Source of the DNA: a virus
DNA length: 43,327 nt
Direction: 5' to 3' (one strand)
Virus record (IMG/VR): IMGVR_UViG_3300033153_002016
Coordinates: 1-43,327 of that record
Shown here: one piece after another, positions 1 to 43,327 of the stretch
How the letters are laid out: every line of letters begins with the position of its first letter
How positions within the stretch are numbered: position 1 is the first letter of the stretch
The notes under the pieces: generated by a model
What the model saw: only the letters and a program-made list of their open reading frames with translations
What the model was told of the DNA's origin: nothing
Databases searched by the model: none
Translations under genes and position numbers: made by a program

Positions 1-114
1 GCCTACATTTGACACCATAGCGACAATCAATGCCGATTATGTAACTTCAACCACACAGGTTTATGAAGCTACTCTTACTGTAGGATTCACTATAGCCGCA
101 GATTATGTAGCTAG
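1..114. repeat. Terminal redundancy, left copy
   Basis: Bases 1-114 are identical to 43214-43327. The repeat covers the end of repeat unit 12, all of unit 13 and the start of unit 14 of a tail protein, and the reading frame runs through the junction without a break. Neighbouring 66-bp units of this gene are clearly diverged at DNA level, so an exact 114-base match is a true overlap and not two similar units. The simplest reading is a circularly permuted or circular molecule cut arbitrarily by assembly. A physical direct terminal repeat is less likely because it would fall inside a coding sequence. Confidence 0.95.
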
Positions 115-748
115 CGCATCCCAAGTCTATGAACCTACTTTTACAACACTAGCTACTATAGACTCAGATTATATAGCCAGCGTAACTCAGGTATATGAGC
201 CAGCTGTTGAATTAAACTTACAAGTTATCTATAGCGATTATATAGTTAGTGTATCACAGGTATATGAACCTACATTAGATATAGAAAAAATCTATGTTCC
301 TGTACCTACTCTAAATAGTGACGTAAAACTTAATTTAGGACAAGTACCTTACGTAAAAGACTTCGAATCTTTGTATCTAGAGTTATTAGATATACATGAT
401 GCTATAGAGCGAATACTTCTGGCTAGAGATGATACTGCTGCTGACTTAGTATCTTATATAAATAAGCAAAGAAATGTTACAGCTACTGGAATTCTTAACT
501 ATGCCATACTATCTACAGATAACTTAGTGTTACTCTCTGGTTTAGTTAATGCCTGCACTGCTGTACTTCCTGCAGCTGCTGGTGTAGAAGGTTATAGGTT
601 CGCTATTAAGTGCGTAGATGACACTAACACTGTAGCTGTATTACCTAATGGAGCTGAGACTATAGATGGAGATACTGGTAGCTTCCAGCTGTGGAAAGAT
701 GAAGTGATAGAAGTACAGAGTGATGGAGCAGGATGGCAGATACGCTAA
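1..748 (+). CDS. 22-residue-repeat tail protein, C-terminal part (continues from 41715)
   Basis: This is the C-terminal part of the gene that starts at 41715; after removing the 114-base overlap the whole protein is 748 aa. The frame is open from base 2. It first carries the last repeat units (pattern ADYVxSxSQVYEPT, 22 residues each), ending near base 300. A linker follows, then a C-terminal domain of about 125 residues beginning near 371. That domain has the alternating hydrophobic pattern and the SDGAGWQIR-type ending common at the C-termini of phage fibre and decoration proteins, which often trimerise. The likely role is a tail-associated fibre or adhesin outside the particle. The TTG at 371 is only an internal leucine codon and not a start. 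Confidence 0.85.
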   Translation, partial: PTFDTIATINADYVTSTTQVYEATLTVGFTIAADYVASASQVYEPTFTTLATIDSDYIASVTQVYEPAVELNLQVIYSDYIVSVSQVYEPTLDIEKIYVPVPTLNSDVKLNLGQVPYVKDFESLYLELLDIHDAIERILLARDDTAADLVSYINKQRNVTATGILNYAILSTDNLVLLSGLVNACTAVLPAAAGVEGYRFAIKCVDDTNTVAVLPNGAETIDGDTGSFQLWKDEVIEVQSDGAGWQIR

Positions 749-766
749 AGCGGATAGGAATATAAG

Positions 767-1552
767 ATGACAGAACTAAGAAGAGTAGATTTAAACTTTC
801 CTCTTAATGCTACTGAAGATGCAGTTCTAGTAGAAGAGAAGAATGGATACGAAGCGTTTAACTCTTATGGAGAGTTAGATACAGGAGGTGCAGTAACTAA
901 TCATATAGTCTGGCCTCTAGCTGGTAACCCAGACTTACGTGTACCTGCTTCTCCTGGAGTGCAGATGAGTATTGTAAGTACCAGTACAGCTGATGATATA
1001 GCAGGTACAGGTATACGAACTCTCCATATGCATTATCTTGATGCAAGCTTAAATGCACAAGATGAAGAGATAGAATTAGATGGTACTAACCCTGTTACTT
1101 CTATAGCTACTGATGTAAGGTTCATTCAGTGTATGCATATAGGTGAATTTGGAACTGGAAAGGAAGCAGCTGGTAATATCAGCGCATCTAATGGTGGAGT
1201 TACTTACAGTTACCTTAAAGCAGGAAACAGAAGATGTCTATCTAGTGCAAAGCGAGTACCAGCTGGAAAGATTCTGATGATAGCTCAGATGTATGCAGGT
1301 TCAGCTAGTGGAGCTGCAGATGCTATAGCTACAGTAAAGCTTGTACTCACTGCTATAGGGCTTCATGATTACACAGAAGATGAGATTACTATTCCACAAG
1401 CTGGGATATCTGTACAGGATGGCTCAGAGTCATTGAATCTAAAACCTCCCCTAGCTGTACCAGAGGGACTTGTGGTAGCTTTTGAAACTACTACTGATAA
1501 AGCTGCTTTAGTTACTGCAGGATTTCTAGGTTACCTAATAGATGCTCCCTAA
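767..1552 (+). CDS. Virion structural protein, probably tail-associated
   Basis: The 261-aa protein starts at ATG 767 behind an AGGA ribosome site, 18 bases after the repeat tail gene. It has no membrane segment or enzyme motif. The sequence is rich in G, A, S and T and predicted beta strands, with a central section (TDVRFIQCMHIGEFGTG, then AAGNISASNGG) of a type I associate with structural proteins of marine podoviruses. Position between the fibre gene and the internal virion genes supports a virion role, possibly tail tip or receptor binding. The exact function is not known. Confidence 0.6.
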   Translation: MTELRRVDLNFPLNATEDAVLVEEKNGYEAFNSYGELDTGGAVTNHIVWPLAGNPDLRVPASPGVQMSIVSTSTADDIAGTGIRTLHMHYLDASLNAQDEEIELDGTNPVTSIATDVRFIQCMHIGEFGTGKEAAGNISASNGGVTYSYLKAGNRRCLSSAKRVPAGKILMIAQMYAGSASGAADAIATVKLVLTAIGLHDYTEDEITIPQAGISVQDGSESLNLKPPLAVPEGLVVAFETTTDKAALVTAGFLGYLIDAP

Positions 1553-1634
1553 GATTCCCTATGGAGTACAGAGCTAGATTGGGATACACTATATAATATA
1601 AACATATACACTAAAATAATTAGGAGAAATACTT

Positions 1635-2054
1635 ATGTCTCTTTTAGATGTAATAGGAGCAGGCAGTGATTTGCTAGACTCTTTATTAGGCACTACTGTT
1701 GCTGGAACCAGTGCGGGTACTTCTACTGGTACTGCAACAGAGACTATAACTGGAGCAACCAGAAAGGGCTTAGAGATAGACCCAGCCGCAATAGAAAAGA
1801 TTGTAGCGGATGCTTTAGGTTCTGAGCAAGGACTAGCTGAGATATTCTCTAAGGAGAATGTAGCTGGTATCTTTGGTTCTTCTGTAGCTGCACAAGCTAG
1901 CGGAGATTTAATATCTAAGATAACTGGAGAGATAGCTAAGCTTACTGCTGTTGAGTATGAAGAAGTAGCTAAGCTTACTGAAGCAGCAACTACCCAGCAG
2001 ACTACAGCGGTCACTGAACAAGAAGATGAAGGTTGGTTAGATTGGTTATTCTAG
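1635..2054 (+). CDS. Small internal virion protein candidate
   Basis: The 139-aa protein starts at ATG 1635 after TAGGAG. The N-terminus is hydrophobic and glycine-rich (LLDVIGAGSDLLDSLLGTTVAG), followed by an Ala/Thr-rich helical region and a short acidic tail ending WLDWLF. It is the first of three genes in the position of the T7 ejection proteins gp14, gp15 and gp16, and size and order match the smallest of them. The assignment rests on order and composition, since these proteins diverge fast. An opposite-strand frame over the same bases is a composition shadow. Confidence 0.5.
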   Translation: MSLLDVIGAGSDLLDSLLGTTVAGTSAGTSTGTATETITGATRKGLEIDPAAIEKIVADALGSEQGLAEIFSKENVAGIFGSSVAAQASGDLISKITGEIAKLTAVEYEEVAKLTEAATTQQTTAVTEQEDEGWLDWLF

Positions 2055-2114
2055 GCTAAGAGCTTAGCTGTACCTTCCTATCTCTATTCTTATTCATAAC
2101 AAAGGTGAGTAGTT

Positions 2115-3740
2115 ATGCCAAGTAATCCAATATTAGCTGCAGCTGAGAATATGCTAGAGAGCTCTCAGGCTGCAGGAGAAGCAGCTAAGCAAGCTGTGAG
2201 AGAATCACAAACTGTTCAGGCTAAAGTCGCTAAAGGCACTGATGTAGCTATCACAGATATCGCTGCAGCTAGTAGAACAGTAACTCTTGCAGAAGAGAAA
2301 GCTAAACTACAGACTCAGAATGCTAAGAGAGCTGCTTTCACTGCTATGGGTGGAGCTGATAGACTGATAGATTTAAGTGGCGCTTACAGAGAGGCTTCTG
2401 ATACTATGGTTAAAGAGGTAGGAGAAGTAGCTGAGCTTGAAAGTAAAAGCCTATTTCAGGATGGTCTGTTTGATTACATTGGTGCACAGCTTAGGCTAGA
2501 TTATGGAGGCGAACGGGAGCAGGCTGCAGCTGCTATACAGCAGGAAGCAACTCTACGTGCCGCTATCACTGGTACTCAGCAAGTTACATCCTCTGTAGCT
2601 AAGACTCTTAATGAAGTAGAAGAGTTAAAGTCTAATGCTACTATTGATGCTATTGACCAGAAGATGCAGGCTGAGGCACAGATGGCTAGACTTCAGAATA
2701 TGGCTAAGCTGGCTGAATCTAATGCGAAAGCTACAGCTGCATTGTATACTATGAATCGTCAGCAGCTGAATGATGCTATGACTATCACTCAGGAGAAGCG
2801 CATAGCTCAGCAGCAGAAGAAAGCAGTTGCCGTAGCAGATATGAAGAAAGCTACTGATGATGCTATCGTACGAAACTATCAGCTTGCTCAGATTAAGTTA
2901 GGGGAAGTTCCACTACCTGCTGCAGATATCTTAGCTGCTAAAACCGTAGGTGGAGAGGCTGGACAGAAGATTCAAGACTACTACGCTATAGGTATTAAGT
3001 TACAGTCTGCAGTAGTAGATGGTGTTCCTGTGTCTGCTGGAGATGATTATGTAGAACGATTTAAGTATAAGCCTGGCAGTCTAGCTGAAGATACTAGAGC
3101 TAATAGAGCTTTCTCTGGTGTACGTGATACAGTAGAAAAGCAAATAGGTATTAAAGGAGCTGAAGCTGGTCTTACTCCTGCACAGATAGAGAAGAAGAAA
3201 GCAGGTATAACACCTGAAGAGATGAGCGCTCTAGTTACTAAAACTATGGACACCTATGCTGAGTCTCAGGCTGATGATATTGCCAGAGGTAATATGTATG
3301 AGGCTGAACCTATGAGTCTTATTACTCAGACTGAAACTCCCCCTCCAGCTGTCGTAGAGACTACCTATTACGATAAGATAATTAAACCTCTAGCTCCTAC
3401 AGAAACTAACCCTCAGCAGCTATTTGAATTAGCTGCATCTGCTGTAGCTCAGAAAGAGCTTAGTATTAATGAGGCTGTAGAAGGAGTCACTACCTTATTT
3501 GATTTCTTTAAGCAGCATAATAATGAATTTGGTAACTTCGCTAATAGAGGTATCCCACTACAGACTTCTTATAACTTTAAACTGAAACTAGGCAGAGAGA
3601 AGTTCTTAGGTCTTTATGACTATCCTTTTGCTGGGGCAGTCAGGGACACAGTAGATTTATCTGACCCTACTGCAGTAAGAAATGCTATAGCTACTTATTT
3701 AACTAACACTAAGCTAGAGAAGTCTGCTTTAGATTTCTAA
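2115..3740 (+). CDS. Internal virion protein (gp15-like position)
   Basis: The 541-aa protein begins at ATG 2115 after AAAGGTGAG. It is very rich in Ala, Gln, Lys and Glu, with long stretches lacking proline and glycine up to about residue 250, which predict extended helices or coiled coil. The C-terminal half is more mixed. It lies between a small virion gene and a 1641-aa gene, the T7 order 14-15-16, so a role in the core or ejected tube that carries DNA across the cell envelope is likely. No catalytic motif is visible. Confidence 0.6.
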   Translation: MPSNPILAAAENMLESSQAAGEAAKQAVRESQTVQAKVAKGTDVAITDIAAASRTVTLAEEKAKLQTQNAKRAAFTAMGGADRLIDLSGAYREASDTMVKEVGEVAELESKSLFQDGLFDYIGAQLRLDYGGEREQAAAAIQQEATLRAAITGTQQVTSSVAKTLNEVEELKSNATIDAIDQKMQAEAQMARLQNMAKLAESNAKATAALYTMNRQQLNDAMTITQEKRIAQQQKKAVAVADMKKATDDAIVRNYQLAQIKLGEVPLPAADILAAKTVGGEAGQKIQDYYAIGIKLQSAVVDGVPVSAGDDYVERFKYKPGSLAEDTRANRAFSGVRDTVEKQIGIKGAEAGLTPAQIEKKKAGITPEEMSALVTKTMDTYAESQADDIARGNMYEAEPMSLITQTETPPPAVVETTYYDKIIKPLAPTETNPQQLFELAASAVAQKELSINEAVEGVTTLFDFFKQHNNEFGNFANRGIPLQTSYNFKLKLGREKFLGLYDYPFAGAVRDTVDLSDPTAVRNAIATYLTNTKLEKSALDF

Positions 3741-3765
3741 GCTTCCTTAATACAAGGTAACTCTT

Positions 3766-6700
3766 ATGCCTCCTCTATTTTTTGGTTCTGAGCAAAATAC
3801 TGATACTACCCTAACTCCTGCCTCATTCGGTGGAGTAGATGAGCCTGTCCGCTCCAGTGCACCCTCCTATTTCATAGCTGCAGATTCTCACTCCATAGCA
3901 AATGCAGATAAGTCTCTCTTAGAAATTACAGGAGAGACTATAGCTAACATTCCTAAATTCCTTGCAGCATCTATGGTGTCTGGTGGTAATCAGTTATATA
4001 ATATCGTCCCCTCTTTAGGTAATGCTTTCGGTGGTGACTATGAGCTATCAGATACAGCTGAAGTTATGCAAGATATAGATGATGACTTAGGAAGATACTA
4101 CGAGGAACATGCAGGTTCAGCAGATACTCTAGGATTCATTCTCTCTTCTATAGTTCCTGGCTCAGCTGGTATTAAAGTACTTAACGCTGGACAGAAGATG
4201 ATGAGAACCGCTGCTGCCTCTGGTAGATTCGGTGAGAATATGAGTAAAGCGTATGCGCTTAAAGCCTCTCTCCGAGAGAAGTATGTAGCTCAGGCGATTA
4301 AAGAAATCACCGCTACTGACAATGCTTTCAGACTTATGGATAGAAACCTGCTTAAAGCTATGGGCGCTGGTATGGGACAGCAAGTTCTGGAGGCTGCTGC
4401 ATTTGAGACAGCTGTAGCTGCTACCATGTTTAACTCTCCGATACTTGATGAACAAGATGTTGGAGACCTTGTAGCTAACATTGCTTTCGGTGGAGTTGTA
4501 TTCGGAGCAATAGGTGGAGTGGTAGATGCTACGAGAGCAGCGTTTAAAGTTAAGAAGGCTGTTAGAGAAGCTGACGCTGAAGCTATGCCTTGGAGACATA
4601 TACAAGAAGCTCCAGAAGGGGCTACTACATCTGATAGGCTTCTTACGTACTACGACCAGATACATACTATGCCTCCTGTACCTAAAGCATTTGGTGCTGA
4701 GAGACTCTCTTATCTACAGTCTTCAGCTAAGAGTAAGGTTAAAACTCTGGAACTTAAAATACGAAATGAATTCACAACTCTCGCTGGCGGTGACCAAGTA
4801 ATAGCTGAACAGATGTTTCAAGCAGCTAAGATAACTCCTCCTAGTACTGTGATAGGTAACTACCTTGGCGCTAAAGGAGTATCTCGCATAGCTGACATAT
4901 CTAAGATTGAAGCTAGGAACACTAAGATAACAGCTAAGATTAATGCAGGTAAGGATGTACCACTGAAAGAGGTGGAAGCTGCATTGAATACTAAGACTAC
5001 TTACCAGAGAAACTGGGGTGATGATGCAGGTAATATAACAGACTCTGTGATTCCTACTAGGATTGTAGATACTCTCAAGAAGGGAGATAACATAGAAGTT
5101 ACCAGAACAAGAGTTGATATCGTATCTGCCACAGGTAAGAGAACTAAGGTAGCAGGCTTTAAGAAACCTACAGCTAAGAAAATAGACAGCTGGGATGTTA
5201 AGAAGTCTAGTGTAAGAGAGGCTGAAGCTAGAACTATCTGGGCAGCTAAGCAGAAGTTATCTATTGGGCAGGCTATAGGACAAGGTGACATACCTCTTCT
5301 AGAGCAAGCCTATAAGCAATTTGATGCCTCCTATGAGTATCGTCTCGTAGATGGAGGAGTGAGAAAGTTTCAGACTCCAGAAGATTTGCTAGGATTCATA
5401 CAACAGTCTAAACTACTGGCAGCTACTGACCTAGCGGAGAAGTCACTTAAGAAGGGAGCTAAGAAAGGTGAACCTGCTCTCTCTCAGGAAGAGATAGCTA
5501 CCATGCTGAATGTCAGACCTAAGTACCTGTCAGGGGAGGTGTCCACCAATCCTGCAGATGACCTATTTGCTATGGATACCTATGCAGCTGAGTACACACA
5601 GAGATTGGTGACCGCTGGCGCTAGGAAGAAAGAAGCTGGCGATATAGATATATGGAATACACCTCAGCATACTAAGGTACTCACTGACACCTCTCCTGTT
5701 AAAGACCTAGATGGTATGGCACTGGAAGGTATGGCGCAGATTAAACAGAGACAACATGAATACCTATCTAATACCTCACGAGCTTCAGCAGCAGTATTAG
5801 GTGAAGACTATGAGAAGCTTATTGATATCTTAGATATTGATATCCTTAAAGCTAATAGACTAGGTGCAGGTAGTGGGTTCGCTGCAGCTGCCTCAGCTAA
5901 CTATGGAACTCTTGCATCTAAGATGGAGTTCATAGGTAATGCTACGTCTGGAATGATACGAGACGCTAAGGGTAAAGTAAGAGAAACCTTTGAAGCTCCA
6001 CTGTATAAGCTGACACAGAACACTGATGCTGCTATTGAATGGAGTACTATCAATGCTACACTAAGAAGTATACCTGAGAACTATGCACTTAATGCTACTG
6101 GTGATGCACTGATACCTGCTGTGATTAAGAGATATGAAAATGCACTGGCTGCAGGAAAGTCTCCTAAGACTCCTGAGCTTAAAGTGAAAGATGCGCCTTT
6201 AGTGATACCTCTTAAGAATCCTGAAGTAAGAGAGTTAGCTCGTATGCATATAGAAGTTAATGGCGCGAATCGCTCTAAGCAACAAGTTATGAAAACCTCT
6301 CAGGGTATGGAGCATGTAGTAGATACAGATACTTTCTATCCTATTCCTGTAGACCCTAAAGATTTCCCTTACTTCGCTACTGTAACTGATTCTTCTATCA
6401 CTGGTACTGGGCACACTAAAACTATCTATGCTGCTTCTGAGAGAGAACTTGGACAGATGATTAAGAAGATAGAGAATGAACCAGGACTTACTATTAGAAC
6501 TAAAAAAGACGCTGAAGATTACTGGAAGTCTATCGGACAGTTTGATTATGATAAGACCTTACATGAGAACTATCTTGATATCGCTATGCACCGTAAGGGT
6601 GTAAGCTCTCCTTACTTTGTAGCTACCGACCCTCAGAAGATTGCTAATGAGTTTCTTACTTGGCACTCACAGAGAGCAACTGGAGTTGTAAGAGAGGCTG

Positions 6701-8691
6701 TAGCTCTTAAGTATGAAAAACAATTCGCTGAACTTAGAAGTATGGGAGAGACCTATACTAATCTAGCTACTTCTAAGGTAGGCTCTCTATCTACGCTGAA
6801 GCATGCTGATGAGGTAGTAGAGAATCCTTTCATGGATTATGTTAAAACTTCACTTGCTATTAAGAGTTACTCTGACTATCCTTTCTGGACTTCAGCTAAT
6901 AGGCTGATAGATTCTAAGCTGTCACAGATGTACGCTAGAATTACAGAGACAGTGGAGGGAGCTAAAACTTCTGATGAACTCCTTAAGGTGAATGAGACTT
7001 TACGAGAGTATGGTTATAAAGGTGCAGCTTATGATGAAGGTATGGAACTGATAGCTAATCATACAGCACCGAAAGGAGTCGTATCTAACTTCATTCAGAA
7101 AGCTAATGCGCTCCTAGCTACAGTAGTTCTTAGGCTTGACACAATCAATGCTGTGAATAACACAGTCGGCGCTAATGTTCTCCTAGGGGCTGAGCTTAAA
7201 GCTGTAATGAGAGCGATGGAGAGAGGAGATGTAGCAGCTGTAGGGGCATTAGGTGAGCTTGCATCTCTTATGAAGGTGAAAGTTCCTGGTACAGACAAGC
7301 TGATGACTTCTCCTGCTAAGCTTATAGCAGAGAGCATTAAGAAGTTCGGTAGAGAGACTCCTGAAATGGAGTTCTATAAGAAGAATGGTTTCGTAACTTC
7401 TATCTCTGACCAGTATAAGTGGACACTTGACCAGCTGACTGTAGGTGGTAAAGAAACAGCGCAAGACTTCTCTTCTAAGATAAATAAGGTACAGACTTCG
7501 TTATCTAACTTCGCTGACAAGGGTGAACGCTGGACAGGTAACCGTCTCGCTGAGGAATTCAATCGGTTCGTAGCTGCAGATGTGATGAAGCAGATTACAG
7601 ATGTTGCAGTTAATGCAGGTGTGATGGACTCTAAGACAGCTCTCTCTTATATTAATACTTTTGTGAATAGAACTCAAGGTAACTACCTAGCTTCTCAGAG
7701 ACCTATGATGTTCCAAGGGCCGATAGGACAAGCTATAGGACTGTTCCAAACCTACCAGTTCAATCTTATGCAACAACTTCTAAGACATGTAGGTGAAGGT
7801 AGAGCTAAGGACTCAGCTACTCTTCTAGGTCTCCAAGGTACTATCTATGGTATGAATGGACTACCTGCTTTCAATGCTATTAACACTCATGTGATAGGTA
7901 CAGCTTCTGGTAATGAAGAGCATAAGGATATGTATGATGCAGTGTATGGTGCCGCAGGTAAGGAAGCTGGGGACTGGATGATGTACGGTGTAGCTTCTAA
8001 TCTCCTCTATCATCCAGACTTGAAAATTAACTTATATGTGAGAGGCGATATCAACCCACGGCATGTGACTATAGTACCTACTAATCCTGCTGATGTTCCT
8101 ATCTATGGAGCTTCAGTTAAGTTCTTTAGTAATCTATTCAATACAGCTGACCAGCTTATAAAAGGAGGTGACGTATCTTCTACTCTCTTACAAGGTTTGG
8201 AACATAATGGAATATCAAGACCATTAGCTGGAATAGCCCAGACCTTGCAAGGTTTAGATAATCCTAATCACTCCTCTTATAGTACATCTAACAGAGGTAA
8301 TGTTATTGCTTCTAATGACTTGCTTTCTCTTGCTAACATGGGACGTATGCTTGGAGGGAAACCTCTTGGTGAAGCTGTTGCTGTAGATGCTGCATTTAGA
8401 TTGAGAGCGTATACTGCTAAGGATAATGAACGCAGGAAAGAACTGGGCGCATCTATTAAGACTACTATGATTGCAGGTAGAGTACCATCACAGGAGCAGA
8501 TAGATGGTTTCGCTGAGGACTATGTGAAACTAGGAGGAAAGCAGACTGAGTTTAATAAGTGGATGCTGAATCAATATAAGAACGCTAATACCTCCCAGAT
8601 TAATCAGCTACTGGATGTGAACTCATCTAAGTTTTCACAGAGTATGCAGACTTTAATGGGAGGATATGAGCTTAGAGACTTTGTTGAGTAG
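3766..8691 (+). CDS. Giant internal virion (ejection) protein, gp16-like
   Basis: At 1641 aa this is the largest gene of the genome, starting at ATG 3766 after AAGGTAA. Size and its place as last gene of the virion block match the large ejection protein of T7-like phages (gp16, about 1300 aa). Alpha-helical regions alternate with segments rich in Ala, Lys and Glu. A hydrophobic Gly/Ala stretch near residues 205-255 (from GAGMGQQVLEAAAFETAVAA) could insert into a membrane. I find no convincing lytic transglycosylase motif, unlike T7 gp16, so any wall-opening activity must sit elsewhere or be unrecognisable. The C-terminal third is a plausible DNA-translocating region by position only. Confidence 0.7.
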   Translation: MPPLFFGSEQNTDTTLTPASFGGVDEPVRSSAPSYFIAADSHSIANADKSLLEITGETIANIPKFLAASMVSGGNQLYNIVPSLGNAFGGDYELSDTAEVMQDIDDDLGRYYEEHAGSADTLGFILSSIVPGSAGIKVLNAGQKMMRTAAASGRFGENMSKAYALKASLREKYVAQAIKEITATDNAFRLMDRNLLKAMGAGMGQQVLEAAAFETAVAATMFNSPILDEQDVGDLVANIAFGGVVFGAIGGVVDATRAAFKVKKAVREADAEAMPWRHIQEAPEGATTSDRLLTYYDQIHTMPPVPKAFGAERLSYLQSSAKSKVKTLELKIRNEFTTLAGGDQVIAEQMFQAAKITPPSTVIGNYLGAKGVSRIADISKIEARNTKITAKINAGKDVPLKEVEAALNTKTTYQRNWGDDAGNITDSVIPTRIVDTLKKGDNIEVTRTRVDIVSATGKRTKVAGFKKPTAKKIDSWDVKKSSVREAEARTIWAAKQKLSIGQAIGQGDIPLLEQAYKQFDASYEYRLVDGGVRKFQTPEDLLGFIQQSKLLAATDLAEKSLKKGAKKGEPALSQEEIATMLNVRPKYLSGEVSTNPADDLFAMDTYAAEYTQRLVTAGARKKEAGDIDIWNTPQHTKVLTDTSPVKDLDGMALEGMAQIKQRQHEYLSNTSRASAAVLGEDYEKLIDILDIDILKANRLGAGSGFAAAASANYGTLASKMEFIGNATSGMIRDAKGKVRETFEAPLYKLTQNTDAAIEWSTINATLRSIPENYALNATGDALIPAVIKRYENALAAGKSPKTPELKVKDAPLVIPLKNPEVRELARMHIEVNGANRSKQQVMKTSQGMEHVVDTDTFYPIPVDPKDFPYFATVTDSSITGTGHTKTIYAASERELGQMIKKIENEPGLTIRTKKDAEDYWKSIGQFDYDKTLHENYLDIAMHRKGVSSPYFVATDPQKIANEFLTWHSQRATGVVREAVALKYEKQFAELRSMGETYTNLATSKVGSLSTLKHADEVVENPFMDYVKTSLAIKSYSDYPFWTSANRLIDSKLSQMYARITETVEGAKTSDELLKVNETLREYGYKGAAYDEGMELIANHTAPKGVVSNFIQKANALLATVVLRLDTINAVNNTVGANVLLGAELKAVMRAMERGDVAAVGALGELASLMKVKVPGTDKLMTSPAKLIAESIKKFGRETPEMEFYKKNGFVTSISDQYKWTLDQLTVGGKETAQDFSSKINKVQTSLSNFADKGERWTGNRLAEEFNRFVAADVMKQITDVAVNAGVMDSKTALSYINTFVNRTQGNYLASQRPMMFQGPIGQAIGLFQTYQFNLMQQLLRHVGEGRAKDSATLLGLQGTIYGMNGLPAFNAINTHVIGTASGNEEHKDMYDAVYGAAGKEAGDWMMYGVASNLLYHPDLKINLYVRGDINPRHVTIVPTNPADVPIYGASVKFFSNLFNTADQLIKGGDVSSTLLQGLEHNGISRPLAGIAQTLQGLDNPNHSSYSTSNRGNVIASNDLLSLANMGRMLGGKPLGEAVAVDAAFRLRAYTAKDNERRKELGASIKTTMIAGRVPSQEQIDGFAEDYVKLGGKQTEFNKWMLNQYKNANTSQINQLLDVNSSKFSQSMQTLMGGYELRDFVE

Positions 8692-8711
8692 TAGTCTTTA
8701 GAGGAGAGGAG

Positions 8712-9050
8712 TTAGAAAGGCGCAGGGTTTTCACTATCGTATGGGTAGTCGTCATAGTCTTGCGTACAGCTACTACCTAATGTATCCTCCTCTGGTTCCA
8801 TATGCGTAGGCCAATCCTCTGGGTCATACCCGTCATAGCTCCAGCCATTAGCCTTAGCTATCCAAGTAGGTACAAAGATAACAGACGTATCATCATCTAT
8901 CTGTACAGTAGGTTTCTGTATCTGAGACTTAGCCATCCACTTCTTAGCTACCTCTTTAGTAGTTAGTAATATAGCCTTCTCTGTCTCTGCTATAATCTCT
9001 CCTTCCACTGTTACTATTACATTCCCTGAATTATCTCGCTTACCTTTCAT
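8712..9050 (-). CDS. Conserved phage protein with WxxKSQI / VPxWIA motifs
   Basis: The 112-aa protein is last in the leftward block. Its core reads ILLTTKEVAKKWMAKSQI, then FVPTWIAKANGW, resembling a widespread family of small phage and plasmid proteins with the pattern W(I)PKSQI followed by VPxWLAxxKGL. These are usually found among replication or recombination genes and have no assigned function. The C-terminus is strongly acidic and rich in Y, D and P. It overlaps the next upstream gene by four bases, so the two are translated together. Its stop lies 20 bases from the stop of the convergent giant virion gene. Confidence 0.6.
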   Translation of the reverse strand: MKGKRDNSGNVIVTVEGEIIAETEKAILLTTKEVAKKWMAKSQIQKPTVQIDDDTSVIFVPTWIAKANGWSYDGYDPEDWPTHMEPEEDTLGSSCTQDYDDYPYDSENPAPF

Positions 9051-9427
9051 TTCTGTTCTCCTATACCTTGTTTAGTAAATTCAACTTCCAGCGCTTCTCC
9101 CTTAAGAGCACTATACGCTATACAATCTTCGGCCGAATCCTGATGATACTCTGGCGTACTCCACTGTCTTACATCTTTTAATAGCTGGAGTAATAGCCAA
9201 CCTTCTGACTCTTTAAGGTCTCTTCCAGTGATAGCGTTGAAAGCAACTATAGTCTTACCCATACTTCTCTCTCCATCATCTGCATCATATACCTTACCTC
9301 TCTCTTCCATGATAAGAGCTGCCTTGTGTAGCATAGCTGGCGCTGAAGGTTTGTTAGAAGCTATTACTGTGCCTGACTCTGGACGGTACTTTACCTTTTT
9401 TAGCTTATCATATCCATTATCCCTCAT
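9047..9427 (-). CDS. DUF6378-like (MazG-like) phage protein
   Basis: The 126-aa protein resembles the phage family now called DUF6378. It shows the helix with ALIMEERGKVYDA, the central LLLQLLKDVRQW segment, and the acidic HQDSAEDCIAYSALKGE motif that corresponds to D-S-x-x-D in that family. The acidic residues recall all-alpha NTP pyrophosphatases (MazG-like), but no activity is established. I chose ATG at 9427 over a TTG 45 bases upstream because AAGGGAG lies nine bases before it and the upstream gene stops two bases before it. Confidence 0.6.
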   Translation of the reverse strand: MRDNGYDKLKKVKYRPESGTVIASNKPSAPAMLHKAALIMEERGKVYDADDGERSMGKTIVAFNAITGRDLKESEGWLLLQLLKDVRQWSTPEYHQDSAEDCIAYSALKGEALEVEFTKQGIGEQK

Positions 9428-9428
9428 A

Positions 9429-9734
9429 TCAATGTACTCCCTTATCTGTATCTTGTGGTATCTTAGACACAATTCTAATAGGAGACCTCATCTCCCATAG
9501 CTTATGCCTACAAATCTCACAGATATTATCTAAATCTAGTGAGGTGTAATCTCCATGAAGAGTTAGACCTACATAAGAAGCTATCTCAGCTAGGCGTATC
9601 TCAAACTCACCTGCTGGATGATTCTGTAAGAGAGCTATCAACTCAGGGTGATGAGGTAGTTCTCTCTGTAATCCTATCCTAGACTCAGAGAAAAAATCTA
9701 GTCTGTGATGTTCTGGTTTGTTAGTGTGCTCCAT
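9429..9734 (-). CDS. Hypothetical protein
   Basis: The 101-aa protein is not recognised. It is rich in His and Glu, with two cysteines in an ICEICRHK segment near residue 72 that could bind a metal together with neighbouring histidines, though nothing confirms this. The ATG at 9734 has a good AAAGGAG site and lies 37 bases inside the end of the DHH phosphoesterase gene. The overlap is real because both frames carry plausible protein and this start has the only good ribosome site. It is probably co-expressed with its neighbours. Confidence 0.55.
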   Translation of the reverse strand: MEHTNKPEHHRLDFFSESRIGLQRELPHHPELIALLQNHPAGEFEIRLAEIASYVGLTLHGDYTSLDLDNICEICRHKLWEMRSPIRIVSKIPQDTDKGVH

Positions 9735-10675
9735 ATGGTTGCTCCTTTGTTAGCTTCTTCATCAGGGAATAGTGTATCTTGTGGTGTAGACAAAGTGAAC
9801 CCTGCAGCATTTCGGTGCCCTCCTCCACCTAACTTCTGTGCTAGCTCAGCAACATCATAATCTCCATTAGACCTCAAAGAGAATATAGCATCTCCTCTTA
9901 TCTGCTGCCATGTAGCTCCGAATGTACCAGAGATATTAGCTAACTTATGTCCTACATCTGAAGCAAACTCAGAAGAACAATTCACCAGGAGTCCTGTCTG
10001 TCCTGCAAGCTCCACCTCGTCTGCGCTTTCTACCAGAGAATCCACCACTGTTCGATGATACTTCTCCATAGCCAGACCTTTATCTACTATAGCTTTAACC
10101 AGATGTGGAACCTCGAAGTCTAACTCCAGCATCTCCCAGTCGTAGAGAGTCTTAGGTATTGTACGCAGATACATGTTAATAGTCTTAGTAGCTCCGAACT
10201 GAAACAGCCAGAGGTCATAATCTCTTACATACTTATACAGAGCAGGCATCTTATCCTCTGAATCCCCATAGAAATGTTTCCATGTAAGAGTAGCTCCTGA
10301 CTCATCCATATCCATCACTATACGTGCGCCCTTACAGAACTCTAAATCTCCATACATTTCTTTCGCTGTCTTATGGTGGTCGATGATAGTGATAACCATC
10401 TTAGGATATGCTGAAGCTATAGCAGCTAGAGTATCCACTGGTAGAGAAAAGTCCACTACAAATAGCACATCAAAGTTATATGCTTGAGAGTAGAGAGCTG
10501 AGTGTAGAGCTGGTAGCTTACCATAGGTTACTGGTAAGATTTGTATATGTTCTGGTTGCGTATCGCTATCCTTCTGCCCTACCTTATGTATCTCAGATAG
10601 TGCCTTGTGTGCTATATAGGCAGAGGTGAACCCATCTATACAGTTAGCGTGATATGCTATAAGTATCTTAGTCAT
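9698..10675 (-). CDS. DHH-family phosphoesterase
   Basis: The 325-aa protein has the full DHH signature: AYHANCIDG at residues 7-15 (H9, N11, D14), VVDFSLP at 73-79 (D75), IIDHHK at 98-103, RDYDLW at 151-156, and the DHHA1 glycine motif GGGGHRNAAGF at 283-293. These are the Mn-binding and substrate-binding residues of RecJ, NrnA and c-di-nucleotide phosphodiesterases. RecJ-type ssDNA exonuclease, nanoRNase or cyclic-nucleotide hydrolase are all possible. Length and the absence of an OB domain favour the small NrnA-like class. It lies in the DNA metabolism block, so nucleotide recycling or a counter-defence role against cyclic-oligonucleotide signals are both open. Confidence 0.85.
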   Translation of the reverse strand: MTKILIAYHANCIDGFTSAYIAHKALSEIHKVGQKDSDTQPEHIQILPVTYGKLPALHSALYSQAYNFDVLFVVDFSLPVDTLAAIASAYPKMVITIIDHHKTAKEMYGDLEFCKGARIVMDMDESGATLTWKHFYGDSEDKMPALYKYVRDYDLWLFQFGATKTINMYLRTIPKTLYDWEMLELDFEVPHLVKAIVDKGLAMEKYHRTVVDSLVESADEVELAGQTGLLVNCSSEFASDVGHKLANISGTFGATWQQIRGDAIFSLRSNGDYDVAELAQKLGGGGHRNAAGFTLSTPQDTLFPDEEANKGATIWSTLTNQNITD

Positions 10676-10702
10676 TTGTTTCTCCTGTTGTGTTGTAGTA
10701 AA

Positions 10703-11983
10703 TTATAATCCTAATAAATCTCTTTCGTTCTGTGACAGTAAGTTCCAATCCACTGCACCTTCTATACCTTTAGACCTTACAGCTTTCTTCGGCAGATACC
10801 CATGCTCCACTGTCTGTATTTTATCTGCCATAGTAAGGTTACCTAATATCTCTATTAGTTGGTCTCTCTTCTCTAAGTCCTGATGTACATGCTTCCATAT
10901 AGCCTGTATACTCTGAGGTACATGAGCTGAATCTAGGAGCTGTAATACCTTATGAGTCACCTCACTGTTCTTACCTCTACCGAACTCACCAAGAGCCTTC
11001 GGCATAAGATGTTCTGTAAAAGTGAGAACAGTATTAGCATATATAACATCTGAGGTCTCTATCATCATAGAGAGTCTGGAAGCTGCTACTATAAGACATA
11101 GCTTAAGTAGTTGAGTTAATCTCCTGTTAGCGTAGTGTTCGAATCTTACATCATCTATCCCTTCCCACTCATGATATATCTTATGGAGAAGGTCTGCTGC
11201 ATTCTCTGACATACCTACCTCACCTGCCATACTTTCTTTAATTGTCTGTAAGTGAGCTACTAGCTGAGCTTGGAGAGTTAAGTCAGGTGGCGGAGGGAAG
11301 GTGAACTTAACTCCAGAGGGTTCACCATAGACTAGAAGTAGACGGGAGAAGAATCCCTGCCCAATAGCTTCCGTGGGGAAAGCATGAGCGAAACCTGTAG
11401 GTGTATTACCTCCAAGGATAGTGACACAAGGTTCATTAATAAATACATCCTTAGAGTTCTTTAAGCGATAATCATACACTCCCTCATAGTCCCAGAGTTC
11501 TCCTAGAATACTCATGAAGTCTAAGTTACCTACTCCGATGAAGTTATTAAACTCATCTGCTGCTACGAAACATTCCGCTGGAGGTTTAGATTCTATATCG
11601 CTTATCGCATCTTCTCCTGTACCCCAGAGATTTGCATCTAACATATCTGCTCCTGTAGAATCCATCTGTTGTTCAGCTAGGTCTAGTAGAAACTTCTCCT
11701 GTCGTGTCTTCTTAGCAGCAAAGGTAACATACCCTGCTTGCTTAAGGAGTTTAGTACCTATCTTTATTGCAGATGATTTCTTAGTTCCAGGTGAGCCTAA
11801 TAGCATTGTATATAGGGAGGGGTAGATAGTGAAATGCCCATGTAAGAAATATATGTCCCTACCAAGGTACGCTGAGAGAGAGGTGATTGCAGTCCATCTA
11901 TGAAAGAATGTAGGACACTCTGTCTGAGAGGTATAGGCTAGGTACAGAGAGAAGAAGTCTTGTGAGTTCTTAGGTTCTGACAT
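10703..11983 (-). CDS. DUF3987-type P-loop ATPase, probable replicative helicase
   Basis: The 426-aa protein has Walker A GSPGTKKSSA near residues 68-77 and an acidic Walker B-like CFVAADEFNNF near residues 137-147, with an N-terminal helical region (TECPTFFHRWTAITSLSAYL) typical of DUF3987 proteins. These belong to the RecA/DnaB-like group and often replace DnaB in phages. A central position next to DNA polymerase supports a replication helicase. The lysines within the P-loop (TKKSS) are unusual but keep the GxxxxKS core. Its ATG overlaps the polymerase stop as TAATG, so it is translationally coupled. Confidence 0.7.
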   Translation of the reverse strand: MSEPKNSQDFFSLYLAYTSQTECPTFFHRWTAITSLSAYLGRDIYFLHGHFTIYPSLYTMLLGSPGTKKSSAIKIGTKLLKQAGYVTFAAKKTRQEKFLLDLAEQQMDSTGADMLDANLWGTGEDAISDIESKPPAECFVAADEFNNFIGVGNLDFMSILGELWDYEGVYDYRLKNSKDVFINEPCVTILGGNTPTGFAHAFPTEAIGQGFFSRLLLVYGEPSGVKFTFPPPPDLTLQAQLVAHLQTIKESMAGEVGMSENAADLLHKIYHEWEGIDDVRFEHYANRRLTQLLKLCLIVAASRLSMMIETSDVIYANTVLTFTEHLMPKALGEFGRGKNSEVTHKVLQLLDSAHVPQSIQAIWKHVHQDLEKRDQLIEILGNLTMADKIQTVEHGYLPKKAVRSKGIEGAVDWNLLSQNERDLLGL

Positions 11984-14403
11984 TATTTAATATCACTCCA
12001 GTACTTTCCACTTGCTGAGGCGTCTGCTGGTACAGTGAATGTTCTTATCTGTCCATCATACGCTTTGATTGTAACTGGTATCTGCATACGTTCAGTAACC
12101 ATATCTTTAAGATACTCATGTCCTATCCTGTGTTGGAATAAGATTGAGTCATGTACCTGAGCTATAAGTTTAAAGTGGTCTCTGTACTGAGGGCTCATAG
12201 CTATATCAAAGAAGACTGATAGGAAAGATTTGTTTAAGGTTATCGCATTAAGAGACTGAGGTGGATGAGCTATGTAGGCGTTAAGGTGCTGCTTAGATTT
12301 ATCTGGGTGACCGAAACAGTAGCGAGTCCATGCACCTACCTGAGCTGTGTATTCTTCCTCATATACAGAGTTACCTCTATCCATATACAAAGCTCTAGCT
12401 GGGTCTAAATCAGGAGTGTGATGCACAGCTGTACTCACCAGCTTCTTACTCAGTAATATCTCCTGTACAACTCCTGCATAGAATGTCTGTCTGATTCCAG
12501 GATAGGTCTTATGGAATTGCTCTAGGAGATACTCAGCTACCTCTCGTAATGACCATAGCTTAGGTAAGTCTAGTAACCTTTTCGCTAGTAAGACTTTCTC
12601 CTCTCCCATAGTATCTATGAGAACGAAAGCTCCCATGTTATAATTAGCTCCATGATTCACTGGCTTACCTAGTTGTCTCAGTGGTTTGTTAAGAACCTTA
12701 TGATTCTCTGTGTCATACATTTCTTCAAACGGTACACCAAAGAAGGCGGACGCATTAGCACAGTGGAAATCTGGCGAGTGTTCTACGTTATTTATTAATG
12801 TCTCATCTCCACTGATGTAAGCTGTATCTCTGGATTCTGCCTGAGCTAAGTCTACCTCACATAACATGAATCCATCATCTGCTCGTAGAGTTTTCTTAAC
12901 TGCATCTCCTCGTGGAATATTCTGTATCTGTAAGCCACACCAGAAGTGATGCTCTCTAGATGCTAGTCTAGCTGTGTCTGTACCATGAGGATTGAGAGCG
13001 AATAGAATCCTGTCTCCTCCCCTGCTACCATCTATTCCTGCTGAAAACTCCTTACCTGCTGTTATATAAGTGGATACTAGCTTACGTGCCTTCCTTACTT
13101 TTAGGATAGAAGATATTAATCTAGCATTAAAGGGGTGGCGAAACCTAGCCTTATTAAGATTCTTTTCATCAGCTGACTTCAAATCTCCACAGCCTAGAAT
13201 CTTAAGCATAGCTTTCATCTGCTTAGGCGATGCTACATTAAATCCTTTCACTCCTAGTATCTTATCTAAGGAAGCTGAGTGCTTAGCTATAATAGTATTC
13301 TGTTCTGCTGACGCTGAAGCAAGTCTATCCATATCTCTAGCTATACCTCTCATCTCTGCCATGTGACAGGGGAAGGTGAGAGGGAACTCTAGGAGATAGT
13401 TGCTGAAAGCATAAGCTGGCGCTTCTAATATCATTGCTAAGAAGGCACAACCAGTACCGTAAGTATCAAGAGCATTATAACGATAGTACTCATATAAGTC
13501 ATTAGTCTCTGCAAGGTCTTTCCAATAGACTGCTTCTCTGATAAGGAAAGAGTTGAGGAACCCAAGATCTTTTGGTAACTCACTATACCAGCTATGAAAC
13601 ATATTAGCAGTATCATAATAATATCCGTAAACAGGAGCATTATATCTGGCGAGATAGGCGCAGTCATACTTTCCATTCTGAAATACCTTCGGGGCTTTAA
13701 GCTCCCAGTTAAATTTCCGCATTACGGAGAGGTTATAATCTGAATCAAGAGGGAGGACTACTGTCTCGCTACGCATACCAGATGGATGAAGTGTACTGTA
13801 GTGAAAAGCTGTATAAGATATACATCTAATAGCAGCGTTCTCTCTAAAGGTTTCTATATCTATTGAGATAAGAAAAGCATCTTCCATAGCTAAGAAAAAG
13901 AAATCTGCATTAGAGGCTGTAAGTACGCTCCAATCAAAGGCAGGAGGAGTAAACCACTTATCTCTTGCAGTCAGCTTAGTAACAAGTCTCTTCGCTATAA
14001 AGCTACCATAAGGTACAGTAACTAACTGCTTCAGTGGAGCTAGGAATACTATCTCTATCTTCTCATCTGTATCTTTCATACCTTCTATCTCAAAGTAACT
14101 CCCAGAGTAATTCGATAGTGCAGGAGCTTTCCTCTTATCCCAGTCTAACAGTTTCTTTAGTAACTCTACAGATGTAGACACAACTCTAGTGATACCTTTC
14201 TGCTTACAATACATCTTCACAGTGGTAAGAGTAGTCACCTTCTCTAGGCGTACATAGGTAGTAACTGCACCTACGCAACCTTTAAGCTGAGGGAGATAAT
14301 CCTTATCCGCTGAAGTACCCCAGAAGAGGATAGCATCATCTGCCTTACGAGGCTTAGCTGCTTCTGCTTTTCTAAGTTTCTCTATATGTTTACTTAAGTT
14401 CAT
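11983..14403 (-). CDS. Family A DNA polymerase with 3'-5' exonuclease
   Basis: The 806-aa protein is a complete family A polymerase that copies the phage genome. The proofreading domain has ExoI SIDIET (D182, E184), ExoII QNGKYDCAYL (D247) and ExoIII YRYNALD (Y309, D313). The polymerase domain has GTDTARLASRE near 474-484 (the T/DxGRLSS region), motif A CEVDLAQAESR (D518), motif B from R576 and K580 to NYNMG, and motif C AQVHDSI (D752). All catalytic acids are present, so it should be active. An extra N-terminal region of about 165 residues precedes the exonuclease. No thioredoxin-binding loop is recognisable. A consensus promoter at 15212-15240 lies upstream. Confidence 0.95.
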   Translation of the reverse strand: MNLSKHIEKLRKAEAAKPRKADDAILFWGTSADKDYLPQLKGCVGAVTTYVRLEKVTTLTTVKMYCKQKGITRVVSTSVELLKKLLDWDKRKAPALSNYSGSYFEIEGMKDTDEKIEIVFLAPLKQLVTVPYGSFIAKRLVTKLTARDKWFTPPAFDWSVLTASNADFFFLAMEDAFLISIDIETFRENAAIRCISYTAFHYSTLHPSGMRSETVVLPLDSDYNLSVMRKFNWELKAPKVFQNGKYDCAYLARYNAPVYGYYYDTANMFHSWYSELPKDLGFLNSFLIREAVYWKDLAETNDLYEYYRYNALDTYGTGCAFLAMILEAPAYAFSNYLLEFPLTFPCHMAEMRGIARDMDRLASASAEQNTIIAKHSASLDKILGVKGFNVASPKQMKAMLKILGCGDLKSADEKNLNKARFRHPFNARLISSILKVRKARKLVSTYITAGKEFSAGIDGSRGGDRILFALNPHGTDTARLASREHHFWCGLQIQNIPRGDAVKKTLRADDGFMLCEVDLAQAESRDTAYISGDETLINNVEHSPDFHCANASAFFGVPFEEMYDTENHKVLNKPLRQLGKPVNHGANYNMGAFVLIDTMGEEKVLLAKRLLDLPKLWSLREVAEYLLEQFHKTYPGIRQTFYAGVVQEILLSKKLVSTAVHHTPDLDPARALYMDRGNSVYEEEYTAQVGAWTRYCFGHPDKSKQHLNAYIAHPPQSLNAITLNKSFLSVFFDIAMSPQYRDHFKLIAQVHDSILFQHRIGHEYLKDMVTERMQIPVTIKAYDGQIRTFTVPADASASGKYWSDIK

Positions 14404-14429
14404 AGCTACTTCCTTATATAACTTATAGC

Positions 14430-14466
14430 AAGATACCCTGCCTCCATTACAGAAACAAGGTATCTT
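14430..14466 (-). other. Intergenic hairpin upstream of DNA polymerase
   Basis: Bases 14430-14437 (AAGATACC) and 14459-14466 (GGTATCTT) are a perfect 8-bp inverted repeat with a 21-base loop. They lie in the 89-base gap between the ssDNA-binding-like gene and the polymerase. No U-run follows on the leftward transcript, so this is more likely an mRNA stability or processing element than a terminator. Confidence 0.4.
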
Positions 14467-14492
14467 AGTCTAACCTATATTACAGCTCTATC

Positions 14493-14930
14493 CTATACAA
14501 CAGACAGCTCTTTAATATTAGTGTAAAACTTATCGGGGTCATTTTTATCCTTACGGAGAGTCGTAATCACGATACATTCCACACCCTTACAAGCATCAAT
14601 GAGTTCTCTTATCGTACTCGTACCCAGAGCTTCAGCAAGAGGTATAGATACCTTCTTAAGCGCACCTCTACCAAACTCATTATCCATGAAGTAAGCGGTG
14701 GAGGTGGAGTCACCTTCTTTAAGAGGCTCATCTTCAGCTTGGTGAGCTAACTCCAGTGTCTCCACCGCTTTCATATCCAGCTCAACTGCCTGCTTAGAGT
14801 TAATCTCTTTAAGCTCCAGAGTGATAAGAACCTTATGAGCCCCAACAGGGAACGGTTTAAACTCAGGTAAATCTTCCAAGTCATCTAAGGTACAGTCTAA
14901 TAGGTCGTCGATTGAATTAGATTCAGTCAT
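14493..14930 (-). CDS. ssDNA-binding-like recombination partner
   Basis: The 145-aa protein resembles a common phage family placed beside Sak4-like ATPases and thought to act as ssDNA-binding protein. It has an acidic N-terminus (DDLLDCTLDDLEDLPEF), an FPVGAHKVLITLELKEI strand pair, an aliphatic ETLELA segment, YFMDNEFGRGALKK, and a C-terminal strand ending IKELSVV. The predicted fold is beta-rich and OB-like. The acidic stretch is at the N-terminus rather than the C-terminus as in bacterial SSB. The pairing with the upstream Sak4-like gene supports single-strand annealing recombination. Function is inferred, not shown. Confidence 0.5.
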   Translation of the reverse strand: MTESNSIDDLLDCTLDDLEDLPEFKPFPVGAHKVLITLELKEINSKQAVELDMKAVETLELAHQAEDEPLKEGDSTSTAYFMDNEFGRGALKKVSIPLAEALGTSTIRELIDACKGVECIVITTLRKDKNDPDKFYTNIKELSVV

Positions 14931-15039
14931 TTTATTTATTCCTTATGTATTTAAGTTATATTAATATACTATATGTATATATGTATGAATTGATTTAAAC
15001 AGTTTACTCTGTATTACCACGAGAGTGTGGTGAATTCTG

Positions 15040-15963
15040 TTATGTAACCTTACCTTTATTCTTAAGTCTTTCTAAGATACTACTAGCTTTCTGTGTAGAA
15101 GTCTTAGTGGTGGGGGTGGCGGTGACCGCTGTCTTACTACTTCTCTTATCTATAGAGGGATAAAGTTCAGGCTTAAATATAGTAAGCAAAGATGGTTTCT
15201 CTGAGCCTTCCATTATAGCATCAGTCCTTGAGCCTGTCAAGATATTTGTTGCATACCCTGTACTACTCGCAAAGACATGCTTCTTATTCTTTCTCTCTGC
15301 ATACACTACATGGTCAAAGTACTTAGCTATATTCCTAGAGAAATTCCTAGTGCCTCCTACTGGAACCAGCGTCTTCTTCTTACCTTCTGTCTCTGCTTCT
15401 ATCTCATGGGAGATAACTATTACATTATACCCTGCCTGCTGTATGTGAGAGAGAAAGATATCAAGAAGCTTTCCTAGATTACCCCAATCATTATAGTCTA
15501 GCTTATAATCATCTGGCTCATTCTTAGTTATAAAAGCTATCGCAGAATTAGAGAGTTGGGTGAGAGAGTCAAATACTACCACATCATTATGTCCTAGAGA
15601 AGGAAGGTCTACCTCTACTGTAGCTCCTGCCTCTCCTTCAGTATCTTTCGCTGCTCGCTTACAGACCATACAGCCTACCTTACCATGCTCCTCACAGATA
15701 GAGACCTTACCTTTCACCATCTTAAGTACAGTCTCTATCGCTATAGGATAGGAGCGTGTATCAGGTAGAGCTATAAGTTCTATCCTTTCCTGCCATGCTG
15801 TAGGTAACTTGAATAGAACCTCATGTCCATTCTCCATATCTACCCAGATAAGATTATAGTATTCAGAGAGCTCTCCTGCAAGCTGTGACTTACCTGTCTT
15901 CGGGCCTCCAAAGATTAGAACTCGATGGGTAGGAGAGTGATTAAGAGTATTTAGTTTTGCCAT
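15040..15963 (-). CDS. Sak4-like RecA-fold ATPase with cysteine-rich insertion
   Basis: The 307-aa protein has Walker A IFGGPKTGKSQL (residues 17-28) and Walker B VVVFDSLTQLS (128-138, D132), matching phage nucleotide-binding proteins of the AAA_24/Sak4 group. These are short RecA-like ATPases that promote single-strand annealing with an SSB partner. Between the two motifs lies CEEHGKVGCMVC (C90, H93, C98, C101), a probable zinc knuckle that I do not expect in the minimal family. The C-terminal 35 residues are a Thr/Lys-rich tail. The DNA of its 3' third also contains a consensus leftward promoter (15212-15240). Confidence 0.75.
   Translation of the reverse strand: MAKLNTLNHSPTHRVLIFGGPKTGKSQLAGELSEYYNLIWVDMENGHEVLFKLPTAWQERIELIALPDTRSYPIAIETVLKMVKGKVSICEEHGKVGCMVCKRAAKDTEGEAGATVEVDLPSLGHNDVVVFDSLTQLSNSAIAFITKNEPDDYKLDYNDWGNLGKLLDIFLSHIQQAGYNVIVISHEIEAETEGKKKTLVPVGGTRNFSRNIAKYFDHVVYAERKNKKHVFASSTGYATNILTGSRTDAIMEGSEKPSLLTIFKPELYPSIDKRSSKTAVTATPTTKTSTQKASSILERLKNKGKVT
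15212..15240 (-). promoter_or_regulatory. Consensus extended sigma70 promoter inside the Sak4-like gene
   Basis: Read on the minus strand, bases 15240-15235 are TTGACA and 15217-15212 are TATAAT, with exactly 17 bases between. TGC directly precedes the -10, giving the extended TGnTATAAT form, so every consensus position is met. It lies inside the coding region about 280 bases before the start of the 14493-14930 gene. It should drive the ssDNA-binding-like gene, the polymerase and all genes to 8712 from host RNA polymerase. Confidence 0.8.
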
Positions 15964-16178
15964 TACAGCTTACTCCTAGTATCTAATTCATTCATTAACT
16001 TACATAATGCAGGTGCGTCTTTAGCTTGTACCTGATAGACTGTTAGAGTTACTTTATCTACAATCAGTTTCATAACTCCTATCTTAGATACATAGAATCG
16101 CTCAGGTATTACTGGTGCGTCTAGTATATCTTTAACTGTTGCTGCCTTAGGTTTCTCTTTATCTTTTAATTCTGCCAT
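15963..16178 (-). CDS. Small hypothetical protein
   Basis: The 71-aa protein starts Lys/Glu-rich (AELKDKEKPKAATVKDILDA), then alternates hydrophobic residues in VSKIGVMKLIVDKVTLTVYQV, suggesting a small beta domain. It is not recognised. It overlaps the upstream gene by 13 bases, and its stop shares a base with the start of the Sak4-like gene, so it belongs to the same operon. A role as recombination accessory factor is suggested only by position. Confidence 0.5.
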   Translation of the reverse strand: MAELKDKEKPKAATVKDILDAPVIPERFYVSKIGVMKLIVDKVTLTVYQVQAKDAPALCKLMNELDTRSKL

Positions 16179-16537
16179 GTTGGTGCTCCTGACTTGCTGT
16201 TAATGTTATTATAATACTTAGATATCGGCTTAGCTTCTGTTCTTACAAGAGGAGGGATAACTTTCTTATGCTCTTTAATCTTAGCAGCTAATTTCTTATT
16301 CTTATCTTCTTCTATCTCTAGTAACTCCGTAAGCTCTAACAGCCTCTGAGCTTGGTGATAGATAATCTGAGTCTGTTCTTCTAACTTAGCTGTAAGCTCA
16401 CCTGCATCGTTGAGTATATTAAGCATAGCGCATACAGCATTAGCTTCAAAAGGTGACTGAAGGTGTATGTTATTATGTTCCGCTGTATCTCTTACACCGT
16501 AACGGTTTTTAGTAAGGACTGTGAATCTCTGTGACAT
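16166..16537 (-). CDS. Coiled-coil phage protein
   Basis: The 123-aa protein has an N-terminal segment RFTVLTKNRYGVRDTAEHNN resembling the start of many small phage proteins. Next is a helix ending in AVCAMLNILN, then a Leu/Glu/Lys-rich region (about residues 50-92) with the heptad spacing of a coiled coil, and a basic tail. No enzyme motif is seen. Its ATG overlaps the stop of the upstream nuclease gene as TAATG, so it is translationally coupled. Confidence 0.55.
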   Translation of the reverse strand: MSQRFTVLTKNRYGVRDTAEHNNIHLQSPFEANAVCAMLNILNDAGELTAKLEEQTQIIYHQAQRLLELTELLEIEEDKNKKLAAKIKEHKKVIPPLVRTEAKPISKYYNNINSKSGAPTWQN

Positions 16538-17607
16538 TATGCTTCTGCTCCCTTATCTAACTGTGCTGCAACTAAATCAAAGAAATCTACCTCAAACATA
16601 TATTCTTGTTCTTCTATCTCTTCCAGTATCTTCTCTGTGAGAGGCTTAACTATATTCTCCGTATTCAATGTACAAATCCCAAGATATTCACAATCTCTGA
16701 AGAAATCTAAGCAAGTCTCTCCGTGCGTAGGATATGTATTATAGTCCTCATATAAAGAGATGTGTTTAGTATCTATTATTAGTTCCTGTAACCATAGTGC
16801 TCTCTGTAAGAGTGACTTCTCGAAATAGAATTCTACATACTCTTTACTCTTAGATTCATACACAAGGTAAAATACCTTATAAGAGGAGAGTTCAGGAAAG
16901 ATTCTATCTAGCACTACGCTGTAACCTATCGCTTGTCCGCTGTTCTTATAAGTTGTGCTATTAGCTTTCCCGCTGGTAGTCTTACATTCCAAAACCAGAA
17001 TCTCACCTGTATCCTTATGTCTTAACACAGCATCCACATACCCTCTGTACTTATAGCCTTCTGGCATGGAGATCTGAAAGGATAGTTCCACTGCTGGCTG
17101 TCCGTTGTAATATACAAGTTCGTAGTCTTGCATGTACCCATCACTGTACGCTATAATAAACTTCTGCACAGCAAAGAGAGCTTCCCAAAATGATTTCTTC
17201 TGTCTTGGGTTCGCATCTAACAAGTCTACATCCCACTCTAAGAGACAGTCGAGATATATTCTATCCTCTGACTTACCTTCAAGGGTGGACTGTATACCTA
17301 TACCTACCACTTTACCGTAGGCAAAAGTAACTCCCTGCTCTATCTCTTTAGCTTCTTCGAGAGCTACTGTAGATGAAGATAGACGATAGAGTTGGTATTT
17401 TCTAGGGCATTTATGGAGAGTTGTACGAGAGGAGTGAGAGAGGAGTTGCAGGCGTGGGTCTATCTGACCGCTAGCTAAGGTGACTCTAGGGGAGGTAGAA
17501 ACTGGCGCATCTAAAAAGTCTGCTTGCATAGCTTCTGACTCTTCCTGTACGGTGGCGGTGTCTGTCTCTATGACAGAATCTAAGAAACTATCTAATTCTG
17601 GGTTCAT
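16537..17607 (-). CDS. PD-(D/E)xK nuclease, Cas4/RecB-like with Fe-S cysteines
   Basis: The 356-aa protein is a RecB-family nuclease. It starts with an acidic linker, then SHSSRTTLHKCPRKYQLYRL around residues 57-76, typical of this family. The catalytic core is YVDAV (D192), ILVLECKT (E207, K209) and QAIGYS (225-230). C67 together with C299, C306 and C312 reproduces the arrangement of one N-terminal and three C-terminal cysteines that holds a 4Fe-4S cluster in Cas4 and AddB. It is expected to process DNA ends, supplying 3' single strands for the nearby Sak4-like annealing protein and the RecD-like helicase. Confidence 0.85.
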   Translation of the reverse strand: MNPELDSFLDSVIETDTATVQEESEAMQADFLDAPVSTSPRVTLASGQIDPRLQLLSHSSRTTLHKCPRKYQLYRLSSSTVALEEAKEIEQGVTFAYGKVVGIGIQSTLEGKSEDRIYLDCLLEWDVDLLDANPRQKKSFWEALFAVQKFIIAYSDGYMQDYELVYYNGQPAVELSFQISMPEGYKYRGYVDAVLRHKDTGEILVLECKTTSGKANSTTYKNSGQAIGYSVVLDRIFPELSSYKVFYLVYESKSKEYVEFYFEKSLLQRALWLQELIIDTKHISLYEDYNTYPTHGETCLDFFRDCEYLGICTLNTENIVKPLTEKILEEIEEQEYMFEVDFFDLVAAQLDKGAEA

Positions 17608-17611
17608 TGTC

Positions 17612-17959
17612 TTATTCCTGTACCATTAATATATCTTCAGCTATAAGTCTTTCTATGTGTCTTACTTCAGCTAAGTTATATCTGTCTGTAGCTAAGTGTT
17701 GAGCTAATTCAGTGAGTTCATAGGAGCATAGCATACGAGGTGTATGTACTATTATATCTGGCATAAGAGGTATAGCTATAGGAGAAAGGTAATCTGCTAA
17801 TGCTATAGCTCCTTCCATATAATTTATATAACACTCGTGCTCTGCTTTAATATAGATATGTATAAAGACAGACAGAGGTGTTGGAGTCTTATCATCTGAG
17901 CGTACCTTAGTATCGTGCTTAGATTTAAGAGCTGCCATACGTTCTTGCAGAGAGTCCAT
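17612..17959 (-). CDS. Hypothetical protein
   Basis: The 115-aa protein is not recognised. The N-terminus is basic (MDSLQERMAALKSKHD) and the rest is helical, with LCSYELTELAQHLATD and RHIERLIAEDI. I chose ATG 17959, which lies one base after the stop of the upstream gene, rather than a GTG at 18004 that would overlap that gene by 44 bases. The ribosome site is weak, consistent with coupling to upstream translation. Confidence 0.5.
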   Translation of the reverse strand: MDSLQERMAALKSKHDTKVRSDDKTPTPLSVFIHIYIKAEHECYINYMEGAIALADYLSPIAIPLMPDIIVHTPRMLCSYELTELAQHLATDRYNLAEVRHIERLIAEDILMVQE

Positions 17960-17960
17960 C

Positions 17961-18248
17961 TTATAGGTCTGCAACTGACATCTTAGACATAGCTTTCTTC
18001 CCACTACCTTTCTTAAGAGATGTGGTAGCTATATCTGTAGCTGTCTGTTTCTTTAATCCTCTTACAAGGATAGAACATTCCTCTTCTGTAAGAAGTGTGA
18101 CTACCTCTGGGTCTTTCTTAAGAGTGGTATGTATATCTCGCAAGAGAGTAGCTAAGCCAGGAGCTTGTGCTTCTAACCCTTCCTCTAGCTGAGCTAACTT
18201 CTCTTGTATCTGAAATGCTTGATTAGGTTGTGTCATTTTAGTTTCCAT
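17961..18248 (-). CDS. Conserved small phage protein
   Basis: The 95-aa protein has a helical N-terminal half (QIQEKLAQLEEGLEAQ) and the segment LTEEECSILVRGLKKQT, followed by a Lys/Gly/Ser-rich tail ending SVADL. I associate this pattern with small proteins in the early regions of other podoviruses, all without known function. The basic tail could contact nucleic acid. It is preceded by a structured intergenic region. Confidence 0.5.
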   Translation of the reverse strand: METKMTQPNQAFQIQEKLAQLEEGLEAQAPGLATLLRDIHTTLKKDPEVVTLLTEEECSILVRGLKKQTATDIATTSLKKGSGKKAMSKMSVADL

Positions 18249-18279
18249 ATGTTATGTTATATAATAGAAGGTATAAGGT

Positions 18280-18343
18280 GGATACCTATCTCGCCATGCT
18301 CACTCTGATGGTGGAGAGTGTATGACCGCCAAGATAAGTATCC
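18280..18343 (-). other. Intergenic RNA stem-loop with wobble pair
   Basis: Arms 18280-18291 and 18332-18343 form a 12-bp stem. The only non-Watson-Crick position (18286/18337) is C-A on the plus strand but G-U on the leftward transcript, which suggests the minus-strand RNA is what folds. Inside is a second hairpin, CACTCT/AGAGTG (18301-18306 with 18315-18320). The 118-base gap between genes 18367-18627 and 17961-18248 holds nothing else. No U-run follows, so processing, stability or translation control is more likely than termination. Confidence 0.55.
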
Positions 18344-18366
18344 ATATTAGGTTATTAGGTTATAAG

Positions 18367-18627
18367 TTATAAATCTTTCAATGTGATTCCAGTGATATCC
18401 ACTAGGGTGAAGGTAACAGACCCACTGTCTGCTCCATCATGTACCTCAGCTGAATCCTGTAGCTCATACCTGACTCCTGCTTCTGAGGTGAGTAGCTTCC
18501 AACCTATATCTCTCCACTTCTCTTTCCTTACCGCCTGTATGATTCTACGGTGGAAGGCTACGGGAGCTACGATGGTCGCTGTACCTGTCTGCTTGATTTG
18601 ATTCCAGATAGGCTGGTACTGTCTCAT
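18367..18627 (-). CDS. Small conserved phage protein
   Basis: The 86-aa protein has a N-terminus MRQYQPIWNQIK and a helix AFHRRIIQAVRKEKWRDIGW, a pattern I associate with a small, widely shared phage protein of unknown role found near replication genes. The C-terminus (GSVTFTLVDITG) is beta-rich. The ribosome site is poor, and the gene follows an attenuator-like leader at 18680-18772, so its expression may depend on RNA folding there. Confidence 0.5.
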   Translation of the reverse strand: MRQYQPIWNQIKQTGTATIVAPVAFHRRIIQAVRKEKWRDIGWKLLTSEAGVRYELQDSAEVHDGADSGSVTFTLVDITGITLKDL

Positions 18628-18679
18628 GGAGTTCTCATAGTGGTATTCTTTGTATGATATATGGGAGGTGAAAGGAAAA

Positions 18680-18772
18680 TATCTTTAAGAGAGATTCTTA
18701 TAGGAAGGATGCCTGCATTACTATGCGAACCTACAAAAACCTCTCTTAAAGATAGCTCTCAATTAAGAGAGC
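18680..18772 (-). promoter_or_regulatory. Attenuator-like leader with mutually exclusive hairpins
   Basis: On the leftward transcript segment 1 (18771-18763), segment 2 (18754-18741) and segment 3 (18693-18680) compete. Segments 2 and 3 are a perfect 14-bp inverted repeat with a 47-base loop, followed directly by TTTTCCTTT, like a terminator. Segment 1 pairs perfectly with nine bases of segment 2 (18741-18749). Segment 1 can also close on itself as GCTCTC/GAGAGC (18755-18772). The loop carries a possible six-codon frame (MQASFL, stop). This arrangement lies between two genes of one operon and looks like a read-through switch. Confidence 0.5.
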
Positions 18773-18802
18773 GTACCTTGTCAGTGAAATGAAGAGTGAA
18801 GC

Positions 18803-19552
18803 TTACAGATTAGTAAGCAAATCTTCAGGAGAGACATTCAGTAATGTATCAGCTTTCTTAGCTAAGAATTCAATACATTCTGCATAGTCCTGAGCCTGTG
18901 GAGAGTTCTCTGCATACACTGTAAGTTGCTGTATAACCAGCTCCAGTACAGGGATGTTAGTCTTAACAGAAGACAGCTTAGACTGTAAGATACGAGCCAT
19001 ATTCGCAATCTGTTCCACTGTCTTACCTGTAACTTCTGGCATAACTTCAACATAGTTCTGAGCAAACTCTTCCCATGTCTCCTTAGGTATGCCGCCACCA
19101 CGACGCTGTGCCTTAGGCATATTAGCAATAGCTTCCCAGCTGAGCTTATCTACAGGGAAGTTAGCTGCGTTCATAGCTGTATCATCAAAGAGTAACTCAC
19201 GAGCTACGCTATTAACTACATCTGCCATAGCATCCATCAAAAGTTCCAGTTGCTTACCTTCATCCTGAGCTTCTAAGATAGAGACAATACCTTCCACGCT
19301 AGGGTAGGGGATAGCAAGTTCCACTGCCTCACGGATAGTTTCAATACCAGTGTCCTTATCCTTAGACTTCTTGAAGTTAAACTTAACAGGCTTAACATCC
19401 ACATTAAAGTTATAGTTCTCAGCAATGGTGGTACGTAAAGAGACCATCTCATCTGAGGTAGGGTTAACTGCTTTGATAGTAACCTGCTGAGGGTCGGTAG
19501 CTTCGGTGGCGGCAGCTTCGGTTTGTGTATCTTGGTTTACTGTATCGTTCAT
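18803..19552 (-). CDS. Conserved phage protein of unknown function, probably abundant
   Basis: The 249-aa protein belongs to a family common in podovirus early regions. Recognisable parts are VELAIPYPSVEGIVSILE, FPVDKLSWEAIANMPKAQRR followed by GGGIPKE, EVMPEVTGKT, and a C-terminal ECIEFLAKKADTLLN. It is mostly helical and acidic, without an enzyme motif. It has a strong promoter of its own directly upstream (19645-19672) and a possible terminator downstream, which points to high expression. A DNA-coating or host-takeover role can be guessed but not supported. Confidence 0.6.
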   Translation of the reverse strand: MNDTVNQDTQTEAAATEATDPQQVTIKAVNPTSDEMVSLRTTIAENYNFNVDVKPVKFNFKKSKDKDTGIETIREAVELAIPYPSVEGIVSILEAQDEGKQLELLMDAMADVVNSVARELLFDDTAMNAANFPVDKLSWEAIANMPKAQRRGGGIPKETWEEFAQNYVEVMPEVTGKTVEQIANMARILQSKLSSVKTNIPVLELVIQQLTVYAENSPQAQDYAECIEFLAKKADTLLNVSPEDLLTNL

Positions 19553-19629
19553 TGGTGTATTCCTTATATTAAGTGTTAGATATATCTAAGGTGTAAGATA
19601 TAAATTATTTATAAACAGGCGTAATTGCC

Positions 19630-19672
19630 TCATTCAGTGTGTATATGATAACATAACTGAATGAAGTGTCAA
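19630..19672 (-). promoter_or_regulatory. Leftward extended sigma70 promoter within an inverted repeat
   Basis: On the minus strand 19672-19667 is TTGACA and 19650-19645 is TATCAT, 16 bases apart, with TGT before the -10 (extended form). A perfect 9-bp inverted repeat, TCATTCAGT (19630-19638) and ACTGAATGA (19656-19664), surrounds the -10, with one arm in the spacer. This is where a repressor or activator would bind. It should drive the 18803-19552 gene. A separate 14-base palindrome, TTAGATATATCTAA (19575-19588), lies in the untranslated leader. Confidence 0.7.
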
Positions 19673-19675
19673 GAA

Positions 19676-19969
19676 CTATCTTTTATTTCTCTTATAGGTT
19701 GCTTTATTCTCCTCGTAAGATTCTCTGAGAGCTTCTCGTAACTCATTTACTGCTATATTATATATTATCACAGCGTTACCTGCTTTCCTATTAAGCTTTA
19801 AGTCAAAGACTGTACTAGATAGAGATAAGTTGTGTAAACGAAAGTATAAGGTGAAAGCTGTATTTCTCCAAAGTATCTGTAAAGGGGACTGAGGCTTAGT
19901 TATAGCCTTTATAGGAGGTAAATTTCCTGGCTCATCTAAGCTGGTTCTCATAGATTTCATAGGTATCAT
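19676..19969 (-). CDS. Hypothetical basic protein
   Basis: The 97-aa protein is not recognised. It is basic, especially at the C-terminus (NKATYKRNKR), with a central hydrophobic region (NAVIIYNIAVNELREAL). The ATG at 19969 has AAGGA six bases upstream. It is separated from the next gene by the strong promoter at 19645-19672 and from the helicase gene by a short repeat. A small nucleic-acid-binding protein would fit the charge, but nothing more can be said. Confidence 0.45.
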   Translation of the reverse strand: MIPMKSMRTSLDEPGNLPPIKAITKPQSPLQILWRNTAFTLYFRLHNLSLSSTVFDLKLNRKAGNAVIIYNIAVNELREALRESYEENKATYKRNKR

Positions 19970-20013
19970 AATAGTTCCTTGTATGTTAAGTTATGTTATA
20001 GTTATAGATGTTC

Positions 20014-20034
20014 GGTGTTGGTGTTGGTGTTGGT
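20014..20034. repeat. Short tandem repeat (GGTGTT)
   Basis: Three and a half copies of GGTGTT lie in the 80-base gap downstream of the helicase gene on its strand. On the leftward transcript this is an unstructured AAC/ACC-rich stretch just before the next gene. Slippage during replication could vary the copy number. Confidence 0.7.
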
Positions 20035-20049
20035 AGCTGACCTGCCTAT

Positions 20050-21885
20050 CTACGCTAGCTTAGAGTCTCTCTTACCTTTAAAGAATTCTGCCTTCTCTTC
20101 CAGTGTATTACCTTTAATCTTCTGACTCTTAATTCCCTTAGTGAAAGACTCTGGTTCACATATAACATACAGTTCCTCTCTAGCTCTGGTGACTGCTGTA
20201 TATAAGAGCTCTCTTTGTAACATGGTAGCATGAGACTGATGTAAGCAAAGAAATACTTTTCTCCACTCAGACCCCTGACTCTTATGTACAGTGAGAGCAT
20301 ACGCATGTAGCATAGCATTAACTTCCGCTGCCTTAGAAATAGCGAGAGTGACTCCTGTATCTAAGAGTCTTACCTTAATTACATGAGAGGCTTGCGTGAC
20401 TCTATCCTCATTAGAGGAGTCTACCTGAGATAGGAGGAAGTCTATGTCAGCTTCGGTATCTATGGTGAATGACTCTGACGCTAGATTTGGATTATGTCCC
20501 CAGTAGTCAAGAGTCTTAGATTCAGGCTGTACCCTAGCTCCACTGTATGCAGGATTAGCATAGATATCTACCACTTCCGCATCTTCCTTATCGTATAGTA
20601 CCTTATCTCCTACAGAGAAGTAGTGCTTAGAGAAACCTGCCATTACTTCATAGGTAGTCTGTGAGGTGGAGCGAGCTATGTGATTAGCTATATACTTATT
20701 CAGTTCCAGAGTGCCGCAGGATTTGTTATAAGGTATAAGTATCATATCCTCATCTATGTTATAGTCTCTTGTGTCGTAAGCTTTAGTGAAGAATGCAGCT
20801 AAGGTGGCTACTGCTGTATCAGGGTGGAGTTTCTTCTTCCAAGGGTGAATAGTGAGCTTATTAGGTTCTTTCCAAGAGAGATAGTCTTCCGCTGGAATAG
20901 GCTTGCCTGATAGGATTCTCTGAGCTAAGCGTATAATAGGTGATTCAAGAGCTTGTCTATATACCTGAGTGAGCTGAACCACTGGGAGTTCTAACATCTT
21001 ATACCCTAGAATAGCTGACCCGAATACTGGAGGTAACTGCTGTATGTCACCTATGAATACCCACTGCACAGGATGTATGAGAGCTGATACTATCTGACCA
21101 TAGAGTTCTAAGTCTACCATAGAAGACTCTTCTACAATGATGGTGTGTATAGTTGTAGGTAGAGGATTGTCGCTGTTTCTCGTAGGTATGAACTGCATCG
21201 TCTTCTTAGATTCTCCTGTCTCAGGGTCTTCTATCTCATAGTATTCGGGGGCATACTCTAAAAGCTTATGAGCTGTGATACAGTTACCTTTAAGGTCGTC
21301 AGGTAGAACTTTCTTAATGTTATTTACAGCTCGCCTTGTGTAGCTTATCGTAACTACTCCTGGCGCTCCTGCTGTAAGATGCTTATGTCCATCTGTTAAG
21401 AGAGGAGCTACTGTACCTGTCTGTATGAGAGCTTGTATCGCCCCTTGGGTGCAGGTAGTCTTACCAGTACCAGCGCTACCGATGAGTACGCAAGACTTAC
21501 CTTCTGCTAGAAGTGATACAAACTCTTCCTGTTCTGTGTTATATGTTATAGAAGAGCCATCTATACCTATGTGGGTTTCTACTTGTTTTTCTTGTACAGA
21601 AGGTGTAGGTGTTACTGTCTCCTGTACTGCTTCCTTTATAGGAGAGACTTTCGGTGATGGTGATGGCGACTCACTGACAGTAGGCTTCTTATGTAAGAGA
21701 GCTAGCCTATCTTTAAGAGATAAAGTTTTAGGGGGTATAGCTGTAGGTGGAGCTACCTGCTGAACCTGCTGAACCTGCTGTTCGGTGACCGCTGGCTCCA
21801 CTGGCTCCACTGACTGTTCTATCTGAGAGGCTTCTGTAGCTGCCTTCTTCTCTCTAGCTTTCGCTAGTAGTTCTTGTATATTCAT
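20050..21885 (-). CDS. SF1B helicase, RecD/Dda-like, with long disordered N-terminus
   Basis: The 611-aa protein has the superfamily 1B motifs in order: Walker A LIGSAGTGKTT (134-144), ITAHKLLEY, motif II IIVEESSMVD, motif III IGDIQQLPPV, motif V LTVHKSQGSEW and motif VI YTAVTRAREEL. This matches 5'-3' helicases such as RecD2 and T4 Dda, used in replication start, fork restart or recombination. Residues 20-105 are low-complexity (Q, V, P, E, T, S) and probably disordered, possibly a protein-binding tether. Together with the Cas4-like nuclease and the Sak4-like ATPase it forms a recombination set. Confidence 0.9.
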   Translation of the reverse strand: MNIQELLAKAREKKAATEASQIEQSVEPVEPAVTEQQVQQVQQVAPPTAIPPKTLSLKDRLALLHKKPTVSESPSPSPKVSPIKEAVQETVTPTPSVQEKQVETHIGIDGSSITYNTEQEEFVSLLAEGKSCVLIGSAGTGKTTCTQGAIQALIQTGTVAPLLTDGHKHLTAGAPGVVTISYTRRAVNNIKKVLPDDLKGNCITAHKLLEYAPEYYEIEDPETGESKKTMQFIPTRNSDNPLPTTIHTIIVEESSMVDLELYGQIVSALIHPVQWVFIGDIQQLPPVFGSAILGYKMLELPVVQLTQVYRQALESPIIRLAQRILSGKPIPAEDYLSWKEPNKLTIHPWKKKLHPDTAVATLAAFFTKAYDTRDYNIDEDMILIPYNKSCGTLELNKYIANHIARSTSQTTYEVMAGFSKHYFSVGDKVLYDKEDAEVVDIYANPAYSGARVQPESKTLDYWGHNPNLASESFTIDTEADIDFLLSQVDSSNEDRVTQASHVIKVRLLDTGVTLAISKAAEVNAMLHAYALTVHKSQGSEWRKVFLCLHQSHATMLQRELLYTAVTRAREELYVICEPESFTKGIKSQKIKGNTLEEKAEFFKGKRDSKLA

Positions 21886-21886
21886 C

Positions 21887-22300
21887 TTAGTTTCCTTTGT
21901 GGTGAGGTAATCTGTTGTGGTTATTTCTAGTATTCATCTTATGAGATAGAGATACGAGTACAGTAGGTTGTATATTAAAGTCTCTATTGAAAGAGCGAAA
22001 AGAGAGCATCACCTGTCCCTTACCTTTAGCTATTTCTACTGGATTAGTTCTATGGTATATTACCTGATAGACTGTATGTTCTCTGAGTATTGTACCCTCT
22101 CTTATTCTATCTCTAAAATAATCTACATCCCATGATAGGATGAAATATACAGGTAAAATATCATTACGTTTATACTTTTGAGGTATACTCCAGTAGTTAT
22201 TCTGTATGTGAGTAGCTTCACTAATAGATATACCGTACTGCTGAGCTATCATACTAGGTGTTGGTGTCGGTGGTAGTATCTGTGTGACATTGGTACTCAT
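21887..22300 (-). CDS. Hypothetical protein
   Basis: The 137-aa protein is not recognised. Its N-terminus is Pro/Thr-rich (ILPPTPTPSMIAQQYG) and leads into a short helix-turn-like stretch, GISISEATHIQNNYW. Then comes an aromatic, charged region (YFILSWDVDYFRDRIREG) and a His/Asn-rich tail. It overlaps the upstream gene by four bases and sits one base from the helicase start, so all three are cotranslated. Confidence 0.5.
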   Translation of the reverse strand: MSTNVTQILPPTPTPSMIAQQYGISISEATHIQNNYWSIPQKYKRNDILPVYFILSWDVDYFRDRIREGTILREHTVYQVIYHRTNPVEIAKGKGQVMLSFRSFNRDFNIQPTVLVSLSHKMNTRNNHNRLPHHKGN

Positions 22301-23289
22301 AATTTTTCTCCTGTATCTGTGGTTACTGTCGGTGTTGCATGAGATGCAGCTATGGTAGCAGTACGATACCTAAGTTTCGCTTTAATATAATCTAGCTTAG
22401 ATGGGTAATCTCTCTCTACAGGAGCAGAAACTGGCGCTGATGCAATAGCTGCTGCTACCTCTACATCATTCTTAGAAGAATCTGTAGGTAGTAGAGTGTA
22501 CCCTAGACCTAACGGTGACATACCTAAGAAATCTAGGTGTCTTGATATACCTTCCTTAAGAACTGACATAAGAGCATGGAAGTGTATTGTACCTACCTCT
22601 ATATTCTCTTCACAGTAAGCTTTAATCTCTTTGATATCAGCTAATGGTGTAGAGAACATTTTGGTGGTGTTAAAGCAAGAGCGTATGATTTTAATCCACT
22701 GTTCTTTCTTATCTGGTGGAAAGTCGCCTACCTTATCTGCCCACGTAGCTACTACATGAGAATAAGATTCTAGCTTAGAGCCAGACTTAATAGCTAGGGT
22801 GAGTTTATTCTCTATCTTTTGTATGTTATCTCGCATGAACCTATCAGCATATCCTGCATTGAAGGTAGAGATATTATCTCTCCAAGCTTTAATGAAAGAG
22901 GAGATGTTACATAAGGTGTCGGTAGCTGAGGTGACCTTATAGGAAGGTTGCTTAAATACAGGGTGGTCGATACTGAAAGATACTTCTATCACCTTTATAA
23001 GAGAGTGAATGTTAGCTTCTATTAGTTTTATAGTAGCCTGCTCTGAGGGAGATAAGGAGACAGGACATTTCCAAGAGACTTTACCTGTAGAGTGTAGGAA
23101 AGCTAGGAATAGGAGATAGCTGTCGGTGTCGGTGAGGTGACCGTTGCAATGCTTGTTATACAGGGTGTATAGAGAGTTATAAGGTAGAGCAAATACAGGG
23201 TGGTAATATCCATCTGTATGAGAGACAGCTATTGGTAGGTGTTCGCAAGAGAACTCTATACCGCTGATTGCACAAGTGACTCTAGCCAT
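22297..23289 (-). CDS. Conserved phage early protein, unknown function
   Basis: The 330-aa protein begins MARVTCAISGIEFSCEHLPI, with two cysteines and a histidine that could bind metal. Next comes YYHPVFALPYNSLY and the strongly helical TDSYLLFLAFLHSTGKV. I associate this layout with proteins of unknown role upstream of replication genes in other podoviruses. The C-terminal 60 residues are Ala/Ser/Thr-rich and probably disordered. Overlaps at both ends tie it to the helicase operon. A role in replication initiation is possible from position only. Confidence 0.55.
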   Translation of the reverse strand: MARVTCAISGIEFSCEHLPIAVSHTDGYYHPVFALPYNSLYTLYNKHCNGHLTDTDSYLLFLAFLHSTGKVSWKCPVSLSPSEQATIKLIEANIHSLIKVIEVSFSIDHPVFKQPSYKVTSATDTLCNISSFIKAWRDNISTFNAGYADRFMRDNIQKIENKLTLAIKSGSKLESYSHVVATWADKVGDFPPDKKEQWIKIIRSCFNTTKMFSTPLADIKEIKAYCEENIEVGTIHFHALMSVLKEGISRHLDFLGMSPLGLGYTLLPTDSSKNDVEVAAAIASAPVSAPVERDYPSKLDYIKAKLRYRTATIAASHATPTVTTDTGEKL

Positions 23290-23530
23290 GAGAGGTATCC
23301 TCCATAACTATAGGTAGATATGATAGATATATAGGTAAATAATCTTCTAAAGTGTAGAAGCCTCCACTACTATTGACTACCATATAAGATAGAAGGAAGT
23401 GACGTAGCTTAGGAGCAAGAGTTGGTATATCTTTCATTCTTATGTTACGTATTCTATCTAAGTTATCCTCTGAGAGAGCGTTAGAGTTACAAGGTGTATC
23501 TGTATCTTGTATATCTGTGTTAGTATCCAT
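23282..23530 (-). CDS. Small hypothetical protein
   Basis: The 82-aa protein is acidic at the start (Asp/Thr/Asn-rich) and helical later, with LAPKLRHFLLSYMVVN and LEDYLPIYLSYLPI. It is not recognised. It overlaps the next gene by eight bases. Together with the gene before it, it is among the first products of the 24.1-kb promoter, a position where phages often place host-takeover proteins. Confidence 0.45.
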   Translation of the reverse strand: MDTNTDIQDTDTPCNSNALSEDNLDRIRNIRMKDIPTLAPKLRHFLLSYMVVNSSGGFYTLEDYLPIYLSYLPIVMEDTSHG

Positions 23531-23568
23531 GTTATTAGTATCCTTATTTGTTATTATAGTATCTTATC

Positions 23569-24009
23569 TTACAAAGAGGCTGATTCAAATTCATTAATCT
23601 CTTCAGGTGACATTAAGTCATTCAGATATCTATGCTCTCTAGCTCCTTCTAACTCACCTACTGTACAAGACTCAGGGTTGGTAGAGTACTTATCATAGCA
23701 AGCTTTCCAGTACTGTTCCTTAGGTATATGATTAGCTGGTATCACATCCATTCCACCTAAGCTCTCTAATACAGAAACTTTCGGTGGCTCTGTGATATAA
23801 GCAGGTACAATAGCCTGAGCTTCTATCTTAGCTTGAAAGGGAGCTAGCTTAGTAAGTACATCTATAGACTCCTGTGTAAGAGGTGACTCTGTCTTAGCTA
23901 GGTATACTATCTTAGCTATTACTCTAGCTGTGAGAGTAACTCTGTAGGTAGCTGTGTTATTTATGTTATTTATGTTATTTATGTTATTTATGTTAAGTGT
24001 ACTATTCAT
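23569..24009 (-). CDS. First gene of the main leftward operon, unknown function
   Basis: The 146-aa protein starts with a low-complexity NINNINNINN stretch encoded by a 9-bp tandem repeat, followed by a helical domain (VTLTARVIAKIVYLAKTE, EQYWKACYDKY) and an acidic end. It is not recognised. The start at 24009 has AAGGA upstream. The promoter at 24093-24121 lies about 85 bases before the start, and a 7-bp hairpin (24032-24038 with 24046-24052) in the leader may stabilise the mRNA. As first gene of the operon it could be regulatory. Confidence 0.55.
   Translation of the reverse strand: MNSTLNINNINNINNINNTATYRVTLTARVIAKIVYLAKTESPLTQESIDVLTKLAPFQAKIEAQAIVPAYITEPPKVSVLESLGGMDVIPANHIPKEQYWKACYDKYSTNPESCTVGELEGAREHRYLNDLMSPEEINEFESASL
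23956..23996. repeat. 9-bp minisatellite in coding region
   Basis: Four and a half exact copies of GTTATTTAT lie at the start of the 23569-24009 gene and encode Asn-Ile-Asn repeats on the minus strand. Because the unit is nine bases, slippage adds or removes three residues without changing frame. Confidence 0.9.
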
Positions 24010-24067
24010 AGTGTGTTCCTTATATAGTGTGTCTTAGAGTGTAAATCTAAGAAAGGCGAAACCAAAA

Positions 24068-24121
24068 TGGCAAAATCTGCCTTTGAGTGCCAATTATGAC
24101 AGATTGCCAGTCGATTGTCAA
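24068..24121 (-). promoter_or_regulatory. Main leftward promoter with overlapping operator repeats
   Basis: On the minus strand 24121-24116 is TTGACA and 24098-24093 is CATAAT, 17 bases apart, a near-perfect sigma70 promoter. An imperfect inverted repeat overlaps it: TGGCAAAATCTG (24068-24079) and CAGATTGCCA (24100-24109), one arm in the spacer and one just downstream of the start site. TGGCA motifs recur in the cluster at 24444-24521. It should drive the operon beginning with the 23569-24009 gene. Binding of a phage regulator here is inference. Confidence 0.7.
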
Positions 24122-24443
24122 GGGGTATTTATCCGTGTCTATGTTCCCCATTCTACCGTAGCATAGTCTATATTGTGTATAGAACGCTATAGGTATACAA
24201 TATATCTTCTAGGGTCTCTATCTATGATTGAGGTACCCCTTCCTTATATCCTTATCTCTCTATGTGGATTGATGTATATATTAGAGGGTGTCTTTAATTT
24301 TAAGATAATAAGATACATAGTAATAGATACAGATATATACATAGATATACTAGAGAGATACATATAGTAGAGATATAGATATATAGCTATACTATAGAAT
24401 CATAGTGATAAATATATGGACATATACACATATCAAAATCAAC
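24122..24443. other. AT-rich non-coding region
   Basis: There is no convincing gene in these 322 bases. They are very AT-rich with many short TATAGA/ATATAG runs, such as those between 24320 and 24410, which would melt easily. A plus-strand open frame with a possible ATG at 24224 encodes a hydrophobic, low-complexity peptide without a ribosome site, and I do not count it. Lying between a promoter-operator and an iteron-like cluster, the region is a candidate replication origin. Confidence 0.5.
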
Positions 24444-24521
24444 TGGCACTTTGTCATAAATGGCAAAAAATGGCAAATAGTGGACAGAATGGCAGATAAT
24501 ACCAGAAATGACAAAGTGCCA
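24444..24521. repeat. 14-bp inverted repeat enclosing TGGCA iterons
   Basis: TGGCACTTTGTCAT (24444-24457) and ATGACAAAGTGCCA (24508-24521) are a perfect inverted repeat with a 50-base interior. The interior holds three direct AATGGCA motifs (24459-24465, 24469-24475, 24488-24494) and a near match (GTGGACA). Such clusters bind origin initiators or regulators. TGGCA is also the core of the operator at 24068-24109, 335 bases away, so one protein could bind both and loop the DNA. Confidence 0.6.
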
Positions 24522-24550
24522 TTTTGACAATTATATAAATCTATCAGACA

Positions 24551-24587
24551 TAAAAATACCTGTCACCTATAACAGCATGACAGGTAT
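24551..24587 (-). terminator. Rho-independent terminator (leftward)
   Basis: ATACCTGTCA (24556-24565) and TGACAGGTAT (24578-24587) make a perfect 10-bp stem with a 12-base loop. On the leftward transcript the stem is followed directly by TTTTTA. It lies 42 bases after the stop of the 24629-25369 gene and so isolates that gene from the operon to its left. Confidence 0.8.
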
Positions 24588-24628
24588 CAGTATATTACAG
24601 CTATATAGAATATATCTATAGTGAGCTA

Positions 24629-25369
24629 TCAGAGTGACATTAACAATGTATCAGGTGTGTCATTCATCATAGAATCCAGTCTACTTTTCAGCTTCACACC
24701 TATAAAGCTCTGAGATGCAGACTCAGAGGTACATAGTGCCTGCAATAACATCTGAGCTTCCTCTTTCTTATAATAAGTCTTTCCACCTGCCATAGATGAA
24801 TACTTATTCCTATAAGCAGTAAGAACCGTATCCAGTTTCATTATCTCTTCTTCTGTAGGCTCTTCCAGTGAGATACCAGTTTTATTAGCTAATGCAATCA
24901 TAAGAGCATCTTGTAACTCAGCTTTAAACCAATCTTCAATCTTTTCCTTATTCAATCGTTGAGAGACTGTGGACGCTTCGAGAGCATCAACTATTTTAGA
25001 CAGATTCAAGTCAGCTTCCTGCACAGTGGATGCACCTGCTATATGATAAGACTTTATAAGCTTATCTTCCTCAGCTTGTAAGTATCCGACTATATAAGGT
25101 GCGAGAGCTTGAATGTTATCCTGTATTAGTTGCTTAGTTATGTGATCATTTACTCTGATGTAAGAATTATCAGCTACTTTTACCTTAGTCTTGGGGTGAG
25201 CTTTATAGAGTAACTTCACATTTCTATAGCCTTTAAGAACTGGCACTGGTAGTGCTGAATCATACGGGCGAAAGGTATTAGTATCATTAGCTTGAAGGGT
25301 GACACCTAGGTTAAGAGGCGTAGTCATATTATCTGCGGTAGTGTTCACATTATTAAGTAAAGTATTCAT
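24629..25369 (-). CDS. Single-gene early unit, unknown function
   Basis: The 246-aa protein is not recognised. It has an Asn/Thr-rich start, a middle section with basic and aromatic residues (LKGYRNVKLLYKAHPKTKVKV), and then mostly helix, including NLSKIVDALEASTVSQRLNKE and KIEDWFKAELQDALMIALAN. No catalytic motif is seen. It lies at the divergence point with its own upstream region and its own terminator, so it is transcribed apart from everything else. It could be an immediate-early regulator or takeover protein. A weak extended -10 (TGTGATAGT on the minus strand near 25444-25452) may be its promoter. Confidence 0.6.
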   Translation of the reverse strand: MNTLLNNVNTTADNMTTPLNLGVTLQANDTNTFRPYDSALPVPVLKGYRNVKLLYKAHPKTKVKVADNSYIRVNDHITKQLIQDNIQALAPYIVGYLQAEEDKLIKSYHIAGASTVQEADLNLSKIVDALEASTVSQRLNKEKIEDWFKAELQDALMIALANKTGISLEEPTEEEIMKLDTVLTAYRNKYSSMAGGKTYYKKEEAQMLLQALCTSESASQSFIGVKLKSRLDSMMNDTPDTLLMSL

Positions 25370-25481
25370 AATTTAGTATCCTTATAAGATTAAGTTAATA
25401 TTCAATGTAGCTTTATTTACTACATGCTTTATTCTCTCATACTATCACACAGATTGCAAGCATTTAAGCTAAAATAATTCT

Positions 25482-25516
25482 CTTATCTTATCACCTTATC
25501 TTATGTCTTATCTTAT
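25482..25516. repeat. Three direct CTTATCTTAT repeats
   Basis: Exact copies of CTTATCTTAT lie at 25482-25491, 25495-25504 and 25507-25516, 13 and 12 bases apart, close to one helical turn. They are in the 413-base region between the divergent gene blocks. Evenly phased repeats suggest sites for a protein that controls both directions. The remaining part of this region (25517-25705) is AT-rich with a short G-run near 25565 and shows no gene. Confidence 0.6.
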
Positions 25517-25705
25517 CCTATACCTATATCTAACTGATAACTATTATCATTACTATTAACTATAGGGGGGTGGAAGCCTTTTTAATAATGGTGTCGGCGT
25601 CTATCCTAAAGACTCCTCCACATTTATCTAAACTTTTTCAGAAACAGCTATGCTACGACTCCGAAATATAACTTCTCTCTTAGAGCTGTATTCTAATTAC
25701 CTTCT

Positions 25706-25732
25706 TTGTCACACCTAGTTATATGTTATACT
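25706..25732 (+). promoter_or_regulatory. Rightward (virion block) promoter candidate
   Basis: TTGTCA (25706-25711) and TATACT (25727-25732) are 15 bases apart, with TGT directly before the -10 (extended form). It ends 50 bases before the terminase small subunit start. It is weaker than the leftward promoters, as expected for a late promoter that may need activation. No other good plus-strand promoter is evident ahead of the structural genes. Confidence 0.5.
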
Positions 25733-25782
25733 ATCTCTATACTGGAAATCTATAGAATATAAGAGAAGAGAGGAGCGCAGAA

Positions 25783-26325
25783 ATGAATGCAGAAGTTGCC
25801 GCAGTTATGAATATAACAGAAAGTCGTGCACTCTCATTATTAGGTAGCGGCATTCCAGCGGAGAATGTAGCTTCTGCACTAGGAGTCACAGCTTCCAGAA
25901 TCTCACAGCTTCTCTCCTCTAAAGTATTTGCAGATAAGGTAGCGACATTAAGATATGAAAACTTACAGAAACATAATACACGAGATAGCTCCTATGATTC
26001 TATAGAAGATAAGCTAATAGAGAAATTAGAGAAACAGATGCCTCTTATCATGCGACCTATGGAGACAGTTAAAGCATTACAGGCTATTAATGGAGCTAAG
26101 AGAAGAGGGCAGTCCTCTCCAGACCAGGTTGTAAATCAACAGAATATAGTAGCTCTTGTTCTCCCTAAAGCGATAGTGCAGAAGTTTACTACTAATATAG
26201 TGAATCAGGTAGTTAAAGCAGGAGAGCAGGAGTTAGTGACAATGCCCGCCGGAAATCTCTTAGAGACAACGGAGAAGAAGCTAGAACAGTTAGTTGAAGG
26301 TACAGTTGGTGGGTTAGATGTCTAG
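25783..26325 (+). CDS. terS: Terminase small subunit
   Basis: The 180-aa protein recognises phage DNA for packaging. The N-terminal helices (SRALSLLGSGIPAENVASAL, then GVTASRISQLL) form a helix-turn-helix of the kind found in small terminases. A central helical oligomerisation region follows, and the C-terminus is Lys/Glu-rich. ATG 25783 follows a purine-rich stretch with GAGGAG. It is the first gene of the rightward block, one gene before the large subunit, the standard place. Identification rests on the motif plus position. Confidence 0.8.
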   Translation: MNAEVAAVMNITESRALSLLGSGIPAENVASALGVTASRISQLLSSKVFADKVATLRYENLQKHNTRDSSYDSIEDKLIEKLEKQMPLIMRPMETVKALQAINGAKRRGQSSPDQVVNQQNIVALVLPKAIVQKFTTNIVNQVVKAGEQELVTMPAGNLLETTEKKLEQLVEGTVGGLDV

Positions 26326-26533
26326 TATGTCTGTCCAGCTACCGTCAGCGGTCACCTCACCTGTGGAGAAAACTATCTATCTCTCTGGTAGGTATATCTC
26401 CGCCTCTCAGAAACCTCATGTAGAAGCTGATATAGCATCTGCGAGAAAGGTATTAGAGAGATTGATGGTTTCTTATAGTGGAGATGAGGTCTCTTCTATT
26501 AAAGAGATAGTTAGAGAGATAGCTTGTGAGTAA
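26318..26533 (+). CDS. Small protein between terminase genes
   Basis: The 71-aa protein overlaps the end of the small terminase gene by eight bases and the start of the large terminase gene by eight bases. It has a basic, Tyr/Ser-rich middle (KTIYLSGRYISASQK) and a helical C-terminus (ARKVLERLMVSYSG to IKEIVREIA). It is not recognised. The tight overlaps indicate a real, coupled gene, perhaps a packaging accessory. Confidence 0.5.
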   Translation: MSSMSVQLPSAVTSPVEKTIYLSGRYISASQKPHVEADIASARKVLERLMVSYSGDEVSSIKEIVREIACE

Positions 26534-28154
26534 TATCACCTTAGAGTCTCTAGGAGTTACTAAGAAAGAGAAGAAAGCTAGGAGTATAGATGATAGGTTT
26601 CGCCCGAAGTCTATTCTCCCAGAGAGTCCTGTATCCTTCTCAGATTTAGAAGATGGGCCGATGATAGATGGGTCAGCGCCAGCGGATATACAGGAGATTG
26701 GAGCTTCCCTAGAAGAAATCAGCTCCCTAGCTAAGCAAGACTTAGATTTTCTAGCTGCTCTTATCATGCCTCTTATATTTGAATTTGAGTTTCCTCCTGT
26801 ATTTAAGTCTGTATGGGAGTGGCTGCTAGGGTATGTAGCTGCCCCGCGAACTTTCCCTCAGTTAGCATTAGGTCTCCCTAGGGGCTTTGGTAAGACTACT
26901 CTCTTAAAGATATTTGTAGTCTATTGTATCCTATTCACTAATAAGAAGTTCATTCTAGTAGTGGCAGCGACAGCTAAACTAGCGGAAAACATTATAGCTG
27001 ATGTTGTAGATATGCTAGAGGAACCTAATATTAAGAGAGCATTTGGAGACTGGAATCTAGGAGTGGAGAAAGACACTCAGAGCTTAAAGAAGTTCGGCTT
27101 CAGAGGACGAAACATTACTCTAGCTGCAATCGGTGCGGAAGGTTCTCTCCGAGGTTTGAATATTAAGAACACTAGACCTGACATCATGGTATTTGAAGAT
27201 GTACAGTCTAGGGAGTGTGCAGACTCAGAGGTACAATCCACTTCATTAGAGAACTGGATGGTAGGCACAGCTATGAAAGCTAAATCTCCTCACGGCTGTA
27301 TGTTCCTATTCATAGGTAATATGTACCCTACTAAGCACTCTATTCTTAGAAAGCTGAAGACTAATCCTAAGTGGGTTAAGTTTATAGCAGGTGGCATCCT
27401 AGCAGATGGTACATCTCTCTGGGAAGATTTACAGCCTATAGCTCAGCTAAGAAATGAATTCGAGAATGACTTAGCTATGGGTAAGCCAGAAATCTTCTAC
27501 GCAGAGGTATTAAATGATGAAAATGCTTCCGCTAATAATCTAATAGACCTCTCTAAGCTACCTGATGTACCTTATATGGAAGGTGATATAGCAGGAGGTA
27601 ACTTCATAGTTATAGATCCATCAAATGATAAGATTAATTCAGATGCTGTATCTATAGGTTACTGTGAGATACATGATGCGTCACCGATTCTTATGGAGAT
27701 AGAAGAGGGTAGATTCTCTCCAGGGGAGACGATTCGCAAGGCTCTCACATTAGCACTCACTCATAACTGTAGGCTCATAGCTTGTGAAGCTAATGCGTAT
27801 CAATACTCTCTCTTATATTGGTTCGACTTCATCTGTCAGCAGATGGGGATTATAGGTATAGAAGCAGTTCCAGTATACTCAGGCGCTCGCTCTAAGAATG
27901 CTAGAATCTTAGATGTATTTAAATCTTATGCAGCTGGAGAGTTATATGTACACGATGATGCTAAAGCTGCCGTGCACCTACAGATTACAGGATTCAATCC
28001 ATTACGTAGAGATAATACAGATGGTCTGTTAGATTTACTTACATACATGCCACGTATTGTGGAGGAGTTCGGTGAGTTTGTTATAGCGAGTAATATAATA
28101 GAGTCACAGGAATTTGATGCACTAGAAGTACCAGATTTTAATTCAGCTTTTTAA
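26526..28154 (+). CDS. terL: Terminase large subunit
   Basis: The 542-aa ATP-driven packaging motor and nuclease starts at GTG 26526. The ATPase domain has Walker A GLPRGFGKTTL (116-126) and Walker B PDIMVFED (218-225, with E224 as catalytic acid). The nuclease domain follows, with FIVIDPSNDKINSDAVSIG (D364 and D373 as metal ligands). Length is typical. It acts at the portal vertex with the small subunit and pumps DNA into the prohead. The exact 114-base overlap inside a gene suggests permuted ends and so headful packaging, which this protein would carry out. Confidence 0.93.
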   Translation: MSNITLESLGVTKKEKKARSIDDRFRPKSILPESPVSFSDLEDGPMIDGSAPADIQEIGASLEEISSLAKQDLDFLAALIMPLIFEFEFPPVFKSVWEWLLGYVAAPRTFPQLALGLPRGFGKTTLLKIFVVYCILFTNKKFILVVAATAKLAENIIADVVDMLEEPNIKRAFGDWNLGVEKDTQSLKKFGFRGRNITLAAIGAEGSLRGLNIKNTRPDIMVFEDVQSRECADSEVQSTSLENWMVGTAMKAKSPHGCMFLFIGNMYPTKHSILRKLKTNPKWVKFIAGGILADGTSLWEDLQPIAQLRNEFENDLAMGKPEIFYAEVLNDENASANNLIDLSKLPDVPYMEGDIAGGNFIVIDPSNDKINSDAVSIGYCEIHDASPILMEIEEGRFSPGETIRKALTLALTHNCRLIACEANAYQYSLLYWFDFICQQMGIIGIEAVPVYSGARSKNARILDVFKSYAAGELYVHDDAKAAVHLQITGFNPLRRDNTDGLLDLLTYMPRIVEEFGEFVIASNIIESQEFDALEVPDFNSAF

Positions 28155-28182
28155 TTTACACCTTATATCCGAGGAACAGAAC

Positions 28183-30216
28183 ATGGCAGCAGCTACATCA
28201 GTACCATTAACTAAGCGCTCACAAGAATCCTTTATAGTTTACTATAAGCAAGCTATGGACTTACAGACGCAAGCTCGCAGTTCTCTTCGCTCTCGTATGG
28301 AGGAGTTAGATAAGAACTATCAGCGAGAGTTAGATGCTAAAGAGGAGCATGTAAGAGCTAAGGCAGCTAATAAAGCAGGCGACACTGATAGATTTCAAAA
28401 TATAACTGTACCTGTAATCATGCCTCAGGTAGAGTCAGCTGCCACCTATCAGGCTTCAGTCTTCCTTACAGGTTATCCTCTTTTCGGTGTGGTTGCGTCA
28501 CCTCAGTTTATAGATGAAGCTGTTCAGATGGAGACAGTTATAGATGAGCAGTCTGTAAGAGGGGGCTGGACACGAGACTTGCTAATGCATTTCAGAGATG
28601 GATTTAAGTATAACTTCGCTCCACTTGAAGTCAGCTGGCTCCAAGAGGTAACTTCCACCGTAGAAACTGACCTTACTAAAAATCTGACAGAAGGTATACC
28701 TAAGGAAGTTCTGTGGGCAGGTAATAATGTCAAGCGTTTAGACCCTTATAACACTTTTGTAGACCCTAGAGTTGACCCTACAGCTGTACATGCAGACGGT
28801 GAGTTCGCAGGTTACACTGAATTCATGACACGGATTAAGCTTAAAGCTTTCATAGCTTCTCTACCTGACCAGATTATAGCTAACATACAGCCTGCATTTG
28901 CTTCTGGGTTAGGTTCCTCCAGTGGAGGTGGAGTATCTTCAGAAGATTCTAGAGGCTATTACACTCCTCAGATTAATCCAGATGTTAACCCAGAAGACAA
29001 TAAGGATGGAACTAACTGGCTAGCTTGGGCAGGTATGTCCACTACCAGAAACACCAATATGGATTATAAGGATACATATGAAGTTACTACCTTATACTGT
29101 AGAGTACTTCCAGCGGAATTCTCCCTTAAGGTTCCTAATCGTAATATACCACAGGTCTATAAGCTTATCATAGTGAATCATGAGCATATAGTATACTGTG
29201 AGAGACAGACTAATGTGCATAACTCTATTCCTATCTTAATAGGACAGCCATTAGAAGACGGTCTAGGTTATCAGACTAAGTCTCTAGCTAAGAATGCGCA
29301 ACCTTTTCAAGAGGTGACTTCTGCGTATATGAATTCTATCATACACTCGCGCCGGAGAGCTATCTCAGATAGAGTTCTGTATGACCCTTCTCGTATATCT
29401 TCAGCTCACATTAACTCTGCGAATCCTTCAGCTAAGATACCAGTTCGGCCCGCAGCGTTTGGTAAGAATATAGCGGAGTCTGTATATCAGTTCCCTTACA
29501 GAGAAGACCAAGCGGCAGCTTCCATGCAGCAGATACAAGTCTTACTCGGTCTAGCTAATAACCTCTCAGGTCAGAATCAGGCGTCTCAGGGGCAGTTTGT
29601 TAAAGGTAATAAGACTCTTCATGAGTTTGAATCAGTGATGCAGAACGCTAACGGTAGAGACCAGATGGCAGCTATGCTACTAGAAGTACAGATATTCACT
29701 CCGCTGAAGCATATACTTAAGCTTAATATCTTACAGTATCAGGGAGGTACTTCTATCTATAATAGAGATAAGGAGATAGCTGTAGAGATTGACCCTATTG
29801 CTCTGAGAAAAGCTGTTATAGAATTTAAAGTGTCTGATGGACTTATACCTTCCTCTAAGCTTATCAATGGAGATACCCTAGCGACAGCGATACAAGTCAT
29901 AGGTTCATCTCCTGCTATCTCTGCAGGTTACAATATAGCTCCTATGTTCTCCTACCTGATGAAAACTCAGGGAGCTAAACTGACATCCTTCGAGAAGTCT
30001 CCTGAGCAGATGGCGTATGAACAAGCTGTAGGAGCATGGCAGCAGGCAGTAGCTGGAGCGTTAGAGAAGGGAGAAGTTGACCCTAAGAGCTTACCTTCAC
30101 AGCCTTTACCTGAACAGTATGGTTATACACCTGGCGGAGATAAGCAAGTACCCCGCGGACAGGAGGGAGCAGGAACAGCACAGAAGCCTACAGCGCCAGC
30201 GACACCTGCACGGTAG
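28183..30216 (+). CDS. Portal protein
   Basis: The 677-aa protein follows the large terminase with GAGGAAC before ATG 28183. Size, position and layout match podovirus portals: an N-terminal helical region (from SQESFIVYYKQAMDLQTQ), a mixed centre with RLDPYNTFVDPRVDP, typical of portals of this group, HSRRRAISDRVLYDP, and a C-terminal helical region ending in a Pro/Gln/Gly-rich tail. It forms the dodecameric channel for DNA. A non-coding, probably structured stretch follows at 30217-30443. Confidence 0.85.
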   Translation: MAAATSVPLTKRSQESFIVYYKQAMDLQTQARSSLRSRMEELDKNYQRELDAKEEHVRAKAANKAGDTDRFQNITVPVIMPQVESAATYQASVFLTGYPLFGVVASPQFIDEAVQMETVIDEQSVRGGWTRDLLMHFRDGFKYNFAPLEVSWLQEVTSTVETDLTKNLTEGIPKEVLWAGNNVKRLDPYNTFVDPRVDPTAVHADGEFAGYTEFMTRIKLKAFIASLPDQIIANIQPAFASGLGSSSGGGVSSEDSRGYYTPQINPDVNPEDNKDGTNWLAWAGMSTTRNTNMDYKDTYEVTTLYCRVLPAEFSLKVPNRNIPQVYKLIIVNHEHIVYCERQTNVHNSIPILIGQPLEDGLGYQTKSLAKNAQPFQEVTSAYMNSIIHSRRRAISDRVLYDPSRISSAHINSANPSAKIPVRPAAFGKNIAESVYQFPYREDQAAASMQQIQVLLGLANNLSGQNQASQGQFVKGNKTLHEFESVMQNANGRDQMAAMLLEVQIFTPLKHILKLNILQYQGGTSIYNRDKEIAVEIDPIALRKAVIEFKVSDGLIPSSKLINGDTLATAIQVIGSSPAISAGYNIAPMFSYLMKTQGAKLTSFEKSPEQMAYEQAVGAWQQAVAGALEKGEVDPKSLPSQPLPEQYGYTPGGDKQVPRGQEGAGTAQKPTAPATPAR

Positions 30217-30443
30217 AATCATATCAGCGGGCATTGACACCTAGGAAGCTCGTAGTAGTTGACCGCGTGAACCGCTAACCACGAAACAGGAGTGATAGTG
30301 TCATAGGTTTTTCGTCGATTCCTAGCGAGGCACGAGTGGATGAGACTAAAAGACTTGACACGTCAACGACGCGTGGTAAGCTGTGAAGCGGTTAATACGA
30401 AGAGCTGACGGAATTATTTACATCTATATAAGAGAATCATACA
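30217..30443 (+). ncRNA. Candidate structured RNA between portal and next gene
   Basis: This 227-base gap is long for a block in which genes otherwise nearly touch. GC is 95 of 190 over 30221-30410, higher than its surroundings. No frame codes for more than about 22 residues. Perfect plus-strand pairings include 30235-30240 with 30298-30303, 30241-30247 with 30319-30325, 30270-30276 with 30387-30393, 30258-30263 with 30362-30367, and an 8-of-9 hairpin 30354-30362 with 30372-30380. 30224-30228 can close with 30404-30408. Several cross each other, so pseudoknots or alternative folds are implied. I could not match it to tmRNA, RNase P, group I introns or hammerhead ribozymes. Confidence 0.5.
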
Positions 30444-30728
30444 ATGGCAACTATTATACCTAATGCATTTACATCCTATCAACTAACAGAAGAGGAGCAA
30501 CTCCAAGGACAGATACTAACACTACAACAAACACAAGTACTACAAAATGAAAGAGCTAGATTAGCAGAAGAGAAATTACTTCTAGCTATCGACCCTAATG
30601 ATACCTTAGCATCAGCTCAAGAGGAAGCCTATAAGATAGGGCAACTTGAGCTTATAGCTTGGATATTAGAGTGCTCAGATGCAGCTAATGTTGCATTAAA
30701 TAACCCAGAAATTAACACCGAAATCTAA
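30444..30728 (+). CDS. Small virion-block protein
   Basis: The 94-aa protein is Gln/Leu/Glu-rich and almost entirely helical (QGQILTLQQTQVLQNERARL), predicting a coiled coil. It starts at ATG 30444 behind AGAGAA and lies just before the scaffold. It is not recognised by function. A head-assembly helper or minor virion protein fits its place. Confidence 0.5.
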   Translation: MATIIPNAFTSYQLTEEEQLQGQILTLQQTQVLQNERARLAEEKLLLAIDPNDTLASAQEEAYKIGQLELIAWILECSDAANVALNNPEINTEI

Positions 30729-30741
30729 GAGGATTTACACA

Positions 30742-31497
30742 ATGTCTATGTTTAACTTATTTGGCTCTAATCCAGCGTCAGCGCCAGCAACTACACCAGC
30801 AACTCCTGTAGCAGCAGCTCCAGCACAGAATCCTACAGCGGAGCCAGGTAATATGCCTGCTGCTGGAGACCCTAATGCACAAGCTCCTACTGGAGATACA
30901 CCAGCTCCTGCAGCTACACCTGTAAAAGATGATAATTCCCCTCTTGCTGAGTTTACAGACTTATGGGATACTGTACCTAATAAAGCAGAAGGAGACACTC
31001 CTCCAGCGCAACTAGACCCAACTAAGTTAAAAGAAGTAATAGCTAAGGCAGATTTTTCTGCTGTTATTACTCCTGAGAACTTAGCTGCAATCACTGCTGG
31101 TGGAGACGATGCAACCAAGGCTTTCTCTTCTTCTATGAATCAAGTAGCTCAGCAAGTAATGAATCAATCACTTCTCGCCTCTAATAAAATGATAGAGCAA
31201 GCAGTAGATAAAGTTAATTCAGCTTGGGAATCTAAGCTACCTCAGTTACTTAAAAAACAGAGCCTTAATGAAAGCTTAGTAAGTTCAGACCCCTTATTTA
31301 AAAATCCTGCCATTAAACCTATTATGGAAGCAACGCAACAGCAATTAGCTTCTAAATACCCTAACGCTACTGTAGCAGAACTAGCCACAATGACTCAAGA
31401 TTATATTAAAGCTATGGGAGAAGCTTTTGCTCCTAAGCCAGCTGCTAAAGAAGGCGGCACCACTCCTGAGACTGACTGGGATATGTTTATGCAATAA
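30742..31497 (+). CDS. Scaffolding protein
   Basis: The 251-aa protein has the typical scaffold make-up. The first 65 residues are Ala/Pro/Thr-rich and disordered, followed by an acidic, helical region (NQVAQQVMNQSLLASNKMIE, LKKQSLNESLVSSDPLFKNP) and a short C-terminus (DWDMFMQ) that could contact the capsid protein. It lies between the portal and the major capsid protein. It would guide prohead assembly and leave before DNA filling. Identification is by composition and order. Confidence 0.75.
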   Translation: MSMFNLFGSNPASAPATTPATPVAAAPAQNPTAEPGNMPAAGDPNAQAPTGDTPAPAATPVKDDNSPLAEFTDLWDTVPNKAEGDTPPAQLDPTKLKEVIAKADFSAVITPENLAAITAGGDDATKAFSSSMNQVAQQVMNQSLLASNKMIEQAVDKVNSAWESKLPQLLKKQSLNESLVSSDPLFKNPAIKPIMEATQQQLASKYPNATVAELATMTQDYIKAMGEAFAPKPAAKEGGTTPETDWDMFMQ

Positions 31498-31558
31498 GGC
31501 AGTAACACAGCATACAGCTATAACCTTAACTTTTTATTCTTATTTAGGAGATTTTATT

Positions 31559-31981
31559 ATGGGATTTTTACGTCCAGAAGCTTCACCAGATGGTAAGCTA
31601 CCACAACCATTACGAGTAGGAGCTGGCTTATTAGCTAACTTCGCTATTGATAACCGTGCAGCAGAGACAGATGAAACATTAGATTTATCTGATATCTCTG
31701 GTGGTATGATTCATCAAGGAGTTACACTTACAAGTGATGTAACTTACACCTTACCTACAGCTGCCGATATTGCCGCCGCTCCAGGATTTGATGCTATGGA
31801 TGTAGGCGATGCTTACAGCTTCATAGTTAATAACTCTCAGGTAGGTGCCTTTGATGTTGAAATTGCCGTAGGTGCAGGTATCACAGCAGTTGGTGCTAAT
31901 AACACCTTATCTACTCCTCCACAATCTAGCCGTATTTACACTCTTGTAAAGACTGCTGCAGCTACATTTGATTTATACTAG
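31559..31981 (+). CDS. Probable head decoration protein
   Basis: The 140-aa protein starts at ATG 31559 after TAGGAG (an upstream TTG in the same frame lies inside the scaffold gene and is not used). It is beta-rich, with GMIHQGVTLTSDVTYTLPTA and the end SSRIYTLVKTAAATFDLY. All four arginine codons are CGN and isoleucine is mostly ATT or ATC, as in the next gene (capsid protein) but unlike most of the genome. This indicates very high expression. Position between scaffold and capsid and codon use both fit a decoration or cement protein. Confidence 0.6.
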   Translation: MGFLRPEASPDGKLPQPLRVGAGLLANFAIDNRAAETDETLDLSDISGGMIHQGVTLTSDVTYTLPTAADIAAAPGFDAMDVGDAYSFIVNNSQVGAFDVEIAVGAGITAVGANNTLSTPPQSSRIYTLVKTAAATFDLY

Positions 31982-32044
31982 ACTCTTAGCTTAACAGCTA
32001 TCAGCAAGTAAGAATCTTATAACTTATTATAAAGGTAATTTATT

Positions 32045-33265
32045 ATGACTACTGGTGTATTTAATACAGGCCAATTTACGCAAGATTTAGCTAAGAAGTC
32101 TTTTGCTTCTATGATTACGCGTCTAATGCCTAACGGTTCAGCTCCGCTGTTCGGTTTAACTTCCATGCTATCTTCTGAAACTGCGGTTGCAGTAGAGCAC
32201 GGGTTCTTCACTAAAACTATGCTGTTCCCTGAGATGACTATGACAGCTATCTCTCTAGCAGCTTCTGGTACTATGCTGGTAGCATCTACTACTAACATCT
32301 TGCCTAATATGATTATGCGAGTGAACTCTACAGGAGAGAATGTCATTGTTAACGCAGTGATTTCTGCTACTGAGATTCAGGTTACTCGTGGAGTAGGTAC
32401 GGTAGCTGCAGCGGATACTCTTATAGATGACGTGTTATATCAAGTAGGTAATGCCTACGAAGAGTCTAGCACTCGTCCTAATGCACAGAATGTTATTCCT
32501 GTACGCATCACTAACCTTACTCAGATTTTCCGTAACACTTGGGCTATCTCTGGTTCTGCTGAAGCTACTCAGGTTATTGCAGGGGACTCTAACGTAGCTG
32601 AGAATCGTCAAGATTGTGCAGCGTTCCATGCAGCGGACATTGAGAAAGCTTTATTCTTCGGTCAGAAGTCTAGCGGAACTCGTAATGGTCAGCCTTTCCG
32701 TACGATGGATGGTCTTATTTCTATTGTAAGTAATGCCAGTTACTATCCACCAAGTTACAGCGGTGCGGTTAATGTAACTACTGCTGGTGCGACTACTACC
32801 TGGACTCAGTTAGAAGCTGCTTTAGATCCTGTATTCGACCAGGCTACAGACCCTAAAGGTGCCAATGAGCGTGTTATGTTTGTAGGCGGTGCAGCTAAGC
32901 GAGTGCTTAATAACATTGGACGCTTAAATGGTACGTATCAGCTGGTAGATGGGCAGACTAACTGGGGTTTACAGTTCTCTACTCTTACTACTGCTCGTGG
33001 TAAGTTCCGTCTGATTGAGCATCCTTTGCTTAATACTAACACCAGCTGGGCTAAGATGGCTGTTCCAGTTGACCTTAACACTTTCCGTTTAGCTTATCTT
33101 GGTAACCGTAAGACTAAGAACAAAGAGTTCAATATGTCAGGTGAGCCAGCAGATAACGGTATTGATGCAGTAGGTGGAACGCTTACTACAGAATGTACTG
33201 CTGTTATTAAGAACCCGCCAGCTAACGCTGTTATCTATAACCTTACTGCAGCAGCTGTAGGTTAA
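32045..33265 (+). CDS. Major capsid protein, SU10-like (DUF5309 type)
   Basis: The 406-aa protein lies after the scaffold and before a terminator. The middle (QNVIPVRITNLTQIFRNTWA, ISGSAEATQV, NRQDCAAFHAADIEKALFFG) matches the SU10-like family of HK97-fold capsid proteins. All 16 arginine codons are CGN (12 CGT), with no AGA or AGG, in sharp contrast to neighbours, consistent with the most abundant virion protein. ATG 32045 has AAAGGTAA upstream. No signal for a fused protease or N-terminal cleavage domain is seen. Confidence 0.85.
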   Translation: MTTGVFNTGQFTQDLAKKSFASMITRLMPNGSAPLFGLTSMLSSETAVAVEHGFFTKTMLFPEMTMTAISLAASGTMLVASTTNILPNMIMRVNSTGENVIVNAVISATEIQVTRGVGTVAAADTLIDDVLYQVGNAYEESSTRPNAQNVIPVRITNLTQIFRNTWAISGSAEATQVIAGDSNVAENRQDCAAFHAADIEKALFFGQKSSGTRNGQPFRTMDGLISIVSNASYYPPSYSGAVNVTTAGATTTWTQLEAALDPVFDQATDPKGANERVMFVGGAAKRVLNNIGRLNGTYQLVDGQTNWGLQFSTLTTARGKFRLIEHPLLNTNTSWAKMAVPVDLNTFRLAYLGNRKTKNKEFNMSGEPADNGIDAVGGTLTTECTAVIKNPPANAVIYNLTAAAVG

Positions 33266-33297
33266 AAGCCTTAAACCCTTAGTTTAAAACTAAACCC

Positions 33298-33333
33298 AAA
33301 AGAACCTATTGTTTAACGCCTCTAGGTTCTTTT
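33298..33333 (+). terminator. Rho-independent terminator after the capsid gene
   Basis: AAAAGAACCTA (33298-33308) and TAGGTTCTTTT (33323-33333) form a perfect 11-bp stem with a 14-base loop, with the T-rich end following. It lies 32 bases after the capsid stop. It likely reduces read-through so that the capsid gene is expressed more than the tail genes, comparable in place to the T7 terminator after gene 10. Confidence 0.75.
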
Positions 33334-33359
33334 ATCTATCTAAACCTTGGAGTATTAAA

Positions 33360-33812
33360 ATGAGCATTGATATCGCAGCTTTACGAAATAAGAAGCAAGC
33401 TACTGAAGAACAGAAAGCACCAGTAGGACAGAAAGAACAGAAAGTAATAAAGCAAGAAAAAGTATTTAACATATATAAGTCCACCATGCGTAACCATAAA
33501 CTTATACGTCAGGATGGTAAAGCTATCCACGTAATTAATGGTGAGCTTGTCACAGCAGATAAGAAAGATATCGAATATCTTGATGCTGAAATAGAGGCAG
33601 GGTTTCCTTACCTGAAACCAGCTGAACAAATTACATCTACCGAGCTTGACCCTATGGCTTCTCTTAGAGCTAAGATGAAAGATGAAGCCAGACTGGAACT
33701 ACTAGCGGAACAGGTAAAAGCAGATAAGGATATGGGATTCAGTAAAAGTAAAGTTATCCCAGCCTCTACAGTAGATTTAACTGCTGTATCTGGTGAGTCT
33801 ACCAGTAAGTAA
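33360..33812 (+). CDS. Head-tail region protein
   Basis: The 150-aa protein starts at ATG 33360, with TTGGAG upstream and inside the transcript beyond the terminator. The first 35 residues are Lys/Gln/Glu-rich. The middle part (NHKLIRQDGKAIHVINGELV, TADKKDIEYLDAEIEAG) has the pattern of small phage head-tail proteins that combine a short beta section with a Thr-Asp-Lys helix cap. The C-terminus is Lys-rich. The exact role is unknown. Confidence 0.5.
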   Translation: MSIDIAALRNKKQATEEQKAPVGQKEQKVIKQEKVFNIYKSTMRNHKLIRQDGKAIHVINGELVTADKKDIEYLDAEIEAGFPYLKPAEQITSTELDPMASLRAKMKDEARLELLAEQVKADKDMGFSKSKVIPASTVDLTAVSGESTSK

Positions 33813-33837
33813 AGTAAAATAAGCGGAGAGAGTAGCA

Positions 33838-34428
33838 ATGACATTTGCAGAATTATTAGCAGAAGTATACACCTTAACTAATAGACCTGACCTAGTAGCA
33901 GAAACTAAATCTGCAGTTAAGGCTGCTACACTTAAAGCTCATATGACAGATTTCTATTCTAAAGATATCTTTGAGACAGGTGTAGAATTCTTACATCCTA
34001 ATTACAGGCAGTCTTTAGATGTCATCTCACTTATACCTAATTTCCGTACAATAAAATATATAAGACGTGTAGAAGATGAGTTTGATGATGCAGGTACATT
34101 CTTAGATATTATCTCTCCAGATGAGTTATTAGATTCATATGGATTAGGTAGAAAAGATATAGCTTATATAGCTGGTAGGATGCTAGAGATACGAGCATCT
34201 GTGGAGTTTTCTAAAGCTCTCGCTGGTTGTTATGTATTACCTATAGTTACTGAGGATGGTTATTCTTCCTGGGTAGCTAGCTTATATCCTCACGCTATTA
34301 TTAAGGAAGCTACTAGAGTGATATTTAAAACTATTGGGTATGACGAGCAGTCAGCTACATACGAAAGACTTGTAGCAGAAGAATATGTATTACTTAAAGC
34401 ATCTGCTGTTACCGACATTGGATATTAA
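33838..34428 (+). CDS. Head-tail adaptor (tail tubular A-like)
   Basis: The 196-aa protein has the size and helical make-up of podovirus adaptors (T7 gp11, P22 gp4): FAELLAEVYTLTNRPDL at the start, the segment PNFRTIKYIRRVED, and a C-terminal helix HAIIKEATRVIFKTIGYDEQ. It would form the ring under the portal that joins the tail nozzle. Position before the tailspike supports this. ATG 33838 has GGAGAG upstream. Confidence 0.7.
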   Translation: MTFAELLAEVYTLTNRPDLVAETKSAVKAATLKAHMTDFYSKDIFETGVEFLHPNYRQSLDVISLIPNFRTIKYIRRVEDEFDDAGTFLDIISPDELLDSYGLGRKDIAYIAGRMLEIRASVEFSKALAGCYVLPIVTEDGYSSWVASLYPHAIIKEATRVIFKTIGYDEQSATYERLVAEEYVLLKASAVTDIGY

Positions 34429-34445
34429 AATTATAGGAGAGCTAC

Positions 34446-36674
34446 ATGGCTTTTGATAATGGGGCTGATGTATGGCAGCCAAAGAAAGTACTTGATTTAT
34501 CTGAGAACACTAAGAGAGTTAAGCAAAGTTTTGTAGCTACAGCAGGTCAGACTGAATTTGAGATTACTGATTTTGCTTATCTTGTGGGCGCTAAGAACTT
34601 AGATGTATTTCATGCAGGATCTTACCTAGATGTAGAGAATGAAGAATTTACAGAATCTTCCTCTACTTCTTTCTTACTTAAGGTTGCAGCCTCTGTTGGT
34701 GACATCATAGTAGCTACAGCAGCAGTAGATATCTCTGGCGATGAAGAAGGTGCAGCTTATGAGTCTGCGTTAGATGCAGAAGCAGAGAGAATGACAGCAG
34801 ATAGCTATGCTACAGAAGCTGAGGACGCTTTCGTTAAGGTATATACCTCTAATGGAGATGGTACGTTTACTGCTACTAATACTACCGAGTACTCCTCTCT
34901 CCATTATGCTCTTAAATCTGAGCAAGCAGTTACTGCAACTAATAGAGAGATACAAACTGCTACAGCTGGGCAGACAGTATTTACTCTTACTGAATTTACT
35001 TATGAACCAGACGCTAAAAATATTGTAGTATATGTAGAAGGTATACGAATTTACTCTACTGAATATGAAGAGACTAATTCTACTACTATTACTTTTAGTT
35101 CAGGAATAACACTAGGGGAGAAGGTATTATTTGTAGCTAGTGATTTAGTAACTAATGTAGAGACTCCAGCTTATGCTGTAGAGTATCTACCTGCTGGTGT
35201 TGGGGCTATAGAGAGCGACGTGCAAACTAAGCTGAGAGAGGTGGTATCTGTTTTTGACTTTATGACATCTGTACAGATAGCAGATGTAAAAGCAGGCACA
35301 CTTTTACTTGATGTTACAGCAGCGATTCAAGCTGCTATTGATGCAGTAGAGACAACTGGCGGTACTGTTTACCTACCTAGGGGTATATATTTAGTAAGCG
35401 TCTCGCTTAGTTTAAAAGATAAAGTCTCTCTTATAGGTGATGGTTTTAGGGCATCTATTATAGATTTCAGAGGTACAGGTTCAGCTTTAGTTGGTAATGA
35501 AAGTATTATCCAAGTCTCTTATAAGGATTTTGCGATAACCAACGCTAATAACACTAACGCTAATATCAGTGGTGCAGTTTGGAACTATGGTTTAAATCGC
35601 TCACATATTAAAGTTAAGTATACTGCTAAAGCAAGTGATACTTCAGATGGTTTTGTGGTTCACGGCACAGAAGATGATGATGGCTTAACTGCTAATAATG
35701 CTCAGTATGGTTGTATCTGGGATGTAATTACTGAGAGCGCTACTGAATGTACTGGTACAGCATTAAAACTTAACGGTAAAGACGTCTCTGATGCAAGATG
35801 TAATGGACATCATATAAAGAGCGGGGTATTAGATGGTTTTAGCACAGGATTGTACATTAACGGTAACGGTAATTTAATTGGTGAAGTTACGGTTAATGGC
35901 GCAGCTGCTACAGCAGGCGTTCATTTCTATGGTGATGGTACGTTTGGTAATGTAATGTTGGGGGTTTATTTAGATAGTGGAATTTCTGGCGACCCTATAA
36001 GATTAGAGTCAACTACGCCTGGCTTACATATGGTTACAATATTAGAAGGCGTTGATAACTTATTATTATCAGACGTTAATGATGTATCTGGGGGCGGTAA
36101 TAGTGCAAGGTTTACTTTACAAACAAGAGCTAGACTCTATATGGGAGAAGGGGCAGCGGCTGATGTTACTAGTAAAGGTAACAGTAACGCTTCATTAGTA
36201 TCAGTTGGTACTGTAGATGACATTGGACTGTTTGGTATACCTTCAGCAACAGGAGGCGGAGTAATTGTTTCTGGTGAATCCTATGCAGCAGGAGTTAATG
36301 CGGTTTCTGACTCTGGGGGAGTAACAGCAAGTATAGGCGACGGAGCTTCAGCAGAGTTTAGAGTATGTAGTACAGCAAATGGGTCATCTTTTAATCCAAG
36401 ATTAAAGGTTAGCTCGGCAGGTAAAATAACTCTTCCCTATGCTTCTGGAAATATAACTCTAACTGGATCAGTAAGTGAAGTACAAGTTACAAACGCAAAT
36501 GTAACCAGTGATAGTATGATTATTTTTGCTGCACAAGATCCTTCAGCAGGTGTTTTTATTGCTGGAGGTGGTATTCATGTTGGTAGCAAAACAACTGGTA
36601 GTTTCTATTTCTATTCCTCAGATAGTAGTAATTTTGCAGGAACAGAAAAACTATCTTACATTATCATAGGATAA
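34446..36674 (+). CDS. Tailspike with pectate-lyase-type beta-helix
   Basis: The 742-aa protein is probably the receptor-binding tailspike. Residues 1-240 are a particle-binding part that includes two similar domains (VKQSFVATAGQTEFEITDFA near 24-43 and REIQTATAGQTVFTLTEFTY near 167-186). The segment VQTKLREVVSVFDFM marks the head-binding to body transition seen in many tailspikes. DVTAAIQAAIDAVETTGGTV, then YLPRGIYLVS, is the start of a Pectate_lyase_3 right-handed beta-helix. Asn-rich rungs continue to about residue 560. The C-terminus is Ser/Gly-rich and beta-rich. It probably binds or cuts surface polysaccharide. Confidence 0.8.
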   Translation: MAFDNGADVWQPKKVLDLSENTKRVKQSFVATAGQTEFEITDFAYLVGAKNLDVFHAGSYLDVENEEFTESSSTSFLLKVAASVGDIIVATAAVDISGDEEGAAYESALDAEAERMTADSYATEAEDAFVKVYTSNGDGTFTATNTTEYSSLHYALKSEQAVTATNREIQTATAGQTVFTLTEFTYEPDAKNIVVYVEGIRIYSTEYEETNSTTITFSSGITLGEKVLFVASDLVTNVETPAYAVEYLPAGVGAIESDVQTKLREVVSVFDFMTSVQIADVKAGTLLLDVTAAIQAAIDAVETTGGTVYLPRGIYLVSVSLSLKDKVSLIGDGFRASIIDFRGTGSALVGNESIIQVSYKDFAITNANNTNANISGAVWNYGLNRSHIKVKYTAKASDTSDGFVVHGTEDDDGLTANNAQYGCIWDVITESATECTGTALKLNGKDVSDARCNGHHIKSGVLDGFSTGLYINGNGNLIGEVTVNGAAATAGVHFYGDGTFGNVMLGVYLDSGISGDPIRLESTTPGLHMVTILEGVDNLLLSDVNDVSGGGNSARFTLQTRARLYMGEGAAADVTSKGNSNASLVSVGTVDDIGLFGIPSATGGGVIVSGESYAAGVNAVSDSGGVTASIGDGASAEFRVCSTANGSSFNPRLKVSSAGKITLPYASGNITLTGSVSEVQVTNANVTSDSMIIFAAQDPSAGVFIAGGGIHVGSKTTGSFYFYSSDSSNFAGTEKLSYIIIG

Positions 36675-36677
36675 ATA

Positions 36678-36830
36678 ATGAAACATCTATTGTTATTGCT
36701 AGTGCTAGCTTTAATAGCCGCTTGTACTCCCCCTGTCATTGAAGAGGAAGATATTTTCATTCTAGGAGATGAAACTATAGCTCCTAGAGGTTGGGTGGAG
36801 TGCGTAGAGGAAGGTAGATGTCAACACTAA
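36678..36830 (+). CDS. Small lipoprotein, Rz1/spanin-like
   Basis: The 50-aa protein starts three bases after the tailspike stop. MKHLLLLLVLALIAAC is a complete lipoprotein signal peptide with lipobox LIAAC, so cleavage and lipid attachment at C16 are expected. The mature part is about 35 residues and begins TPPVIEEEDIF. Pro residues after the Cys and the place at the head of a lysis cassette suggest an outer-membrane spanin subunit (Rz1-like) or a superinfection-exclusion lipoprotein. No matching inner-membrane Rz is obvious. The end overlaps the next gene by 13 bases. Confidence 0.65.
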   Translation: MKHLLLLLVLALIAACTPPVIEEEDIFILGDETIAPRGWVECVEEGRCQH

Positions 36831-37207
36831 CTTACGAGCAGCTTACAAATATTCTCCAAGCTAATCACGGGCGCTTTATCTATGTACCTGATAGTGAGAA
36901 ATACCATAAGCCTGAGCACTGGCCTTCCTTTAAAGAGATAGCAGAAGAACTCTTCCGTAAGAAGTTTATCCTAGATGACTGTGATGGGTTTGTACAGCTG
37001 AATAGATATATCTTACATCTCTGGGGTGAAGAGTCTGAGATGGTATTCTGTAGAGTTAAGTCAGTAAATGAGTATCATCTAGTCTGTCACTATCATGGGT
37101 GGATACTAGATAATAGATTTATGTGGCCTATGAAGAAATCAGATTTAGATGACTATGAGTTTATCTCTATGAAAGATAATAATAATATCTGGAGAGAGAT
37201 ACTATAG
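36818..37207 (+). CDS. Transglutaminase-like cysteine peptidase (BTLCP-type)
   Basis: The 129-aa protein has the order of catalytic elements of bacterial transglutaminase-like cysteine proteinases: ILDDCDGFVQLNRYIL (Cys near residue 54), NEYHLVCHYHGW (His near 86) and ILDNR (Asp near 97). Phage members are found near lysis or tail genes, and their substrate is unknown. It could cut a cell-wall peptide or a host protein. It lies in a tight cassette with a lipoprotein, a PLA2-like protein, a holin candidate and an endopeptidase, so a part in lysis is likely. Confidence 0.65.
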   Translation: MSTLTYEQLTNILQANHGRFIYVPDSEKYHKPEHWPSFKEIAEELFRKKFILDDCDGFVQLNRYILHLWGEESEMVFCRVKSVNEYHLVCHYHGWILDNRFMWPMKKSDLDDYEFISMKDNNNIWREIL

Positions 37208-37209
37208 CT

Positions 37210-37479
37210 ATGAGTATGAAACCATTTAAAGACTGGTGTTCAGGTGTTCCAGAATTCAATATGAATAACTGCTGTAAGATTCATGATGATGATTACGAGA
37301 ATCTAGGGAAGTTTACATCAGACTGGAGATTTGTGAAGTGTGGATGGAAGAAAGCAGGTTCTTATTATACCTTACACGAGCGATTACTTACTAGAACAGT
37401 GGCTATTACTTATTACATTGGTGTTAGCCTATTCGGTTGGTGGCCTTATTATAAAGCACAGAAGAAAACTAAGAACTAA
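37210..37479 (+). CDS. Small protein with phospholipase A2-like CCxxHD motif
   Basis: The 89-aa protein starts WCSGVPEFNMNNCCKIHDDD. CCxxHD is the catalytic signature of phospholipase A2 (His plus Asp partner), although the calcium loop is not obvious and the protein is short. A hydrophobic aromatic helix (VAITYYIGVSLFGWWPYY) near the C-terminus could insert in membrane. It lies between the cysteine peptidase and the holin candidate. A membrane-attacking lysis factor is the attractive reading, and a small unrelated metal-binding protein is the alternative. Confidence 0.5.
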   Translation: MSMKPFKDWCSGVPEFNMNNCCKIHDDDYENLGKFTSDWRFVKCGWKKAGSYYTLHERLLTRTVAITYYIGVSLFGWWPYYKAQKKTKN

Positions 37480-37487
37480 AAAGGATA

Positions 37488-37718
37488 ATGACTGTGACAG
37501 ACGAGGATAAAGTACTTGAATGGAGGGTTAAGAAGTTGGAAGAATCCTATAAAGAAGTTATACACGACCAACAAGCCTTTGAAAAAGAAGTTAAGTCTGA
37601 ACTAAAAGACATAAGTAGACTTATCTTTCAGGTGAGATGGATGATGACTGGAGCTGTAGTTTATGCTGTAGCAATAGAAGTCGGCGCTATAAACTTTATA
37701 AAAGCAGCTTTCTCCTAG
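37488..37718 (+). CDS. Holin candidate, XhlA-like topology
   Basis: The 76-aa protein has a charged coiled-coil N-terminus (VLEWRVKKLEESYKEVIHDQ to about residue 47). One hydrophobic C-terminal helix follows (WMMTGAVVYAVAIEVGAINF). This is the layout of XhlA-type hemolysin/holin accessory proteins. It is directly upstream of, and coupled to, an endopeptidase gene (TAGTG overlap). It would make or assist the inner-membrane lesion that releases the endolysin. Confidence 0.65.
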   Translation: MTVTDEDKVLEWRVKKLEESYKEVIHDQQAFEKEVKSELKDISRLIFQVRWMMTGAVVYAVAIEVGAINFIKAAFS

Positions 37719-38068
37719 TGACTTATCTTAGTAAGAACTTCACTAAGGATGAGTTTGCTTGTCCTTGTTGTGGGTATAATTCAATTAATTTAAGGCTCAT
37801 GCCGTTGGCAGAAATCATTAGGCATGAAGATGGAGATAAACCTAAGACACCTAACAGCGCTTGTAGATGCTATGAGCATAATAAGGATGTAGGCGGGGGG
37901 AAGTATTCCAGACATCTATCAGGTGATGCACTTGATATGCCTTGTAAGCATCCTTCCCTGGTAGCACTTAAGTTAGATGAGCTATTCCCTAACATGTATG
38001 GGATAGGTGTCTATGAAGAAGATGGTTTTATCCATGTTGATATAAGATATAAGAAAGCGAGATGGTAG
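37718..38068 (+). CDS. M15-family D,D- or L,D-endopeptidase (endolysin)
   Basis: The 116-aa protein is a Peptidase_M15_3-type zinc peptidase. SRHLSGDALDM provides H66 and D73, and GFIHVDIR provides H106, the three zinc ligands. FTKDEFACPCC near the start is also typical of phage members. It cuts peptidoglycan cross-links. I chose GTG 37718, which shares one base with the holin stop (TAGTG), over an ATG at 37637 that would run through the holin gene in another frame. Extra cysteines (C15, C17, C18, C49, C51) may bind a second metal. Confidence 0.85.
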   Translation: MTYLSKNFTKDEFACPCCGYNSINLRLMPLAEIIRHEDGDKPKTPNSACRCYEHNKDVGGGKYSRHLSGDALDMPCKHPSLVALKLDELFPNMYGIGVYEEDGFIHVDIRYKKARW

Positions 38069-38080
38069 GAGTTTAATATA

Positions 38081-39586
38081 ATGGCGCAGAGAAATTTCAG
38101 AATAGACCTACTAGATACAGTCTTTCCTATGCTATCAGAACAGCTAGGTAGGACTGTAATAGGCTCTACAAGGGAGGAAATCTCTACTAAAGAGAATCAC
38201 CCTAAAGTATACTACATGCATAATGTAATGCCTTCAGCTTATGGACTAGACTCTGTAGGCTATCAAGCAGCTGTGCCCGCAATAACTCCAGCGGATAACA
38301 CTCTCTTAGATACAAGACCTATTTACGGTGACGCTAAAACAAGGATGATGCTAGCTTGGAATGATACAGGAGAAGTTTACGTACTTAAATGTAGTGTAGG
38401 TATTTGGACTAAGTTACCTGCTACTGTACCAGCGACAACTTCACCTAGCTTCGATATTAACTCTGTCACTATAGGAAGAGTTAATGGAGTCTCTTATATC
38501 TTCTATGCTGGTATCGGATGTTTTGTGTATAATGAAATCACGGATGAGTTAGATCATACAGTTCTCACAGGACTCTCTATAGCAGACATATTAGGAGTAA
38601 CTTCTTCCAGTGGGTATCTCATAGCATATACAGCAGAAGCTGTAGCATGGAGTAGTACGATAGACCCTACAGACTTCACTCCCTCTCAGGTCACTGGAGC
38701 TGGTGGAGGTAATGTAGCTGGGATAGATGGAGCTATTAAGTTCATGCTCCCTAACTCTCTTGGTCTAGTGGTGTATACAGACACCAATGCGATAGGTATT
38801 ACTTACACTGGTAACTTACGCTACCCGTTTAAGTTCAGAGAGATAAGTAACTCCAAAGGTGGAACTACCTTAGATGCTGCAGCGTATGAAGCTAACGCTT
38901 CTGCTCAGTTCGTATACTCTAAAGCAGGCTTACAACTTGTAGACTCTCAGAAGGCTGAGACTATATTACCACAAGTTACAGACTTTCTAGCTGGTAAGAG
39001 ACTTGAAGATTTTGATGAGGTTACTTCCACATTCAGTGTGACTGACTTAACTACCACTATGAAGAAGAAGGTTAAGTTCATAGCTTCCAGATACCTTGTA
39101 ATATCTTATGGTATAGATTCTTTCACTCATGCGATTGTATATGATATCACCTTAGATAAGCTAGGTAAGCTTAAGGTAGACCATGTAGATTGCTATGAAT
39201 GTATAAGCTTGCAGGTGGAAGTATCTAAAGAGTCTATAGCATTTATGTCATCTGATGGTAGTGTGCAGTACTTAGATTTCGCTACCTCAGCAGCAAGCGA
39301 GGGAGTCTGCTTGCTAGGTAAGCTCCAGTATACTCGTAGTAGGATGCTTACCTTACAAGAAGTGGAGTCAGAGAACATAGAGGCTGGAGTAGATTGTACT
39401 GTCTCTTCTCTATATTCTTTCGATGGTAAGACACTAACTAAGGTAGATGGAACTCTGGCACATACAGCAAATAATGTACGTAAGCACGTATTCCACATTA
39501 CAGCTCTTAATCACTCGTTATTATATGTAGGTAAATTCAATCTTACTTCTGTGTTGGTAACTTATACAGCTGGCGGCAGAAGATAG
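38081..39586 (+). CDS. Tail nozzle (tail tubular B-like)
   Basis: The 501-aa protein starts MAQRNFRIDLLDTVFPMLSE and is almost entirely beta-rich, with repeats such as GRVNGVSYIFYAGIGCFVYN, YLIAYTAEAVAWSSTIDPTD and GLVVYTDTNAIGITYTGNLR that suggest a propeller. This matches the nozzle proteins of short tails (T7 gp12, P22 gp10). IDPTDFTPSQVTGAGGGNV is a segment I associate with this group. It forms the tail tube end through which DNA leaves. The lysis cassette lies unusually between it and the tailspike. Confidence 0.75.
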   Translation: MAQRNFRIDLLDTVFPMLSEQLGRTVIGSTREEISTKENHPKVYYMHNVMPSAYGLDSVGYQAAVPAITPADNTLLDTRPIYGDAKTRMMLAWNDTGEVYVLKCSVGIWTKLPATVPATTSPSFDINSVTIGRVNGVSYIFYAGIGCFVYNEITDELDHTVLTGLSIADILGVTSSSGYLIAYTAEAVAWSSTIDPTDFTPSQVTGAGGGNVAGIDGAIKFMLPNSLGLVVYTDTNAIGITYTGNLRYPFKFREISNSKGGTTLDAAAYEANASAQFVYSKAGLQLVDSQKAETILPQVTDFLAGKRLEDFDEVTSTFSVTDLTTTMKKKVKFIASRYLVISYGIDSFTHAIVYDITLDKLGKLKVDHVDCYECISLQVEVSKESIAFMSSDGSVQYLDFATSAASEGVCLLGKLQYTRSRMLTLQEVESENIEAGVDCTVSSLYSFDGKTLTKVDGTLAHTANNVRKHVFHITALNHSLLYVGKFNLTSVLVTYTAGGRR

Positions 39587-39606
39587 TAAACAGTAGGAGT
39601 AATATC

Positions 39607-40068
39607 ATGGCAATTGGTGCAAATACAGCAATTGATTTTTTTGGTACAACCGATGCAGTGGATGACAGCTCAGGCTCAGTCGCTAATGCAGTAATGAGTG
39701 CAGCAGGCGATACGGCTACCTGGACAAATGATGATGATGCAAGAGAAGCAAACATTGCTTTAACTTTCACACCATCAGCAACAGCAGTAATAGGGGATAG
39801 CATTAACCTCTACTGTTCACGTAACAATGTAGATGGCGGCACAGCCAATGAAGCGTTTCCAACGACTGACTTTAAGCAAGTGTTTTTAGGTTCGTATTCG
39901 GTCAACGCTGGTACAGGCGCACAAACCCTTGCTATTAATATCGCCTTACCTAATGTGGTGACTTCACAGGAGTATGAGTTTGCTATCTTTAACAGGCTAA
40001 CCACAGTGAGTATTGATGCAGCATGGTCATTAGATATCACACCTAAGTCCACAGGGCCTCATACCTAA
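39607..40068 (+). CDS. Virion-associated protein
   Basis: The 153-aa protein is rich in Ala, Thr, Ser and Asp, beta-rich, and lacks a catalytic motif. Parts such as NIALTFTPSATAVIGDSINL and FLGSYSVNAGTGAQTLAINI suggest a jelly-roll or Ig-like sandwich. ATG 39607 follows TAGGAG, and the stop overlaps the next start as TAATG. Codon use has more GCA/ACA and fewer AGA than the preceding genes, as in the following tail genes, which suggests that the module from 39.6 kb onward was acquired separately. Confidence 0.5.
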   Translation: MAIGANTAIDFFGTTDAVDDSSGSVANAVMSAAGDTATWTNDDDAREANIALTFTPSATAVIGDSINLYCSRNNVDGGTANEAFPTTDFKQVFLGSYSVNAGTGAQTLAINIALPNVVTSQEYEFAIFNRLTTVSIDAAWSLDITPKSTGPHT

Positions 40069-40934
40069 TGACTATAGGTTTATTACCTAAGCTATATAGT
40101 CCAGGTTACACCCCTGGACGTAAGCCTGTTGGTGGACAATGGGAGATAGACTGGCAGCATCCTTTAGCAGAGAACTTATTGTTCTTCGCTACAGTTCAAA
40201 ATGGAAAATTCGTAAATCTAGCTGATAAGGATAGACAAGTTGCACAATTCCCAACATTAACAGCAGATATACGAGCTGATAAGCTAGTTACAGGTAGCGG
40301 AAAAACTGCTAGTTTTGATGTTGGCAGTATTACTGGTCAGAATAAGCTTACATTTGCCACAAGCGTCAATTTATACAACGAGGTTAATACGAGTTGTTAC
40401 GTCTTTGGTGCTGATGATATTGATTGGCTACTTGCATGGAATAACTCTGAGAATCGTTTCCAGGCTAATTTCAACGGTGCAGAGAACTGGTCACAAACTA
40501 CTTCCACATTTACGTTAAACACTACAAATAGTGTGATGGCTGTAAAAACTGGACTCACATTTAAATTTGACGGTCATTGGTTTGTTAATGGTAAAAAAGA
40601 AAATACATACGAGGGAGATATTGATGATAGGACTACTACATCAGACATTGACACGGATATAACAATAGGTGATAGAAGCTCTGGATCAAGATGGTGGGAT
40701 GGCGAGATTGAATATGTTGCTATCTGGAGTACAGATTTATCAGACGAATTAGCACAAAGTTTTCAAAAAGATCCATACCAATTTCTTAAACCAAAGCTAG
40801 ACCCGGTATATTTTTATCCAGATGTAGATGGAAACCCAATAGCAGTGAATGATGCTTATGATGTAACAGATGGTATACTGTTTGAATCAACACCAGACAG
40901 TATTTTAGACAATGACACGTACAACTGTGCGTAA
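40068..40934 (+). CDS. LamG/concanavalin-like tail protein ending in half a cadherin-like domain
   Basis: The 288-aa protein starts in the TAATG overlap. Residues about 60-245 look like a LamG/concanavalin A-like sandwich: NKLTFATSVNL, WLLAWNNSENRFQANFNGAE, ITIGDRSSGSRWWDGEIEYV, followed by AIWSTDLSDELAQSF. Such domains bind sugars in phage adhesins. The last 35 residues (GNPIAVNDAYDVTDGILFES to LDNDTYNCA) are the first half of a Big_9/Cadherin_5-type domain, which then stops. The missing second half is found inside the gene at 41715, near 42645-42830. Confidence 0.65.
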   Translation: MTIGLLPKLYSPGYTPGRKPVGGQWEIDWQHPLAENLLFFATVQNGKFVNLADKDRQVAQFPTLTADIRADKLVTGSGKTASFDVGSITGQNKLTFATSVNLYNEVNTSCYVFGADDIDWLLAWNNSENRFQANFNGAENWSQTTSTFTLNTTNSVMAVKTGLTFKFDGHWFVNGKKENTYEGDIDDRTTTSDIDTDITIGDRSSGSRWWDGEIEYVAIWSTDLSDELAQSFQKDPYQFLKPKLDPVYFYPDVDGNPIAVNDAYDVTDGILFESTPDSILDNDTYNCA

Positions 40935-40957
40935 TCTTTTAATTAAGGAGAAGCAAA

Positions 40958-41371
40958 ATGGCAAGTGGATTATACGACAAAGGTAAACTAGGTATGATGG
41001 ACAAGTTGATAGACCTGGATACTGATGATATTAGGGTGAGAGCAGTTTGTGATGAAGATTATACTTTCAATGCGGCTACTCATACAACTATGTCTGATGT
41101 AACTAAGTATATCGGCTCAACAGACTATGCTCTGACAGGTGAGGATATTACCACCACAGAGGGTACGTTTGATGCGACTGATGCAACTCCTGCTTTCACA
41201 GCATTAGCGTTAAACGAAGCTGATGATATTGATGGATTAGTAATCTATCATTTTATAACCGATGATGCAGGCTCAACTCCAATAGCGCATATTGATTTAA
41301 CCACTCCAGTTACTCCCAATGGTGGCGATATTAATATTACTTGGAACGGCTCTGGCATCTTCTCTATATAA
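40958..41371 (+). CDS. Virion-associated protein of a common phage family
   Basis: The 137-aa protein starts MASGLYDKGKLGMMDKLIDL and continues IRVRAVCDEDYTFNAATHTT, MSDVTKYIGSTDYALTGEDI, and FTALALNEADDIDGLVIYHF. This matches a widespread structural family with an N-terminal YDKG motif and a Y-x-F/N-x-x-x-H-T/x-x-S-D-V motif. The role in the particle is unknown. ATG 40958 has AAGGAG, the best ribosome site in the tail module. The stop overlaps the next start as TAATG. Confidence 0.6.
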   Translation: MASGLYDKGKLGMMDKLIDLDTDDIRVRAVCDEDYTFNAATHTTMSDVTKYIGSTDYALTGEDITTTEGTFDATDATPAFTALALNEADDIDGLVIYHFITDDAGSTPIAHIDLTTPVTPNGGDINITWNGSGIFSI

Positions 41372-41715
41372 TGTGGAAAATCTTTTACGGAGATGGGTCA
41401 ACCTACTCCGATAAAGACGGACTGCCAGAGTTAGCACCTAAGCGAGATGTGCAAATCATAGGCGCTGATTGTGAAATTGCTGGACGTAGGTTTGAAAGAG
41501 AAACGGATTATTACATCTGGACTCCAGAAAGAGGTGGCTGGCGTGGTGTTGATAAGTTTGGACTGTTTGATTATTTAATAGATTCGGGATACAAGATTGT
41601 TTTATTTGGCAAGATGCTTAATAACAAGGAGTATCGTAAAATATTAGATAAAGCTACTAATGATAGCTATCTGCCCAGAAAATCTGCATGGCTTAGAGAA
41701 GAGAGGAGACCTTAA
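41371..41715 (+). CDS. Small tail-module protein
   Basis: The 114-aa protein starts MWKIFYGDGSTYSDKDGLPE and continues DVQIIGADCEIAGRRFERET, YYIWTPERGGWRGVDKFGLF, then DYLIDSGYKIVLFGKMLNN. I associate this pattern with small phage proteins next to adhesin genes, with no known function. ATG 41371 shares a base with the upstream stop (a TTG at 41341 in the same frame lies inside the previous gene). Its stop shares a base with the start at 41715. Confidence 0.55.
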   Translation: MWKIFYGDGSTYSDKDGLPELAPKRDVQIIGADCEIAGRRFERETDYYIWTPERGGWRGVDKFGLFDYLIDSGYKIVLFGKMLNNKEYRKILDKATNDSYLPRKSAWLREERRP

Positions 41716-43327
41716 TGGGCGCACCCATAGCACCAACGTATACGCAGAACCATTACTGTTTTTATCAGAGCGATGGTAGTACGCAAGTAGGTTCTGCTGA
41801 CACACAAACCACCTTAGATACTGATACTATTTATTATAGTGTTGTTACAGTATTTGATACCACAGCGAATAAAGTTAATGATGTTACTGGTAAGCCGCAG
41901 TTTAATCTAGCTGGAGGTGGGTGGACTGATGTTGGTACAACCACAGCGGTACAGTTTGCCGATGGTTCTCTAACTGATGGTGATACCTCTCAAGATTCCT
42001 CTGCTATTAATGGTGGCGGTACGCTCCAGGGTACAAGGGTTTATGAATCGGCTAATACAGCAGCTATTATCTGGTCAACTCCAGGAGATGAGACAGATAA
42101 CCACGGTGAGCATTGGTTTGGTTTTACGATTGATTCTGCTCAAGTCTCAGATGGACAGGAGGTATTATTACGATGGGTAGAAGGTGACGGAACTGCTTTT
42201 ACTGGTGCTTATACTGATGCCGATGTAGATATCAATGAGGCTGTTGGCTCTCAGAATATTGATGCTGACTACGTTCCTGCTGACACTACTGTTTATCAGT
42301 CGTCCTTTACTACAGTGGCTACAATCAGTGCTGACACTGTTCCTGCTGATAGTACTGTTTATAATGCTACTCTTAGCGCTGCTCAGACTATAGATGCGGA
42401 TTACGTTGCTTCTGCTAGTACTGTTTACCAGTCAAGTTTTACTGCAATAGCCACTATAGACGCTGACCATGTTGCCAGCACCACACAAGTTCATCAGTCT
42501 ACTTTTACCTCAGAAGCAACAATACAAGCGGATACTGTTGCCAGTACATCACAGGTTTATGAAGCCACTCTCAGTGGTATACTACAAATTGATGCTGATT
42601 ATATTCCTAGCGCAAGCAGTATTTATCAGCCAACGTTAGAGATACCTTGCCCATCTATTGTTGTAGTTACCCAACCAGGGAAAGGTGATTTAACTTTATA
42701 TCAAGATGGTACATTTGATTATGATTATACAGCCGATAGCGCACCAGACTCAGACTCCTTTGTCTATAAGATAATTGATGACAATGGTACATCTAGTAAT
42801 GCTACTGTAACTTTAACGATTAGTGCTGCTGGTGGTATTAATATAGATGCTGACTATATCACATCAGTATCACAGGCTTATGAACCAACACTATTATCTA
42901 TTGCAACGATAAATGCGGATAATGTTCCTGCTGATAGTAATGTTTATGAACCTACTCTGACTACTCTGACTACTATTAATGCTGACCACGTTGCCAGCAC
43001 CAGCCAGGTCTATCAATCAACCTTTACCACATCAGCAACAATTAATAGTGATTATGTCCCAGCAGACAGCAATGTTTATGAGCCTGCAATCACTACTATT
43101 ACTACCGTCAATGCTGGCCATGTTACTAGTACCTCTCAGATACATGAACCGACACTTGACCAGATAACTACAATTGGCGCTGATCATGTAGCTAGCACAA
43201 CGCAGGTATACGAGCCTACATTTGACACCATAGCGACAATCAATGCCGATTATGTAACTTCAACCACACAGGTTTATGAAGCTACTCTTACTGTAGGATT
43301 CACTATAGCCGCAGATTATGTAGCTAG
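41715..43327 (+). CDS. 22-residue-repeat tail protein, N-terminal part (continues at 115-748)
   Basis: The gene starts at ATG 41715 (TAATG overlap) and runs off the end of the window into base 115, giving a 748-aa protein. Residues 1-180 are a beta-rich N-terminal domain (HYCFYQSDGSTQVGSADTQ, WFGFTIDSAQVSDGQEVLLR). Residues 182-596 hold about sixteen 22-residue repeats with core ADYVxSxSQVYEPT. After unit 6 an alien segment (about 311-372, VVTQPGKGDLTLYQDGTFDY to NATVTLTI) interrupts the repeats; it is the second half of a Big_9/Cadherin_5 domain. It is likely an elongated fibre or adhesin. Confidence 0.85.
   Translation, partial: MGAPIAPTYTQNHYCFYQSDGSTQVGSADTQTTLDTDTIYYSVVTVFDTTANKVNDVTGKPQFNLAGGGWTDVGTTTAVQFADGSLTDGDTSQDSSAINGGGTLQGTRVYESANTAAIIWSTPGDETDNHGEHWFGFTIDSAQVSDGQEVLLRWVEGDGTAFTGAYTDADVDINEAVGSQNIDADYVPADTTVYQSSFTTVATISADTVPADSTVYNATLSAAQTIDADYVASASTVYQSSFTAIATIDADHVASTTQVHQSTFTSEATIQADTVASTSQVYEATLSGILQIDADYIPSASSIYQPTLEIPCPSIVVVTQPGKGDLTLYQDGTFDYDYTADSAPDSDSFVYKIIDDNGTSSNATVTLTISAAGGINIDADYITSVSQAYEPTLLSIATINADNVPADSNVYEPTLTTLTTINADHVASTSQVYQSTFTTSATINSDYVPADSNVYEPAITTITTVNAGHVTSTSQIHEPTLDQITTIGADHVASTTQVYEPTFDTIATINADYVTSTTQVYEATLTVGFTIAADYVA
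42258..43327. repeat. 66-bp coding repeats (continue in 1-300)
   Basis: Units of 66 bp, about sixteen in all when the genome is closed, encode a 22-residue repeat that begins with I/V-x-A-D. Two subtypes interleave: one with VPADSxVY and one with VASTSQVY. Units 1-6 (42258-42644) and 7-16 (42843 onward, across the junction to about 300) are separated by a 200-base insert. DNA copies are diverged, so this is an old array kept by selection, yet similar enough to permit recombination. Confidence 0.9.
43214..43327. repeat. Terminal redundancy, right copy
   Basis: This is identical to bases 1-114. One copy should be removed to obtain the 43,213-bp circular map. The overlap lies in units 12-14 of the repeat array, and residue 509 of the tail protein begins at 43239, which equals base 26. 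Confidence 0.95.

Follow-up and report, generated by a model that had tools for sequence, protein, structure and literature searches.

The phi29 packaging RNA (pRNA) is 174 nt long, and 6S RNA forms a single long imperfect hairpin of ~180 nt. Protein-coding 'morons' are optional units whose gain or loss at gene junctions distinguishes phages that are similar in other respects. A three-way junction forms the core of the pRNA, which is essential (PMC5340915). In staphylococcal phages, the CBASS-activating bacteriophage RNA (cabRNA) is a structured RNA from the terS/terL packaging-gene region; it is ~400 nt long and overlaps coding sequence, cabRNAs of different phages have no sequence homology, and through them a host defence enzyme can sense RNAs from phage terminase genes (PMC10686824).

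The virus record analysed here (43,327 bases in total, hereafter the window) contains a predicted rod-shaped RNA next to its portal gene that can be compared with each of these systems. Like 6S RNA, the rod is a single long imperfect hairpin; it differs in having no Rfam 6S match and no obvious large central bubble, and a conserved tip like that of the rod is, to our knowledge, not a feature of 6S RNA. With the pRNA it has in common that it is a structured, phage-encoded RNA of similar length, the association with the portal being positional here, but it is unbranched and missing in sister phages. As with cabRNA, a structured RNA lies in the packaging-gene region of a phage; unlike cabRNA, the rod RNA is intergenic, and its sequence and fold are conserved across divergent phages. 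By analogy, cabRNA is a precedent for action in trans, not evidence that the rod RNA acts in this way. The likeness to morons lies in the gain and loss of an optional unit, whereas here the cargo is RNA and has no reading frame.

A preliminary description had drawn attention to a 227-base non-coding gap, and its coordinates were exact (Table 1). Stop codons occur in all six frames, ATG-started ORFs inside the gap do not exceed 22 aa, and no conserved reading frame was detected when one was looked for. The gap had been placed between portal and scaffold genes, which is right for the portal side, but the gene directly 3' of the gap is a 94-aa ORF and the presumed scaffold ORF (251 aa) begins at 30742. 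The GC content, said to be higher than in the surroundings, is indeed elevated in the rod core (0.50, window mean 0.406); for the whole gap (0.454) the statement holds against the downstream kb (0.408) and not against the upstream kb (0.453). Promoter-like and terminator-like sites around the gap were close to chance level.

Table 1. Features of the portal-adjacent junction in the window; for helices, the second strand is given after 'with'.
Feature	Position	Strand	Basis
Portal protein ORF, 677 aa, upstream neighbour	28183..30216	+	phrog_15554 portal protein, E=3.2e-82
Non-coding gap carrying the RNA element, between portal ORF and 94-aa ORF	30217..30443	+	ORF list, six-frame stops
Rod-shaped structured RNA, predicted extent ~160 nt	30247..30406	+	R1 30249-30394, R2 30249-30410, fold
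Helix UUGACCGC/GCGGUUAA	30259..30266 with 30388-30395	+	Fold; family helix 1, double changes in 4/5 pairs
Helix ACCACG/CGUGGU	30278..30283 with 30372-30377	+	Fold; family helix 3, double changes in 4/4 pairs
Helix GUGUCA/UGACAC	30298..30303 with 30356-30361	+	Fold; family helix 5, double changes in 9/11 pairs
Helix GGUUUUU/AAAGACU	30306..30312 with 30349-30355	+	Fold; family helix 6, double changes in 3/3 pairs
Tip UCCUAGCGAGGCACGAGUGGA	30320..30340	+	Sequence comparison, pattern scan
Conserved UAAGCU motif, 3' side of rod	30377..30382	+	Near-invariant in MAFFT and CM alignments
A+T-rich leader, from rod to ATG of 94-aa ORF	30407..30443	+	Sequence, GC 0.27
94-aa ORF, downstream neighbour, without known family	30444..30728	+	ORF list, family search

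In the predicted fold the rod is closed by an outer helix, AGCUC/GAGCU (30247-30251 with 30402-30406); measured likewise from their outer helix, other members of the family are ~150-220 nt long. The GUGUCA/UGACAC helix is the window's version of the conserved GUCA/UUGAC region of the family, GGUUUUU/AAAGACU is the family GUUU/AAAC helix, and the tip has a longer inner loop than the conserved family form CUAGCGAAGCGG. On the + strand the gap folded with an MFE of -63.3 kcal/mol (z = -2.18; 6 of 200 shuffles were as low) and its inner 156 nt reached z = -3.17, while the - strand of the gap gave z = -0.27. The helices of the rod turned out to be real and covarying. The crossing of some pairings, seen in the preliminary description, received no support: the consensus is a single, fully nested rod, with 0 branch points in the covariance model R1 and none in the model R2.

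Rfam 15 contained no match to the window at gathering score, relaxed searches with the window region, L131, L003 and L163 returned sub-threshold chance matches alone, and six related loci gave nothing up to E=5. ARAGORN found nothing in the gap. When the gap and the packaging block were compared with 50,697 phage records by blastn no match was obtained, and the L131 element produced just 25-bp chance matches to phages. An earlier description of the rod RNA was not found in the open-licence literature. The view that this is a new structured RNA of unplaced class was thus upheld by the Rfam check that had been proposed for it and by covariation in homologues far above controls.

About 22 distinct viral records proved to contain homologous inserts; contigs 3300028610_000085 and 3300031885_000079 are among the carriers. 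Among portal relatives (50-68% identity) taken from IMG/VR, most had no gap behind the portal; L008 and L015 had a gap of similar size after the portal and L006 one behind the 94-aa gene, and the rod tip CUAGCG...AGYGG, the GUCA/UUGAC stem and UAAGCU were recognised by eye in all three. A tip-motif scan of viral contigs located the same element upstream of the portal in L014 and L124. Intergenic-gap listing and scans added further members upstream of the portal (L003, L007, L013, L149, L152, L162, L163, L166, L183, L131, L130) and upstream of the 94-aa gene (L112 and L115, together with L100, which was recognised by eye and matched by neither model). Member sequences are mostly only 40-60% identical. 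Other tip-motif matches (L119, L121, L123, L126-L128, L132, L134-L138, L140, L142, L143) were rejected as chance, lying mostly within coding sequence; L118 was not accepted as a member, its match being limited to the 22-nt tip, and each of seven matches from a genome-contig scan was judged to be chance.

For the covariance model R1, 11 sequences were used in training and the window was held out; in a search space of 808 kb the model matched the window with E=2.2e-4. Other R1 matches outside the training set were L175 (3.8e-7), L008 (7.1e-7), L013 (2.1e-6) and L112 (0.0033); these loci had already been noticed by eye or in the gap listing, so that the matches are a test of the model and not a blind discovery. 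The model R2, built from 18 sequences including the window, matched the window again and, outside its training set, L152 (1.1e-4) and L115 (4.7e-4). A scan that used the portal of a more distant clade led to previously unseen R2 matches in L299/L284, L286 and L281/L282 (1.6e-4 to 2.1e-3). Apart from the 22-nt tip of L118 (E = 1.1), no other R2 matches were present up to E = 10 in the sets searched.

In the 22-member alignment A8, double compensatory changes were observed in 30 of 37 pairs. The covariation score was 0.490 compared with 0.169 after shuffling, paired cells amounted to 85.9% compared with 32-44% when the structure was slid along the alignment, and in 500 shuffles none of five measures was attained once. 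Alignments fitted to a covariance model lean towards the structure, and for this reason the structure-blind MAFFT alignment A3 matters: scored against a structure predicted from A3 itself, it showed double changes in 26 of 37 pairs and a covariation score of 0.409 (0.166 shuffled). The window, although held out of R1, formed 30 of the 35 scored pairs in the CM alignment, and in 11 of these both bases differ from those of L131. Altogether, comparison of the homologues strongly supports that the gap holds a genuine conserved structured RNA.

Two indirect measures support that the RNA is read from the late-gene strand. Over 21 members the fold z averaged -3.32 for the + strand and -2.34 for the - strand, and G-U cells outnumbered A-C cells (47 vs 22, p = 0.0035), an excess that serves as supporting evidence only, since cells are non-independent and the model prefers G-U. 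Every member is oriented in the late-gene sense. The proximity of the terminase genes would fit a site acting at the DNA level (cos, pac or a cruciform) instead of an RNA. Such a site is the least probable of the explanations considered here, given the G-U over A-C excess, the strand-asymmetric folding and the conserved tip and loops; sister phages without the element must package their DNA as well.

All elements adjoin the portal, early in the late operon, at the terminase-portal junction, at the portal/94-aa junction as in the window, or at the next one. With R1, 13 of 38 whole records were matched, including the tip-only match in the record of L118, and one matched record had an extra weak opposite-strand match within the same element. 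Among 48 records searched with R2, mostly without a first-round match, the copy of L115 alone was found. A second element was not detected in any genome, either in the 38 whole records with R1 or in the 48 with R2. Many records are fragments, so absence of the element is certain just for the stretches read.

The gene downstream of the rod is not constant: it may be the portal gene, an endolysin-type ORF, the 94-aa ORF or the next ORF downstream. In most members ~5-80 nt separate the end of the rod from a start codon, with an A+T-rich leader in between, and the sense is always that of the operon, as would suit an RNA acting in cis within the late mRNA, for example as an RNase III-type processing site, a 5' stabiliser or a translation insulator tuning the next gene. 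All copies fall within a short region close to where the late operon begins, which could equally mean a local cis role. Action of this kind within the late transcript is the chief alternative to the cargo reading set out below, though we regard it as rather unlikely: the gene that follows the rod varies from phage to phage, relatives (a sister phage among them) have the same genes with no rod in front of them, and the conserved tip and UAAGCU would be more than a simple processing hairpin needs.

On the portal tree (in which row L190 is mistranslated and unreliable) the element is scattered, at least four location changes are needed, and clustering is no greater than with shuffled labels. L159 and L183 are sister rows, with end branches of 0.061 and 0.023. 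The terminase-portal junction is short or empty in L159 and holds a small ORF plus the rod in L183; no copy was found anywhere in the L159 record (11,985 b, partial). Similarly, the rod is missing from the portal/94-aa junction of L283/L285 and present there in L281 and L299. Both comparisons show presence and absence of the moron type at a junction of otherwise matching phages. The preliminary description had listed three outcomes that would speak against a structured RNA. Two of them, lack of covariation and a conserved reading frame, did not occur. The third, absence of the gap from close relatives, holds in part: many relatives do not have the gap, but homologous RNAs occur at other portal-adjacent junctions.

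Scattered presence, changing location, and empty as well as filled sites could also reflect a selfish or mobile RNA or DNA element that spreads from junction to junction without benefit, the rod perhaps being needed for its movement. In the window, a 9-bp direct repeat, AGAATCATA, is present at both gap edges (30215-30223 and ~30432-30440; p=0.02). However, a general target-site repeat (TSD) of the insertion-sequence kind was not found in 17 other members, the long flanking repeat being confined to the window. There is at most one element per genome, orientation and zone are constant, and no linked protein gene accompanies it, which makes such an element improbable. No strict protein partner emerged when 6 near-full-length genomes with the element were compared with 12 without it. 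A 246-aa ORF without confident family match (window 24629-25369, - strand) occurs in 8 of 8 element-bearing records and in 5 of 12 without the element.

Because the element always adjoins the portal gene and is about the size of phi29 pRNA, an RNA of the pRNA type that binds the portal or the motor was also considered. The unbranched rod does not contain the three-way junction of the pRNA, and the essentiality of the pRNA (PMC5340915) has no counterpart here, L159, a partial record, being without a copy. Sister phages that have almost the same portal lack the element, and no copy was found in the packaging region, including this junction, of six isolated relatives: Ph_15 (PaP2/119X type), Tiera, EBPR podovirus 3, Aeromonas P5, Vibrio VS-ABTNL-3 and Microcystis Mel-JY34. 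The empty junction in the sister phage, together with optional ORFs or a different insert at the same junctions, makes an obligatory packaging RNA unlikely, and we consider a pRNA-type function very improbable. The absence in relatives and the shifting junctions argue against obligatory roles in packaging or in the timing of head genes, both raised in the preliminary description. For the ribozyme-like processing role that it also raised, the evidence points neither way.

Small unrelated ORFs were seen at the terminase-portal or portal-scaffold junctions of L002, L151, L003, L012, L183, L024 and L031, resembling cargo slots; those of L151 and L002 lie at the terminase-portal junction. An endolysin-like peptidase ORF was recognised by eye in such junctions of L003 and L014, and in phages of the PaP2 type a putative kinase gene follows the portal. 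A second, different structured insert occupies the portal/94-aa junction in L025 (4996-5252; also in L026 and L028) and L287 (4508-4770). The L025 and L287 sequences differ, with the tip CGCAG..ATCGCC.TAAGGCGAG..CCG and other blocks in common; the fold z of the L025 insert is -4.4, and R2 matches neither. L078 has a structured non-coding gap (2560-2760, z = -3.1) without R2 match, and L155 a near-perfect intergenic hairpin of ~20 bp, CCTAAAAATCC...GGATTTTTAGG (approximately 7890-7945), in a stretch with z = -4.6.

An RNA that is kept by selection and yet dispensable, that occurs in junctions with optional ORFs and whose downstream gene varies is best understood as optional, probably trans-acting cargo. 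We therefore propose a new family of non-coding RNAs, carried as optional cargo at late-operon junctions and with a putative trans action on the host, and give this reading a probability of about 0.5. The action on the host is probable in view of the dispensability and the position of the RNA, the two observations from which it is inferred. A more specific form of the proposal is put forward with somewhat greater caution, namely that these are exchangeable 'RNA morons', conserved in fold, gained and lost at packaging-gene junctions, and acting in trans on host defence or the host RNA machinery. The rod would be transcribed together with the head genes and would then persist as a stable or processed RNA, whose conserved tip and internal loops may act in trans on a host factor belonging to host defence or the host RNA machinery. 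As with protein-coding morons, the benefit might arise in some hosts only.

What is new is the RNA family, phage non-coding RNA as a broad kind being already known. So far, the rod RNA family has been found only in uncultivated viral records, the examined isolated relatives of the lineage having no copy. That phages matching in other respects either have or lack it beside the portal offers a clean test of the role of an optional phage RNA. The family further suggests that the cargo slots of compact late operons may hold RNAs as well, which gene-based annotation misses.
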